A stretch of DNA of 56,394 bases from Sphingomonadaceae bacterium (lineage in GTDB: Bacteria; Pseudomonadota; Alphaproteobacteria; Sphingomonadales; Sphingomonadaceae), in contig JAHDBR010000002.1 of the NCBI GenBank assembly GCA_020630295.1, forward strand, positions 29,045 to 85,438, read 5' to 3'. Every line of letters starts with the position of its first letter. Within the stretch, counting starts at the first letter, position 1. The notes below the pieces were generated by a model. The model had not been told where the DNA came from, did no database searches, and worked only from the letters and a program-made list of their open reading frames with translations. This document shows, piece after piece, positions 1-56,394 of this stretch. The position numbers and the translations under genes are program-made.

Positions 1-10
1 CTTAAGGTGG

Positions 11-32
11 GAGCGAGGCTGATGCCCCGCTC
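11..32 (-). terminator. Possible terminator hairpin after the PspC gene
   Basis: Read on the minus strand, GAGCGGGGC and GCCTCGCTC form a nine-pair stem with one G-T wobble and a four-base loop (ATCA), directly after the PspC stop codon. There is no clear run of T after it, so it may be a weak or Rho-assisted terminator. The window ends 10 bases later, so I cannot say whether another gene follows. Confidence 0.4.
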
Positions 33-248
33 TTAATCGGCGATCAGTGCGACTGCGAGATATACCAGCAGCAGCGAGCCAAAACCTATCAATGTTCCGG
101 CAACGAAGCCGATACGCACTAGGGTAGCATCCACGCCGAAGTAGTTGGCGATCCCGCCGCATACGCCCCAAAGTTTGGCGTTGCTTTTATCCAGGCGAAA
201 ATCCTTTGACGGCGGTCCGCCTGCTGGGTTTTGATCAATCTGGTTCAT
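33..248 (-). CDS. Minimal PspC-domain membrane protein
   Basis: This 71-residue protein is little more than a PspC domain. The typical core KLWGVCGGIANYFGVD lies at about residues 25-40 and is followed by a hydrophobic stretch to residue 69, enough for one long or two short membrane passes. PspC of the phage shock system is an inner-membrane sensor that works with PspB and PspA under envelope stress. Enterobacterial PspC is longer and has a cytoplasmic tail, which is missing here. The ATG overlaps the stop of the upstream micropeptide (ATGA), so translation is probably coupled, and the whole unit lies behind a sigma-54-like promoter. A role in membrane stress is inferred from the domain and the promoter. 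Confidence 0.85.
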   Translation of the reverse strand: MNQIDQNPAGGPPSKDFRLDKSNAKLWGVCGGIANYFGVDATLVRIGFVAGTLIGFGSLLLVYLAVALIAD

Positions 249-376
249 GCCATAACTCCGGCGAGAGCAACGCCCTGCTCTGCAGGTACGATTGCATATG
301 CAAACAGTGCAGCAGAGATTGCTACTGAAGAGACAGCAGCGACGAAGCGGCTGCTCATTTCGTTAAGTTCAAACAT
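245..376 (-). CDS. 43-residue hydrophobic micropeptide, second copy of a tandem pair
   Basis: This short gene reads as 43 residues with a polar start, a single alanine-rich membrane segment at about residues 12-31 and the end AIVPAEQGVALAGVMA. It shares R-x-x-AAVS-x-x-AISA and AIVPA-x-Q with the neighbouring 38-residue peptide, so the two look like duplicates. An AAGGAC ribosome-binding site sits seven bases before the ATG, and its TGA overlaps the PspC ATG. No catalytic or binding motif is visible. It could be a small membrane regulator or a PspB/PspD-like partner, but that is inference from position only. It could also be an exported peptide. Confidence 0.7.
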   Translation of the reverse strand: MFELNEMSSRFVAAVSSVAISAALFAYAIVPAEQGVALAGVMA

Positions 377-421
377 AATATGTCCTTTCTGTTGGAATGT
401 CGATTGCGAGGCTGGTTTGGA

Positions 422-538
422 TCAGGCGATCAAAACGGTCTGGCTGGCTGGTACAATGGCTGCGGCCATGAACACTGCGGAAATTGCGAGAGCCGAAACA
501 GCTGCGAAAACCCGGTTGGTGAAAAGGTCATAAGTCAT
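422..538 (-). CDS. 38-residue hydrophobic micropeptide, first copy of a tandem pair
   Basis: This gene has a perfect AGGAGG ribosome-binding site eight bases before its ATG, which strongly supports translation. The product has a charged start (MTYDLFTNR), one hydrophobic helix at about residues 10-28 and a short tail after AIVPASQ. It is clearly related to the 43-residue peptide 45 bases downstream. It is the first gene after a sigma-54-like promoter and is probably co-transcribed with the second peptide and PspC. I do not recognise a named family. Function unknown; a small stress-linked membrane peptide is the simplest idea. Confidence 0.72.
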   Translation of the reverse strand: MTYDLFTNRVFAAVSALAISAVFMAAAIVPASQTVLIA

Positions 539-594
539 AAAATTATCCTCCTAAGTGATGTTTCCAGCGGACCATTCCGCCATGCCAACCACTT

Positions 595-610
595 TGCAGG
601 GACCGTGCCA
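595..610 (-). promoter_or_regulatory. Sigma-54 (-24/-12) promoter for the micropeptide-PspC operon
   Basis: On the minus strand the sequence is TGGCACGGTCCCTGCA. It has the invariant GG and GC separated by exactly ten bases, and TGGCAC is the exact -24 consensus. The -12 part is CTGCA where the consensus is TTGCA. The start point would fall near 585, leaving a leader of about 47 bases before the first micropeptide ATG at 538. The psp operon of enterobacteria is driven by sigma-54 and PspF, so finding such a promoter before a PspC gene makes biological sense. The activator is not in the window. Confidence 0.75.
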
Positions 611-643
611 GTTTTGGAAAACCCCAGAATTCAGCCATTTTTA

Positions 644-656
644 AGGTTTGTAACCT
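644..656. repeat. Inverted repeat AGGTT-TGT-AACCT, possible operator
   Basis: A perfect five-base inverted repeat with a three-base centre lies about 60-70 bases upstream of the expected start of the sigma-54 promoter, between it and recF. A second symmetric element, GTTTTGGAAAAC, lies at 611-622 next to the -24 box. Either could bind an activator or repressor. Sigma-54 enhancers usually lie further away, so the role is uncertain. Confidence 0.3.
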
Positions 657-762
657 GATGTATATGATTAACGCTTCCTGAATGTTGGGATTTTTCACCA
701 TCTATTAGGACGCTCTTTTCAAGTAGCGTGTCGGCAAGCCTCCCGTTAGAGCAAATCTGCAC

Positions 763-1848
763 ATGGCTCTCGACCAGATCACCCTCTCATTTTTCCGCAA
801 TCATTCGGAAACCCGCTTGGAAGGAACCCGGCAGTTTAACCTGCTGGTAGGTGAAAACGGTGCTGGCAAAACCAATATTTTGGAGGCTCTGTCTTTGTTT
901 GCGGCAGGACGAGGTTTGCGCCGCGCCGCCTTGAGCGAAATGGCAGATGCCGGTGGCGTAGGCGGTTTTGCTGTCGGCGCGTCCTTGATCGACGATCATG
1001 GGCAAGAGCCCGTCAGGCTTGGCACACATACCGAAGCGGCGCGCCCTGGCAGACGCTTGGTGCGGGTCAATGGCAGCGACAGCAGCGCAGTCGCGCTGGG
1101 GGAATGGCTGGCCATTGGCTGGCTTACCCCTGCAATGGACCGTCTGTTCACGGACTCCGCTGGCGCAAGGCGGCGCTTTGTCGACCGTATGGCTTTGGCG
1201 CTTGATCCTCTCCACGCCCGCCATGCAAGCCGGTATGAGGCGGCCTTGCGTGAACGGAATCGTCTTTTGTCCGATGACCGGCCACCTGAGGCATCTTGGC
1301 TGGAGGGTATCGAGGCGCAAATGGCCGAACATGGCAGCGCACTGGCGCAGGGACGGCTAAGCACGATTTCCCAGATTATGGAACAACTCGCGCTTCTGCC
1401 CGAAGAACCCTTTGCCCGCCCAGCGCTTACCTATGATGCGGGCGGTCCGATCCCGCATGCAGAGTTTGCCGAAGCCCTGCGTGCCAACCGCCAGCGCGAC
1501 CGTGCCGCCGGACGTAGCCTGATCGGCCCGCATCGTGATGAACTGCGCGTATATATGACGGGCAAGAACGCACCGGCGGCTTCATGTTCGACCGGGGAGC
1601 AGAAGGCGATGTTGATCGCGATCATTCTGGCGCATTCCGACCTAGCGGCAAAGGGGCGCCCAAGTCTGCTACTGCTCGACGAAGTTGCCGCCCATCTCGA
1701 TCCGCTGCGCCGCGAGGCTCTGTTCAGCCGGTTGCGCAATAGCGGTGCGCAAGTTTGGCTTACCGGAACCGAGCTGGCACCATTTGACAGCATTCGGGCC
1801 GAAGCCGCTATCTGGAAGGTAACCGGCGGAAGTCTGGACCGCCTTTAG
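763..1848 (+). CDS. recF: DNA replication and repair protein RecF
   Basis: RecF is an SMC-like ATPase that, with RecO and RecR, loads RecA at single-strand gaps. The 361-residue length is normal for the family. Walker A (GENGAGKT) is at residues 30-37, the ABC signature STGEQKAML is at about residues 270-278, and Walker B with D-loop (LLLLDEVAAHLD) is near residues 305-316. The gene stands alone: dnaA, dnaN and gyrB are not beside it, so this is not a classical origin block. It diverges from the micropeptide-PspC operon across 224 bases and runs tail to tail with the esterase gene, with six bases between the stops. Confidence 0.96.
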   Translation: MALDQITLSFFRNHSETRLEGTRQFNLLVGENGAGKTNILEALSLFAAGRGLRRAALSEMADAGGVGGFAVGASLIDDHGQEPVRLGTHTEAARPGRRLVRVNGSDSSAVALGEWLAIGWLTPAMDRLFTDSAGARRRFVDRMALALDPLHARHASRYEAALRERNRLLSDDRPPEASWLEGIEAQMAEHGSALAQGRLSTISQIMEQLALLPEEPFARPALTYDAGGPIPHAEFAEALRANRQRDRAAGRSLIGPHRDELRVYMTGKNAPAASCSTGEQKAMLIAIILAHSDLAAKGRPSLLLLDEVAAHLDPLRREALFSRLRNSGAQVWLTGTELAPFDSIRAEAAIWKVTGGSLDRL

Positions 1849-1854
1849 CAAAGC

Positions 1855-2565
1855 CTATTCAGCCGGATCGGGCAAGGCTGACTTCACCGCCGCAACTGTT
1901 GCGCCGACCAGGTTTTCTATGCCGTCTTCCGTCGGATGGATACGGTCGGGTTGGATCAATTCCGGCTTGTCGTAAATTGTCTCAAGGAAGAACGGCACCA
2001 ATTCTGCATCATACTTACGTGCAAGTTCCGGATATAGACTGTCAAATTGCGACTGAAATTCCGGCCCCAGATTTGGCGGCGCTCGCATTCCCATCAATAG
2101 CACCGGAATATCGCGCTTTTGCAGCTCTTGCAGCATTGCTTCGATATTCTTGCGCGTTTCGGCAGGCTGGATATTACGCAGCAGATCATTGCCGCCCAAT
2201 TCCAGAATAAACAATTCCGGCTTTTCCTCCTGCGCATCCAGAGTGAATGTCAGCCGTTGCAGCCCTGCCGCAGTTGTATCGCCTGATACCCCTGCATTTG
2301 CGACACGCGCATTCACGCCCTGCCCGCGCAATGCAGCCTCCAATTTAGCCGGATAGCTGTCCTCCTGCGCGACATTGTAGCCCGCAAACAAGCTATTCCC
2401 GAAGGCCAGAATACGCCTCTCCGGCCCCATGACCGGCAGCGCGTCTGCAGCGGTTTCGGACATAGCCGGTTCCTGCGCAGGCGGTGCTGGTGCCTCTGAT
2501 CCGCATGATGCGAGTAACAGACCACATGAAACTACGGGAACAATCGACAAACGGCTTAGTTGCAT
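1855..2565 (-). CDS. Lipoprotein SGNH/GDSL esterase, TesA-like arylesterase
   Basis: This is a TesA-family lysophospholipase or arylesterase. The ATG at 2565 is chosen because AAGGAGG precedes it and a lipoprotein signal follows (LLLASC, lipidated Cys at about residue 21). Block I reads FGNSLFAGY with the nucleophile Ser near residue 58, so the usual GDS is GNS. Further blocks are AGVSGDTTAAG, ELGGNDLL and DRIHPTEDG, the last carrying the Asp and His of the triad. It diverges from a YbbA/YbbP-type ABC system, the same arrangement as tesA/ybbA/ybbP in Escherichia coli. A role in clearing lysolipids at the envelope is inferred. The product would be a periplasmic-facing lipoprotein rather than a free enzyme. 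Confidence 0.9.
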   Translation of the reverse strand: MQLSRLSIVPVVSCGLLLASCGSEAPAPPAQEPAMSETAADALPVMGPERRILAFGNSLFAGYNVAQEDSYPAKLEAALRGQGVNARVANAGVSGDTTAAGLQRLTFTLDAQEEKPELFILELGGNDLLRNIQPAETRKNIEAMLQELQKRDIPVLLMGMRAPPNLGPEFQSQFDSLYPELARKYDAELVPFFLETIYDKPELIQPDRIHPTEDGIENLVGATVAAVKSALPDPAE

Positions 2566-2612
2566 CTGTGAGCCTCCTTGCTCGGCCCCCTTCCCTATGC
2601 GATTGGTTTTTG

Positions 2613-3302
2613 GTGACAAGTCAAAATACGATTTCCGCCCGTAATCTCACTCTGACCTATGATCCGGACAAAAATCCGGTCGAGGTACTGCGCGGGATTG
2701 ATCTGGACATTGCCACCGGAGAAATTGTGGCTCTGCTTGGCCCCTCGGGTTCCGGCAAGAGCTCGCTCATGGCTGTGCTTTCGGGGCTGGAACGCTCTAC
2801 CAGCGGCGATTTACACGTGGCTGGACAGAACTTCACCAACATGGATGAAGACGAGCTGGCACAGGCGCGGCGCGGCAATATCGGCATCGTGTTGCAGGCA
2901 TTCCACCTGCTGCCCACAATGACGGCGTTGGAAAACGTCGCCACGCCTATGGAACTGGCGGGCGATGCAGACGCAGCCAGTAAGGCAGAAGCCGAATTGC
3001 GAGCCGTCGGCTTGGGTCACAGGCTGGACCATTACCCGACGCAGCTTTCCGGCGGAGAACAGCAACGCGTGGCCATCGCCCGCGCCATCGCCCCCGGGCC
3101 GGACCTAATCTTCGCCGACGAGCCAACGGGTAATCTGGACGTGTCGACCGGCCATGACATTATCGACTTGCTATTTAAGCGGCGCCAGCAAACCGGCGCG
3201 ACCCTGCTGGTTATTACGCACGATGCGGAATTGGCCGAACGTTGCGACCGCGTGATCACGATTGGCGACGGCCTAATCGCCAAAGACAGTAAGGCGGCGT
3301 GA
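2613..3302 (+). CDS. ABC transporter ATP-binding protein, YbbA/LolD type
   Basis: This ATPase belongs to the MacB/LolD/YbbA group. It has Walker A GPSGSGKSS, the signature LSGGEQQRVAIARA, Walker B LIFADEPTGNLD and the switch histidine in VITHD. A GTG at 2613 gives a normal 229-residue protein; the frame is open further upstream but would run over the divergent esterase gene. TTG at 2610 is an alternative and no strong ribosome-binding site is seen for either. It overlaps the permease gene by four bases (GTGA), as expected for a two-gene transporter. By analogy with YbbAP it powers a mechanical or lipid-linked process rather than classical import. Confidence 0.92.
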   Translation: MTSQNTISARNLTLTYDPDKNPVEVLRGIDLDIATGEIVALLGPSGSGKSSLMAVLSGLERSTSGDLHVAGQNFTNMDEDELAQARRGNIGIVLQAFHLLPTMTALENVATPMELAGDADAASKAEAELRAVGLGHRLDHYPTQLSGGEQQRVAIARAIAPGPDLIFADEPTGNLDVSTGHDIIDLLFKRRQQTGATLLVITHDAELAERCDRVITIGDGLIAKDSKAA

Positions 3303-5818
3303 GCACGTCAGTTTCATGGGCCACAGCGTGGCGGATCGCGCGGCGGGATCTCAATGCCCGCTTTAAAGGTCTGCGTCTGCTGTTGGTGTGCCTGTTCCTT
3401 GGAACAGGGGCATTGGCTGCAATCGGCACATTGACCGGCGCGATTGAAAGCGAATTGGAAGGCCGCGGACAAGAATTGCTCGGCGGTGATCTGGAAATAG
3501 AAGTTTGGCAGCGCGACCTTCTCGAAAACGAGCGCGCTGCATTGGCCGAATTAGGGGAGGTTTCCGGCGGCACCCGCTTGCAAGCCATGGCCACAGCAGG
3601 CGAAAATGCAGCACCTATCGAACTGAAAGCGGTTGATAGTAGCTGGCCGCTCTACGGCGATTTGACCGTCGGAGATGGCGAAATTGCCGAGGCGCCCAAG
3701 GGCAATGAGGCGTGGCTGGCGCAGGGTGCGATTGACCGGCTTGGCATTGGCGTCGGCGACACGTTCAAAATCGGCACGACCGAATTAATTGCCCGGGGCA
3801 TCATCGATAACGAACCTGACCGGCTTAGCGAGGGCTTCCAGCTTGGCCCGACTATTCTGGTTGCAGAAGATATTCCCGGCCAGTCGGGACTGCTAGCTCC
3901 GGGCGCGATGTATCAAAGTAAATACCGCGTCGCATTTTCCGACAATCGCGACCCGTCGGAAGTTCAGGAATCCCTAGAGGAACAGTTCCCCAATGCCGGT
4001 TTCGACTTCCGCACACGCGACCGCGCGTCACCGGGGGCAGACCGGTTCGTGTCACGGATGGGTGAATTTCTCACTCTTGTCGGCCTTGCCGCGCTAGTCA
4101 TTGCCGGGATCGGCATTGGCGGCGGCGTCTCTTCCTATCTGGAAGCCCGCCGGGCGAGTATCGCCACATTGAAAGTCCTCGGCGCATCAAGCCGGGACAT
4201 TGCCCGCATCTATGCACTCCAGATCGGCTCCGCTGCGCTGGTGGGTAGCGTTTTCGGGTTGGCGGCAGGCGTACTTATCACGCCGCTTTTGGCGGCCGCG
4301 CTGGAAGGGCTTCTTCCGGTGGATAGCGGGTTTGTGTTCGAACCTGCTGCACTGGCGATTGCGGCTGCATACGGAATGCTGGTCGCGTTGGTGTTTGCCG
4401 CTACCCCGCTGTTACGGGCACGCAAATTTCCGGCAATGGCTCTCATGCGCGCGCGTATCGTACCACTGTCGCGTGATGGACGCGCCCTTGGCTGGGTGCT
4501 TGGCGGGATGGCCGGCATCGTCGCACTGGCACTGCTAACCGCACGTGATCCGCTGCTTTCCGGAGGATTCCTGCTCGGCGCAGTTGTGGTTCTGGGACTG
4601 CTCGCATTGCTTGGCTGGTCGATCCGCAAATTGTCCGAAAAATTGCCGCGTCCGCGCAATCCGCTGGTGCGAAACGCGTTGGCTAATTTACACCGCCCCG
4701 GAGCCTCGACTGGCGCACTGGTAACTGCCTTGGGTTTCGGCCTGAGCGCGTTTGTCCTGCTCGCCGCCATACAAAGTAGCATCAACGGCAATATTGACCA
4801 GCGTGTGCCCGAACAGGCCCCGGACTATTTCGTGCTGGATATTCCGCGCGATCAAGTTGGCGAATTCAGATCGCTGGTCACAGCCGAGCAGTCCGAAGCG
4901 ATGATCCGGACGGTGCCAGCATTGCGCGGGGCGATCCTCGCCTATGGTCCGGAAGCGTCCATGACCCGTGTCGCTGATTTGGAAGAGTTACCTGAAGGCG
5001 CGTGGCCGCTGCGCGGTGAACGCGGATTGACCTATGCGGATAGCCTTCCGCCAGGAAATTCGCTTGTCGAAGGTGATTGGTGGGCTGAGGATCATTCTGG
5101 CGAGCCGCTCGTGTCGGTTGATGAGGAGTTTGCCAACGCAATTGATTTGCAAGTCGGTGATGTGATCACCGTCGGGATTCTAGGCGTGGAAAAATCCGCA
5201 CGCGTTGCCAATCTGCGCCGGATCGATTGGGAAAGCATGGGCTTTAATTACGTGTTGGTCTTCTCCAGCAATGCTATTGCCGATGCGCCGCACAACATAG
5301 CGGCGACCGTCGACCTGCCGGAAAATGCCGACACCGGGCCGCTGCTGCGCCAGCTCGTGCGCGCCTTCCCATCCAGCTCTGTAATCGAAATCGGTCAGGT
5401 GTTGGGCGAGGCACGCGTCATTCTGGGTCAAGTCGGGCTGGCAACTTTCGCTGCTGCATCGGTGGCCGTGTTGGCCGGCCTTGCCGTTCTGATCGGTGCG
5501 ATCGCCGCCGCACGAGCGGTAAGAACATATGATACCGTTGTTATGCGCGTTCTAGGCGCGAGCAGGCGGCAGATATTATTCATGCAGCTTGCCGAATACG
5601 GTATTCTTGCGTTGATCCTCGCAGTCGTCGCGCTGGGCCTGGGCAGCGGACTGGCATGGCTGGTCATTACGCAGCTGTTCGAGTTTGACTGGCTTCCCAA
5701 CTGGGCGGAGATATTGGCTGTATTGGGCGGAGGTTTGGCCTTTGTGCTGATATTCGCACTAGCCGGATCATTACCGCTTTTAAGAGCAAAGCCCGCGCAG
5801 GCGCTGAGGGCGTTATAG
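3299..5818 (+). CDS. ABC transporter permease with two FtsX domains, YbbP type
   Basis: This 839-residue membrane protein has an N-terminal membrane helix at about residues 25-47, a large periplasmic region, and two FtsX/MacB-like helix groups (about residues 255-450, and 715 to the end). Motifs such as SIATLKVLGASSRDIARIY and VVMRVLGASRRQI are the repeated coupling segments of this family. The two halves fit YbbP rather than LolC/E, which have four membrane helices. The gene starts with a GTG overlapping the stop of the ATPase gene. It sits beside a TesA-like esterase, so lysophospholipid or lipoprotein handling is a reasonable inference. Substrate unknown. Confidence 0.9.
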   Translation: MSTSVSWATAWRIARRDLNARFKGLRLLLVCLFLGTGALAAIGTLTGAIESELEGRGQELLGGDLEIEVWQRDLLENERAALAELGEVSGGTRLQAMATAGENAAPIELKAVDSSWPLYGDLTVGDGEIAEAPKGNEAWLAQGAIDRLGIGVGDTFKIGTTELIARGIIDNEPDRLSEGFQLGPTILVAEDIPGQSGLLAPGAMYQSKYRVAFSDNRDPSEVQESLEEQFPNAGFDFRTRDRASPGADRFVSRMGEFLTLVGLAALVIAGIGIGGGVSSYLEARRASIATLKVLGASSRDIARIYALQIGSAALVGSVFGLAAGVLITPLLAAALEGLLPVDSGFVFEPAALAIAAAYGMLVALVFAATPLLRARKFPAMALMRARIVPLSRDGRALGWVLGGMAGIVALALLTARDPLLSGGFLLGAVVVLGLLALLGWSIRKLSEKLPRPRNPLVRNALANLHRPGASTGALVTALGFGLSAFVLLAAIQSSINGNIDQRVPEQAPDYFVLDIPRDQVGEFRSLVTAEQSEAMIRTVPALRGAILAYGPEASMTRVADLEELPEGAWPLRGERGLTYADSLPPGNSLVEGDWWAEDHSGEPLVSVDEEFANAIDLQVGDVITVGILGVEKSARVANLRRIDWESMGFNYVLVFSSNAIADAPHNIAATVDLPENADTGPLLRQLVRAFPSSSVIEIGQVLGEARVILGQVGLATFAAASVAVLAGLAVLIGAIAAARAVRTYDTVVMRVLGASRRQILFMQLAEYGILALILAVVALGLGSGLAWLVITQLFEFDWLPNWAEILAVLGGGLAFVLIFALAGSLPLLRAKPAQALRAL

Positions 5819-5838
5819 GCCTGCGCGGTGCCGCCGCG

Positions 5839-6327
5839 CTATTCAAAAACAGAGGCGTTAGTGGGATCCTTGGGGTCAGGACCGTAATTATTCGGACCAG
5901 CAGTACCGGGAAGCGCCATCAGTACTATCCACCCCAACGCCAATAACAATGCAAGCGGGGCGAAAAGGACCCCTGTGACCAGATACAAGACGATAAAACC
6001 GAGGTAATACCATCCGCTCATATTCCTGTCGTGAAGCCTACGGACAGTCACCGCAATGCTAGGGATAATGGATGCGAGCCCAAAAATTAGCAGTGCCAAT
6101 CCTCCAATCCCGCTCAAGATACCTAACCCTTCGAAAGAAGCGCTATCCGGCGGACTGTCAGGGTTGTTGACCGCGTCGAGAATCATAGGGCCCATATCTG
6201 CCAGAATCAGCGCATAACATACTATAGCAACGATCACGCCAAGCAGGGCAAACATCCAATATTCCATCCGGCGCGAGCGCCCTGAAAATTCGGCAAAGCG
6301 CTTAAACGGCAAAATCATCCAGTGCAT
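5839..6327 (-). CDS. DUF805 family membrane protein
   Basis: This 162-residue protein matches the DUF805 pattern: an N-terminal FAEFSGRSRRMEYWMF, three to four membrane helices and the conserved VRRLHDRNMSGWYYL after the middle helices. DUF805 proteins are widespread inner-membrane proteins without a settled function. The gene runs tail to tail with the YbbP-type permease, 20 bases apart, and has its own promoter space of about 120 bases upstream, so it is probably a single-gene unit. Confidence 0.88.
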   Translation of the reverse strand: MHWMILPFKRFAEFSGRSRRMEYWMFALLGVIVAIVCYALILADMGPMILDAVNNPDSPPDSASFEGLGILSGIGGLALLIFGLASIIPSIAVTVRRLHDRNMSGWYYLGFIVLYLVTGVLFAPLALLLALGWIVLMALPGTAGPNNYGPDPKDPTNASVFE

Positions 6328-6397
6328 ATCGATCCCCTATATCAGATTAGCATGTAGATCAGTTTGAACGAGCGACACATCAATATCAACTAACCAA

Positions 6398-6430
6398 CAA
6401 AAAAGGGGCTGCGGTGAAGCAGCCCCTTTC
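6398..6430 (-). terminator. Rho-independent terminator of the TonB receptor gene
   Basis: On the minus strand AAAGGGGCTGC and GCAGCCCCTTT form an eleven-pair stem with a six-base loop, followed by a run of six T. It begins 20 bases after the receptor stop codon. This is one of the clearest intrinsic terminators in the window. Confidence 0.9.
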
Positions 6431-6450
6431 TTATTCTTAGATTTATCGGA

Positions 6451-9054
6451 TCAGAACTTGAACCGTACGAAACCGCCATAACGGCGTGGTGGGCTTGGGT
6501 ATCCGGACACACTGCCCGCCTGTGCCACACTATCGAATACAGTCGTAATGAACTGATCATTGAGGAGGTTACGTACGTAAGCGCCGACCTCAAAACCATT
6601 CTCCATTTTGAAGGTCATCGATCCGTTTACCAGATTCACTTCGCGGTTGAAGATTTCGGTATTACCCAAAGCCGCGTTGAAAGTTGGCAGGCCGTTATTG
6701 ATCGGCGTGTTGCTTTCATGGTTGTAATCAATCCGGGTGACCAACTGGTTGCCGCTCAATCCGAATTCATGCGTGTAGGTTGCAGAAGTCGAAATGGCGA
6801 TTTCAGGGATACCAGCTGGCTGCACGCCCGATAGATCACCCAGAACACTGCCCGGGAAATCATCGAACAATGGATCAAGAACGGTTGTCGCAAACGTGAA
6901 TACCAGACCATCAGTCGGTACGATCGTCGCATCGAATTCTAGACCCTTGACCGACTGTTGACCGGCGTTCTGCAAAGCAAAACCGGTGCCGGTGAACGCC
7001 AGGCTTTGGAAACCTTCAATCGTTTGGTCGAACAAAGCGAGGTTAAAGCCGAAGCCTTCCCACTGGCCTTTCACACCGATTTCATAAACCGTTGCTTCTT
7101 CAGGACCTGCGAAACGCGAACCGCTGCTCAAGTTCGGAACTGCCAGACCCGCATCGGTAATCGGCGAAGATGGTGCAGCGAAAGAAGAACCGCCAGGGCC
7201 GGCAACAAAGTCTGCCGATGAAGGGCGGCTGTCACGCGACAGGTTCACAGAACTGGCTTTGAAGCCCGTTGCGTAACTTGCGTATACATTCACTTCCGGA
7301 GACACGCTGTAAGAGGCGCGCAGCAGATAGGTGAACTTGTCATCACGTGTCCGGCCATCTTCAACCGCATTCGGAATAGTCAGGAATGGTGGTTGGAACT
7401 GGAAGCCTTGAAGCGGCAGCAATGTGTTCACATTAGGATTGGTCGCCGCAGCAAGCAGAGCCGCTTGGTTCGCAGCTGGCAATGCTTGGAATTGATCCCG
7501 GGTGGTGATCGTTCCGCCGGATGCAAGAGTGATAAATGCGTCAACCAGATTCACCTGACCAAGTGGATCAGGGCTCAATTGTGAAAGTGCAAAGTCCTTC
7601 TTATCGTCGGTGTAGTTGAAACCACCAGTCAGCACGAAGCCGTCAAACGGTTCGAAATCAACAGTACCGAAGATCGAATAAGACGTGTTGTCCATCGCGA
7701 ACGTTTCTTGCGACAGCAACGGAGTACGGAAAATCGTTTCCTGACCAAGGCCAAGAGCAGCTTCTACGCCGTTGAACACACTTGGCTGACCAGTCAGAAT
7801 ATCGACAGGGTTACCGCCTGCGAGCAATTCGAACACGTCACGGATCTGGCTGCCGTTTTGAATGGCGCTGTCCTGAGTGATCGATTCGTCGAAGTAATAA
7901 CCGCCAAGCAGGAAGTTGATCGGTCCGTCAAAATCGGATGTAACGCGGAATTCCTGAGTGAATGTCTTCACCGCCTGATCGCGTGTTTCAGTTGCGATGT
8001 CTGCGCTGGTGTAATCAATGTCCGACAGGAAGAAGTTCTTCAGTTCACGATATGATGTGATCGAAGTGAATGAAAGCGCGCCAACATCCAGATCTGCCTG
8101 GATCGAACCGCCGTAATTGTCGACTTCATTGGTTGGAACGAAGTTAAGGAAAGCGTCGTAGCTAAAGCGATTGGTATCGAGCTGGCCGCCAACGGCGTTG
8201 ATCGCGCCTGTGACCGGGCCGGAGACCAAAGTCGTAACCTGACAGCAAACCTCGTCAATCTTCGAATAGTCACCAATTGCACGGATTTTGAAATTGTTCG
8301 ATGGCTCGAACAACAATTGCGCGCGCGCAGCCCAGCGATTGCGGTTATTCTGCTCCTCGTTGAGGTTCACGATGGTGGCGTAACCGTCACGCTTATTGTA
8401 ACTACCATCAAGCGAGAAAGCGATAGTATCGGTCAGCGGACCAGTAATATCGCCCTTAATCAGCATGTCGTTGAAATTACCGTATCCTGCCTCGACAGAA
8501 CCGCCAAACTCGAATTGCGGCTCACGCGTGACAACAGAGATAACACCGGCAGATGCGTTCTTACCGAACAGGGTCGATTGCGGTCCGTTCAGAACCTCGA
8601 TCCGCTGAACATTTGGAAGATCGGACAGAGCCGCAGCAGAGCGCGAACGGAAAACGCCGTCGATAAAGACGCCAACCGAAGGCTCGATGCCAAAGTTGTT
8701 ATCGCCGTTACCAAAACCGCGAATAATAAAGGTTGAAGCGGACGATGTTTGCAGCTGGCTAACACGAAGCGACGGAGTGACCGTTTGCAGATCGAGAACA
8801 TCGCGAATTTGCGCATTCTCGAGTGTTTCGCCAGATGTTACAGAAACAGAAATTGGTGTTTCCTGAAGCGTTGTCTCACGCTTGGAAGCTGTAACAACGA
8901 TAATACCGTCATCGAAAGAACCATCATCACCGGCAACTTCGTCGTCCGCGTCCTGCGCCATTGCGCCTGCGGGCAAACCAAGACCGACTGCAGCGACACC
9001 GGCATAAAGTGCCGCGCGAGAAAACGCGCCGCGATTAAAAGCAGTGAATTTCAT
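6451..9054 (-). CDS. TonB-dependent outer-membrane receptor
   Basis: This 867-residue outer-membrane receptor imports a ligand using energy from TonB-ExbBD. The ATG at 9054 is chosen because a signal peptide starts there (cleavage near AGAMAQDADD) and AGAGG lies upstream; the frame is open further back. A TonB box-like stretch IIVVTASKRE follows, then a plug domain (TPISVSVTSGETLENAQI; VEVLNGPQSTLFGKNAS-like segment) and a 22-strand barrel ending in the aromatic FVRFKF. The ligand cannot be read from sequence: no siderophore synthesis, heme or sugar genes are next to it. Such receptors are very numerous in sphingomonads. A strong terminator follows the gene. Confidence 0.93.
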   Translation of the reverse strand: MKFTAFNRGAFSRAALYAGVAAVGLGLPAGAMAQDADDEVAGDDGSFDDGIIVVTASKRETTLQETPISVSVTSGETLENAQIRDVLDLQTVTPSLRVSQLQTSSASTFIIRGFGNGDNNFGIEPSVGVFIDGVFRSRSAAALSDLPNVQRIEVLNGPQSTLFGKNASAGVISVVTREPQFEFGGSVEAGYGNFNDMLIKGDITGPLTDTIAFSLDGSYNKRDGYATIVNLNEEQNNRNRWAARAQLLFEPSNNFKIRAIGDYSKIDEVCCQVTTLVSGPVTGAINAVGGQLDTNRFSYDAFLNFVPTNEVDNYGGSIQADLDVGALSFTSITSYRELKNFFLSDIDYTSADIATETRDQAVKTFTQEFRVTSDFDGPINFLLGGYYFDESITQDSAIQNGSQIRDVFELLAGGNPVDILTGQPSVFNGVEAALGLGQETIFRTPLLSQETFAMDNTSYSIFGTVDFEPFDGFVLTGGFNYTDDKKDFALSQLSPDPLGQVNLVDAFITLASGGTITTRDQFQALPAANQAALLAAATNPNVNTLLPLQGFQFQPPFLTIPNAVEDGRTRDDKFTYLLRASYSVSPEVNVYASYATGFKASSVNLSRDSRPSSADFVAGPGGSSFAAPSSPITDAGLAVPNLSSGSRFAGPEEATVYEIGVKGQWEGFGFNLALFDQTIEGFQSLAFTGTGFALQNAGQQSVKGLEFDATIVPTDGLVFTFATTVLDPLFDDFPGSVLGDLSGVQPAGIPEIAISTSATYTHEFGLSGNQLVTRIDYNHESNTPINNGLPTFNAALGNTEIFNREVNLVNGSMTFKMENGFEVGAYVRNLLNDQFITTVFDSVAQAGSVSGYPSPPRRYGGFVRFKF

Positions 9055-9314
9055 GAATTTGTCATCCTCTTCCACGTGGACAATTGAACTGCCCATCTGT
9101 GCTTTTTGCATAGGTATGCGGGATGAACCACTCAAGTAAAAACCGCGCAACCACTAGGGATTGCGGCATTTGTGGCCAGAATGTAACAGTGCCGTTACGG
9201 AAACCTAAGGCGGGCGATTGCGCTCAGAAGGCTTGCCCTGACAGCGCCTCTCGGCTAGGGCGCGCGCCATATTGCACTGCACAATGATCAGCGCATCAAA
9301 CGAAAGCAAAAAAA

Positions 9315-11147
9315 ATGTCCGCTAACCAGCGTAACGTAGCGATTATCGCTCACGTCGACCACGGCAAAACCACGCTTGTGGATCAACTATTCCGTCAGTC
9401 CGGGACGTTCCGGGAAAACCAGCGCGTGGAAGAACGTGCGATGGATTCCAACGACCTGGAAAAAGAGCGCGGTATTACCATTCTCGCCAAATGTACGTCC
9501 GTTGAATATGGCGAAGGCGAAGAGACCCGCCGGATCAATATCGTCGACACACCGGGCCACGCCGATTTCGGCGCTGAGGTCGAACGTATTCTGAGCATGG
9601 TCGACGGCGTTATCCTGCTGGTCGACAGCGCCGAAGGCGCGATGCCGCAAACCAAATTCGTGACCGGCAAGGCTCTGGCTCTTGGCTTGAAGCCGATTGT
9701 GGTGGTCAACAAGATTGACCGTCCAGACCAACGCGCTGTCGAGGTTCTGGATGAAGTTTTCGATCTGTTTGTGTCGCTTGATGCCAATGACGAACAGCTT
9801 GATTTCCCTGTACTGTATGCATCAGGCCGTGACGGCTACGCCAGCGAAGATCCCGATGCACGCGAAGGCACGCTGGACCCGCTGTTCAAGAAGATTGTCG
9901 AGCATGTTCCCGCACCGGGCTTGGATGCTGACGGAAAGTTCACCTTCCTCGCAACTTTGCTCGACCGTGACAATTTCATGGGCCGTATCCTGACAGGCCG
10001 TGTCCAGTCGGGCGTCGTCAATATCAACGATCCCATCCATGCGATTGATATGGACGGCAATGTTGTCGAGTCTGGCCGGGCAACAAAGATCCTTGCATTC
10101 AACGGATTGGACCGGGTTCCGGTGGAGACTGCCAAAGCCGGGGACATCATCGCGATTGCCGGTCTTGAGAAAGCCACGGTTTCCAACACGATCTGTGATC
10201 CATCGGTTTCCGAGCCGATCGAAGCGCAACCGATTGACCCGCCAACTCTGGCTATGCGTTTCTCTGTGAATGACAGCCCCCTTGCCGGCCGCGAAGGCAG
10301 CAAGGTTACCAGCCGGATGATCCGTGACCGACTGGCGCGCGAAGCCGAAAGCAACGTGGCCATCCGCATCACCGAATCTGACGACAAGGACAGTTTCGAA
10401 GTCGCAGGTCGCGGTGAATTGCAGCTTGGCGTTCTGATCGAGACCATGCGCCGTGAAGGGTTCGAGCTTGGCATCAGCCGTCCGAAAGTTCTGTTCCGTG
10501 AGGAAAACGGTCAGCGCATGGAGCCTTATGAGCAAGTCGTGATCGATGTGGATGACGAGCACTCCGGCACTGTGGTTGAGAAAATGCAGCGCCGTAAAGC
10601 CGACCTTACCGAAATGCGCCCGTCTGGCATCGGCAAGACCCGCATTACCTTCTCCGCCCCCTCGCGCGGACTGATCGGTTACCACGGTGAGTTTCTGTCA
10701 GACACACGCGGCACAGGGATCATGAACCGTCTGTTCGAAAAATATGACGTTTACAAAGGCCCCATCGAAGGCCGGCAGAACGGCGTTCTTATCTCCAACT
10801 GTTCAGGCGAAGCTGCGGCCTATGCACTGAATATGCTGGAAGAGCGCGGCGAATTGTTCATCAGCGGCGGCGCGAAGATTTATGAGGGCATCATCATTGG
10901 CGAAAATGCCAAGCCTGACGATCTTGAAGTCAACCCGATGAAATCGAAGCAGCTCACCAACTTCCGCTCAAGTGGTAAGGATGACGCAATCCGCCTCACC
11001 ACACCGCGCAAGATGAGCCTGGAGCAGGCAATTGCTTATATTGACGATGACGAGATGGTGGAAGTCACCCCGGAAAACATCCGTCTGCGCAAAAGCATGC
11101 TCGATCCGCATGAGCGCAAGAAAGCCAAACGCAAAATGGAAGCCTGA
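9315..11147 (+). CDS. typA: Ribosome-associated GTPase TypA/BipA
   Basis: TypA/BipA is a translational GTPase related to EF-G that helps ribosome assembly under cold and other stress. The 610-residue length is typical. The G motifs are AHVDHGKTT (about residues 12-20), DTPGHADF and NKIDRP, and the C-terminal half has the family motif [17 protein letters not shown]. The leader before ATG is A-rich (GCAAAAAAA) and has no good Shine-Dalgarno match, which is unusual for a well-expressed gene and may suit translation under stress. The gene is monocistronic, with a divergent receptor gene 260 bases upstream and a strong terminator downstream. Confidence 0.97.
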
Positions 11148-11169
11148 TAAGCTTTCGGCACAAAATTGT

Positions 11170-11205
11170 AGGCCCCGCCCTGATCTCAGGTGCGGGGCCT
11201 TTTTC
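11170..11205 (+). terminator. Rho-independent terminator of typA
   Basis: AGGCCCCGC and GCGGGGCCT form a nine-pair GC-rich stem around a loop of about 12 bases, followed by TTTTTC. It lies 23 bases after the typA stop. Because the SDR gene converges from the right it may also stop minus-strand transcripts, though the T run on that side is weaker. Confidence 0.92.
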
Positions 11206-11233
11206 ATTCTGAGGCTGCCTGATTGTCGTTATG

Positions 11234-12010
11234 TCAGCCGAAAAAGTTTGGCTGACCGTTGCTGGCGCTCACACCGCCGTCCACGGGCAGGTTCACGCCG
11301 GTCACAAATACCGCATCATCGGATGCAAGAAACGCCGTCGGCCCCGCAATTTCCTCGGGCTCGGCAGCGCGGCCCAGCGGCATCCGGTTGGCGATAGCTT
11401 TCATGGCCCGCTCATCTCCTGTAATTGCGCCTGTCATGTCCGACTTGGTCAAAGACGGACAGATGCAGTTCACCCTTACGCCCTGCCCGCTCAATTCCAG
11501 CGCCATCGACCTGGTCAAATTGACAACGGCGCCCTTCGAAGCGTTGTAAATTGGCATTCCCCAATCACCGCCCAAACCGGAAACGCTGGCGATATTGACC
11601 ACATTGCCTTTGGATTTAAGCAGTTCGGGCACCGCCGCCCGGCTGAGGTAGAGAACGCCCTTTACATTAATGTCAATCACCGCGTCGATATCGTCGTCGC
11701 TGACATCTGCGATGCGGCCCATTCGGGCGACACCGGCATTATTCACCAAGACATCCAGTGCACCGAATTTTGCAACCGTCTTGCTGACAATCTCCTCGGC
11801 AAATTCAGGCTTCGATACGTCTCCAGCAACAATCAGCGTGCGGTCGGCGTCGAGGTCTTTCGCGACTTCCTCGCAGTCCGCCTGATTGCGCGAATTCAGC
11901 ACAATATTGGCCCCTTCGCTGGCGAAGCGGCGGGCAATACCCTCGCCGATGCCGTTGGATGATCCTGTTACAATTACCGTCTTGCCTGTGAAACGCTGGC
12001 CTTGCGACAT
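11234..12010 (-). CDS. Short-chain dehydrogenase/reductase
   Basis: This 258-residue enzyme is a classical SDR that uses NAD(P). It has the cofactor motif TGSSNGIGEGIA (residues about 14-25), NNAGVARMG, the catalytic Ser in NIASVSGLGG, and the active YNASKGAVVN with Tyr and Lys. The C-terminal FVTGVNLPVDGG is also typical. Sequence alone does not show the substrate; the type resembles 3-oxoacyl-ACP reductase and glucose dehydrogenase relatives. An AAGGA ribosome-binding site precedes the ATG. It diverges from putP across 107 bases and converges with typA. Confidence 0.9.
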   Translation of the reverse strand: MSQGQRFTGKTVIVTGSSNGIGEGIARRFASEGANIVLNSRNQADCEEVAKDLDADRTLIVAGDVSKPEFAEEIVSKTVAKFGALDVLVNNAGVARMGRIADVSDDDIDAVIDINVKGVLYLSRAAVPELLKSKGNVVNIASVSGLGGDWGMPIYNASKGAVVNLTRSMALELSGQGVRVNCICPSLTKSDMTGAITGDERAMKAIANRMPLGRAAEPEEIAGPTAFLASDDAVFVTGVNLPVDGGVSASNGQPNFFG

Positions 12011-12117
12011 AGAGAAATCCTTTCGTTACGTTATTGACCTCCTAACGCGTCAGCAATGAAAACGGTCCAAAAGACCCATGGTGGCCAGCATGCCGCAGGC
12101 TTGTTAAAGCGCGTGAC

Positions 12118-13587
12118 ATGGAGACAGGGACCTACATTTCGCTCGCCGCATATTTCGTGCTGATGATTGCCATCGGACTGTATGCATGGCGCAAATCCAC
12201 TTCTGACAGCGCAGGCTATCTTTTGGCAGGGCGCAATTTGCATCCTGCCGTCGCAGCGCTTTCTGCGGGTGCGAGCGATATGTCCGGCTGGCTGCTGCTG
12301 GGCCTGCCCGGGGCGCTTTATGCCAGCGGGCTGGTCGAGGCGTGGATTGGCATCGGCCTGTTTGCCGGTGCTCTGGTCAATTGGTGGGTAGTTGCCCCGC
12401 GTCTGCGCCAGCAAACCGAAGCGCTGGGCAATGCGCTGACGATCCCGCAATTTCTGGCCAATAAATTTCCTGACAAGGCGGTGGCTCTGCGGGTGACTGC
12501 GGCAGTCATCATTGTGGCTTTCTTTGCGGTCTATACGGCAGCGGGTCTGGTGGGCGGCGGGAAACTGTTTGAAACCAGCTTCAGCGGACTGTTCAGCAGT
12601 GCGGGAATGTCCGACTATATGACGGGCATATGGATTACCGCAGGCGTGGTCCTCGCCTATACAATGGTCGGCGGTTTTCTGGCCGTGAGCCTGACAGATT
12701 TCGTGCAAGGCTGCATAATGGTTGTCGCGCTGATCTTAATGCCGGTTGTGGTATTGACCACTGGCACCGATCTGGGCGCCGCCGCAGAGGCCGCGCGGGC
12801 AGCAGGCAATCCCGACTATCTAAGCCTGTTTACCGGGCTGAGTGTAATTGGTTTTCTCAGCGCGGTTACTTGGGGGCTGGGATATTTCGGCCAGCCGCAT
12901 ATCATCGTCAGGTTTATGGCGGTCCGCTCGGTTCCCGATGTGCGGATTGCCCGTAATATTGCTATGAGCTGGATGGGCATTGCGCTGATTGGCGCAGTTG
13001 GCGTCGGCATCGCAGGCCGCGCTTATGCAGAGGCGAACGGCGTTACGGTGGAGGACCCGGAAACGATCTTCATCATTTTGGCGAACCTGCTGTTCCACCC
13101 GTTGATCACCGGTTTCTTGCTGGCCGCATTGCTGGCGGCAATCATGAGCACGATCAGTTCGCAATTGCTGGTCGCATCATCGTCTCTGACAGAAGATTTC
13201 TACCGCTTGTTTCTGCGCAAAGAGGCAAGCGAACGCGAGACGGTGACTGTAGGCCGGATTTGCGTACTTTTGGTCGCTCTGCTTGCAATTGCCATCGCCA
13301 GCGATCCGGACAGTCAGGTTTTGGGCCTGGTATCGAACGCCTGGGCCGGTTTCGGCGCGGCCTTCGGACCGCTCATCATCCTGTCGCTGACGTGGAACAA
13401 GATGACCGGATCGGGCGCGGTTGCCGGGCTGGTTACAGGTGCAGCTGTAGTTATCGGCTGGATCGCGCTTGGATGGAACGGCAGCTTTATGGGCGGCGAC
13501 GGGGTCTATGAAATCATTCCGGGCTTTATCGCTGCATGGCTGGCGATCTTTGTAGTCAGCAATTTGACGCAACCGATGGAGAGCTGA
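12118..13587 (+). CDS. putP: Sodium/proline symporter
   Basis: PutP belongs to the sodium:solute symporter family and takes up proline with sodium. The 489-residue protein has about 13 membrane helices, and the PutP signature ALSAGASDMSGWLLLGLPGA spans residues about 44-63. FGQPHIIVRFMA and SSQLLVASSSLTEDFY are further conserved segments, with the sodium-site serines in the latter. A proline dehydrogenase gene (putA) is not nearby, so the role may be uptake of proline as nutrient or osmoprotectant. The VOC gene follows after three bases and may be co-transcribed. Confidence 0.93.
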   Translation: METGTYISLAAYFVLMIAIGLYAWRKSTSDSAGYLLAGRNLHPAVAALSAGASDMSGWLLLGLPGALYASGLVEAWIGIGLFAGALVNWWVVAPRLRQQTEALGNALTIPQFLANKFPDKAVALRVTAAVIIVAFFAVYTAAGLVGGGKLFETSFSGLFSSAGMSDYMTGIWITAGVVLAYTMVGGFLAVSLTDFVQGCIMVVALILMPVVVLTTGTDLGAAAEAARAAGNPDYLSLFTGLSVIGFLSAVTWGLGYFGQPHIIVRFMAVRSVPDVRIARNIAMSWMGIALIGAVGVGIAGRAYAEANGVTVEDPETIFIILANLLFHPLITGFLLAALLAAIMSTISSQLLVASSSLTEDFYRLFLRKEASERETVTVGRICVLLVALLAIAIASDPDSQVLGLVSNAWAGFGAAFGPLIILSLTWNKMTGSGAVAGLVTGAAVVIGWIALGWNGSFMGGDGVYEIIPGFIAAWLAIFVVSNLTQPMES

Positions 13588-13590
13588 ACA

Positions 13591-13962
13591 ATGGCGAAAA
13601 TTACTGGTCTCGGCGGTATCTTTTACGTGGTCCAAGACCCTGCTGCCACGCGCGAATGGTACCGCGACAAGCTGGGCATTGATGGCGAATATGGCCCCCA
13701 AATGAACTGGTCGGAAGAAACCGGGGACCAGCCCTATTCGCTCATCAGTCACTTCAAAGATGACAGCTATATGAAACCGGGCACAGGCGGTTTCATGATC
13801 AATCTGCGGGTTGATGATCTGGACGGTTTTGTCGAGCTGCTCAAATCTCGCAATGTGGAGGTGCTAGACAGCGTCGATGAAGGCTATGGCAAATTTGCAT
13901 GGATACTTGACCCGAACGGGATCAAGATCGAGCTGTGGCAGCAGATAGACCCGCCTGAGTAA
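13591..13962 (+). CDS. VOC (glyoxalase/dioxygenase-fold) family protein
   Basis: This 123-residue protein has two beta-alpha-beta-beta-beta modules of the vicinal oxygen chelate fold. Residues 8-30 (FYVVQDPAATREWYRDKLGI) form the first module, and KFAWILDPNGIKIELWQ near the end carries the usual metal-ligand Glu. The first-module His is not evident, so it may be a binding protein or a lyase with a different metal site. It starts three bases after putP, which suggests co-transcription but gives no clear functional link. Substrate unknown. Confidence 0.85.
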   Translation: MAKITGLGGIFYVVQDPAATREWYRDKLGIDGEYGPQMNWSEETGDQPYSLISHFKDDSYMKPGTGGFMINLRVDDLDGFVELLKSRNVEVLDSVDEGYGKFAWILDPNGIKIELWQQIDPPE

Positions 13963-14031
13963 CCCGAATAATCTGGCCAGTGCCAAACCGGTTAGGCTTA
14001 GATTAAGCGCGACCTGCGAAAAACGTCTATT

Positions 14032-14691
14032 ATGCGCACCTTACCTGTAATCGCTGTCCTCTCGCTGGCGCTTGCCGGATGCAATATATTGCCGGACGCG
14101 AAGGACCAGCAGCCGCGCCAGACGTCCAATCCATCCATAGCGCCCAGCGCCGCCGGGCGGCAATGTCTGGCAGAGTTTGGAAAAACGGGCGCACGATTCA
14201 CGGCATTGCCGGATAAATATTATAGCCAGTCCTGCTCCGCCCTTAACGCAGTATCAGTCGCCTCGCTTAAAGGTGATCAATCCAGCTTTGCATTGACTAA
14301 TCTCGGCCCTGTCACCTGCCCTACTGCAAACAGGTTTTCAGCTTGGGCCAGATATGGCGTAGACAGAGCTGCCCGTCAGATACTTGGCAGCCCGCTGGCG
14401 AAGATTGAGACAATGGGCAGTTATGCCTGCCGCAATATTGCCGGGTCTAACAAACGCTCGGCCCATTCACGTGCAGAGGCGATCGATATAGCCGGCTTTG
14501 TGCTGGCCGACGGGCGGAGGATAAGCGTGCGGAATGATTGGAACGGGGGAACGCGCCAAGAGCGGGAGTTTCTGCGCATAGTTCACAGAAGCGCCTGCAA
14601 GCGGTTTGGCACGGTTCTGGGTCCGGAATATAATGCGGCGCACGAGGACCATTTCCACCTCGAAAAGGGTAATGGCAGCTTCTGCCGTTAG
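14032..14691 (+). CDS. Extensin-like lipoprotein, probable cell-wall metallopeptidase fold
   Basis: The 219-residue protein starts with a lipoprotein signal (LSLALAGC, Cys at about residue 17) and then has the extensin-like C-terminal domain common in alphaproteobacteria. The domain includes LGPVTCPTANRFSAWARYGV, AHSRAEAIDIAGF and HEDHFHLEKG. The His and Asp spacing resembles the zinc site of M15-type D-Ala-D-Ala peptidases, so cutting of peptidoglycan cross-links is a fair inference, not proven. Cysteine pairs suggest disulfides in the periplasm. Its stop overlaps that of the convergent LuxR gene by four bases (TTAG). Confidence 0.86.
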   Translation: MRTLPVIAVLSLALAGCNILPDAKDQQPRQTSNPSIAPSAAGRQCLAEFGKTGARFTALPDKYYSQSCSALNAVSVASLKGDQSSFALTNLGPVTCPTANRFSAWARYGVDRAARQILGSPLAKIETMGSYACRNIAGSNKRSAHSRAEAIDIAGFVLADGRRISVRNDWNGGTRQEREFLRIVHRSACKRFGTVLGPEYNAAHEDHFHLEKGNGSFCR

Positions 14692-15329
14692 CCAGCGGCC
14701 TCTGCCTGCTGCGTTTCCATACGGGTATCCAGCTGCGCCTCTATCCGCAAACGCACCGCCTCTGCCGCGTGACTGGCGTGCAGTTTTGACATCATGTTTG
14801 CCCGATGGATTTCCACCGTACGCGGGCTGATATCCAGTTCTCTCGCAATCGCTTTATTGCTGTGTCCGCGGGTCAGCCAGTCGAGCACCTCGCGCTCTCT
14901 TTTGGACAATTTTGAGATTTTCCCGCGCGCATCGATGACTTTCCGGCGCGCAGCCCCAAAGGCATCCGCCTCGCTGGCGACCAAAGCGATCGTGTCATCA
15001 AGTTTTTCATGCGAGATTGGCAGACGAAGATAGTCCAGTGCACCGGCGCGCATGGCGCTCACGACTTGGCCGGGGCGCGGGTCTTCATCCATCGCGATCA
15101 CAGGCAACCATATTCCCAGATCCGCCATACGTGTCATCAGAAGTTCTATATTGCGCCCCTCCAATCCGTCACGTACGACAAGTATTCCGCCAGAAAGCGG
15201 TCTGAGCGATAGTTCGCCCAGATCGGCGTATACTTCAGCATGATGCCCAAGGTCGAAGGCGAGACTGGATAATTGGGCCCGGATACGAGTTTTCGGTTCG
15301 ACGAAATGAATTGTGATTTGGTTTTTCAT
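14688..15329 (-). CDS. LuxR/FixJ-type regulator with a degenerate receiver
   Basis: The 213-residue protein has an N-terminal receiver-like domain (about 1-120) and a clear LuxR helix-turn-helix (about 138-200, LSKREREVLDWLTRGHSNK and SPRTVEIHRANMMSKL). In an ungapped alignment to FixJ the phosphorylated Asp becomes Val51, the acidic pair near the start becomes VEP, and the conserved Lys becomes Leu103 (LRLPIS). It therefore should not be switched by phosphate and probably acts as an atypical or constitutive regulator. The ATG at 15329 is chosen over an upstream frame extension. Repeated TACG(T/C)A boxes lie just upstream, which suggests self-regulation. It follows the Anbu operon on the same strand. 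Confidence 0.87.
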   Translation of the reverse strand: MKNQITIHFVEPKTRIRAQLSSLAFDLGHHAEVYADLGELSLRPLSGGILVVRDGLEGRNIELLMTRMADLGIWLPVIAMDEDPRPGQVVSAMRAGALDYLRLPISHEKLDDTIALVASEADAFGAARRKVIDARGKISKLSKREREVLDWLTRGHSNKAIARELDISPRTVEIHRANMMSKLHASHAAEAVRLRIEAQLDTRMETQQAEAAG

Positions 15330-15347
15330 TCTCACAATGTGACGTAC

Positions 15348-15420
15348 TACGCATGATTGCGCATTACGTAACACTACCAATACCGAGAGAATTACTTGTA
15401 TATGTACGTATAGTTACGCA
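15348..15420. promoter_or_regulatory. Cluster of four TACG(T/C)A boxes before the LuxR-type gene
   Basis: Boxes lie at 15348-15353 (TACGCA), 15364-15371 (perfect palindrome TTACGTAA), 15405-15410 (TACGTA) and 15414-15420 (TTACGCA). They fall 19 to 91 bases upstream of the regulator ATG in an AT-rich stretch. LuxR/FixJ-type helix-turn-helix proteins often bind short palindromes of this sort, so the boxes could be operators for the regulator itself. Confidence 0.5.
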
Positions 15421-15499
15421 GTCCTATACGGAGAAAACATACATCCATATCGGATCTATCAGGGTTAAATACTGCTAACCTTGAACCAATTTCGGTGCG

Positions 15500-16243
15500 T
15501 TAGTCCTGCTCGAAGCTGTAATCAGGCAGCGAATGAAACGCGGATTTCAGCGCATCGCCCCAACTTGAGGAGATTGACTGAAAATATGCGTCGCTTTGCG
15601 AAATTCGCCGTTCATGTGTCGGCTCGAATGCATCGCGGCCAATCACCATCAAATCGAGCGGCAGACCCACTGACAGATTAGCCTTCAGGGTTGAATCAAA
15701 AGAAACCATCAACAGCTTTACGGCATCCTCAAAACTCATTCCGCGGTCATAGCCCCGCAGGATGATAGGCCGCCCGTATTTCGTTTCGCCTATCTGGAAA
15801 AACGGCGTGTCATAGCTTGCTTCGATGAAGTTACCTTCCGGATAAATCATGAACAGCCGCGGCTCCATTCCGTCAATCTGCCCCGCAAGGATGATCGACG
15901 CGGTAAATCGGCCCTTGCCGCGAACGCCGTTATTCTCCTGCGTTTCGCGGATGGTTTCGCGCAGCAGCTTGCCAATTTCAGAAGCGATCTGAAACATAGT
16001 GGGTGACTTCAGCAAAGAATTGCTGCGGTCTTCCGGAGCCTTGGCCCGTTCTTCCAATTGGCTGATAACCGCCTGCGTCGTGGCCAGATTGCCCGCAGTC
16101 ATTACTGAAATAATCCGTTCGCCCGGAACGCGCCACGTGAACATTTTGCTGAATACCGAAATGTTGTCGACGCCGGAATTCGTCCGTGTGTCGCTCATCA
16201 TGACCAGGCCTTTATCGACCACCATTCCCACACAATATGTCAT
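15500..16243 (-). CDS. Anbu proteasome-homologue protease
   Basis: Anbu (ancestral beta subunit) is an Ntn-hydrolase related to HslV and proteasome beta subunits. The 247-residue protein starts MTYCVGMVV, so removal of Met would leave Thr2 as the nucleophile. SDTRTNSG is a conserved early motif of the family and GKGRFTASIILAGQ lies mid-protein. No unfoldase partner is encoded nearby. The three genes upstream on the same strand (transglutaminase-like, alpha-E, ATP-grasp) are the usual Anbu partners and have been proposed to make and process a peptide-like product. The biological substrate is unknown. Confidence 0.92.
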   Translation of the reverse strand: MTYCVGMVVDKGLVMMSDTRTNSGVDNISVFSKMFTWRVPGERIISVMTAGNLATTQAVISQLEERAKAPEDRSNSLLKSPTMFQIASEIGKLLRETIRETQENNGVRGKGRFTASIILAGQIDGMEPRLFMIYPEGNFIEASYDTPFFQIGETKYGRPIILRGYDRGMSFEDAVKLLMVSFDSTLKANLSVGLPLDLMVIGRDAFEPTHERRISQSDAYFQSISSSWGDALKSAFHSLPDYSFEQD

Positions 16244-16310
16244 AGTCTAATTTCCTAGAGATTCGCTGTAAGCCGCACCATGCCTTGCGCAGGCAATTGC
16301 GACGTTAAAC

Positions 16311-17126
16311 TCACTGCTGAATGTGTTGTTGCTCAACCGCGACATCAACCAGCAATTCATTGCCGCTGCTGCCGAAGCTGATGCCCGTTATCGGTGCCGC
16401 ATCGCGGTAATCCAGTCCGGTTGCAACGCGAACATAGCGAGGATCGGGGCAGATGCCGTTCGACACGTCAAACCCAACCCAGCCGAGATCGTCCAGATGC
16501 GCCTCTACCCATGCATGGGTCGCTTCCTGATCAATCCGGTCATTCATCATCAGATAGCCACTAACGTAGCGCGCAGGAATGCCCATAGCCCGCGCAGCGC
16601 CGAGGAAAATATGCGCGTGATCCTGGCAAACACCCTGCCGCGCTATTAGTGCCTCTTCGGCGGTTGTGTTTACAGCTGTGACGCCGGTTTTGTATTCAAC
16701 ATCGCTGCGGATATCATGCGACAAGGCGTGCAAAGCATCGAGCGTGCGCACGTCGTTTTTCTGAAAATCGCGGATAAACCGACGCATTTCTGTGCCTGGT
16801 TTCGTAAGCGGTGTTTGCGCCAGAAAACTCCATAACGGCAAATGGCCTGAATGCCGGCCAATCACGCCGGCATTGTCCTCCGTATCGACTGTCCCTTCGC
16901 ACCGGATCAGAACTTCCGTAGCGCCTTCTTCCACCGCGACCAGATTTACGGAATTGAAGTGCTGGTCATCATATTCGAGTTCGGGAACGGCGTTCTCGTA
17001 ACTCATATTCCAATCGAGGATTTTTTGACCCTGCGTTTCTTTGGGGGTTAGCCGCAGCCGTTGCAGCGCGTGGACCACCGGTTCTTTGAAACGGTAACGG
17101 GTATTGTGGCGGATCGATAATCTCAT
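16311..17126 (-). CDS. Transglutaminase-like cysteine peptidase of the Anbu operon
   Basis: This 271-residue protein has the bacterial transglutaminase N-terminal beta domain (residues 1-85) and a transglutaminase-like core. The catalytic Cys is in RQGVCQDHAHIFLGAAR, the His in THAWVEAHL and the Asp in VGFDVSNG. Such proteins cut or form amide bonds. The ATG at 17126 is preceded by GAGGTGA and lies four bases after the stop of the alpha-E gene, so the pair is co-transcribed. Together with ATP-grasp and Anbu it belongs to a predicted peptide-modifying pathway. Confidence 0.92.
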   Translation of the reverse strand: MRLSIRHNTRYRFKEPVVHALQRLRLTPKETQGQKILDWNMSYENAVPELEYDDQHFNSVNLVAVEEGATEVLIRCEGTVDTEDNAGVIGRHSGHLPLWSFLAQTPLTKPGTEMRRFIRDFQKNDVRTLDALHALSHDIRSDVEYKTGVTAVNTTAEEALIARQGVCQDHAHIFLGAARAMGIPARYVSGYLMMNDRIDQEATHAWVEAHLDDLGWVGFDVSNGICPDPRYVRVATGLDYRDAAPITGISFGSSGNELLVDVAVEQQHIQQ

Positions 17127-17130
17127 GATC

Positions 17131-18075
17131 TCACCTCGTGAACCTGTAATCTTCGGCAATCGCTGCACTAATGGCCGTGTTGCTGTTGATGAACTGAATC
17201 AGGAAATCGTGCAGACCCATCTCGAAAATTGCGTCAATCGTTGTTTCGCTCATGCGCATATCGGCCTCTCGCATCAATCCGTTACACTCACCCTCGGCAT
17301 GATGAATTCGGGCCAGCGCGGCGAGGTTTTCGCGCAGCGCAGAGTGGCAATATGCCAAACTACGGGGGAAACGGTCGTCCAGAACAAGAAACTCGACAAT
17401 GCCCCGCGCATCAATCTGTCCGGCATTCAGCCAGCGATAGGCGCGGTCGCCTGAAACGGAGCGGAGGACATTGTCCCACTGTCCGGTATCAAGACTGGAG
17501 CCGACATATGATAGCGATGGCAACAGCAAGTAATATTTAATGTCGAGAATACGTGCGATACTGTCACCGCGTTCGACAAAGGTACCAGCGCGGGCGAAAT
17601 GGAAGCCTGCATCGCGCAGCATGGAACCCGCCATGGCCCCATGCACCTGCATTCCAGCACGCCGGACGTGCCCAACCACCTTGCCCAAATTGCCTTGCGC
17701 TACCGGACGCGACAAATCGTCTTTCAGCGTCATCCAGCTTTCGTTGATCGCTTCCCACACTTCGCTGCTGATTGCATTGCGGACCAGCCGCGCATTTGTG
17801 CGGACCTGCTCGAACGCGCTCAGGACGTTGGCCGGATTGTCTTTGTCGCGAAGAATGAAGTTCCACGCATTCGAACCGTCATAATTGTCATATTTCGCTT
17901 CGAAAGCCTGCTGCTGGCCGGATGTTTTAATGACGCTACGCCATTCCTCTTCGGCCTTCGTATGATCGCGTGTCAGCGCCATACGCAAACCGGCATCGAG
18001 AAGACGCGCCGTGTTCTCAGCCCGTTCCAGATATCGGAACATCCAGAACAATCCGTTCGCTGTGCGCCCTAACAT
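17131..18075 (-). CDS. Alpha-E domain protein (DUF403)
   Basis: The 314-residue protein is the all-helical alpha-E family. The N-terminus MLGRTANGLFWMFRYLERAENTARLLD is diagnostic, and FHFARAGTFVERGDSIARILD is the second conserved block. The family is found almost only beside circularly permuted ATP-grasp and transglutaminase genes and has no confirmed activity. It lies between these two genes here, 31 bases after the ATP-grasp stop and four bases before the transglutaminase start. Confidence 0.93.
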   Translation of the reverse strand: MLGRTANGLFWMFRYLERAENTARLLDAGLRMALTRDHTKAEEEWRSVIKTSGQQQAFEAKYDNYDGSNAWNFILRDKDNPANVLSAFEQVRTNARLVRNAISSEVWEAINESWMTLKDDLSRPVAQGNLGKVVGHVRRAGMQVHGAMAGSMLRDAGFHFARAGTFVERGDSIARILDIKYYLLLPSLSYVGSSLDTGQWDNVLRSVSGDRAYRWLNAGQIDARGIVEFLVLDDRFPRSLAYCHSALRENLAALARIHHAEGECNGLMREADMRMSETTIDAIFEMGLHDFLIQFINSNTAISAAIAEDYRFTR

Positions 18076-18106
18076 TGGCTGCCTCTAATGATTTGAATGT
18101 TCGCCA

Positions 18107-19534
18107 TCAGTCTTTCAGCACCCAAGTATCTTTGGTTCCGCCGCCTTGGCTGGAATTAACCACCAGCGAATCTTTCTTCAGCGCAACGCGGGTCAGCCCG
18201 CCGGGCGTAATGTCGATGCCATCGGGGGACACCAGCACGAAGGGGCGCAAATCAACGTGGCGCGGTGCCAGGCCTTTCTTCGTGAAGATGGGCGTTGTGG
18301 ATAGCGCCAGTGTCGGCTGAGCGATGTAATTGGCAGGATTGGCGCTTAGTTTTTTGCGGAACTCGGCAATCTCTTTCTTCGACGATGTGGGACCGATTAG
18401 CATCCCGTAACCGCCCGATCCATGTACCTCTTTGACGACCAGTTCTTCCAGATTGTCGAGGACATAGGCGAGACTGTCATCATCCGCACAGCGCCAAGTC
18501 TGCACATTGGGCAGCAACGGCTTCTCACCCGTATAGAATTCGACGATCTCCGGCATAAAACTATACACCGCCTTATCATCGCAAACCCCGGTTCCCGGTG
18601 CATTGGCAATGGTCACATTGCCCGCGCGGTACACGTCCATAATGCCGGGAATTCCCAGCACGCTGTCAGGGCTGAATGTTAGCGGATCAAGATATTCATC
18701 ATCCACACGGCGGTAAATCACATCAAGGCGCTCATAGCCGCGGGTGGTGCGCATTTGCACGTAGCCGTCGACCACCCGCAGATCGCTGCCCTCGACCAGT
18801 TCTGCGCCCATTTGGTCGGCCAGAAATGCGTGTTCGAAATATGCGCTATTATAAATGCCGGGCGTCAGCACGGCGACGGTCGGCTTGCCTTTCACGCCCT
18901 GCGGCGCGCAAGCTGCCAAGCTCTTGGCCAAGCGGCGCGGATAGCGCGCAACCGGCTCCACCTGAACTTGCGAAAACAGCTCGGGGAACATGGCCATCAT
19001 CGTCTCACGGTTTTCCAGCATATAGCTGACACCCGATGGAGTGCGCGCATTATCCTCCAGCACGAACCAGTCATTTGGACCGGTCCGAACCAAGTCAATT
19101 CCGACAATATGCGTGTAGACACCGCCCGGCGGCGTGAAGCCGACCATCTGCTGGAGCCATGCTTCGTTATTTTGAAACAGCCGCGCCGGAACACGTCCCG
19201 CCCGGATGATTTCCTGCCGGTGATAAAGATCATACATGAATGCGTTAAGGGCGCTGACCCGCTGTTCAATACCGCGGGTGAGTTTGCGCCATTCATTCGC
19301 GCCAATTATGCGCGGGACCATATCAAACGGGATCAGCCGTTCTTCGGCCTCATCCTCGCCATACACATTGAAAGTGATACCGGTTTTGCGGAAATTGCTT
19401 TCCGCCTCGCCGTGTTTGCGCTTGAGCCAATTCGGGTCTTGTTGATCGTGCCATTGGCAGTAGCCCTTATAGGCCGGACGCACGGACCTGTCGTCCGTGT
19501 ACATCTCATCGAAATTGGCTGATGCCTCAGTCAT
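18107..19534 (-). CDS. Circularly permuted type 2 ATP-grasp protein
   Basis: This 475-residue protein is the ATP-grasp ligase of the Anbu operon (formerly DUF404/DUF407). Recognisable blocks are FDEMYTDDRSVRPAYKGYC at the start, AGRVPARLFQNNEAWLQQM, RTPSGVSYMLENRETMM in the middle and ELVVKEVHGSGGYGMLIGP, a nucleotide-binding glycine-rich loop, later. It is predicted to join a carboxylate and an amine using ATP, perhaps making a peptide tag or cell-wall peptide. The ATG at 19534 has GGGGG upstream; the frame is open a further 21 codons. It is the first gene of the operon. Confidence 0.93.
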   Translation of the reverse strand: MTEASANFDEMYTDDRSVRPAYKGYCQWHDQQDPNWLKRKHGEAESNFRKTGITFNVYGEDEAEERLIPFDMVPRIIGANEWRKLTRGIEQRVSALNAFMYDLYHRQEIIRAGRVPARLFQNNEAWLQQMVGFTPPGGVYTHIVGIDLVRTGPNDWFVLEDNARTPSGVSYMLENRETMMAMFPELFSQVQVEPVARYPRRLAKSLAACAPQGVKGKPTVAVLTPGIYNSAYFEHAFLADQMGAELVEGSDLRVVDGYVQMRTTRGYERLDVIYRRVDDEYLDPLTFSPDSVLGIPGIMDVYRAGNVTIANAPGTGVCDDKAVYSFMPEIVEFYTGEKPLLPNVQTWRCADDDSLAYVLDNLEELVVKEVHGSGGYGMLIGPTSSKKEIAEFRKKLSANPANYIAQPTLALSTTPIFTKKGLAPRHVDLRPFVLVSPDGIDITPGGLTRVALKKDSLVVNSSQGGGTKDTWVLKD

Positions 19535-19615
19535 AGGCCCCCGATTGCGCGGCGTATATGCCGCTTTGCCGAGAAAATATCCCTCTGGCTCTCTCAAACG
19601 AAAGGTTTGAAGGGC

Positions 19616-20353
19616 TTAAAGTTCCCGTAAAATCGCCTGAATACACTCGGGCGAGTAGGAAAATCCAAGATGGTTGCAGCGCAGCGCAACGGCGCGGTCA
19701 CGTTCCCCATCTTTTCCGCAGGCGCTGCGCGGACTGATAATACCGTCGCGCGCGCTCCAGAAGGCAACCGTTTCAACCGGCGGTTTGGCGCGCGTATCGC
19801 CTTTAATTGGCGGCTGGTCGACCGGATGCCCGGCGATAAACTGGTAAATACGCCAGGCATTATTCGCGCGGGGATTACCGGAAAAGGGAGAGCCCATAGT
19901 GATCACTTTGGCGACTTTCTCCGGATGTCTGCGTGCCAGCTCACGGGCAAACAACCCGCCGAGGCTCCAGCCCACCAGCACCACTTCGCGGCCATACCGG
20001 TCATGCAGCTGCGTCAGCCGGTGTTCGAGAAAAGTGACATTTTCCGGTGTCGGACCAAGATTAAAGCCCATCCCCCACCGTTTAACAATATGCCCCGCCT
20101 TCTCCAGATTTTGCGCCAGATAGCGCATCCGAACGGGGTGCGTGGCAAAGCCGGGCAGCAGCATGATCGTGCGCGGCGTTTCCGCTGGCGCAATTTCTAA
20201 CTTGCGAAAAGGGCGGCGGACCGGCTCTGCCAGAATGCTCAGCTCGCCTATAAGGTGCCGCAATTTGGGCCGGTCGCCCGGTTCCGGATTGGCCGCGCTC
20301 GCCAACGCAATACGGCGCGAAATCGGTTCTTTTGGGATCAGGTTTTTTTGCAT
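19616..20353 (-). CDS. Alpha/beta-hydrolase, lipase or esterase-like
   Basis: A serine hydrolase of 245 residues with an alpha/beta fold. The oxyanion region is IMLLPGFATHP and the nucleophile elbow is GWSLGGLFARELARRHP. A likely Asp lies in FWSARDGIISP, and the His is in CNHLGFSYSPE. It resembles lipase-type or cofactor-free hydrolases of sphingomonads; the substrate is unknown. No clear signal peptide is seen. The ATG at 20353 is preferred to a GTG at 20395, but neither has a good ribosome-binding site. It lies 81 bases before the Anbu operon on the same strand and may belong to it. Confidence 0.82.
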   Translation of the reverse strand: MQKNLIPKEPISRRIALASAANPEPGDRPKLRHLIGELSILAEPVRRPFRKLEIAPAETPRTIMLLPGFATHPVRMRYLAQNLEKAGHIVKRWGMGFNLGPTPENVTFLEHRLTQLHDRYGREVVLVGWSLGGLFARELARRHPEKVAKVITMGSPFSGNPRANNAWRIYQFIAGHPVDQPPIKGDTRAKPPVETVAFWSARDGIISPRSACGKDGERDRAVALRCNHLGFSYSPECIQAILREL

Positions 20354-20410
20354 TGCAGCAAAGCATCGCCGGATTAGCGGAAGATTGCAATACACCGCTC
20401 CCGAAACGAA

Positions 20411-20447
20411 AAGGGCGGACCCGGATCGAACCGGCCCCGCCCTTTTT
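20411..20447 (-). terminator. Rho-independent terminator after the DUF3617 gene
   Basis: AAGGGCGG and CCGCCCTT form an eight-pair stem around a loop of about 18 bases that can pair further inside. T runs stand on both sides, so it can work in either direction. It lies between the DUF3617 gene and the hydrolase gene, both on the minus strand, which suggests they are separate transcription units. Confidence 0.82.
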
Positions 20448-20469
20448 CACTCATCAGGAATGATCCAGA

Positions 20470-21003
20470 TTACGCGCAATCACCGATACGTTCGGATTTT
20501 GTCGTCATCTGCATATTCATCTCACCCATCGGGCCTGCGTCAATGGTCATATCCATCTTCAAGTCGGACTTCGTTTCCGCAACCGTGCCCGTCAGCGCGA
20601 TTGTCGCACCTGAACCGGCAGGGCCCGAACACGCCATTTTTGCGTCAATGTCCGAACCGTCTGCGTCAAATTTAGTGAAATCACAGCTTAAACCGTCCTG
20701 CGGCTGGCTAAGATTTCGAACCATCTCCTCCAGTCCCTTATCCGCTTCTTCAGCAGTCAGGCATTGCTCGGAAGTATTTGATCCGGTTTGCTGCATTTGT
20801 GCCATTTGCGACTGCTGTTCTTCGGACAAGCCAGGCATATTAAATTCGACCATTTCGGTCGTGGTACGGTAAAGTCCGGGTTGCGGCTTGGCCACGCCTT
20901 CCATCGCCGCAAGAACCTCTTCCTGGCTCTTGGGTTCTTCAGGTTCTCCGCTGCACGAAGCCAGAGCAAGCGCCGCGAGCGGCAGACAAAAACGCAAATA
21001 CAT
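20470..21003 (-). CDS. DUF3617 family lipoprotein
   Basis: This 177-residue protein has a lipoprotein signal (LAALALASC) and the DUF3617 pattern: PQPGLYRTTTEM near the start, a Gln/Met-rich middle (EEQQSQMAQMQQTG), a conserved Cys in SEQCLTAEEA and a C-terminal Cys near the end (RIGDCA). The family is very common in sphingomonads and has no known role. AAGGGG precedes the ATG. It diverges from uvrB across about 100 bases and has its own terminator. Confidence 0.88.
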   Translation of the reverse strand: MYLRFCLPLAALALASCSGEPEEPKSQEEVLAAMEGVAKPQPGLYRTTTEMVEFNMPGLSEEQQSQMAQMQQTGSNTSEQCLTAEEADKGLEEMVRNLSQPQDGLSCDFTKFDADGSDIDAKMACSGPAGSGATIALTGTVAETKSDLKMDMTIDAGPMGEMNMQMTTKSERIGDCA

Positions 21004-21107
21004 ACAAATTCCCCTTTGGTTATAATGCACGCTAACAAGTAGGGACTGCCATGCCAAGCGCGCTCGCAAGGTTGCCCGAAGCGCCGCAACGCCCCATATC
21101 GCCTTTC

Positions 21108-23294
21108 ATGTCAGAATTGATCATCCGCCGCGGTCTTGAAGAACCCGATACGAGCGAGGAATTTGTCCCGCACAAACCCGCGCGTCCGGAAAAATCCATG
21201 CCGGGAAAGCGGTTTGAGTTGGTGTCCGATTATGAACCAGCAGGCGATCAGCCCACTGCAATTGCAGAGCTGGTTGGCGGTGTTGCGGATGACGATAAGA
21301 CTCAAACGCTGCTGGGTGTTACCGGATCGGGCAAAACCTTCACCATGGCTAAGGTGATCGAAAAAACGCAGCGCCCTGCATTGATTCTGGCCCCCAACAA
21401 GATCTTGGCCGCGCAGCTTTACGGAGAATTCAAAAGCTTCTTTCCGAACAATGCGGTCGAATATTTTGTCAGCTATTACGATTATTACCAGCCCGAAGCC
21501 TATGTGCCGCGTAGCGACACCTATATCGAGAAAGAAAGCTCGGTAAACGAAGCGATTGACCGGATGCGGCACTCCGCCACGCGCGCATTGCTGGAGCGGG
21601 ACGATGTGATAATCGTAGCCTCGGTTTCCTGCCTTTACGGTATCGGATCGGTAGAGACTTATTCGGCGATGATCTTCGACATCAAGAAAGATCAAACGGT
21701 GGATCAGCGCGAATTGATCCGCAAGCTGGTGGCGCTGCAATATAAGCGCAACGACGCTGCTTTCGCCCGCGGCAATTTCCGTGTGCGCGGCGACAATCTG
21801 GAGATTTTCCCGAGCCATTATGAAGATATGGCTTGGCGGATAAGTTTCTTCGGAGACGAGATCGAGGAAATTAGCGAATTTGACCCGCTTACGGGCAAGA
21901 AAGGCGCAAGTCTGGAAACGGTGCGCGTCTATGCCAATTCGCACTATGTCACGCCTGGCCCGACGATGAAGCAGGCCACGCAGGCGATCAAATTCGAACT
22001 GCAGGAACGGCTGAAAGAACTGCATGAAGAAGGGCTGCTGCTGGAAGCGCAGCGGCTGGAACAGCGTACCAATTTCGATCTGGAGATGATCGCCGCGACC
22101 GGCAGCTGCGCCGGTATCGAGAACTATTCGCGCTTTCTGACGGGACGCCTGCCAGGCGAACCGCCGCCAACACTGTTCGAATACCTCCCCGAGAACGCTT
22201 TGCTGTTTGTGGATGAGAGCCATCAGACTGTGCCGCAGATCGGCGCCATGTCGAAAGGCGATCACCGCCGCAAACTGACCCTCGCCCAATTTGGTTTCCG
22301 CCTGCCCAGCTGTATCGACAACCGTCCTTTGCGGTTCAACGAATGGGACGCGATGCGGCCGCAAACCGTGGCCGTTTCCGCGACTCCTGGCAATTGGGAG
22401 ATGGAGCAAACTGGCGGCGTTTTTGCCGAACAGGTCATTCGTCCGACTGGACTGATTGATCCACCTGTAGAAATTCGGCCCGTTGAAGATCAGGTGCAGG
22501 ATTGCATCGACCAATGCCGCCAAACGGCAGAAAAAGGGTACCGCACTTTGGTCACCACCCTGACCAAACGCATGGCGGAAGACTTGACCGAATTCATGCA
22601 CGAGGCGGGGCTGCGCGTGCGCTATATGCACTCCGATGTCGAGACGCTGGAGAGGATCGAACTGATCCGAGACTTGCGGCTTGGTGTGTATGATGTGCTG
22701 GTGGGCATCAACCTGCTTCGCGAAGGTCTGGACATTCCCGAATGCGGGCTGGTTTGTATCCTGGACGCAGATAAAGAGGGTTTTCTCCGTTCGGAAACAT
22801 CGCTGGTCCAGACCATTGGCCGCGCCGCACGGAACGTGGATGGCAAAGTGATCCTTTACGCTGACCGCATCACCGGCAGTATGGAGCGCGCCATGGCGGA
22901 AACAGACCGCCGCCGCGAAAAGCAACGCGCCTATAATGAAGAACACGGCATCACGCCGACCACCATCAAGCGCAACATTGCCGATATTGTTGGCGATACT
23001 GCCAGCAAGGATGGTGTCACCGTGGACATTGGTGATGACCAGATCAACAATCTCGTCGGTCACAATCTGCGCGCCTATATTGAAGATCTTGAAAAGCGGA
23101 TGCGCGATGCCGCTGCCGACCTTGAATTTGAAGAGGCAGGCCGATTGCGCGACGAAATCCGCAAGCTGGAAGCGGACGAATTGGGCATTCCTGATGCAGA
23201 CAAAAAAGCCCCGATTGTCGGCAAATCTACCGAAGGCCGCCCGGGCACACGCAAAATGGGCTATGGCCAGACTCAGCGGAAGTTCGGCAAGTGA
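21108..23294 (+). CDS. uvrB: Excinuclease ABC subunit B
   Basis: UvrB is the damage-verifying helicase-like subunit of nucleotide excision repair. It has Walker [15 protein letters not shown], the beta-hairpin region with [20 protein letters not shown], the DESH box ([15 protein letters not shown]), helicase motifs ([31 protein letters not shown]) and the C-terminal UVR domain that binds UvrC. The ATG at 21108 is preferred because [16 protein letters not shown] matches the usual start in related bacteria as I recall it; ATG 21051 is also possible and has AGGGA upstream. The downstream lipoprotein gene overlaps the stop (GTGA). Confidence 0.97.
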
Positions 23295-23857
23295 TCAAAC
23301 GCGCCGCCTGTTTCGTCCTGCTAATCGCCATCGCTGCGTGTAAACCGCCCGCGACCGACGACTATGTCGAACGGATAGCCATTAACGAGCAAGCGTCCGG
23401 ACCCAGCGCACCCATCGATTCCCCGGATACGGAAGGCGCTGTGTGGGGCGAAAGCGACCGCGCCGGACGGATAATTTACGGCAAGCCAGGCGATCCGCCC
23501 ATGCTGGCGCTGGCCTGCAATATACCCGAAAACGGAGCGCCTACGGTTACGTTGACGCGCTTTGTTTCCGCTGACCCGCAAGCGAAAGCTTTGGTCGCGA
23601 TCATTGGTAACGGCCACATGGCGCGCTTACCCATCGACGCAACTTGGAACGGGCGGGTATGGTTATGGGAGGGCACCTATCCTGCAACCAGTTCCGATTT
23701 AGGCGTGTTCACCGGATCGCGCGCGATTGAAGTGACGATCCCCGGTGCAGGGTCCGTTGTAGTCAATCCGGCACAGCGGCCTGCGCGTCTGCTGGAGATG
23801 TGCCGGCAAGCGGCGCGGTTGACCCCTCAGCCAGAGCAACCAGACTCTCCGGCGTAA
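23291..23857 (+). CDS. Unknown lipoprotein coupled to uvrB
   Basis: The GTG start overlaps the uvrB stop by four bases. The 188-residue protein has a short lipoprotein signal ending LLIAIAAC and a beta-rich body with no motif I recognise ([28 protein letters not shown]). Its last 31 codons overlap the 3' end of dsbD on the other strand by 95 bases. Both reading frames look intact, so the overlap seems real. Function unknown; translational coupling to uvrB does not prove a role in repair. Confidence 0.8.
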
Positions 23858-25922
23858 GAATTTGCGGCAATTGTTCACCATCCTCGCCCGGCTGGTACCA
23901 GACATATAGCGGCACCCCTGCCGCGCCGCGCTCTGCCAGATATTCGGTTATTGCCGCATCGCGCCGCGTCCAGTCGCCGCGCATGGTCACAACGCCTGCA
24001 GCGTCAAAGGCATCCTTTACGGCCTCCCGCTCGATTGCGACCCGCTCGTTCACTTTGCAGGTCAGGCACCAATCGGCAGTAAACCAAATAAATACCGGCG
24101 CATCTCCGGCACGCACTTCTGCCAGAGCATCCGCACTGTATGGTAGCGGCCTGTGGATGGACGAAGCCTGCTCTGCAGCGGCGCTTGAGTAAGTCGACGG
24201 CAGGGCAAAGGCAGCGAACAGCACAAACGGCGCAGCGATCAAGCCAAAAGCAGGCCAGGCCATTTTGCCAGCGCGTTGGAGCCTTCCGGTGATGATCAGC
24301 GCCCCGATAAGACCCGCCACCAGCACCAAGGCCATCACCGCAAATTCGCGGCCGCCCAACCGCGCTACCAGCCAGATAAGCGCGAGCGCGGTAAGGCCCA
24401 TCGGAATGGCCATCAGTTTACGGAAACGCTCCATCCACGGCCCCGGCTTCGGCAAACGGTTGCGCAAAGCGGGCACAAATCCGATGAGCAGAAACGGTAA
24501 AGCCAGCCCCAGCCCCAATGCAGCAAACAGCGCCAATGCAGGAACAGGGGGAAGCAACAAGGCAGCGCCCAATGCAGCCGCCATAAACGGTCCGGTACAC
24601 GGCGTTGCGGCGACTGCTGCCAACAGGCCGGTTGCGAACGCACTGGCAGGCTCTCCGCTGCGGGTCAGCGAAATCGACGGCACATCAAAAACGCCCGCAA
24701 AATTGGCTGTAATCATTGCTGCGAGCACCAGAAGGATCACGACTACGCCCGGTTCCTGCAACTGGAACGCCCAGCCCACTTGCTGCCCAGCGGAGCGCAG
24801 CGCGAGCATCAACGCCCCGAGCGCGACACAGGCAAGTATAACGCCCGCGCTGTAAGCCAGCCCTTCGCGGCGGGCCGTTTGCTCGCTCCCGCCTGCTTTG
24901 GCGAGGCTGAGTGCCTTCAGGCTCAAAATCGGAAAAACGCAGGGCATGATATTCAGGATTAACCCGCCCGCCAGCGCAGCCAGCAGCAACCACGGCAGAG
25001 ATTGTACTTCCTGGCCGCCGATCTTTGCAGCCCCAATACCAAGGATTGGCACATCACCGGGCCGCGCAATGAAGCGAACGCCGTTGCTATCACCAAAGGA
25101 CAGCACAGCTTCGACAGTTGCCGGATCGGCATCCGGATCCGAAAGCGGGATTTCGGCGACCAGCAAATCGCCGTCTCGCATAAACGTCTGTACTGCAGCA
25201 TATTGCACCAGATCGAGATCTGCGATGTAGACATGCGGATCAGCCAGATTCAACGCCTCTGGCACGGGAATGGCCATCCGCAGTGAAGTTCCGTTCGTCT
25301 CGAAGTGCGCCTCGCTGTCCAGCATCGCGGGTATTTCTGTTCGCCAGCGCAGGAAGCGATTGTCACCGAAGGCGGCATCGCCGATTGGCAAGGCCAGCTC
25401 CAGCCTGCCCTGCTCGGCGACACAAATCTCGTCAGTGCAGGCGAGCCACTGCGCATCAACCGCGATCTGCGCGGCGTCTCCGGGTGATGCTCCAGCCGGG
25501 ACCGTCAATGGAACAAGAACCGCGTGCTCTCCCTTGTAAACGTGGTTCATAAGATCGAAGATGAGCAGCTTTTGCGGCACGGGATATTGCGGTTCCCCGA
25601 CTTGCCAGCCATCGGGCAAATCCCAATCCAGCGCGAGCCCGTAACCCGCATCACCGGGGTTCTTCCAATAGCCATGCCATTCGGCGCTGAGCGGTTCGAA
25701 CAGAATCGCCAGCATCACTTCTTCGCCCGGCACGGCAGAATTTTCCGCCACCAGACTCGCTTCGATGTTGTTATCTATGCCGGGTATCGGTTGCGGGGAA
25801 ATCTGCCCCGCTATTGCCGGGGGATTTTGCGCGTAGACAGCGTTGCCAGAAAGACCTGCCAAACCGAAAGCAAACAACAGCGCCAGCAAGTAGCGTTGCA
25901 CAAATTGGCGAATTGCAGACAT
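23763..25922 (-). CDS. dsbD: Thiol:disulfide interchange protein DsbD
   Basis: DsbD carries reducing power across the inner membrane to periplasmic thiol proteins. The 719-residue protein has a signal peptide (about 1-30, cleaved near AVYAQN), an N-terminal periplasmic domain to about residue 325 with a Cys pair in WLACTDEICVAE, a CcdA-like membrane domain containing NIMPCVFPILSLKAL and AATPCTGPFMAAALG, and a C-terminal thioredoxin-like domain with the active WCLTC. All redox cysteine pairs are present. The ATG at 25922 has AAGGAG ten bases upstream. Its 3' end overlaps the lipoprotein gene, and it diverges from the B2 protease gene across 41 bases. Confidence 0.95.
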   Translation of the reverse strand: MSAIRQFVQRYLLALLFAFGLAGLSGNAVYAQNPPAIAGQISPQPIPGIDNNIEASLVAENSAVPGEEVMLAILFEPLSAEWHGYWKNPGDAGYGLALDWDLPDGWQVGEPQYPVPQKLLIFDLMNHVYKGEHAVLVPLTVPAGASPGDAAQIAVDAQWLACTDEICVAEQGRLELALPIGDAAFGDNRFLRWRTEIPAMLDSEAHFETNGTSLRMAIPVPEALNLADPHVYIADLDLVQYAAVQTFMRDGDLLVAEIPLSDPDADPATVEAVLSFGDSNGVRFIARPGDVPILGIGAAKIGGQEVQSLPWLLLAALAGGLILNIMPCVFPILSLKALSLAKAGGSEQTARREGLAYSAGVILACVALGALMLALRSAGQQVGWAFQLQEPGVVVILLVLAAMITANFAGVFDVPSISLTRSGEPASAFATGLLAAVAATPCTGPFMAAALGAALLLPPVPALALFAALGLGLALPFLLIGFVPALRNRLPKPGPWMERFRKLMAIPMGLTALALIWLVARLGGREFAVMALVLVAGLIGALIITGRLQRAGKMAWPAFGLIAAPFVLFAAFALPSTYSSAAAEQASSIHRPLPYSADALAEVRAGDAPVFIWFTADWCLTCKVNERVAIEREAVKDAFDAAGVVTMRGDWTRRDAAITEYLAERGAAGVPLYVWYQPGEDGEQLPQILTPESLVALAEGSTAPLAGTSPADAQAAVPD

Positions 25923-25963
25923 TGCTGGCATTCTCCTTGCGTGCTCCCCACGCGGCCATTTAG

Positions 25964-26479
25964 GTGCTACGCGATGAACTCGCAATGACAAGTCAAAGGC
26001 AAGCGTATCCGCAAATGGCGATTTTCCGCAAACTACGCACCTATGCCGCACTACCGTGGTCCGAAAAGTTGGCCCTGTTCGAAGCATTGCTGCTACTTTC
26101 CTATGCGCGCATTTTGGTGACTTTTGTTCCCCTGTCGAAATGGCGCCGCGATATTACGGGCCCCAAAAACGGCTTGGAAAAAGACAGTTCGTTATCCGAA
26201 CAGAACCTGCCTGTAATCCGCATGGTGCGCCGCTGTGTGCAGCGGGTGAGCAAGAATGCCCCGATCGCCTTCATCTGTTTACCGCAAGCGCTGAGCGCAC
26301 GATGGATGCTGGCCCGCAGGGGTGTGGGAACAACGCTGTTCATCGGAACTAAGCTGCCGACCAGCGACTCTGCGTCAGATGGCACACCCCGCGAATTCCA
26401 CGCATGGCTGAAATCGGGCGGCTATATGGTAACCGGTGACTGCCGCGAAGCCGATTATGCCGTTCTCACTGCCGGCTAA
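25964..26479 (+). CDS. Lasso-peptide-type B2 protein (McjB C-domain, transglutaminase-like protease)
   Basis: This protein matches the B2 leader protease of lasso peptide pathways (McjB C-terminal family). Its N-terminal half (PWSEKLALFEALLLLSYARI) is the usual helical region. The catalytic residues are Cys105 in FICLPQALSARWMLARRG, His146 in EFHAWLKSGG and Asp159 in VTGD, counting from 25964. Starts at 25985 or 26015 would give 164 or 154 residues, nearer the usual B2 size, and none has a clear ribosome-binding site. No precursor, no PqqD-like B1 and no asparagine-synthase-like C gene are visible nearby, so it is an orphan. Its stop overlaps that of the convergent nucleotidyltransferase gene. 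It may process a peptide encoded elsewhere or an unrelated substrate. Confidence 0.85.
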   Translation: MLRDELAMTSQRQAYPQMAIFRKLRTYAALPWSEKLALFEALLLLSYARILVTFVPLSKWRRDITGPKNGLEKDSSLSEQNLPVIRMVRRCVQRVSKNAPIAFICLPQALSARWMLARRGVGTTLFIGTKLPTSDSASDGTPREFHAWLKSGGYMVTGDCREADYAVLTAG

Positions 26480-27693
26480 ATCTGTCCCGGCGCTACCAAG
26501 CGTTTGAGTGCCCGCCATGCGCCAAGTACCGGCGATATAAGCGCCAGCGTCCAGATACTGCCCGGGCGCACGGCAACCGTCTCGATATCCAAAGGACGGG
26601 CAAGCTCGCGCAATAATGCACTGCGCCGGTAGCCGGCCCCGCTATGCAGGCTCAGCGAGTGACGCATCCTGACCAGATATTGCTGCCAGTGCTTCACACT
26701 ATGCTGCTGGCCGGGAAGTTCCCCGAAAATCATCGGCATTTCGAGTATTGCCAGATTTCGGGCATCATCCCGCGCCGACAGCATGGCAAACCCGTTTGGC
26801 GACGGGGTTCCAAGAATGTCCCGCGCCAGACGCAGCGTCCCGCCGGCCAGACGCTCCAGTTGATATTCACGGCAGAGCCGCTCGGCTTCGCTGATCTGTT
26901 CGGGAGATAATTGGCGAACGATACGGTCCACATCGACCAGCCATTTCAGTCGTGACCAGCCATGCTTTGCTCCGTGGACCATAACGTAAACGAAATGCGC
27001 GGCGGGGCCGAGCACCGGCAGCTTCGCGCCCGCCACGTCGACAGTCTGGACCATGGAAGGCCATTGGGCGTCAATATGCGGCATCAAAGCGGGATTTTGC
27101 GAAGTGCGCCAATGCAGATCGACCTGCAACCGGTCGCTTCTGCGCAAATAGGAAAATGCGTTGTGCAATGCCTTGAAACTGGCGCGCTGCGATGGCGACA
27201 TTTCGAATGATGGATAGGTACGCTCGAAACCGGCTGCCAGCACGATTTGTTCTGCATCGTCATACCGCCCAGGCTCCACCAATAGATCAACATCGATCAT
27301 CTCGCGGCTGGATGGTTCGCGGTAATATTGCTGCGCAATCGCCGCTCCTTTGAGCGCGGCAGCCGAGATACCAGCCGCCGCAAACTGTTCCGTCAGCTGC
27401 GCGGTAACCGATACCGTGCGCATGAACCGCTGCATATTGCGTTGCTGCGTCCCGGCTAGAGTCTCCGCCAGTTCCTCAGGCAATTGGATGGCAGGCAGAT
27501 GCTTCACCGCATGATGGACAAGAGCCCCCACCCTGTGCCGGTCCACCAGATCGGCGAAATGCTGCCAGTCAAGCTGCGGTGCGCCGGCAGCAAATTCGGC
27601 AAAAAAGGGAGAATCTTCCGGCGCGCTTGCCAGCAACAGAGCGAGTAATCTCTGTTCCAAATCCATCATTTCTGCCGGGGTATGATGAGCCAT
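26476..27693 (-). CDS. Nucleotidyltransferase-family protein (PF14907-like)
   Basis: The 405-residue protein has the uncharacterised nucleotidyltransferase pattern AALKGAAIA (residues about 112-120) followed by SSREMIDVDLLVEPGRYDDAEQIVL, with the metal-binding Asp134 and Asp136. A second carboxylate lies in LQVDLHWRTS. Such proteins occur in some lasso and other RiPP clusters and in capsule loci, and may add a nucleotide or sugar phosphate. The ATG at 27693 is chosen over an upstream TTG. It converges with the B2 gene and diverges from the ABC exporter. The pairing with a B2 protease points to peptide modification, but that is inference. Confidence 0.86.
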   Translation of the reverse strand: MAHHTPAEMMDLEQRLLALLLASAPEDSPFFAEFAAGAPQLDWQHFADLVDRHRVGALVHHAVKHLPAIQLPEELAETLAGTQQRNMQRFMRTVSVTAQLTEQFAAAGISAAALKGAAIAQQYYREPSSREMIDVDLLVEPGRYDDAEQIVLAAGFERTYPSFEMSPSQRASFKALHNAFSYLRRSDRLQVDLHWRTSQNPALMPHIDAQWPSMVQTVDVAGAKLPVLGPAAHFVYVMVHGAKHGWSRLKWLVDVDRIVRQLSPEQISEAERLCREYQLERLAGGTLRLARDILGTPSPNGFAMLSARDDARNLAILEMPMIFGELPGQQHSVKHWQQYLVRMRHSLSLHSGAGYRRSALLRELARPLDIETVAVRPGSIWTLALISPVLGAWRALKRLVAPGQI

Positions 27694-27745
27694 ATCGACT
27701 GGCTGCTTGTTGCCTTTGATTGCATCTGGCAAGGCCCAACACGCG

Positions 27746-29476
27746 ATGCAGCGGTTTTTAGCCTATTTTGACGACTTGCGGCGCGATGCCGGTCCGCGCC
27801 TGTGGTGGGCAGCTGCATTGGTGGCCGCAGGGGCAGTTCTGGAAGGCTTTGGCATTCTGGCCATTTTGCCATTTGCTGCCCTGATTACCGGTAGTGCCGA
27901 CACGCAGGCGGCGCAGTCCATGTTGACCGTGATGACCAATGCGGGGCTGGATACCGAATGGTCACGCGCAGCCGGACTGGCTGGTATATTTGTGACCCTG
28001 CTCGTTCTACGCGGCCTGGCAATCTGGTTACGTGACACAACTTTGTTTCAGATGGGGCTAGGCTATGTTGATCGCTGGCGCAGCCGGATGTTCGCCGCTA
28101 TTGCGAATGCCGACTGGGCTACTGTTAGCACTCTGCGCCGGACGGATATTGAACACGCGGTCACCAACGATGTGTCCCGTTTGTCCAGCGGAACAGACCG
28201 GCTACTACGCAGCGGCGCGGCCATGGCCCAAACCGTGGTGCAATTGGGAATTATCGCGCTGCTTTCTCCGGTTTTGTTGCTGCTCGTTTTCGCACTGATG
28301 CTGGTCGCGTTTCTGGTCACTCTGCCGCTCATGCGCAGAGCCGACGCGCTTGGAGAGCGTATCACGCGCGCGGGCAGGCGCATTCACGGGGTCCTCGGCG
28401 ATTTTATGGCGAGCCAGAAACTGGCGCGGCTGAACAATGCCGAAAATGACTTTCTGATGCGGTTCGATGATGCGATTACGGATGTCCGCAGTCACCAGAT
28501 CGCATTCTACAAATCGCAGGCATCGGCGCGTGTCTGGTTCCAGATTGCAGCGGGATTCGTAGTTATCGCCGCATTGCTGATCGGCTTCTTCATTCTGGAA
28601 ACGCCCGTTTCGGTTCTGGCTATCACACTAATCGTGCTGGCGCGTTTGGTCGGTCCGATCCAGCTTCTTGCGCAAAGCGGACAGGCCGTTGCCAATGCCT
28701 TACCGGCATTTGCAGCGCTGAAATCGTTGCATAGCGATCTGCTGGAAGCTGCACAGGATACCGAGCCTGGCAAACGGATTACAGAAGCTGCGCACGGCCC
28801 CGCAGAAATTCAGCTACAAGCGATTTCTTACACTCATGCCGGTGCGCCCCGGCCTGTTCTTAAACACATAGATTTGCGTGTGAAAGCAGGGGAAATAATT
28901 GCGCTCAACGGATCATCCGGCGCTGGCAAAACCACCTTGCTGGATATCCTCTCCGGTCTGCTACCGCCTGATTCCGGCAGGCTGATCGCTGCGGGTGAGG
29001 ATATTACGGCCCCTGCCGCAATGCGCGCTTGGCGCAAGACAGTCGCCTATTTGCCGCAAGACCCGTTTCTGTTCGACGCGACCATCCGCGAAAATCTGAT
29101 CTGGAGCGCGGATAATCCGACCGATGCAGACATTGCCGAAGCTCTTCGGCTAAGCGAGGCGGACGCGTTTCTTGAGGCGTCTCGCGAAGGTTTGGACACA
29201 CGGGCGGGAGAGCGCGGGCAATTGTTCTCAGGCGGCGAAAGGCAGCGCCTGTGTCTTGCGCGTGCTTTGCTGCGCAAGCCCCGATTACTCATTCTGGACG
29301 AAGCGACCAGCGCGCTGGACGCGCAGATCGAAGAACGCATTTTACAGCGGCTTGCGGGGATGCGCGACCGGTTTTCGATCCTATATGTCACACATAGGGA
29401 CGATGCGCTGCGCCATGCAGACCGCGTTATCCGGCTCGAAGACGGCATGATTGTAGAAAGCAAAGCAGATGGATGA
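27746..29476 (+). CDS. ABC exporter, fused membrane and ATP-binding domains
   Basis: This 576-residue half-transporter has six membrane helices in about residues 20-320 and a C-terminal ATPase: Walker A GSSGAGKTTLLDILSGLLPP, signature LFSGGERQRLCLARAL, Walker B LLILDEATSALDAQ and the His in YVTHRDD. It is the exporter type used for lipids, drugs and modified peptides. No peptidase C39 domain is present. Placed beside the B2 protease and nucleotidyltransferase, it may export a processed peptide. The ATG at 27746 is a little downstream of an alternative start. It overlaps the UbiH-family gene by eight bases. Confidence 0.9.
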   Translation: MQRFLAYFDDLRRDAGPRLWWAAALVAAGAVLEGFGILAILPFAALITGSADTQAAQSMLTVMTNAGLDTEWSRAAGLAGIFVTLLVLRGLAIWLRDTTLFQMGLGYVDRWRSRMFAAIANADWATVSTLRRTDIEHAVTNDVSRLSSGTDRLLRSGAAMAQTVVQLGIIALLSPVLLLLVFALMLVAFLVTLPLMRRADALGERITRAGRRIHGVLGDFMASQKLARLNNAENDFLMRFDDAITDVRSHQIAFYKSQASARVWFQIAAGFVVIAALLIGFFILETPVSVLAITLIVLARLVGPIQLLAQSGQAVANALPAFAALKSLHSDLLEAAQDTEPGKRITEAAHGPAEIQLQAISYTHAGAPRPVLKHIDLRVKAGEIIALNGSSGAGKTTLLDILSGLLPPDSGRLIAAGEDITAPAAMRAWRKTVAYLPQDPFLFDATIRENLIWSADNPTDADIAEALRLSEADAFLEASREGLDTRAGERGQLFSGGERQRLCLARALLRKPRLLILDEATSALDAQIEERILQRLAGMRDRFSILYVTHRDDALRHADRVIRLEDGMIVESKADG

Positions 29477-30683
29477 CACACGCGATCTTCTAATTTTGGG
29501 CGGCGGGCTGGTCGGCATGACATTGGCGCTGACGGCAGCGCGCAAGGGAATTTCCAGCCATGTCGTGGACCGCGCCGATCCGGCAGACTTGACCGCAGAA
29601 GGTTTCGACGGACGCGCCTCTGCCATTTCAACTGCCAGCTGGAACCTGTTCACCAATATCGGCATTGCGGACCGTCTTGAACCGCATGGCAGCCCGATTT
29701 CGGCCATTGCTGTCTCTGACCAATTGAAGCCAGGTGAAATTACCTTCAAACCGGAACCGCATGAAGGTTCTTTAGGCCGGATGTTTGCCAACCGGACACT
29801 GCGCCTCGCGCTGTTTCAGGCAGCCAGTGAAGAGCCGCTGATTGCATGGCACAGCAAGGCCAACATCACAGAGCGCAATCGCGGAGAACACGGCGTATCG
29901 GTTACGCTGGAAAGCGGGCGTGTGCTGCACGGCGCGCTAATGATCGCTGCCGAAGGGCGCGGTTCCCCCACGCGTGAGGACGCCGGAATTGTTACCGCGC
30001 ATTGGGATTACAGCCACCGAGCGATCATTGCCGGTTTGACGCATGAAAAGCCGCACCAGAATGTCGCGTGGGAAATTTTCTATCCCGCTGGCCCCTTCGC
30101 TTTGCTCCCAATGCTTGATCTACCTGACGGAACGCACCGTTCGGCATTGGTCTGGACTGTTGACGAGAAAGACGCGGCGGGTACGCTCAAACTGTCCGAC
30201 CGTGCGTTTTTGGCCGAAGTTGAAAAGCGGATGGGCGGCATTTTCGGAGACATTGCGTCTGTCGGACCGCGCTCATCCTACCCGCTGGGCTTCCACCACA
30301 CGGTCAAGATTACATCGAACAGGTTGGCTTTGATCGGTGATGCGGCGCACGGCATCCATCCTATTGCCGGACAAGGCCTGAATTTGGGACTGCGCGATGT
30401 TGGCGCATTGGTGGATGTGCTGGCGGATGGAATGCGCTTGGGCCTTGAACCCGGCGACGCGCAACTGCTGGCGAAATATGAACGCTGGCGCGGGCTGGAT
30501 AGCTTTTCAGTCGCGCTCGCAACCGATGGGCTGACACGCTTGTTCGGAGTACCGGGCAAGACTGCGTCCGCGGTTCGCAGGTTTGGCATGGCTGGAGTGC
30601 AGCGCCTGCCGGTATTGAAAGACTGGTTTATGGACGAGGCTCGCGGCGTGTCAGGCGACATGCCGGATCTGCTCAAAGCCTAA
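29469..30683 (+). CDS. UbiH/UbiF/COQ6-family FAD monooxygenase
   Basis: The 404-residue flavoprotein has the FAD Rossmann motif LILGGGLVGMTLALTAARKG near the N-terminus and the family motif ALIGDAAHGIHPIAGQGLNLGL near residues 285-306. These enzymes hydroxylate the ring of ubiquinone precursors. Which ring position cannot be told from sequence, so I give no symbol. It overlaps the ABC exporter gene by eight bases, which means co-translation, though a functional link to the exporter is not obvious. It converges with the Mic60-like gene. Confidence 0.92.
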   Translation: MDDTRDLLILGGGLVGMTLALTAARKGISSHVVDRADPADLTAEGFDGRASAISTASWNLFTNIGIADRLEPHGSPISAIAVSDQLKPGEITFKPEPHEGSLGRMFANRTLRLALFQAASEEPLIAWHSKANITERNRGEHGVSVTLESGRVLHGALMIAAEGRGSPTREDAGIVTAHWDYSHRAIIAGLTHEKPHQNVAWEIFYPAGPFALLPMLDLPDGTHRSALVWTVDEKDAAGTLKLSDRAFLAEVEKRMGGIFGDIASVGPRSSYPLGFHHTVKITSNRLALIGDAAHGIHPIAGQGLNLGLRDVGALVDVLADGMRLGLEPGDAQLLAKYERWRGLDSFSVALATDGLTRLFGVPGKTASAVRRFGMAGVQRLPVLKDWFMDEARGVSGDMPDLLKA

Positions 30684-30697
30684 CGGGCCGCGCCACG

Positions 30698-31618
30698 CTA
30701 TTCTGCGGGGCTGTTCCCGGCAGGGCTAGGTTGCTCGATGGGCTGACCGGAGCGGTCTCGCAAACGCCGCGGCTCGAGTACGGCTGATGTCTCGATCAGA
30801 TCCAGCGCCTTTTGCACCGCCGCGTAACGCTCTGCGTCCTTGATCCAGGCTGCCGCATTATCCGCGCCTGGCAAGCCTTGAACTTCTTCGATTGCCTTAC
30901 CGACCCGTCCGCTTTCCAGAAACAGGCGGGCACGCTCCATCCGCCGTTCCGGCTGAGGTGACGGCGTACTTTCCCGGCGCACCGTAAACAGGCTGCTCAA
31001 TTCTCGCTGGAAACGAGCCAATGATGGTTCTTCGGTAGAGTCAGCCAAGGATGGCGCAAGCCCTTCCAGCCGCGCAATCAGCTGGTCCAGAGTAATCGGG
31101 TCCCGCGACGTTTCAATGACCGTGTTCACAGCATTGGGAAGCGCATCGCTAAACCGCAGCCGCAATTGGTCGGCCAGATAACCCAGCTCTGCCCCGCGCT
31201 CCATGGATCGACGCGTGGCAAAGGCGATAAGCAGCCCCTCTGCACGGGCGGCATTGCCTGCTGCTGCTTGCGCCTGCAAGTCAAGCTTTGCCAGCCGTTG
31301 TTCTGCCGCAGCCAAGCGTTGATCCAGACCGCCTTGTTGTTCGGCCACGCGTTCTACCGCTTCCGTGGCTTCTTCGGCGGCTTCGATCTGTTCTTCTGCC
31401 GGTGTCGGATCGGCCTTTGGCGTAGATACATCTCCGGCAACCAAATCGGCGCTGTCAGCGTCTGATAGTCGCTGCGGTTGATCGGTTTCTTGGCTGAATA
31501 GATTGCCGCCAGCCATATACCAGACCAGCAGCGCGCCGAGCAGAAATGCGCTTAGCGCCACGCCCAATATCGCGCTCCATGAGCCGCTTTTGCGTGAGGT
31601 GGTGGAGGTGCGTTCCAT
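30698..31618 (-). CDS. Mic60/mitofilin-like inner-membrane protein (COG4223 type)
   Basis: This protein of about 306 residues has a short basic start, a membrane helix (about residues 16-36), a long acidic and coiled-coil region (QRLAAAEQRLAKLDLQAQA) and a C-terminal segment ARLFLESGRVGKAIEEVQG followed by AAAWIKDAERYAAV. That last part looks like the mitofilin signature. Alphaproteobacterial Mic60 genes are typically found after hemD, as here. Mic60 shapes membranes in mitochondria, so a role in inner-membrane organisation is inferred. The start could be 31618 or 31639; GGA lies before 31618. Confidence 0.8.
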   Translation of the reverse strand: MERTSTTSRKSGSWSAILGVALSAFLLGALLVWYMAGGNLFSQETDQPQRLSDADSADLVAGDVSTPKADPTPAEEQIEAAEEATEAVERVAEQQGGLDQRLAAAEQRLAKLDLQAQAAAGNAARAEGLLIAFATRRSMERGAELGYLADQLRLRFSDALPNAVNTVIETSRDPITLDQLIARLEGLAPSLADSTEEPSLARFQRELSSLFTVRRESTPSPQPERRMERARLFLESGRVGKAIEEVQGLPGADNAAAWIKDAERYAAVQKALDLIETSAVLEPRRLRDRSGQPIEQPSPAGNSPAE

Positions 31619-31668
31619 CAGTTTCCGTTCTGCGACCATTTACACCGTTTTCGGTGCGCCAAGCGCAT

Positions 31669-32349
31669 TCATTTACACATCTTTTGAACCAGTGCCAGCA
31701 AGGCCGCGTCACTTGGCTGGTCCGCAACCGCAGTTTCCAGCCATCCCGAGCCCGCCGCTTCAGCCACGCGCGGGCCAAACACTGCCAAACGGACATTGCG
31801 ACGATCAATGCCTATCCTGTTACATTCGCTTGTAAAATGTTCAGCTGCGCGAGCTGAATGGAGCATGACTACAGCATCATTTTTCAGCGTATGCGCAAGA
31901 ATGTCAGGCATCGTCAGCGCCGAAGATTTATAAACAATTCTCTCAACGATCCGCTGATTTTTCCGCAAGACAAGCGGCACATGGTCGCTTCCGGCCAGCC
32001 TCAACAGGCGGATTGGCTTGTCAGGCAAATCATCGAGCAGATCCTGCAGCCCCCCTTGTCCGGTTCGGGCAATGCGGAAACCGTGTTCTTTTGCCAGAAG
32101 TGCTGTGGTCCGCCCCACTGCAAAGGCGGGCAGGTGCACCAGCTGTGATATTTGCGCGCCACCGTGGCGGATCGCATTCGCGCTTCCGATTAAAACACCA
32201 TCAAAGTCCAACGGATCGGGCAATTGCCAATCGCGGGGCTCGACTTTGAACATAGGTTCACCGGTCACTTCTATCCCTAAAGCCTGCGCCCGGGCTAACG
32301 TCTGCGCCAGACCAGGCTCAGGCCGGATAGCAATCACATGGCTGGTCAT
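31669..32349 (-). CDS. hemD: Uroporphyrinogen-III synthase
   Basis: HemD closes and rearranges hydroxymethylbilane to uroporphyrinogen III in heme synthesis. The family is poorly conserved, but the 226-residue size, the N-terminal HVIAIRPEPGLAQTLARAQA, the central FAVGRTTALLAKEHGF, and the C-terminal VAVFGPRVAEAAG-like stretch (RLAVFGPRVAEAA) fit well. Its ATG overlaps the hemC stop by four bases, which settles the assignment. The gene runs on the minus strand between hemC and the Mic60-like gene. Confidence 0.9.
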   Translation of the reverse strand: MTSHVIAIRPEPGLAQTLARAQALGIEVTGEPMFKVEPRDWQLPDPLDFDGVLIGSANAIRHGGAQISQLVHLPAFAVGRTTALLAKEHGFRIARTGQGGLQDLLDDLPDKPIRLLRLAGSDHVPLVLRKNQRIVERIVYKSSALTMPDILAHTLKNDAVVMLHSARAAEHFTSECNRIGIDRRNVRLAVFGPRVAEAAGSGWLETAVADQPSDAALLALVQKMCK

Positions 32350-33287
32350 TGCAGGCCGTCGAATAACGCAGATATACCCGCGCTTGCACGCGACAGCATT
32401 TCGCCGCCAAATGACCGGATCGCATTCAGATCATCCGCTTGGCAGATCAGTGTGTCCTCAATCCGTTCAGCACCATCAGAACTGTATAGGCACGCACGAA
32501 GCGACAGAGAGGACCCTTCCAGATGCGCCAAGACAGCAATAGGGCTGTGACAGGTGCCGCCAAGTGATTCCAGAAATGCGCGCTCTGCCATCACTTTTAA
32601 GCGGCTTTCGCGGTGGTCAATCGCCGCGAGAAGGCCCCGAACCGGGTCATTCGCCGCATTGCATTCTATGCCGATTGCACCCTGGGCAGGTGCGGGCAAA
32701 AACGCGTCAGCGTCCAGCGGCGTGCCTGTGCCTGTCTGCCCTAACCGCGCGAGGCCGGCCGCCGCCAGCAAAGTCACATCCACCTCGCCCGCAGCCAGTT
32801 TCGCAAGCCGGGTAGCGACGTTGCCTCTTATCGGCACTACCTTACAATCCGGGCGGTGGTGCAGCATTTGCGCCGCACGGCGCGGTGCGCTGGTGCCGAT
32901 TGTCGCCCCTCTCCGGATCGACTGGATGGAAGATGCCCCAACCAACACATCGCGCACATCGGCGCGAGGCAGAATTGCGGCAATATGCAGGCTGGCAGGC
33001 CGTATAGTTTCGACATCTTTCATCGAATGGACGGCGGCATCTATCTTGCCTTCCGCCAGCCACAGATCGAGTTCGCGCGTCCATAGGGCTTTACCGCCAA
33101 TATCCGCCAGTGGCCGGTCTTGTATCTTGTCTCCGCTGGCGCGTATTTTCACCAGCTCTACATCGGACAATTGCCAGCCATGCGCATCGCACAGGCGCTG
33201 GCGCGTCTCTTCGGCTTGGGCCACCGCCAAAGGCGATTGGCGCGTGCCGAGACGTAGTTTTGGCTGCGGATTTGGATGCGGTGCCAT
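32346..33287 (-). CDS. hemC: Hydroxymethylbilane synthase (porphobilinogen deaminase)
   Basis: HemC joins four porphobilinogen units to make hydroxymethylbilane. The 313-residue protein starts KLRLGTRQSPLAVAQA, with LWTRELDLWLAEGKIDAAVHS (partly conserved in all HemC), and holds the cofactor-binding Cys in LGGTCHSPIAV. The gene diverges from tsaD (gcp) across 44 bases, the usual alphaproteobacterial arrangement, and heads hemC-hemD-Mic60. Confidence 0.96.
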   Translation of the reverse strand: MAPHPNPQPKLRLGTRQSPLAVAQAEETRQRLCDAHGWQLSDVELVKIRASGDKIQDRPLADIGGKALWTRELDLWLAEGKIDAAVHSMKDVETIRPASLHIAAILPRADVRDVLVGASSIQSIRRGATIGTSAPRRAAQMLHHRPDCKVVPIRGNVATRLAKLAAGEVDVTLLAAAGLARLGQTGTGTPLDADAFLPAPAQGAIGIECNAANDPVRGLLAAIDHRESRLKVMAERAFLESLGGTCHSPIAVLAHLEGSSLSLRACLYSSDGAERIEDTLICQADDLNAIRSFGGEMLSRASAGISALFDGLQ

Positions 33288-33331
33288 AGGGATGCTTGCG
33301 ATAGCGTTACAACTGGTTCAGGGGAAGCTTT

Positions 33332-34366
33332 ATGGGCATTGTTCTTGGAATAGAATCCAGCTGCGACGAAACGGCGGCTGCGCTGGTTACCACGGATCGG
33401 CAAATCATCGCCGAACGCATCGCGTCACAAGTAGAGGCGCACGCTCCCTATGGCGGAGTTGTGCCGGAAATTGCCGCGCGCGCCCATGCAGAGAAACTCG
33501 CCCCGATGATCGAGGACGTTTTGAAAGAGGCGAATGTCGCCTTGACTGATCTGGATGCGATTGCCGCCACCGCAGGTCCCGGCCTTATCGGCGGCGTAAT
33601 GGTGGGGCTGGTCAGTGCAAAGGCATTGGCAATGGCTTCTGACGTTCCGCTGATTGCGATCAACCATTTGGAAGGGCACGCGCTTTCCCCGCGCCTCGCC
33701 GATGAAACGCTGAAATTTCCCTATGCGTTGCTCTTGGTATCCGGCGGACACTGTCAGATATTGATGGTGGAAGGTGTCGGCCAATATCGCCGCCTTGCCA
33801 CAACCATTGATGACGCATTGGGTGAAGCCTTTGACAAGACCGCGAAGATTCTCGGTCTTGGCTATCCCGGCGGCCCTGCGGTCGAAAGGCTCGCGCTAGA
33901 GGGTGATGCCTCCGCCGTACCCTTGCCCAGACCGCTAGTTGGTAGCGGGGAACCGCATTTCTCCTTCGCCGGCCTTAAAAGCGCGGTGATGCGCGCAAAG
34001 GATAGCGGGAATTATGCGGATGCAGATATTGCCGCCAGCTTCCAGCAAGCGGCCATTGACTGCCTGCTCGACAGATTACGTGTTGCTCTTAATAACCGAA
34101 CTCTACCGCCAGCTTTGGTGGTCGCGGGCGGAGTTGCGGCAAATACGGCAATCCGGGGCGCATTGGAAGGTTTTGCCGATGCGCGCCAGATGCGCTTTGT
34201 TGCACCGCCGATGACGCTGTGCACGGATAATGCGGCGATGATCGCTTGGGCGGGTGCGGAACGGCTCGCCAGCGGGCAATCTGACCCGCTGGACTTTGTG
34301 GCACGTCCGCGCTGGCCGCTTGATCCCGATGCAGCACCTGTTCGCGGCGCAGGAGCGAAAGCATGA
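33332..34366 (+). CDS. tsaD: tRNA N6-threonylcarbamoyladenosine transferase
   Basis: TsaD (Gcp/Kae1) moves the threonylcarbamoyl group to A37 of tRNAs that read ANN codons, with TsaB and TsaE. The 344-residue protein has the N-terminal [16 protein letters not shown], the HxxxH metal motif in [12 protein letters not shown], and [14 protein letters not shown] near the end. Normal length. Its stop overlaps the gpsA start (ATGA), so the two are coupled. Divergent from hemC. Confidence 0.97.
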
Positions 34367-35355
34367 GCACAATTGGCGTATTAGGCGGCGGCGCATGGGG
34401 CACGGCGCTGGCGCAAATGCTGGCCTCTGACGGGCGCGAAGTATTGCTATGGGCGCGCGAAAGCGAGCTGGTTGCAGAGATAAATTCGGCGCATACAAAC
34501 AGCCTGTTCCTACCCTCTGCGAAATTGCACCCGACCATATCCGCAACCGGCAATGTGCAGGACTTGTCGCAATGCGAAGCGATTTTGGTGGTTACCCCCG
34601 CGCAGCATTTGGGACCGGTTCTGGGTTCGCTGGGCAAAGCCCCCCAAGATCTGATTCTGTGCAGCAAGGGGATCGAGGCATCATCAGGCCGGCTCATGAA
34701 TGATGTCGCAAAGGACACGGTGCCCGATAGCGATATTGCCATCCTGTCCGGCCCGACATTCGCGCATGAGGTTGCCGCCGGAATGCCGACTGCCGTGACG
34801 CTGGCTTGCGGCGGCGGGGAGAGTCAATGGCAGCGCCTGAAACCGATGATCGCGCGTCCGCAATTCCGCCCCTATTTCTCCGATGATGTTATTGGAGCGG
34901 AAATTGGCGGAGCGGTGAAGAATGTACTCGCGATTGCGTGCGGCGTGGTGGACGGTCTCGGGCTCGGGCAAAATGCGCGGGCGGCCCTGATTGCGCGCGG
35001 CTATGCAGAGATGTTGCGGTTTGGCGATGCGCTGGGTGCGCAGCGGGAAACATTGGCGGGCCTGTGCGGTTTGGGCGATCTGGTCCTGACCTGCTCGTCC
35101 ACATCCAGCCGAAATTTCTCGCTCGGCAAAGCATTGGGTGAAGGCCGGTCACCGGGCGAATTGATGCGGGACCGCACCACCGTGGCAGAGGGTGCGCATA
35201 CCGCACCTGTGCTGCACGCATTGGCGCAGAAACACGGCACTGCCATGCCGATTGTCGAGGCAGTCAACGCACTGCTTGGCGGCGCGCCTGCCAAAGATAT
35301 TGTCGCGCAATTGCTGGCCCGTCCACTGACCGCAGAACAAGGCGCCCCTGCGTGA
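34363..35355 (+). CDS. gpsA: NAD(P)-dependent glycerol-3-phosphate dehydrogenase
   Basis: GpsA reduces dihydroxyacetone phosphate to sn-glycerol 3-phosphate, the backbone for phospholipids. The 330-residue protein has the cofactor motif [16 protein letters not shown] at the N-terminus, the segment [19 protein letters not shown] and the catalytic-Lys region [15 protein letters not shown]. It overlaps both tsaD (four bases) and the flippase gene (GTGA), so three genes are translated in series. Confidence 0.96.
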
Positions 35356-36869
35356 GCGACCAGAATACTACCACTCCGCCTGCTTCTGGCGGTGACGAAG
35401 ATATGCAAGCGCTCGCCAAGGGCGGACGCACCAACACATTCGGCTTCGTCTTGCGCCTTGCCGCACGGATACCGTTCCTGCTGATCGCCACGCGGCTTTA
35501 CGGACCGGAGGCGCTTGGCCGCTTTGCATCCGCATTTGTCATGATCGAGATATTGGCGCTGATCTGCTCGCTGGGCGAAAAACGCGGGCTGGCGCAGCGG
35601 TTGACCGATAGCGACAGTCCGAAGGTCAATCTGGTCTTTGACGGCTTGCTTCTGGCATTCCTGTTCGGCAGCGCCGCCGCGCTGTTCCTGTGGGCCGTGC
35701 CGGAACCGATGTTCCCCAACGGTATGAACAGTTCGCTAGATGTGTGGCTGGTCATCACCATACCGGCATTCGCGCTCACAGAAGTGCTGCTGGCCGCGCA
35801 GGCATATCGCTATGATATTGCCACAACGGTGCGTGCGCGCGCGGTTGTGGAGCCGTGGACCATTTCGATCATGGCAGGGGTGTTCTTCTACATCCCCGCG
35901 ACACGCGATGCCGGCTTGGCGCTGGCGTATATCGCGTCAATATTTGCAGCACTGCTAACCGCCGCATGGCCGTTCTTGCGAACCTACGGCCTTCCGAAGG
36001 GCTGGCGGCCCCGCGCTGTCTATCTGGCAAGGATGGTGAGCAGAGCCTTCCCGCTGGTCGGGGCTGATGCGATCGAGCGCGGCACAAGGTTGCTGGATAT
36101 ATTTATTCTCGGCTTCTTCGCCTCGCCCGCCGCCGTGGCGATTTATTACGTTGCGCAGCAAATCGCGACCTTGCCGCAAAAACTGAAACAGAGCTTCGAA
36201 CCGATCCTCAGCCCGGTGATCACCAAGAATTTGAAGAACAAAAATTACAGCGCAATTGCATCGCAGGTCAGGCAAGTCGGTTTCTGGATCATTGCGGTGC
36301 AGCTTGGCATTGCTTTGATCCTTGGTGTGCCGGGAGAGGCCGTGATGGGTCTTTGGGGGCCTGAATATGTGGGCGGTACCGGCGCGCTTGCCTTCCTCCT
36401 TGCCGCAGAGGTTGCCGCCGCGATGGCAGTCGTATCCGAAAGCGTGCTGGTGTATATCGCACGCAAGCGCAATCTGGCTATTTCGGTCGGGATACTGGCG
36501 CTTCAGGCGGCTCTCACAATTGCCCTGATAACGCTGGCCAGTAATATGGAACTGGGCGAGCCATTCAAGGCGGCTGGCGCGGCGATGGCGCTTTTGATCG
36601 CGCTCGGCGTGTCCAGCATCATCAAGGCGCTGCTGCTGAAGAAGCTGCTGAAAGCTCCGGTCAGTAACTGGCGCTGGGCGCTGGTCTGGGCAACCGGGCC
36701 GGCTGTGCTAGTCGGCTATCTGGCCACTCTGCTGCCAGAATGGGCCGAACTGATTTTCGGTATCCCTGCGATCTTGCTGACCTATGGGTGGGTGATCTGG
36801 CACCGGGGGTTCGGACCGGAAGACCGTGTGCTGTTCCGCAAAAATATTGGCGGATCAAAGACAGAATAG
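35352..36869 (+). CDS. Polysaccharide/oligosaccharide flippase (MATE/MVF superfamily, Wzx-like)
   Basis: The 505-residue protein has about 12-14 membrane helices and a start typical of Wzx-like flippases (ATRLYGPEALGRFASAFVMIE). Such proteins flip lipid-linked sugars across the inner membrane. No polymerase or sugar transferase genes are close, so the substrate is not known. The GTG start overlaps the gpsA stop by four bases. A possible polysaccharide link with the GT2 operon 15 kb downstream is only speculation. Confidence 0.85.
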   Translation: MSDQNTTTPPASGGDEDMQALAKGGRTNTFGFVLRLAARIPFLLIATRLYGPEALGRFASAFVMIEILALICSLGEKRGLAQRLTDSDSPKVNLVFDGLLLAFLFGSAAALFLWAVPEPMFPNGMNSSLDVWLVITIPAFALTEVLLAAQAYRYDIATTVRARAVVEPWTISIMAGVFFYIPATRDAGLALAYIASIFAALLTAAWPFLRTYGLPKGWRPRAVYLARMVSRAFPLVGADAIERGTRLLDIFILGFFASPAAVAIYYVAQQIATLPQKLKQSFEPILSPVITKNLKNKNYSAIASQVRQVGFWIIAVQLGIALILGVPGEAVMGLWGPEYVGGTGALAFLLAAEVAAAMAVVSESVLVYIARKRNLAISVGILALQAALTIALITLASNMELGEPFKAAGAAMALLIALGVSSIIKALLLKKLLKAPVSNWRWALVWATGPAVLVGYLATLLPEWAELIFGIPAILLTYGWVIWHRGFGPEDRVLFRKNIGGSKTE

Positions 36870-36902
36870 GCGCATTTTCTTCGGATCGCCGTTCAGAAAC
36901 CA

Positions 36903-36943
36903 TTCAGTCCATGAGACACTATTACATGGTCTTTGGGACTGAA
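36903..36943 (+). promoter_or_regulatory. Nested inverted repeat in the leader of the VWA lipoprotein gene
   Basis: TTCAGTCC (36903-36910) pairs perfectly with GGACTGAA (36936-36943). Inside, CATG (36910-36913) can pair with CATG (36925-36928). The structure ends two bases before the GGAGGG ribosome-binding site. It could be an operator or an RNA hairpin that controls translation. No T run follows, so it is not a standard terminator. Confidence 0.5.
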
Positions 36944-36955
36944 CGGAGGGACTTT

Positions 36956-38665
36956 ATGCGTAATCTCGCAATCGTGACAACTGTATCGCTCGCAGCTGTT
37001 TTGGCGGCTTGTACATCGACTTCGGAGAAAATGGCATCGTCCGGCCCTAACAGTGAGACGATAGCAGAGGTTTCACCGCCTCCCCCACCACCTCCTGCAA
37101 CTCCACCGTTAATGTCTTCGCCATCACCGGTAGCGGTTGTTTCGGCTGATCAATTCGCGTTGCGTGGAACAGTGAATACTGAAAATGTCGTCAATTCTAT
37201 ATCACGGACAATGCCAGAATACCGCTACGTACCGCCGGTCATTGTCCCCGTTCCCGATGACCGCGAACAATATGACGGCAAGGAAGTCTCGCCGGTCAAA
37301 GTGGTATCGGCAGAACCTGTTTCTACCTTTTCTGTTGATGTCGATACGGGTGCCTATGCGAATACGCGCCGTTTTCTGACCCAAGGGCAAATGCCACCGA
37401 AGAACGCCGTTCGGACAGAGGAAATGATCAATTATTTCCGCTATGATTATGACCGTCCCAGCGACCGTTCTACACCGTTCAGCGTAAACACCGACATGGC
37501 GATAACGCCGTGGAATAAAGACACACGGCTGCTGCGTGTGGGGCTGCGCGGATATGATATTGACCGCAATGAGCGCCCCCCGGCCAATCTGGTTTTCCTG
37601 ATGGATGTCTCCGGCTCCATGAATGCCCAAGATAAGTTGCCGCTGGTCAAAACCGCGCTTGCCGGTCTAGCTGGTGAACTATTGCCGCAGGACCGCGTAT
37701 CTATCGTTGTCTATGCCGGTGCTGCCGGTCTGGTGCTAGAGCCGACGAATGACGAACGGAAGATCAAGCGCGCGCTGGACTCTTTGTCAGCCGGAGGGTC
37801 CACCGCAGGCGGTGCGGGGATCAAGCTCGCCTACCAAATCGCGGAAGACAATATGATCAAAGGCGGTGTGAACCGCGTCATTCTGGCCACTGACGGCGAC
37901 TTTAACGTCGGAGTGTCTGACCGGTCCAAACTGATCGAAATGATCGAGAAGAAGCGCGACACAGGTATCACCCTGACCACGCTGGGCTTTGGTACTGGCA
38001 ATTATAACGAAGCCTTGATGGAACAGGCTGCCAATCACGGTAACGGCAATTACGCCTATATCGACAGCGCGCTGGAGGCGAAAAAGGTGCTGGGTGACGA
38101 GATGCAATCGACGCTGTTCACCATCGCCAAAGATGTGAAGATCCAGGTCGAGTTCAATCCCGCGGCGGTCAGCCAATACCGCCTGATCGGATATGAAAAC
38201 CGGCTGCTGCGTGAAGAAGATTTTGACAATGATACAGTCGATGCCGGCGAAATCGGGGCCGGCCACCAAGTCACCGCAATTTACGAGATTGTGCCCGCTA
38301 ACGGCAAAGGCTGGATTGCCCCGCGCCGTTATGATGCAGCAGAGCGGCGTATTGCCAATCCGAACACCAACGAAGTGGCCTTTGTGAAACTGCGCTACAA
38401 GCTGCCCGATGGAGACACTTCGCGCCTGATCGAGCGGGCGATACCGATGCGGGCGCTGCAATCTGCGCAGGCACCGCGCGGTGATTTCGCCTTTGCCAGT
38501 GCGGTGGCGGCTTTCGGCCAAAGGCTGCGCGGCGATACATTGCTCGGTACATATGACTTCGATGATATTCGCGGACTGGCCGGTTCGGGCGGTGATTATT
38601 GGCGGCAGGAGTTCAGCCGCCTCGCCGATGTAGCTGGCGATCTGGACGTGCAGTCCGGTGGATAG
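36956..38665 (+). CDS. VWA-domain lipoprotein, YfbK-like
   Basis: The 569-residue protein has a lipoprotein signal (SLAAVLAACTST), a Pro-rich linker (PPPPPPPATPPL), the N-terminal module of YfbK-type proteins (FSVDVDTGAYANTRRFLTQG), and a von Willebrand A domain with a full metal site DVSGSMN and later LATDGDFNVG. A C-terminal DUF3520-like part follows. These are envelope adhesion or protein-binding proteins of unclear role. GGAGGG lies six bases before the ATG at 36956; upstream codons of the frame belong to the flippase gene in another frame. A nested inverted repeat lies in the leader. Confidence 0.92.
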   Translation: MRNLAIVTTVSLAAVLAACTSTSEKMASSGPNSETIAEVSPPPPPPPATPPLMSSPSPVAVVSADQFALRGTVNTENVVNSISRTMPEYRYVPPVIVPVPDDREQYDGKEVSPVKVVSAEPVSTFSVDVDTGAYANTRRFLTQGQMPPKNAVRTEEMINYFRYDYDRPSDRSTPFSVNTDMAITPWNKDTRLLRVGLRGYDIDRNERPPANLVFLMDVSGSMNAQDKLPLVKTALAGLAGELLPQDRVSIVVYAGAAGLVLEPTNDERKIKRALDSLSAGGSTAGGAGIKLAYQIAEDNMIKGGVNRVILATDGDFNVGVSDRSKLIEMIEKKRDTGITLTTLGFGTGNYNEALMEQAANHGNGNYAYIDSALEAKKVLGDEMQSTLFTIAKDVKIQVEFNPAAVSQYRLIGYENRLLREEDFDNDTVDAGEIGAGHQVTAIYEIVPANGKGWIAPRRYDAAERRIANPNTNEVAFVKLRYKLPDGDTSRLIERAIPMRALQSAQAPRGDFAFASAVAAFGQRLRGDTLLGTYDFDDIRGLAGSGGDYWRQEFSRLADVAGDLDVQSGG

Positions 38666-38726
38666 GTGTTAGCGGGGCATACGCGCCCCCTTCCCGTCAC
38701 GGGCAGGCATGGCTAAAGGAACAGCC

Positions 38727-39467
38727 ATGCCGATACGCCCTTCCATCGCCGTCCTTGCTGGTGCGATTTGCACCGCCTGCATTGCTGTGGCTGCGTCCAA
38801 TTATTCGGCCAGCTCTATTTCAGACGATCTGGCCGCAAAAGCTGATGCTGTTTTGGGCCAATCTGAAAACGCGCAAGTTTCTGCGGCATTTGTCACTCCG
38901 GGCGGATGGCCTACGCGCCACCCAACCCTGTCCGGAGGCGAAAATCTGGACGAGAAAGAGCGCGCCCGCATCGCGACCTCAATCGCCGGCATTCCGGGCG
39001 TAGGCGGAATCCGCTGGTCGGATGGTTCCATGCTGGCCGCGAGCGCTGCCGTCCCGATTACGCCGATGCATTGCCAGAAGGATGTGGAAGCGCTTTTGCG
39101 TGCCAGAACCATCCGGTTCGAGGAATCCAGCAGTTCGATGGATAGCGCCAGCAGAGAGCTATTGGACGAAGTTGAAACAGCGCTGCGCCCGTGCCTTGGC
39201 AGCATCATCGCCATTACCGGACATACAGACAAATCAGGGCCGGAACCGGGGAATCTGGCGCTTTCACGCGAACGCGCCAACGCTGTACGCAATGCGCTGA
39301 TCCGGCGCGGCATTCCGCGTGACGGATTGCGCGCCGTTGGTGTTGGATCACAAAAGCCGGTGGAGGGTCTGGACCCGTCTGACCCGGCCAACCGCAGGAT
39401 TGAGTTTTCGGTGCTTGCCACCGAACCGCTATTGCCCACTCCCGTCGATACGCCAGGGCCGCGCTGA
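38727..39467 (+). CDS. OmpA-family C-terminal domain protein
   Basis: The 246-residue protein has a hydrophobic N-terminus (about residues 5-23, a membrane anchor or signal), a middle domain with AGIPGVGGIRWSDG, and a C-terminal OmpA-like peptidoglycan-binding domain: IRFEESSSSMD, AITGHTDKSGP, ALSRERANAVRNALIRRGI and NRRIEFSVL. The ATG at 38727 has AAAGGAAC four bases upstream. It is followed three bases later by a 49-residue membrane peptide and then an HhH protein, suggesting a cassette that links membrane and cell wall. Confidence 0.88.
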   Translation: MPIRPSIAVLAGAICTACIAVAASNYSASSISDDLAAKADAVLGQSENAQVSAAFVTPGGWPTRHPTLSGGENLDEKERARIATSIAGIPGVGGIRWSDGSMLAASAAVPITPMHCQKDVEALLRARTIRFEESSSSMDSASRELLDEVETALRPCLGSIIAITGHTDKSGPEPGNLALSRERANAVRNALIRRGIPRDGLRAVGVGSQKPVEGLDPSDPANRRIEFSVLATEPLLPTPVDTPGPR

Positions 39468-39469
39468 CC

Positions 39470-39619
39470 ATGCCGATATTCTTTGAACTATTGTTTATTC
39501 TGCTCGCCGCCTTCGCGGTTGGCCTTGGTATTGGCTGGCTTGTTTGGGGGCGTAAACACCAGTCTGACAGCGCCAATTCCGATAGTGCTCAAAATACAGG
39601 AGCGACCTCCGATGAATGA
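39470..39619 (+). CDS. 49-residue single-helix membrane peptide
   Basis: This short gene begins two bases after the OmpA-like gene stop and ends in an eight-base overlap with the HhH gene. The product has one strong membrane helix (about residues 4-26, LLFILLAAFAVGLGIGWLVW), a basic patch (GRKH) and an acidic, Ser-rich tail. The tight packing on both sides supports it as real. I do not recognise a family; it may be a partner of the adjoining membrane proteins. Confidence 0.7.
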   Translation: MPIFFELLFILLAAFAVGLGIGWLVWGRKHQSDSANSDSAQNTGATSDE

Positions 39620-40220
39620 ATTTATCCAGACCAATTGGCCATATGTTGAAGCGTATTGGCCCTACATCATTGCTGGCCTTGTCGCTCTTCTTGTTCTTCT
39701 CTGGTGGCTCGTCGCGGCGATGCGCCGGACCAAGGTGGAGACTGATACTTCTGACATTCTGGATGACGGAAAAGGTCCCGCAAACCGCAATCAGGCATTG
39801 ATTGATGCACCTCCTGCAGTTGAGCCAAAGGTCGCTGTGCCTCCTGCCGCTGAGGCCACATCACAGATTTCTTCGCCCGCCCCTGCTGCAGCACCCGCCC
39901 CATCGGCTGAACTTGAACCAGCTCCGGCGCCAGCTCCGGAACCCGAGCCAGACACAGTTACCGCTGCCGATGCTGACGGCATCGCCGATGATCTTTCGCG
40001 GATCAAAGGTGTGGGGCCGAAGCTGAAGAAGATGCTGCACGAGCTGGGCGTAAACAACTTTGCTCAGATCGCTGCTTGGACCGAAGCTGACATTGACCGC
40101 ATCGATAGCCAATTGGGCAGGTTTGAAGGCCGCATCCGGCGTGACAGTTGGACAGATCAGGCCAAACTGCTGGCTGCCGATGACACGTCCGGTTACGAAG
40201 AAAAGTTCGGCAAGCTCTGA
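39612..40220 (+). CDS. Membrane-anchored helix-hairpin-helix protein
   Basis: The 202-residue protein has one membrane helix (about residues 15-37), a long Pro/Ala-rich linker (about 66-115) and a C-terminal helix-hairpin-helix domain with LSRIKGVGPKLKKMLHELGV (128-147) and GRIRRDSWTDQAKLLA. This C-terminal domain resembles the extension on some alphaproteobacterial NuoE subunits and other small HhH proteins. HhH domains can bind DNA without sequence specificity, or proteins. A membrane-tethered HhH on a flexible linker is unusual and could hold DNA or a partner at the membrane. The start is set by the eight-base overlap with the preceding gene. Confidence 0.82.
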   Translation: MNEFIQTNWPYVEAYWPYIIAGLVALLVLLWWLVAAMRRTKVETDTSDILDDGKGPANRNQALIDAPPAVEPKVAVPPAAEATSQISSPAPAAAPAPSAELEPAPAPAPEPEPDTVTAADADGIADDLSRIKGVGPKLKKMLHELGVNNFAQIAAWTEADIDRIDSQLGRFEGRIRRDSWTDQAKLLAADDTSGYEEKFGKL

Positions 40221-40281
40221 TATCGGGAACCAACCCTGTTGCGCAGCGTAATTATTGTGCAACATTTTAGGGGAGTGTTTC

Positions 40282-40641
40282 ATGTCATTACAAAAAGTGC
40301 TGGTCGCCGAAGATGAATTCATCGTGGCGCATGATTTGTGCAATACCGTCCGCGAGGCGGGATTTGCGGTAGAGGGCCCTCACCCCGATGTATCCTCAGC
40401 GATGCTGGCCCTGCAAAAATCCAAACCTGATCTTGCCATTCTCGACATCGGTTTGGAAGGCGGCGAAGTGCACCCGTTGGCGCAGATGCTGATGGCGGAA
40501 GAGATTCCGGTGGTGTTTCATTCCGGCCAGATCGAACCTCACCAATTGAACGAGATGTATCCGCAGGCATATGCCTGCGCGAAACCGTGCCCGCCCAACC
40601 AGATCATCGAAACAATGAATCAGGCACTATCTACGCACTGA
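40282..40641 (+). CDS. Stand-alone response-regulator receiver
   Basis: This 119-residue protein is a receiver domain only. The acidic pair is in LVAEDE, the phosphorylated Asp is Asp55 (LAILDIG), Ser81 and Lys101 (CAKPC) complete the site. It has no output domain, so it may act in a phosphorelay or by protein contact, like the CheY and DivK groups. GGGGAG lies six bases before the ATG. No histidine kinase is adjacent. It sits 61 bases after the HhH gene. Confidence 0.9.
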   Translation: MSLQKVLVAEDEFIVAHDLCNTVREAGFAVEGPHPDVSSAMLALQKSKPDLAILDIGLEGGEVHPLAQMLMAEEIPVVFHSGQIEPHQLNEMYPQAYACAKPCPPNQIIETMNQALSTH

Positions 40642-40727
40642 TTGCGGGTAGCGCGGATTAAGAATGCGCTCTGGCCTTGGCCACAGGGCGTGATAAGACT
40701 TTGCCCGACATATATGCGGAGCAAGCC

Positions 40728-42680
40728 ATGACCGATTCCATATTCCCAGTTCCTGACGAGTGGGCCGAAAACGCGCTTATCAGCGATGAAGTCTATCAGG
40801 AACGATATGCCCAATCGATCAGTGATCCGGACGGCTTTTGGCGCGGTGAGGCCAAACGGATTGACTGGATCGAACCATTTACCAACGTGAAAGACACGTC
40901 TTTCCACGAAGCCGATTTCCGCATCCGGTGGTTCGAGAACGGGAAGCTGAATATCGCCGCCAATGCGCTGGACCGGCATCTGGACGAACGCGGAGACCAG
41001 ACTGCGATTATTTGGGAGCCGGATGATCCATCTGAGGAAGGCCGCACCCTTACCTACCGACAGCTCCACGCAGATGTGTGCCGTTTTGCCAATGTGCTGA
41101 AAGCGCATGGCACGGCCAAGGGCGACCGCGTCACCATTTATCTGCCCATGGTACCGGAGGCAGTTATCGCAATGCTCGCCTGCGCACGCATTGGCGCCGT
41201 GCATTCCGTGGTGTTTGCCGGATTCAGTCCGGATGCGCTGGCCGGTCGGATTGAGGATTGCCAGTCCAACATTGTCCTGACTGCGGATGAGGGGCTGCGC
41301 GGCGGTAAACCCATTCCGCTAAAAGCCAATGTCGATGCGGCGCTGGAGAAGGTCGCTGTCGATACTGTCATCATGCTGCGCCGCACGGGCGCGGATGTGG
41401 CCATTGTGGAAGGCCGCGATGTCGACTGGACGGATGCGATGGCATCGGCGGATGCGGAATGCGCTCCCGAAGTGATGGACGCAGAAGACCCGCTGTTTAT
41501 CCTCTACACCTCGGGTTCTACCGGCAAGCCCAAGGGCGTGCTGCACACTACTGGCGGCTATGCGGTGTGGACCAGCATGACGCACCAATATGTGTTCGAT
41601 TACCAGCCGAATGCGGACGGAAAAATGCCGGTTTATTGGTGCGCTGCGGATGTGGGCTGGGTCACCGGACATTCCTATGTCGCTTATGCGCCGCTGATTA
41701 ACGGCGCGACGCAAGTGATGTTTGAAGGCGTTCCCAACTACCCCGATCATTCGCGTTTCTGGGACGTTATAGACAAACACAAGGTCGAGATTTTCTACGC
41801 CGCGCCGACTGCTTTGCGCGCTTTGATGCGTGAAGGTGATGAATGGGTAACCAAGACAGACCGGTCTTCGCTGCGCTTGCTCGGCTCCGTGGGTGAGCCG
41901 ATTAACCCGGAGGCATGGGACTGGTATCACCGTGTGGTTGGTGACCGCCGCTGCCCTATCGTCGATACGTGGTGGCAAACCGAAACCGGCGGCGCGATGA
42001 TTACTCCGCTGCCAGGTGCAACTGCACTCAAACCGGGCAGCGCAACCCGTCCGATGTTTGGCGTGAAGCCGGAAATCGTCGACAATGACGGCAATATCCA
42101 GACAGGCGCCACTGACGGCCCGTTGGTGCTAACGGATAGCTGGCCCGGCCAGATGCGCACAGTTTACGGCGATCACGAACGATTCTTCCAAACCTATTTC
42201 AGCACCTTCCCCGGTTACTATTTCACCGGAGACGGATGCCGCCGCGATGAAGACGGATATTACTGGATTACGGGGCGCATTGACGATGTGATCAACGTAT
42301 CCGGCCACCGTATGGGAACGGCCGAGGTTGAGAGCGCCCTCGTCGCGCATGAAGCCGTGTCCGAAGCAGCAGTCGTCGGGATGCCGCACGATATTAAAGG
42401 CCAAGGCATTTATGCCTATGTCACCACCAATGCAGACGTAGAAGACACAGAGGAATTGCGCGCCGAGCTGGTCAAATGGGTCCGCAAGGAAATCGGCCCG
42501 ATTGCCACGCCTGATGTGGTGCAATTTGCGCCCGGCCTTCCCAAAACGCGCAGCGGCAAAATCATGCGCCGCATTCTGCGCAAGATCGCAGAAAATGATG
42601 TAAGCAATTTGGGTGACACCTCTACCCTCGCAGACCCGTCTGTAGTTGATGATCTGCTGGCAAACCGTGCGCAATCGTGA
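40728..42680 (+). CDS. acs: Acetyl-CoA synthetase
   Basis: Acs activates acetate with ATP and CoA. The 650-residue length is typical. Key motifs are the P-loop [55 protein letters not shown] and the C-terminal [14 protein letters not shown] with the Lys known to be controlled by acetylation in the family. The ATG at 40728 follows GGAG. Its stop overlaps the GTG of a CitE-like lyase gene, a coupling that may route acetyl-CoA. Propionate use cannot be excluded. Confidence 0.95.
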
Positions 42681-43552
42681 CTGACATTCGCCCGCTCCGC
42701 AGCGCGCTTTACCTTCCTGCCAATCGCGCCAGCGCCGTGGCAAAAGCGCGTCAGGCAGATTGTGATGTTGTGATCCTCGATCTTGAGGATGCGGTGGCTC
42801 CAGATGCCAAGGCAGATGCACGCGCAGCCGCAGTGGATGCAGTGAATGAGGGCGGTTTCGGGCACCGCCTGCTGGTGGTGCGGATCAACGCGCTCGATAC
42901 CGAATGGGGGCCAGCAGACTGCGCAGCGATGGCGGGATGCGGTCCCGATGCCGTGCTGGTGCCGAAACTATGCCATCCGGAGGAAGCAGGCATTTACCGC
43001 CAGCAAATAGGCGGAAGCGCCAAATACGGTCCGGAGATCTGGGCGATGCTGGAAACCTGCATCGCCTTTACCCAATTGCGCGAAATCTCTGCCAATGCGG
43101 CTAAGGCCGGGCTGACCACTTATGTTCTGGGCACCAATGATCTGGCGTTGGAAATGCGCGCCAAGCTGGATAGCGAACGTGCGCCATTCTCGCCGCTAAT
43201 GACACAGGCAGTGGTCGCCGCCCGGGCATTCGGGCTTTCCGTAATTGACGGTGTATTTAACGATCTTGCCGATGAAACCGGTCTGGCCCGGCAATGCGCG
43301 CAAGGTGCCGCTTTTGGATTTGACGGGAAAACGCTGATCCACCCTAAACAGCTGGCCGCAGCCAATGCCGCCTTCAGTCCTTCACCTGATGAAGTTGCCA
43401 AGGCACAGGCCGTTTGCGCCGCGTTTAAACTGCCGGAGAATGCCGGAAAAGGCGTGATCAAAGTGGACGGACGGATGACCGAGATTTTGCACTTACGTGA
43501 GGCGGAACGCACGCTGGCCTTGCATGATGCGACCAAACGCAACACTACTTGA
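42677..43552 (+). CDS. HpcH/CitE-family CoA ester lyase
   Basis: This 291-residue enzyme belongs to the CitE-like malyl-CoA/citramalyl-CoA lyase group. It has [10 protein letters not shown] at the start, [15 protein letters not shown] with metal-binding acids, [10 protein letters not shown] and [11 protein letters not shown] and later [17 protein letters not shown]. These enzymes split or form beta-hydroxyacyl-CoA esters such as malyl-CoA. The GTG overlaps the acs stop by four bases, so the two are co-translated. The exact substrate is not clear; the shared acetyl-CoA suggests malyl-CoA or citramalyl-CoA. Confidence 0.9.
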
Positions 43553-43619
43553 AGTCATACCACTTGCGGCGCAAAGATAAGACTGCAAGGGAGCTGCAAA
43601 ACTAGTTTCAGGAGTAACT

Positions 43620-44804
43620 ATGGCTGGCATGGTGCCTTTCAACTGGGAAGATCCGTTCAATCTGGAATCCCAGCTTACCGAAGATGAGCGGATGATCCGC
43701 GATGCCGCACACGGCTTTGCGCAGGATGAATTGCAGCCCCGCGTCCAAGAAGCTTACCGCAACGAAACAAGCGCACCGGAACTGTTTCCTCTGATGGGTC
43801 AAGCAGGATTGCTGGGCGCGACAGTGCCAGAGGAATATGGCGGCGCGGGCGCAAGCTATGTCGCTTACGGCCTGATCGCGCGCGAGATCGAACGCGTCGA
43901 TTCCGGTTACCGGTCTATGGCATCGGTCCAGTCCAGCCTCGTCATGTATCCCATTCAGGCCTACGGCAGCGAGGAACAACGCAAGAAATACCTGCCCGGC
44001 CTCGCCAGTGGTGAGCTGATCGGCTGCTTCGGCCTAACCGAACCCGATGCTGGTTCCGACCCTGGATCCATGCGGACCTACGCCAAAAAAGACGGTGACG
44101 GATATTCGCTGTCCGGTGCGAAAACATGGATTTCCAACTCGCCATTTGCCGATGTTTTCGTCGTCTGGGCGAAGAGTGAAGCACATGGTGACGGCATTCG
44201 CGGTTTTGTGCTGGAAAAGGGCATGGAAGGCCTGTCTGCGCCAAAAATCGAAGGCAAATTGAGCCTGCGCGCGTCCACCACCGGCATGATCATGATGGAC
44301 GAAGTGAAGCTGCCCGCCAGCGCGCTTTTGCCAGAAGTTCAAGGCCTTAAAGGTCCCTTCGGTTGTCTCAACCGCGCAAGGTACGGTATCAGTTGGGGCA
44401 GCATGGGCGCGGCAGAGTTCTGCCTGCACGCAGCGCGCCAATACGGGCTCGACCGCAAGCAATTTGGCCGCCCCCTTGCCAACACCCAGCTATACCAGAA
44501 AAAGCTCGCCGATATGATGAGCGACATCGGACTGGGCCTACAGGCATCGCTGCAAGTCGGGCGTTTGATGGACAAGGGCGAATTCGCACCGGAGATGATC
44601 AGCATCGTCAAGCGTAACAATGTCGGCAAGGCGCTGGATATTGCGCGTCAGGCCCGCGATATGCACGGCGGTAACGGCATTAGCGACGAATATCAGGTCA
44701 TCCGCCACATGGTGAACCTTGAAACGGTCAACACCTATGAAGGCACACATGATGTGCACGCGCTGATCCTTGGCCGGGCGATTACCGGACTGGCGGCGTT
44801 TTGA
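43620..44804 (+). CDS. gcdH: Glutaryl-CoA dehydrogenase
   Basis: GcdH oxidises and decarboxylates glutaryl-CoA to crotonyl-CoA in lysine and aromatic degradation. The 394-residue protein starts [20 protein letters not shown], has [17 protein letters not shown] (FAD and substrate region), [18 protein letters not shown] and the catalytic Glu in [18 protein letters not shown], a sequence typical of this enzyme rather than of other acyl-CoA dehydrogenases. A CAGGAG ribosome-binding site is present. The stop overlaps the next ATG by one base (TGATG). Confidence 0.95.
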
Positions 44805-45460
44805 TGAAGCTGTACGGTTATTTCCGCAGTTCTACGAGCTACCGGCTGCGGATTGCGCTGAATCTCAAGGGCCTGGATTATCAGGTCCTGCCAATTGATC
44901 TGCGAACTTCGGAGCAAAAGGGGGAGGCCTTTACCCGCCGCAACCCCTTTGGCAGCGTGCCGATGCTGGAGGCTGATGGCCGCGACCGCGTGCAAAGCAT
45001 GGCATTGCTGGAATGGTTGGACGAAGCCTACCCAGGCACCCCTTTGCTGCCGGGAAACATTGAGGACCGCTACACGGTTCGTGAGCTGACCTATGCAGTA
45101 GCCACAGAGATACATGCGGTGAACAATCTGCCTGTATTGCGATATCTGGCTGATCCGCTTGGCCATTCTGAAGAGGAAGTGGCCGTTTGGTACCGCCACT
45201 GGCTGGCGCGCACGATGGAACCTTTGGAACAAAGATTAGCGCAGCTTGGCACAGGCGACTTCCTGTATGAAAAGCCCGGTCTATTTGAAGTTGTTCTTCT
45301 GCCTCAGATTTACAATGCGCGTAAGTTCAACTTCGACATGACCGACAAGCCCTTCACTACGCGAATTGAAGCTGCTTGCCTTGAGCTACCCGCATTCAAA
45401 AACGCCTATCCGGATAATCAGCCGGACAGCCCAGAATACAAACCTGCAACAGGAGACTGA
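44804..45460 (+). CDS. maiA: Maleylacetoacetate isomerase (zeta-class GST)
   Basis: The 218-residue protein is a zeta-class glutathione S-transferase: YFRSSTSYRLRIALNLKGLD holds the active Ser and Ser-Thr-Ser region, and NPFGSVPMLEADG is the GSH-binding loop. MaiA isomerises maleylacetoacetate to fumarylacetoacetate in tyrosine breakdown; the same fold serves maleylpyruvate in the gentisate route. The following fumarylacetoacetase gene supports the tyrosine route. No homogentisate dioxygenase is in the window. Confidence 0.93.
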   Translation: MKLYGYFRSSTSYRLRIALNLKGLDYQVLPIDLRTSEQKGEAFTRRNPFGSVPMLEADGRDRVQSMALLEWLDEAYPGTPLLPGNIEDRYTVRELTYAVATEIHAVNNLPVLRYLADPLGHSEEEVAVWYRHWLARTMEPLEQRLAQLGTGDFLYEKPGLFEVVLLPQIYNARKFNFDMTDKPFTTRIEAACLELPAFKNAYPDNQPDSPEYKPATGD

Positions 45461-45466
45461 ACGCCA

Positions 45467-46477
45467 ATGAAACTCGCAACGTTAAAAGACGGAACACGTG
45501 ACGGGAAACTGGTTGTCGTTTCCAAGGACATCACCCGCTATTGCGAAGCCGGCAAGATTGCACCGACCATGCAATATGCGCTCGATAATTGGGACACTGT
45601 CGCCCCCGATCTGGAAGTGCTGTACCGCGATGTCGAACATCAGACGGTTCCCTGCGAACGCTTCCACGAGCATGAAGCGCATTCCCCCCTTCCCCGCGCC
45701 TATCAATGGGCCGATGGCAGCGCCTATATCAACCACGTGGAACTGGTGCGTAAAGCGCGCAATTCCGAAGTGCCGGACAGTTTCTATTCCGACCCGCTCA
45801 TGTATCAAGGCGGCTCTGATACCTTCCTCGCCCCGCGTGACGACATTCCGCTCGGCGATACTGCATGGGGATGCGACATGGAGGGCGAAGTTGCAGTCAT
45901 AACCGATGACGTGCCGATGGGCGTATCGGCAGAGGATGCAGCAGGCCACATCAAGTTATTGATGCTGGTCAATGACGTGTCACTGCGCGGTCTGATCCCC
46001 GGCGAACTGGCCAAGGGCTTCGGCTTCTTCCAGTCCAAACCGTCCAGCGCGTTCAGCCCTGTCGCCGTGACGCCCGATGAGCTGGGCGATGCGTGGCAGG
46101 ATAGCCTGATCCATCTGCCGCTTCTGGTGGAGTATAACCGCGAAGCGTTTGGCCGCGCCGAAGTCGGGCAGGATGCGACATTCAACATGGCGCAGCTGGT
46201 CGCCCATGCTGCAAAAACACGCAATCTGGGTGCAGGCTGCATCATCGGTTCGGGCACGATTTCCAACAAGGGCGAAGATGGCGGCCCTGGCAAACCGGTA
46301 TCCGAAGGCGGTGCCGGTTATAGCTGCATCGCGGAAATCCGCATGATCGAAACCATCTATGACGGAGCGGCAAAAACCCGCTTCATGGCACCGGGCGACA
46401 CCGTTCGCATCGAGATGAAGGACAAAGACGGGCACTCTATCTTCGGTGCGATCCGTCAGGAAGTGGTGCAAGCGTAA
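45467..46477 (+). CDS. Fumarylacetoacetate hydrolase family protein, probable fumarylacetoacetase
   Basis: The 336-residue enzyme is the shorter bacterial fumarylacetoacetase type. Metal-binding acids are in WGCDMEGEVAVITDD, and conserved SKPSSAFSPVAVTPDELG and GSGTISNKGEDGG follow. It splits fumarylacetoacetate to fumarate and acetoacetate. It begins six bases after maiA, so the two last steps of tyrosine degradation are together. Fumarylpyruvate hydrolase is an alternative but less likely given length and motifs. Confidence 0.92.
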   Translation: MKLATLKDGTRDGKLVVVSKDITRYCEAGKIAPTMQYALDNWDTVAPDLEVLYRDVEHQTVPCERFHEHEAHSPLPRAYQWADGSAYINHVELVRKARNSEVPDSFYSDPLMYQGGSDTFLAPRDDIPLGDTAWGCDMEGEVAVITDDVPMGVSAEDAAGHIKLLMLVNDVSLRGLIPGELAKGFGFFQSKPSSAFSPVAVTPDELGDAWQDSLIHLPLLVEYNREAFGRAEVGQDATFNMAQLVAHAAKTRNLGAGCIIGSGTISNKGEDGGPGKPVSEGGAGYSCIAEIRMIETIYDGAAKTRFMAPGDTVRIEMKDKDGHSIFGAIRQEVVQA

Positions 46478-46488
46478 AGCAGCGTCAG

Positions 46489-48009
46489 ATGAGCATCGGT
46501 GATCCGGCCCGCATTCCTGTCATCATCGGCGGCGGGCAAATCAATGACCGCGCAGCAAGCGGCGCGGAAGGTATGGATTCGCTCGAACTGATGATTGCCG
46601 CGTCGCGTGCAGCCGGCAGCGATGCAGGTGCGGGAATATTGGAAAAGACTGACTGGCTGGGAGTGGTCAATCAAATCTCGTTCCCTGCGCTCACCGGCGC
46701 ACTGGTTAGCGGCATTTGCGATGCGCTGAGCATCGCTCCGGCTTTTGCTCGCGAAACACCGTCACCTACTGGCGACAGTCCGATCCTGCTCATCAACGAA
46801 GCCGCAAACGCAATTGGAAAAGGCGAAGCCAAGGCTGCCCTGATTACAGGTGCAGAGGCGCTAAGGACTGCCGGCAAACGCAAGGCCGAGGCCGCCGCAG
46901 CAGCGGCCCAATCGGGCGAGGCCCGACGGAAGGGCCCCTACCCGCCGCGCACACCGCCGACGCCGGAACCCCGCCACCTGTACGGGCTGATGACACCGAC
47001 TGATGTTTACCCGCTATTCGAGAACGCCGCCCGCGCTGCATGGGGGCAATCGCTGGAAAATGCACAGGCTGAATCGGGTGAAATCTGGGCGCATATGTCC
47101 GAAGTTGCAGCGCAAAATCCGGCCGCATGGATCCGGCAAAGCAAGTCCGCTGAAGGCATCGCGAAGCCGAGCGCAGACAACCGCCCGATTGCATTCCCCT
47201 ACACCAAGTTTCAGGTTGCCAATGCGGCAGTCAATCAAGGTGCGGCTATCATCGTCACCAGTCTGGCAGTAGCGCAGGAAGCGGGCGTTCCCGATGCCCA
47301 TCTGGTTTTTGTCGGCAAAGGCGCAGCAGCGCATGAGGCAGAAGATCCGCTAAACCGACCTGACTATGCAGCGTCTGCAAGCATGATTGTATCGCTGCAA
47401 AAGGCACTGGAACTCAATGATTTACAAATCTCGGATATTGACCATCTGGAGCTGTATTCATGCTTTCCGGTCGTGCCGAAACTGGCGCGGCGTGTTCTGG
47501 GTATTCCCGCCAGCACACAAATGACGGTTTTCGGCGGGCTGACCTTTGGCGGCGGACCGATCGGCAATTACATGACCCATGCAGCGGCATCCATGGTGGA
47601 AGCTTTGCGGCGCGGCGGCACTAACGGGTTCCTGTTCGCCAATGGAGGCTATGCGACGCATAACCACAGTATTGTGCTTACCAAGACACCTCAGCCCGAA
47701 GGCACTTTCCCGCATAATTTCGACTACCAAAGCGAAGCCGATGCGATGCGCGGTGAGACGCCGGCAATGCAGCTTGAGCATAGCGGCCCTGCCAATCTGG
47801 AAACCTACACAGTGCTGTTCGACCGCACCGGAAAGCCCAAGCAAGGCGTTGTCATTGCGCGTGTAAATGACACGGCCCGCACAATTGCAGCCGTGCCCGC
47901 AGAGGCCGCCGATACGATTGCAAGGCTTCTGAGCGGCCAGAATGATCTGATTGGTGCGCATGGCACTGTGGACAGGCAAGACGGCCGCAATGTCTGGCGG
48001 TTTGACTGA
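46489..48009 (+). CDS. Acetyl-CoA acetyltransferase-like thiolase-fold protein
   Basis: The 506-residue protein is in the thiolase superfamily. PVIIGGGQINDR opens it, TGAEALRTAGKRK is the second block, DHLELYSCFPVVPKLARR the third and FGGLTFGGGPIGNYMTHAAASMVEAL the fourth. The place where thiolases have the nucleophile (CGSG or similar) reads TGDSPILLINEAANAI and has no Cys, and the end GGYATHNHSIVL lacks the usual CxG. It may be a thiolase-like enzyme with another chemistry. It starts 11 bases after the fumarylacetoacetase gene. Confidence 0.85.
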   Translation: MSIGDPARIPVIIGGGQINDRAASGAEGMDSLELMIAASRAAGSDAGAGILEKTDWLGVVNQISFPALTGALVSGICDALSIAPAFARETPSPTGDSPILLINEAANAIGKGEAKAALITGAEALRTAGKRKAEAAAAAAQSGEARRKGPYPPRTPPTPEPRHLYGLMTPTDVYPLFENAARAAWGQSLENAQAESGEIWAHMSEVAAQNPAAWIRQSKSAEGIAKPSADNRPIAFPYTKFQVANAAVNQGAAIIVTSLAVAQEAGVPDAHLVFVGKGAAAHEAEDPLNRPDYAASASMIVSLQKALELNDLQISDIDHLELYSCFPVVPKLARRVLGIPASTQMTVFGGLTFGGGPIGNYMTHAAASMVEALRRGGTNGFLFANGGYATHNHSIVLTKTPQPEGTFPHNFDYQSEADAMRGETPAMQLEHSGPANLETYTVLFDRTGKPKQGVVIARVNDTARTIAAVPAEAADTIARLLSGQNDLIGAHGTVDRQDGRNVWRFD

Positions 48010-48077
48010 CAGCGCAAATTCGCGGATGACCGGCGGATAGGAATGCGGACCAACCGCATATCAAACGAGGGTGCCCC

Positions 48078-49316
48078 ATGTTCAAATTCTGGTTTTCAAT
48101 CCCATTGTGGCAGCGCGTTATCGGCGCGCTTATCCTCGGTATTGCGCTCGGGCGGATTTGGGGGCCGGATGCAGCCAGCATCAAAATCATCGGCGATGTG
48201 TTCATCGGTTTCATCAAAATGCTGGTGGTGCCGCTAATCTTCTTCAGCCTCGTGGCGGGCGTGGCTTCAATCGGAGACTTGCGGAAACTGGGCAGCGTGG
48301 GCTGGCGGGCCTTATTGCTGTTTGTTGTCAGCGGACAGATAGCCGTTTGGCTTGGCCTCGCATTGGGGACATTCGTCATGCCCGGTGCAGGAGTAGATAC
48401 CAGCGCAATTGATATGGGCACCGTTCCGGAGCCGAACAACACGACATGGCAAGACATGGTAATGGGGATGATCCCGCAAAGCCCGGTTCAGGTCATGGCG
48501 GACGTCAACGTGCTGCCGCTGATCGTGTTTTCCCTGCTTATCGGCATCGGCATTCTGATGGCCAAGGAAGAAGGCGAGCCGGTGCTCAAAATCTTCGATT
48601 CCGGTTCGGTTGTGATGCAGAAAGTCACGATGGTCGTGATGGAGCTCACCCCGTTCGGTGTCTTCGCGCTGATGGCTTGGGTGGCAGGAACGCTGGGGCT
48701 GGATGCGTTGCAGGCGCTCGGAAAACTCGTATTCCTTAACTATCTTGGCTGCTTCCTGATCATCTTCGTCATGTATTCGGCGATGATAAAGTTCATTGCC
48801 CGGCTGCCGGTAATCGACTTCTTCCGCGGCATTATTGATGCCATTGCGGTGAGCTATTCCACCGCAAGCTCCAACGCGACGCTGCCGGTAACGCTGCGCT
48901 GCGTGCGCCGCAATCTGGGTGTGTCCAATTCCGTCGCCAGCTTCGTCGTGTCTCTTGGTGCTACTATCAATATGAACGGCACCGCCATGTATCTGGGGTT
49001 AGCCACTCTGTTTGGCGCACAGATATTTGGTGTGGATCTGTCATGGGGTGATTACTTCCTGATTTCCATTCTGGGCACTCTGGGCGCAATTGGCGCTGCG
49101 GGTATTCCGGGCGCCGGCCTTATCATGATGGCGCTGGTATTCGGCGCAGTGGGTGTGCCGCTTGAGACGATTGCATTTGTGGCCGGCGTGGACCGCATCA
49201 TGGACATGATGCGCACTACCACCAATGTCAGCGGGGATGCGGCTGTTGCGACGACGGTCGCGGCGCTAACCGGCGAGATTGACCGCGAGGAAATGATCAG
49301 CGCAGATGATGTTTAA
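48078..49316 (+). CDS. Dicarboxylate/amino acid:cation symporter (DAACS family)
   Basis: The 412-residue transporter has eight membrane helices and two re-entrant loops. SYSTASSNATLPVTLRCVRRN is the first hairpin serine-rich motif, and INMNGTAMYLGLATLFGA the conserved membrane motif; GIPGAGLIMMALVFGAVGVP is the second hairpin. It takes up C4-dicarboxylates or acidic amino acids with sodium or protons. Following the tyrosine and acyl-CoA genes, it may feed fumarate-type acids, but the substrate is not fixed by sequence. Confidence 0.92.
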   Translation: MFKFWFSIPLWQRVIGALILGIALGRIWGPDAASIKIIGDVFIGFIKMLVVPLIFFSLVAGVASIGDLRKLGSVGWRALLLFVVSGQIAVWLGLALGTFVMPGAGVDTSAIDMGTVPEPNNTTWQDMVMGMIPQSPVQVMADVNVLPLIVFSLLIGIGILMAKEEGEPVLKIFDSGSVVMQKVTMVVMELTPFGVFALMAWVAGTLGLDALQALGKLVFLNYLGCFLIIFVMYSAMIKFIARLPVIDFFRGIIDAIAVSYSTASSNATLPVTLRCVRRNLGVSNSVASFVVSLGATINMNGTAMYLGLATLFGAQIFGVDLSWGDYFLISILGTLGAIGAAGIPGAGLIMMALVFGAVGVPLETIAFVAGVDRIMDMMRTTTNVSGDAAVATTVAALTGEIDREEMISADDV

Positions 49317-49329
49317 AGTTTAGTCGTAA

Positions 49330-49358
49330 GCGGCCCTGCTGATTAGCTGCAGGGCCGC
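49330..49358. terminator. Symmetric hairpin between convergent symporter and subtilase genes
   Basis: GCGGCCCTGC and GCAGGGCCGC form a perfect ten-pair stem with a nine-base loop, 13 bases after the symporter stop and 22 before the subtilase stop. There is no T run on either side, so it may be a weak bidirectional terminator or protect mRNA ends. Confidence 0.6.
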
Positions 49359-49379
49359 CTATCCAACGAATGTTCAACC

Positions 49380-50888
49380 TTAGAGAGGCTTCGCTTTCAA
49401 CGCAGGTTGGGCTTTCATCATGCCCTCCTTGCTAATCCGGCAATGGCCCCACCGGAATTGTCCGAGCGAACTATACGTCGCGGCCAGATCAATTCGCGGG
49501 AAGCTGCCCGTCGAACCCGGTCCGGCGATCATCACCCCGTTATTCTCCAACGCGGTTTCCAACTGATTGATGGAATAGCAATGATATATCTGACGCAGCA
49601 GCGCGAATGATCCGGCCACGTGCGGCGCAGCCATCGATGTGCCGGTTGCCCCTTGGTAGTTATATGTCGGGTGCGATGATGACGATACGATGTTGGATCC
49701 GGGCGCGAGCATATCCACCTGCGGTGACAGGTTTGAATATGATCCCATCGCGTCCTGCTTGGTCGTCCCCGCCACGGTAATAGCGCTGGGAGCACAAGCC
49801 GGATAAGTTACAGAACCTTGTTCCCCGGTGTTGCCTGAAGAAGTAACTGGCGCGACTTGCAAAGCGCGCAGCTGCTGGAACACTGTTTCCAACGGACCGC
49901 CGCACGGACCGCTCACAAGCTGGCCGCCCATGCTGTAATTGGCGGAGGCAATATGCCGCCCTGAAGCCTTTAAGTCACGCACATGATAAAATGCAGCAAG
50001 AGTATCCGATGTAAGCGCCGCCGGTCCGCCATCATATTCGCTGGCGACTTGGATAGAAACGTATCGGGACTCAGGTGCAACCCCGTTTTGAGCGGTCAGG
50101 CCAGTGGCCCTCCCCACTGCAATCCCGGCAACGTGCGTCCCATGCCAGCAATTGGCCATCGTGCAGGGTGCGCCCGCGCCCGGAGCAGTGCTGCCGCTGG
50201 TGCAGGTGGCGGTTGTGCCCATAGTTGCGCTGGTCGTGGTGAAGCAGGCTTCCGAGCTCAACCGTCCGGCGAGAAACTCGTGCGTCGATTGCACGCCCGT
50301 ATCGATAATCGCAACTTCCTGTCCTTGTCCTCGGTTAAACGTATTCCAGATTTGCGGCGGATTGATCAATGGAACCGAATGCTGGAGCAACGGCGTGAGC
50401 AACTGGTTCTTTTCGAACGCAGAAATGACGCCGGAACGCTGCAATTGTTGCATTTGCTGGACCGTTCCCGAAACCGCCACAAACCGCGATCCACGGATAG
50501 GTTTGATCTCGCGCAATCCGGCAGCGCGCAATTGACGGCCAGCCCGTTCCTGCGCCGCATTATTACGAATGGCAGACTGTTTGACCGCCTCAGAGTCACC
50601 CGAAACTACAACCTTCCCGCCCACCACACGGTCGCTTAAGGTCAGGATAAATCCCTCTGCCGGTCCAGCCGCCGGGCGCTGAGTACGGATAGCGCGCACG
50701 GGTGCTGCAATGGGTGCCTGACGCTGCGCCCGCATCTGCGCAGCGGCCTGCGAGCTGTTAGCAATCGCATCAAGCGTGATATTTTCTTCAGCCTGTGCGG
50801 CAGACGCAGCCGCCAATGTTGCGGCAATCGCAATGGCATAACTGCTCGCGGTCATTCCGGTAGAGATACGTCCTGTAAACATCTGCAT
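49380..50888 (-). CDS. Secreted S8 subtilisin-like serine peptidase
   Basis: The 502-residue protease has a signal peptide (about residues 1-38, cleaved near ASAAQAEENI), a propeptide-like region to about 190 and an S8 catalytic domain: Asp in VAIIDTGVQSTHEF, His in CWHGTHVAGIAVG and Ser in GTSMAAPHVAGSFALL. Two CT/CTM segments suggest disulfides. It acts outside the cytoplasm. The ATG at 50888 has GGAGG five bases upstream. It diverges from the receiver gene of the exopolysaccharide-type operon, with 224 bases between. Substrate unknown. Confidence 0.93.
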   Translation of the reverse strand: MQMFTGRISTGMTASSYAIAIAATLAAASAAQAEENITLDAIANSSQAAAQMRAQRQAPIAAPVRAIRTQRPAAGPAEGFILTLSDRVVGGKVVVSGDSEAVKQSAIRNNAAQERAGRQLRAAGLREIKPIRGSRFVAVSGTVQQMQQLQRSGVISAFEKNQLLTPLLQHSVPLINPPQIWNTFNRGQGQEVAIIDTGVQSTHEFLAGRLSSEACFTTTSATMGTTATCTSGSTAPGAGAPCTMANCWHGTHVAGIAVGRATGLTAQNGVAPESRYVSIQVASEYDGGPAALTSDTLAAFYHVRDLKASGRHIASANYSMGGQLVSGPCGGPLETVFQQLRALQVAPVTSSGNTGEQGSVTYPACAPSAITVAGTTKQDAMGSYSNLSPQVDMLAPGSNIVSSSSHPTYNYQGATGTSMAAPHVAGSFALLRQIYHCYSINQLETALENNGVMIAGPGSTGSFPRIDLAATYSSLGQFRWGHCRISKEGMMKAQPALKAKPL

Positions 50889-51072
50889 TGTGTCCTCCAA
50901 ACTCTGCCAACGCGAAGACGCGTCATCATACTGTCAGAGTTTGATCGGGTTTGGTTCACTGCAAATCACGGCACGTTGATACGCAGGACCACCTATACCG
51001 GTCCGTGGCCATTTTTAAGCAAGAACCACTAGCCAGAAAACCGAGAACACCAAGCAAGTAAAAAGTTCAAGC

Positions 51073-51087
51073 TGCGGAGAACCCGCA
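51073..51087 (+). promoter_or_regulatory. Short hairpin before the receiver gene
   Basis: TGCGG and CCGCA pair around a five-base loop (AGAAC), ending 25 bases before the receiver ATG. The 224-base region has no other gene; it must hold the promoters of the subtilase and of the receiver operon. The hairpin may act on translation of the receiver, but the stem is short. Confidence 0.3.
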
Positions 51088-51112
51088 CGTTTGGGACCTT
51101 CGGGAGCAGCAC

Positions 51113-51484
51113 ATGGCCAACATTCTTATTGCAGACGACGATCCGATACTGGTGGAGATATTACAGTTCCGGCTGGAGGGCGCAGGCCACAATGTGCGGG
51201 TAGCAGGTGACGGGCAGGAAGCCCTTAACATGATCAAGGCACGCGCGCCTGATCTGGTTGTGCTGGATTCAATGATGCCCATCCTGTCCGGGCCGGAAGT
51301 TCTAACCGCCCTCAAAGATGACCCGAAAACGAGCAGGATTCCCATCGTCATGTTGAGTGCACGCAAGGGCGAGGACGATGTGGTCGCAGCGATCAAATCG
51401 GGCGCGTCGGAATATCTCACAAAACCTTTCATCCCGCAGGAACTGCTGGTGCGGATCGAAATGTTGTTGGGCCAGACGGTTTGA
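51113..51484 (+). CDS. Stand-alone response-regulator receiver heading the GT2 operon
   Basis: The 123-residue protein is a complete receiver: acidic residues in IADDDP, phosphorylated Asp52 (LVVLDSMMP), Ser82 in MLSARKG and Lys104 in YLTKPF. No output domain follows. It begins an operon in which every junction overlaps by four bases, so it should be made together with the YaiO-like, HEAT and GT2 proteins. It probably controls the synthase by contact or a phosphorelay. GGGAG precedes its ATG. No kinase is nearby. Confidence 0.93.
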   Translation: MANILIADDDPILVEILQFRLEGAGHNVRVAGDGQEALNMIKARAPDLVVLDSMMPILSGPEVLTALKDDPKTSRIPIVMLSARKGEDDVVAAIKSGASEYLTKPFIPQELLVRIEMLLGQTV

Positions 51485-52629
51485 GCCATTCGCCACGCCT
51501 TTTCAATGCGGCTGCGTTTCTGGTGCTGCTCGCATTTGCGCCTGTGCCTTCAATGGCGCAGGACAGCGCCGGGAAGCGTGCCGATCTGCTGCTAATTGCG
51601 GAAAAGGCGGTTGGCGATGGCGACCTCACCCTGGCCCGCGAGATATTGGAGTCACTTCGGGATGCCTCGCCCGAAGATGCCGACCTGCTTCGGCGTGCCG
51701 CCAATGTGGAAGCAGCGTCCGGCAACTACACCGCAGCCTTGGCCTATATCTATCAGGCATCCGGCCTCGCGCCTGGTGATCTGGACATCGCGCTTGCACG
51801 GGCAAACATCCATTTCTGGAACGAAGATATCGCAACATCCCGCATGATTGCGGGCGAGATTGCAGAACAGGCCGCCGATTATCCTGACCTTGACAAGCTA
51901 CAGTCACGGCTGGCGCAGTGGCGCAATCCGGACCGGGTAAGATTGACCGCATTTGCAGTCTCGACCGGATTGTCGGACATCGCCTTTACTGGTCGCCAAA
52001 GCGAAGCATGGAGCGAACAGGCGGCTGCGCTTGGCATCGCCGTTTCGCGCGATCTGACAATGACTTTGACGGCTGAACGTGAAGCACGCGATGTGGCCGA
52101 TGAACGCTTCTCGTTGCGCGGCGATCTGCGTTTGGACGGGGGCGCCATCTATCTATCAGCAGCAATTACACCCGATGCGAATTTTCGCGAGAACTGGAGT
52201 ATCTCTGCAGGCGGTGAGACCGCTTTGGCCCGCTCTACGGCGGTGCTGTTTGATCTGCGGTATGCGGAATATGCGAATAGCCGGATTTTGTCCGTGCAGC
52301 CGGGCTTGCGTTTCTACGCCTTCCCAAAGGTGACAGTGTCCGGGCGCGCCATCACCTTGCTGGGCGGCGGCGGCGATCTGCGCATAGGCGGCGCTATCAG
52401 GCTGGAATATGGAGGCGAGGATAAAGCCCGGCTGTTTGCAGGCGCTGCCAGCTATCCCGACATTGAGGCAGACGGGGTCCGCCAGCTTCGCAGCGGTACC
52501 TTTGGTATCGCCGTACCGGTTGGCAATACGCTCTCCATTACCGCGTCTACCAATTACGAAAATCGCAGGAATAGCTACCGCCGGATTTCGGCGGTGCTGG
52601 CATTTAGCATCCGGTTTGACGCAAAATGA
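51481..52629 (+). CDS. YaiO-family outer-membrane beta-barrel protein with TPR-like N-terminus
   Basis: The TTG start overlaps the receiver stop by four bases. The 382-residue protein has a signal peptide (about residues 1-27, cleaved near PSMAQD), a helical TPR-like repeat region (about 35-150; AREILESLRDASPEDADLLR, AALAYIYQASGLAPGD) and a C-terminal beta barrel (about 155-382) that ends LAFSIRFDAK. This is the layout of YaiO, and of exopolysaccharide export proteins such as BcsC or PgaA in miniature. With a GT2 synthase in the same operon it probably forms the outer-membrane exit for a polymer. The polymer is unknown. Confidence 0.85.
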   Translation: MSHSPRLFNAAAFLVLLAFAPVPSMAQDSAGKRADLLLIAEKAVGDGDLTLAREILESLRDASPEDADLLRRAANVEAASGNYTAALAYIYQASGLAPGDLDIALARANIHFWNEDIATSRMIAGEIAEQAADYPDLDKLQSRLAQWRNPDRVRLTAFAVSTGLSDIAFTGRQSEAWSEQAAALGIAVSRDLTMTLTAEREARDVADERFSLRGDLRLDGGAIYLSAAITPDANFRENWSISAGGETALARSTAVLFDLRYAEYANSRILSVQPGLRFYAFPKVTVSGRAITLLGGGGDLRIGGAIRLEYGGEDKARLFAGAASYPDIEADGVRQLRSGTFGIAVPVGNTLSITASTNYENRRNSYRRISAVLAFSIRFDAK

Positions 52630-53603
52630 ACGTCTATCAAAATGTGATTATAGGAACTGCGGTTCTGGCAACGAGCATCATGCTGGTCTTTATGCTGCTG
52701 GTGTTCCGCCGTTACCTGTCAGAACGCGCTGATGCAAAACGTGATCAGATCGACCGAGCGATTACCAAATCTTACCTGCGCCGCGTGGCCGGATACCCCT
52801 ATGACAACGCTAAGAGCTGGACCAAAGCGCGCCGCCTGTCAGCGATCATGCGTATTCTGCCTTTGCTACGCGGCGGCGAGCGCGAACGGCTGTTGCAAAT
52901 TGTAGAGCTGGACGGTGTGATGGGGTCAATCCTGCGCCGCTCACACAGTCTGCGCGAAGCGGAACGGGTCACAGCCATCCGGCATTTGCAGCGCATCCGC
53001 AGCGAGGTCTGCATAGGCCGGCTGCGTGAATTGCTGGCGCGTGATCCCAGTCCGCGTGTCCAGTTAGAGGCAGCCTTTGCTCTGGCTGCCAGCGAAAGCC
53101 TGCCCCCTCCGCGTGAGACGATGCGTATCCTGGGGATGCTGGACCGCCCTCCGAAACGCATTGATGTTGCTCTTTTGCGCGCCACCGCCCCTCACTACCG
53201 CGAGCAAATGGTGCTGCTACTTGAAGGTGATTTGTCGCGCCAATGGCGGGCAAAAATTATCGATTCCCTCGGATGGTCTGGGGATATGCGGGTGCTCCCG
53301 TTTTTGGAGCGATCAGCCAATGATCTCGACCCCGAAATTCGCTGCGCAGTTTTACGCGCGAGTGCAAAACTGAACCATCCCGGGGCCGCCGAACTGGTGC
53401 TGCGCGCGCTCAAGGACCGCGAAGATGCTGTCAGAATTCAAGCCGTCAACGCTTGCGCCACTCTTGGTCTGAAAGAGGCTACAGGCACATTGCTGCAAAT
53501 GCGGCATGACGAACAATTATGGGTTCGCCTGCGCGTAGACCAGGCGCTGAGGAAGCTATCCACCAGATCACAAGAACCTGCACAATTGAGAGCAGTTGGA
53601 TGA
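52626..53603 (+). CDS. Membrane-anchored HEAT-repeat protein
   Basis: The 325-residue protein has one N-terminal membrane helix (about residues 6-28) and then HEAT-like helical repeats to the end (IGRLRELLARDPSPRVQLEAAFALA; RVLPFLERSANDLDPEIRCAVLRAS; ELVLRALKDREDAVRIQAVNACA). HEAT repeats bind proteins. Start and stop overlap its neighbours by four bases each (ATGA). It is the likely scaffold between the inner-membrane synthase and other partners of the operon. No enzyme motif is seen. Confidence 0.87.
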   Translation: MNVYQNVIIGTAVLATSIMLVFMLLVFRRYLSERADAKRDQIDRAITKSYLRRVAGYPYDNAKSWTKARRLSAIMRILPLLRGGERERLLQIVELDGVMGSILRRSHSLREAERVTAIRHLQRIRSEVCIGRLRELLARDPSPRVQLEAAFALAASESLPPPRETMRILGMLDRPPKRIDVALLRATAPHYREQMVLLLEGDLSRQWRAKIIDSLGWSGDMRVLPFLERSANDLDPEIRCAVLRASAKLNHPGAAELVLRALKDREDAVRIQAVNACATLGLKEATGTLLQMRHDEQLWVRLRVDQALRKLSTRSQEPAQLRAVG

Positions 53604-55027
53604 ACATAGAAACGCTGAAAATCGTCGCGGCTGATATCATTCTATGGATCGCATTTGCGTGCTTTCTCGTCGTCGCTTTGCGCAACTCGATCAGCCTTTT
53701 GCAGCTGGCCATTGCGGGTTGGGTCTTCTCCACCCGTATCGAGCCAAGCGAAAGCGCGCGCGAATTGTGGCGGCGCTATGCCGATCTGGCGCTGCCGGTT
53801 AGCGTAATCGCCCCTGCCTTTAACGAGGAGCTTTCGATCGTTCAAAGTGTCAAAGCCCTGCTTGCTCTTGAACATCCGGATCATGAGATCATCGTGGTCA
53901 ATGATGGCTCCGCCGACAGCACGCTTGATGTACTGATCGAAGCATTTGACATGGAACCGGCTGACCTTCCGCAATTGGCAGAACTTCAGAAAACGCGCAT
54001 CCTGGGAACCTACAGTTCGCGGCGATTTGCGAATTTGCTGGTTGTGGATAAGGAAAACGGCAGGAAGGCTGATGCAGTCAACGCCGGGATCGGTTTCGCG
54101 CGGACGCCGCTGATCTGCATTATCGACGCGGATTCAATTATTGAAACTGACGGGCTGTTGCGCGCTTCAGAACCGTTCATGTTTGACGACGGCAAACTGG
54201 TTGCTGTCGGCGGCGCGGTTCGCATCGCGAATGGCTGCACGATTAAGGGCGGCGCGCTGCAGAAGATCGGCATTTCGAAGGGGATGCTCCCGCGCTTTCA
54301 GGTGGTCGAATATCTCCGTGCATTCCTGATGGCACGGGTCGCCCATGCGCACACCAACACGCTCATGCTGATTTCTGGTGCCTTCGGTCTGTTTCGCCGC
54401 TCGACTCTTATCGAGGTGGGCGGATACCGGCACGATACAGTTGGCGAGGATCTGGAGCTGGTTGTCCGGTTGCACCGCCATATGCGCGAGCAGAACCGCG
54501 ACTATCAGATCGCTTTCGTGCCTGACATCGTATGCTGGACCGAAGCGCCCGCCGAACTGGGCGGGCTCGATAATCAGCGCGGTCGGTGGCAGCAGGGGGC
54601 GATGGAGACGCTGCAACGCCATCGCCGGATGATCTTCAACCCCCGTTACGGGCGTATCGGGATGCTTGCTATGCCGCAGATCGTACTTGAGGATATTCTT
54701 GGCCCACCGGCAGAATTGGCCGGTTACCTTGTATTGCCTGCGGCCGCCTTGCTGGGTCTATTGTCGCCATGGATGGCTCTGGCGTTCTTTTTTGTGTCGG
54801 TTGTGTTCGGCTGCGCGCTGAGCGTGGGTACGTTGGCGCTAGAGGAAAAGCAGCTCCGCCGGACACCCAGCGCCCGCGACCTGACGAAACTCGGCATTGC
54901 TGCCGTTGTCGAAAACTTTGGCTACCGGCAGATCAATCTTTGGTACCGGCTTGGCGGCATCAAACGCTTCTTTCGCAATGACACGACATGGGCGGCAGTG
55001 CCCCGTGTCGGATTGGGGAATGAGTAG
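53600..55027 (+). CDS. GT2 processive membrane glycosyltransferase (PgaC/NodC/BcsA-like)
   Basis: The 475-residue enzyme has an N-terminal membrane helix (about 8-40), a GT-A catalytic domain and C-terminal helices (about 375-410). Motifs are APAFNEELSI, VVNDGSADST (Asp102), DAD at 176-178, GED at 282-284 and QRGRW at 326-330. QxxRW is the mark of processive beta-glycan synthases such as PgaC, NodC, HasA and BcsA. No PilZ domain is present. The start at 53600 is fixed by the overlap with the HEAT gene. With the YaiO-like barrel it should make and export an exopolysaccharide. The sugar cannot be read from sequence. Confidence 0.92.
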   Translation: MNIETLKIVAADIILWIAFACFLVVALRNSISLLQLAIAGWVFSTRIEPSESARELWRRYADLALPVSVIAPAFNEELSIVQSVKALLALEHPDHEIIVVNDGSADSTLDVLIEAFDMEPADLPQLAELQKTRILGTYSSRRFANLLVVDKENGRKADAVNAGIGFARTPLICIIDADSIIETDGLLRASEPFMFDDGKLVAVGGAVRIANGCTIKGGALQKIGISKGMLPRFQVVEYLRAFLMARVAHAHTNTLMLISGAFGLFRRSTLIEVGGYRHDTVGEDLELVVRLHRHMREQNRDYQIAFVPDIVCWTEAPAELGGLDNQRGRWQQGAMETLQRHRRMIFNPRYGRIGMLAMPQIVLEDILGPPAELAGYLVLPAAALLGLLSPWMALAFFFVSVVFGCALSVGTLALEEKQLRRTPSARDLTKLGIAAVVENFGYRQINLWYRLGGIKRFFRNDTTWAAVPRVGLGNE

Positions 55028-55045
55028 ACATGGCCTCGCGCAAGA

Positions 55046-56394
55046 CTAGTCGCTTGTGCCCGCGAAAAGGCGGAATCCCCACGCTGGCAGAGTAATAGTC
55101 TGCCCCGCTTCAATAACCACGTTTTCTCCGCGAAACTCCGAATAAGTTCCGGCTGGCAGTCCATCCGATAGAACAAATTGAGTTGTCTCGCCGTAGAAAT
55201 TGAACAGCCCCAAGACTTTGTTGCCCTTTTCTTCGCGGACCCATGCAAAGATACGGTTCGGCGTATCGGTTTCTACCTTCTGCATGCGCGCGCCCCACTG
55301 GCCATTTTCCAGAGCCGGATTGGCTTTACGAAAAGCGATCAGATCAGCGAGCAATTGCCCGTATTCACACCGCCTTGCGTCGCCCAGCTTGGCCCAATTG
55401 ATCGGATCCTTCTCGAAAAACTCAAGCCGTTTATCATTACATGCTTCCATCCCGTTATAGACTAGCGGGATGCCCTCGCCCGTAAATGCAAGTGCAGTCG
55501 CCGCTTCCAAGCCAGCCGCGTAGTTTTCCCGCACTGTACCTTCCCACGAGTTACTGTCGTGATTTTCTATATAGGTCATGCGCATGGCCTCACGGGGCCA
55601 CAAACTTTCGTTCTCTGCATAGTATCCGTAAAAGGCAGTCGGATTAGCTGCACCCTTGGCCACGTCTTTCGACGTGTGGTGCCAGTCCCAAGCATAGGTC
55701 GCATCGAATGCAGCACGGTGATATGCCGTTTCCTGCACTTCGCCGAGCATAAATACGGGACGAATTGCATTCAATCGGATGCGCATCGTGTCCCAGAAAT
55801 CAACTGGCACGTAACCGGCCACATCAGCGCGATATCCATCGACGCCAAATTCGCGGACCCAATATTCCATGGCTTCACCGATATGCTGGCGCACGCCCGG
55901 CTTGGTCCAGTCCAGATCAATGATATCCGACCAGTCCCACCAAGGGGTCGGACGAAAATTTCCGTCCCATGTCTTTTCGTACCAATCGGGCTGCTCGCTT
56001 GCCAGCGGATGATCCCAAGCAGTGTGATTGGCGACTAGATCCAGAATGACCTTGAAGCCCTGATCATGCGCCGCTTCAACCAAAGCCCGAAAATCCTCTT
56101 TGGTCCCGAATTCCGGATTAACGTCGTAATAGTCTTTGACCGAATACGGGGAGCCAAGCGTCCCTTTGCGATTCACTTGGCCAATCGGGTGAATTGGCAT
56201 CAGCCACAGAATATCAACGCCCAGTTTCCGTAACCTTGGCAATTCCTGCTGTACTGCTTTGAAGCTACCTTCTTCGCTGAACTGGCGCGTATTCACCTGG
56301 TAAATCACAGCATCGCGCGCCCAATCAGGATTTTCCAACTGGACGAACGGCTGCGGTGCCCAGTGCGCAGCCTGAGAGGCAGAGGCAGAGGCAG
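55046..56394 (-). CDS. Secreted GH13 alpha-amylase-family enzyme, 5' end beyond the window
   Basis: The protein runs off the window edge on its N-terminal side; at least 449 codons are present. The start of the visible part reads ASASASQAA, like the end of a signal peptide, so the enzyme should be exported. GH13 motifs are ILDLVANHTAW, DGYRADVAG (nucleophile Asp), MLGEVQE (acid/base Glu) and YIENHDSNSW (third acid). A C-terminal all-beta domain follows. It acts on alpha-glucans such as maltodextrin or starch. It converges with the GT2 operon, 18 bases apart. A TTG at 56338 is in frame but is not the likely start because the signal-like part precedes it. Confidence 0.9.
   Translation of the reverse strand, partial: ASASASQAAHWAPQPFVQLENPDWARDAVIYQVNTRQFSEEGSFKAVQQELPRLRKLGVDILWLMPIHPIGQVNRKGTLGSPYSVKDYYDVNPEFGTKEDFRALVEAAHDQGFKVILDLVANHTAWDHPLASEQPDWYEKTWDGNFRPTPWWDWSDIIDLDWTKPGVRQHIGEAMEYWVREFGVDGYRADVAGYVPVDFWDTMRIRLNAIRPVFMLGEVQETAYHRAAFDATYAWDWHHTSKDVAKGAANPTAFYGYYAENESLWPREAMRMTYIENHDSNSWEGTVRENYAAGLEAATALAFTGEGIPLVYNGMEACNDKRLEFFEKDPINWAKLGDARRCEYGQLLADLIAFRKANPALENGQWGARMQKVETDTPNRIFAWVREEKGNKVLGLFNFYGETTQFVLSDGLPAGTYSEFRGENVVIEAGQTITLPAWGFRLFAGTSD

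Follow-up and report, generated by a model that had tools for sequence, protein, structure and literature searches.

A short transcription unit that ends in a shortened PspC raises the question of whether it is an envelope-stress unit of its own or belongs to the phage-shock (Psp) regulon of its host. The unit lies on the minus strand of positions 1-700 of the window, i.e., the whole stretch of 56,394 nucleotides analysed, which comes from the 2.44-Mb assembly of a Sphingomonadaceae bacterium. A first-pass annotation had proposed a sigma-54 promoter followed by three coupled genes for two micropeptides of 38 and 43 aa and a PspC of 71 aa. The -24/-12 box TGGCACGGTCCCTGCA, in which ten bases separate GG from GC, was indeed present at 595-610 (read from 610 to 595 on the minus strand), and all three open reading frames (ORFs) were in place on the same strand: microprotein 1 (38 aa, 422-538, AGGAGG upstream), microprotein 2 (43 aa, 245-376) and mini-PspC (71 aa, PspC domain only, 33-248). 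The proposed coupling holds for microprotein 2 and mini-PspC, the ORF of the former overlapping the start of the latter by 4 bp, but not for the two peptides, as the ORF of microprotein 1 ends 45 bp ahead of the start of microprotein 2.

Directly after the PspC stop, a hairpin is found at 11-32 on the minus strand (RNA fold -17.5 kcal/mol, z -4.17). It is possibly a terminator stem, in which no T-run was seen, and it was absent from the terminator-like matches of the terminator scan. A sigma-70-like match at 403-375 on the minus strand was discarded as chance level (1 found vs a mean of 0.7 in shuffles). The divergent neighbour outside the unit is recF (763-1848, plus strand; RecF/RecN/SMC domain PF02463, 64.1 bits), and a divergent recF stands upstream of the unit in 143 of 149 loci. 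Neither PspA nor PspB was found next to mini-PspC, the locus neighbours being recF and other genes. The earlier statement that the locus lacks PspA and PspB is thus true; the genome, however, holds pspABC on another contig, which the first-pass annotation had missed.

The conservation of the unit was assessed in relatives, which are not independent samples. Of 199 genomes of the family searched with PspC, 185 gave matches at E ≤ 1e-6, canonical PspCs included, and counts out of 70 loci refer to the best 70 listed PspC matches from this search. A named set of 80 loci with host names, mostly relatives of Erythrobacter, Altererythrobacter, Porphyrobacter and Qipengyuania, overlaps partly with the genomes of the 70-locus set. 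The box pattern TGGCA[CT]N6TGC[AT], sought in the 650 bp preceding the PspC match, was present in 66/70 loci, compared with a mean of 0.3/70 in 20 dinucleotide-shuffled sets and 0/70 on the reverse strand. Three of the four misses carry a box ending in TTGCG, recognised by eye. L108, the fourth miss, proved to be a canonical psp locus, because a PspB gene (PF06667, 72.7 bits) lies directly 5' of its PspC and pspF is nearby; it has no microproteins before PspC and was left out of all statements on 69 loci. Conservation of the box and of the peptide-PspC order, on which the first-pass annotation had made its proposal depend, was therefore borne out, with the box in 69/70 loci (66 by pattern, 3 by eye) and the peptides likewise in 69/70. 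In the named set, the box was found in 76/80 loci, and one to three peptides accompany it in all 76. Since the box alone is unspecific in its own genome (29 matches vs 11 for the reversed control), the weight of the box evidence lies on its conservation and on the enhancer described below.

Mini-PspC passes the gathering cut-off of the PspC domain PF04024 (63.2 bits, cut-off 25). The earlier description of this PspC as shortened was correct, given that its match to the PspC equivalog model TIGR02978 is confined to positions 3-59 out of 121 and scores 52.5 bits vs a cut-off of 104; the other PspC of the genome passes this model with 132.1 bits. The length of mini-PspC is 69-73 aa in 55/69 loci, its C-terminal end is IAD in 48/69, and one split of the PspC-domain tree, with a modest support of 0.70, parts the 69 mini from 10 canonical sequences. 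These sequence features set the short PspC apart as a subfamily of its own, in which the C-terminal half is missing. A single-sequence AlphaFold2 model of mini-PspC consists of two helices (mean pLDDT 74.5), and none of the solved structures searched matched its profile at E ≤ 1.

Hydrophobic ORFs of 25-60 aa precede PspC in 69/70 loci. Each microprotein has about 40 aa, and a locus carries one (38 loci), two (25 loci) or three (6 loci), so that the 'twin' micropeptides of the earlier description are a feature of this genome but not of its relatives in general. In 26 pairwise peptide comparisons, differences at codon positions 1, 2 and 3 amounted to 177, 91 and 397, and synonymous exceeded nonsynonymous change in each comparison. 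This codon bias, together with the homologues in relatives, upholds the proposal that the micropeptides are real genes and shows, as far as sequence evolution can, that their ORFs are translated. The aligned microproteins follow the approximate consensus M.....S.R..AA.SSLAISA...A.AI.PA......A. Microproteins 1 and 2 of the window are about 50% identical in the alignment and were therefore taken as tandem paralogues. All are of the single-span membrane type. A K or R stands ahead of the most hydrophobic stretch in 91/106 microproteins and after it in just 2/106, and an N-in/C-out orientation is therefore likely. The final residue is Ala in 93/106, and the penultimate one is I, L, V, M or F in 102/106; for comparison, 8 of 48 open frames of at least 200 aa in the window end in Ala. 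Among the copies that do not stand directly before PspC, 30/37 were observed to end in Ala. No curated family of Pfam or NCBIfam matched the microproteins over its cut-off, and the PspG models matched neither the window peptides (Pfam and NCBIfam) nor the 26 aligned members (Pfam).

The components required for a link to the Psp response are encoded in the same genome, all on contigs other than that of the unit: RpoN (PF04552, 224.6 bits), PspF (TIGR02974, 474.9 bits, cut-off 443.55) and pspABC, with pspF divergent from pspA-pspB-pspC. A predicted PspF enhancer, GTGAAAAATCCCAA, lies at 685-698 on the minus strand and starts 88 bp before the box. Its 13-mer GTGAAAAWTCCCA has exactly two sites in the 2.44-Mb assembly, one in the unit promoter and one in the pspA promoter, starting 88-89 bp before the box at both; six further sites are found when one mismatch is allowed. 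Among the 29 boxes of the genome, the 14-mer is matched at 13/14 positions only for the unit and pspA. The next best boxes reach 10/14, which ruled out the enhancer as a general feature of sigma-54 promoters.

The element common to both promoters in relatives, GTGAAAATTCCCAA, was found by aligning promoters on the box and was scored as the best 14-mer match (scores 8-14). Measured from the box, the best match starts at -87 to -89 in 61/66 unit promoters and 28/30 pspA promoters and elsewhere in 5/66 and 2/30, respectively; in the named set, the figures are 68/75 and 7/75. A strict pattern of enhancer plus box matched 58 times across 50 of 296 genomes of the order, all 50 being among the 213 genomes of the family, and 0 times in the reversed control. 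No match was found in the 83 order genomes of other families or in 285 genomes of the class outside the family, and the 3 matching genomes among 289 drawn from the class all belong to the family. When 50 of the matches were read, 23 stood before pspA, 26 before microproteins plus PspC and 1 before microproteins alone; the remaining 8 lie at known unit or pspF-pspA positions. As just 50 of the 213 family genomes carry the strict pattern, the sites vary.

The promoter contains one more element, a palindrome AAAAnGGCnGAATTCnGCCnTTTT at 618-641 on the minus strand, which is centred on GAATTC, pairs at 8/12 positions and abuts the -24 element on its upstream side. Its best centre stands 19 bp before the box in 103/147 unit loci, and the palindrome is weaker in pspA promoters (7/30). 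A second regulator may bind here.

The assignment of the enhancer to PspF rests on its place beside pspF and on co-occurrence; the part of PMC4641369 that was available holds no published PspF site sequence. PspF was present in 30/30 unit genomes tested. It was also present in 6/6 tested genomes with one weak PspC match, so the presence of PspF does not mean that the unit is there. Among the 14 family genomes without a PspC match, a clear PspF homologue was found in 2 (G025 and G082), just an activator of 39-41% identity in 3 and none at the threshold in 9. One locus, L181 (G198:C1:2747400-2750200), has two microproteins downstream of the enhancer and box and then a convergent ruvC, with no PspC. 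PspC is therefore not always the partner of the microproteins, and this peptide-only unit suggests that the peptides are able to act without PspC.

The first-pass annotation had taken the unit as separate from the Psp system. This is not supported, considering that its enhancer is common to the pspA promoter at the same spacing and that pspF-pspABC is encoded elsewhere in the genome; on the same two grounds the unit seems to belong to the PspF regulon as a satellite. We consider it probable that, with this unit, the Psp regulon has a second target, detached from the first, at which PspF and sigma-54 would drive expression of the microproteins and mini-PspC under inner-membrane stress. In E. 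coli, PspA keeps PspF inactive and membrane damage frees PspF, according to the parts of PMC9239133 and PMC3709507 consulted. From the promoter sequences we infer that the unit depends on PspF and sigma-54 and is induced by stress: the release of PspF from PspA upon membrane damage would activate the unit and pspA promoters alike, and PspF bound at 685-698 would activate sigma-54 RNA polymerase at 610-595. The transcript would encode mini-PspC and, ahead of it, two microproteins (one to three in relatives) that span the inner membrane once.

What the products may do is suggested by analogy. In the sections of PMC3068692 consulted, E. coli PspG binds PspC through the membrane part, PspC residues 40-68 suffice for PspG binding, and the leucine zipper of PspC (residues 77-98) is required for the interaction with PspA and for signalling. 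By analogy with PspG and PspC we infer, less firmly, that the microproteins may act as effectors in the membrane and form an assembly with the membrane domain of mini-PspC, and that mini-PspC, rather than relaying signals to PspA, may serve as their scaffold or as a competitor of full PspC.

Several other explanations were weighed against a detached PspF target. Were the sigma-54 unit driven by another enhancer-binding protein, independently of PspF, the genome would offer candidates, as it encodes 9 domain matches to sigma-54 activators, 6 of them strong. However, the pspA promoter beside pspF has the same enhancer, no other box reaches 12/14 or more, and PspF was found in every unit genome tested; a PspF-independent activator is improbable. 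The idea of a mini-PspC left over from decay, preceded by ORFs that are no more than hydrophobic frames arisen by chance, draws on the missing C-terminal half of PspC, but we give it next to no credence: decay was ruled out by the uniform length, the IAD ending and the tree split of the mini-PspCs, and chance frames by the codon-position bias of the peptides.

The microproteins themselves allow two further readings. They might be precursors of secreted signals, with a hydrophobic signal sequence cut after a conserved Pro-Ala and a short hydrophobic peptide released. A motif of the A-x-x-P-A type does follow the span in 76/106 microproteins, and there is a weak match to the Phr signalling peptides (PF11131, 13.8 bits). 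This match, however, is below the cut-off of 25, any match was obtained for just 2 of the 26 members, and divergent members without the motif still keep the span and the C-terminus, which leaves this reading with a low probability. Rather doubtful, too, is a bolder proposal in which the microproteins would be phage-shock effectors of a new class that acts autonomously. They could then make up a PspF-type unit in the absence of PspC, as L181 illustrates, and the N-in/C-out peptides would expose a conserved hydrophobic-Ala tail to a periplasmic tail-specific protease or PDZ protein; turnover of the induced peptides would report or tune envelope damage, and mini-PspC would be a membrane holder. 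The nonpolar C-termini resemble the tails that Prc, a periplasmic protease, prefers; the portion of PMC7481392 consulted also names Prc substrates without such tails.

With the detached PspF target as the preferred reading, the closest known counterpart is pspG, which in E. coli is the one target of PspF known apart from the pspA operon, according to the portion of PMC9239133 consulted. Like pspG of E. coli and Yersinia, the unit would be a detached target of PspF and sigma-54 with a small inner-membrane product; unlike pspG, it has tandem copies of about 40 aa with mini-PspC in the same operon, and its microproteins lack a PspG match in Pfam or NCBIfam. Most likely, judging from these features, the unit is a second PspF target in place of E. 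coli pspG, with different proteins. It resembles canonical pspF-pspABC in the box, in the enhancer and its spacing and in the PspC domain, but differs from it in having neither PspA nor PspB and a PspC without the C-terminal half, while the genome keeps pspABC separately. In lying away from PspA, its PspC is also like the stand-alone PspC proteins of Psp surveys, and multiple PspC paralogues per genome are described in the same surveys, as far as the parts of PMC9239133 and PMC11237479 consulted go.

Within the article text searched, 'sphingo' occurs in neither PMC9239133 nor PMC11237479, and 'Erythrobacter' and 'small membrane' do not occur in PMC11237479. A literature search for PspC plus Erythrobacter found no paper, there was no occurrence of psp in PMC6472365, and the part of PMC5443232 consulted lists a PspC gene in a table for Novosphingobium. 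No study of a unit of microproteins and mini-PspC was among the matches listed, and one may exist beyond them. Many members of one bacterial family appear to carry, instead of pspG, a tandem microprotein family together with a PspC cut down to the membrane domain, and the unit predicts a two-promoter PspF regulon for sphingomonads. It also offers a natural test of the role of the PspC membrane domain without the C-terminal half, and it draws attention to small membrane proteins that gene finders easily overlook.

Two other loci of the same genome were observed in passing. After pspABC, on contig C42 (L013, 2130-3619), five consecutive small ORFs of 83-103 aa each encode a hydrophobic stretch at the N-terminus and a part resembling a coiled coil; their similarity to PspB is weak at best (13-14 bits in two of the five, cut-off 25.6). 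At L118 1501-1516 (C11:24037-24052), a sigma-54-like box, TGGCACGGTGTTTGCT, lacks a PspF-type enhancer (best match 8/14) and stands 43 bp before the ATG of a hydrophobic protein of 78 aa.
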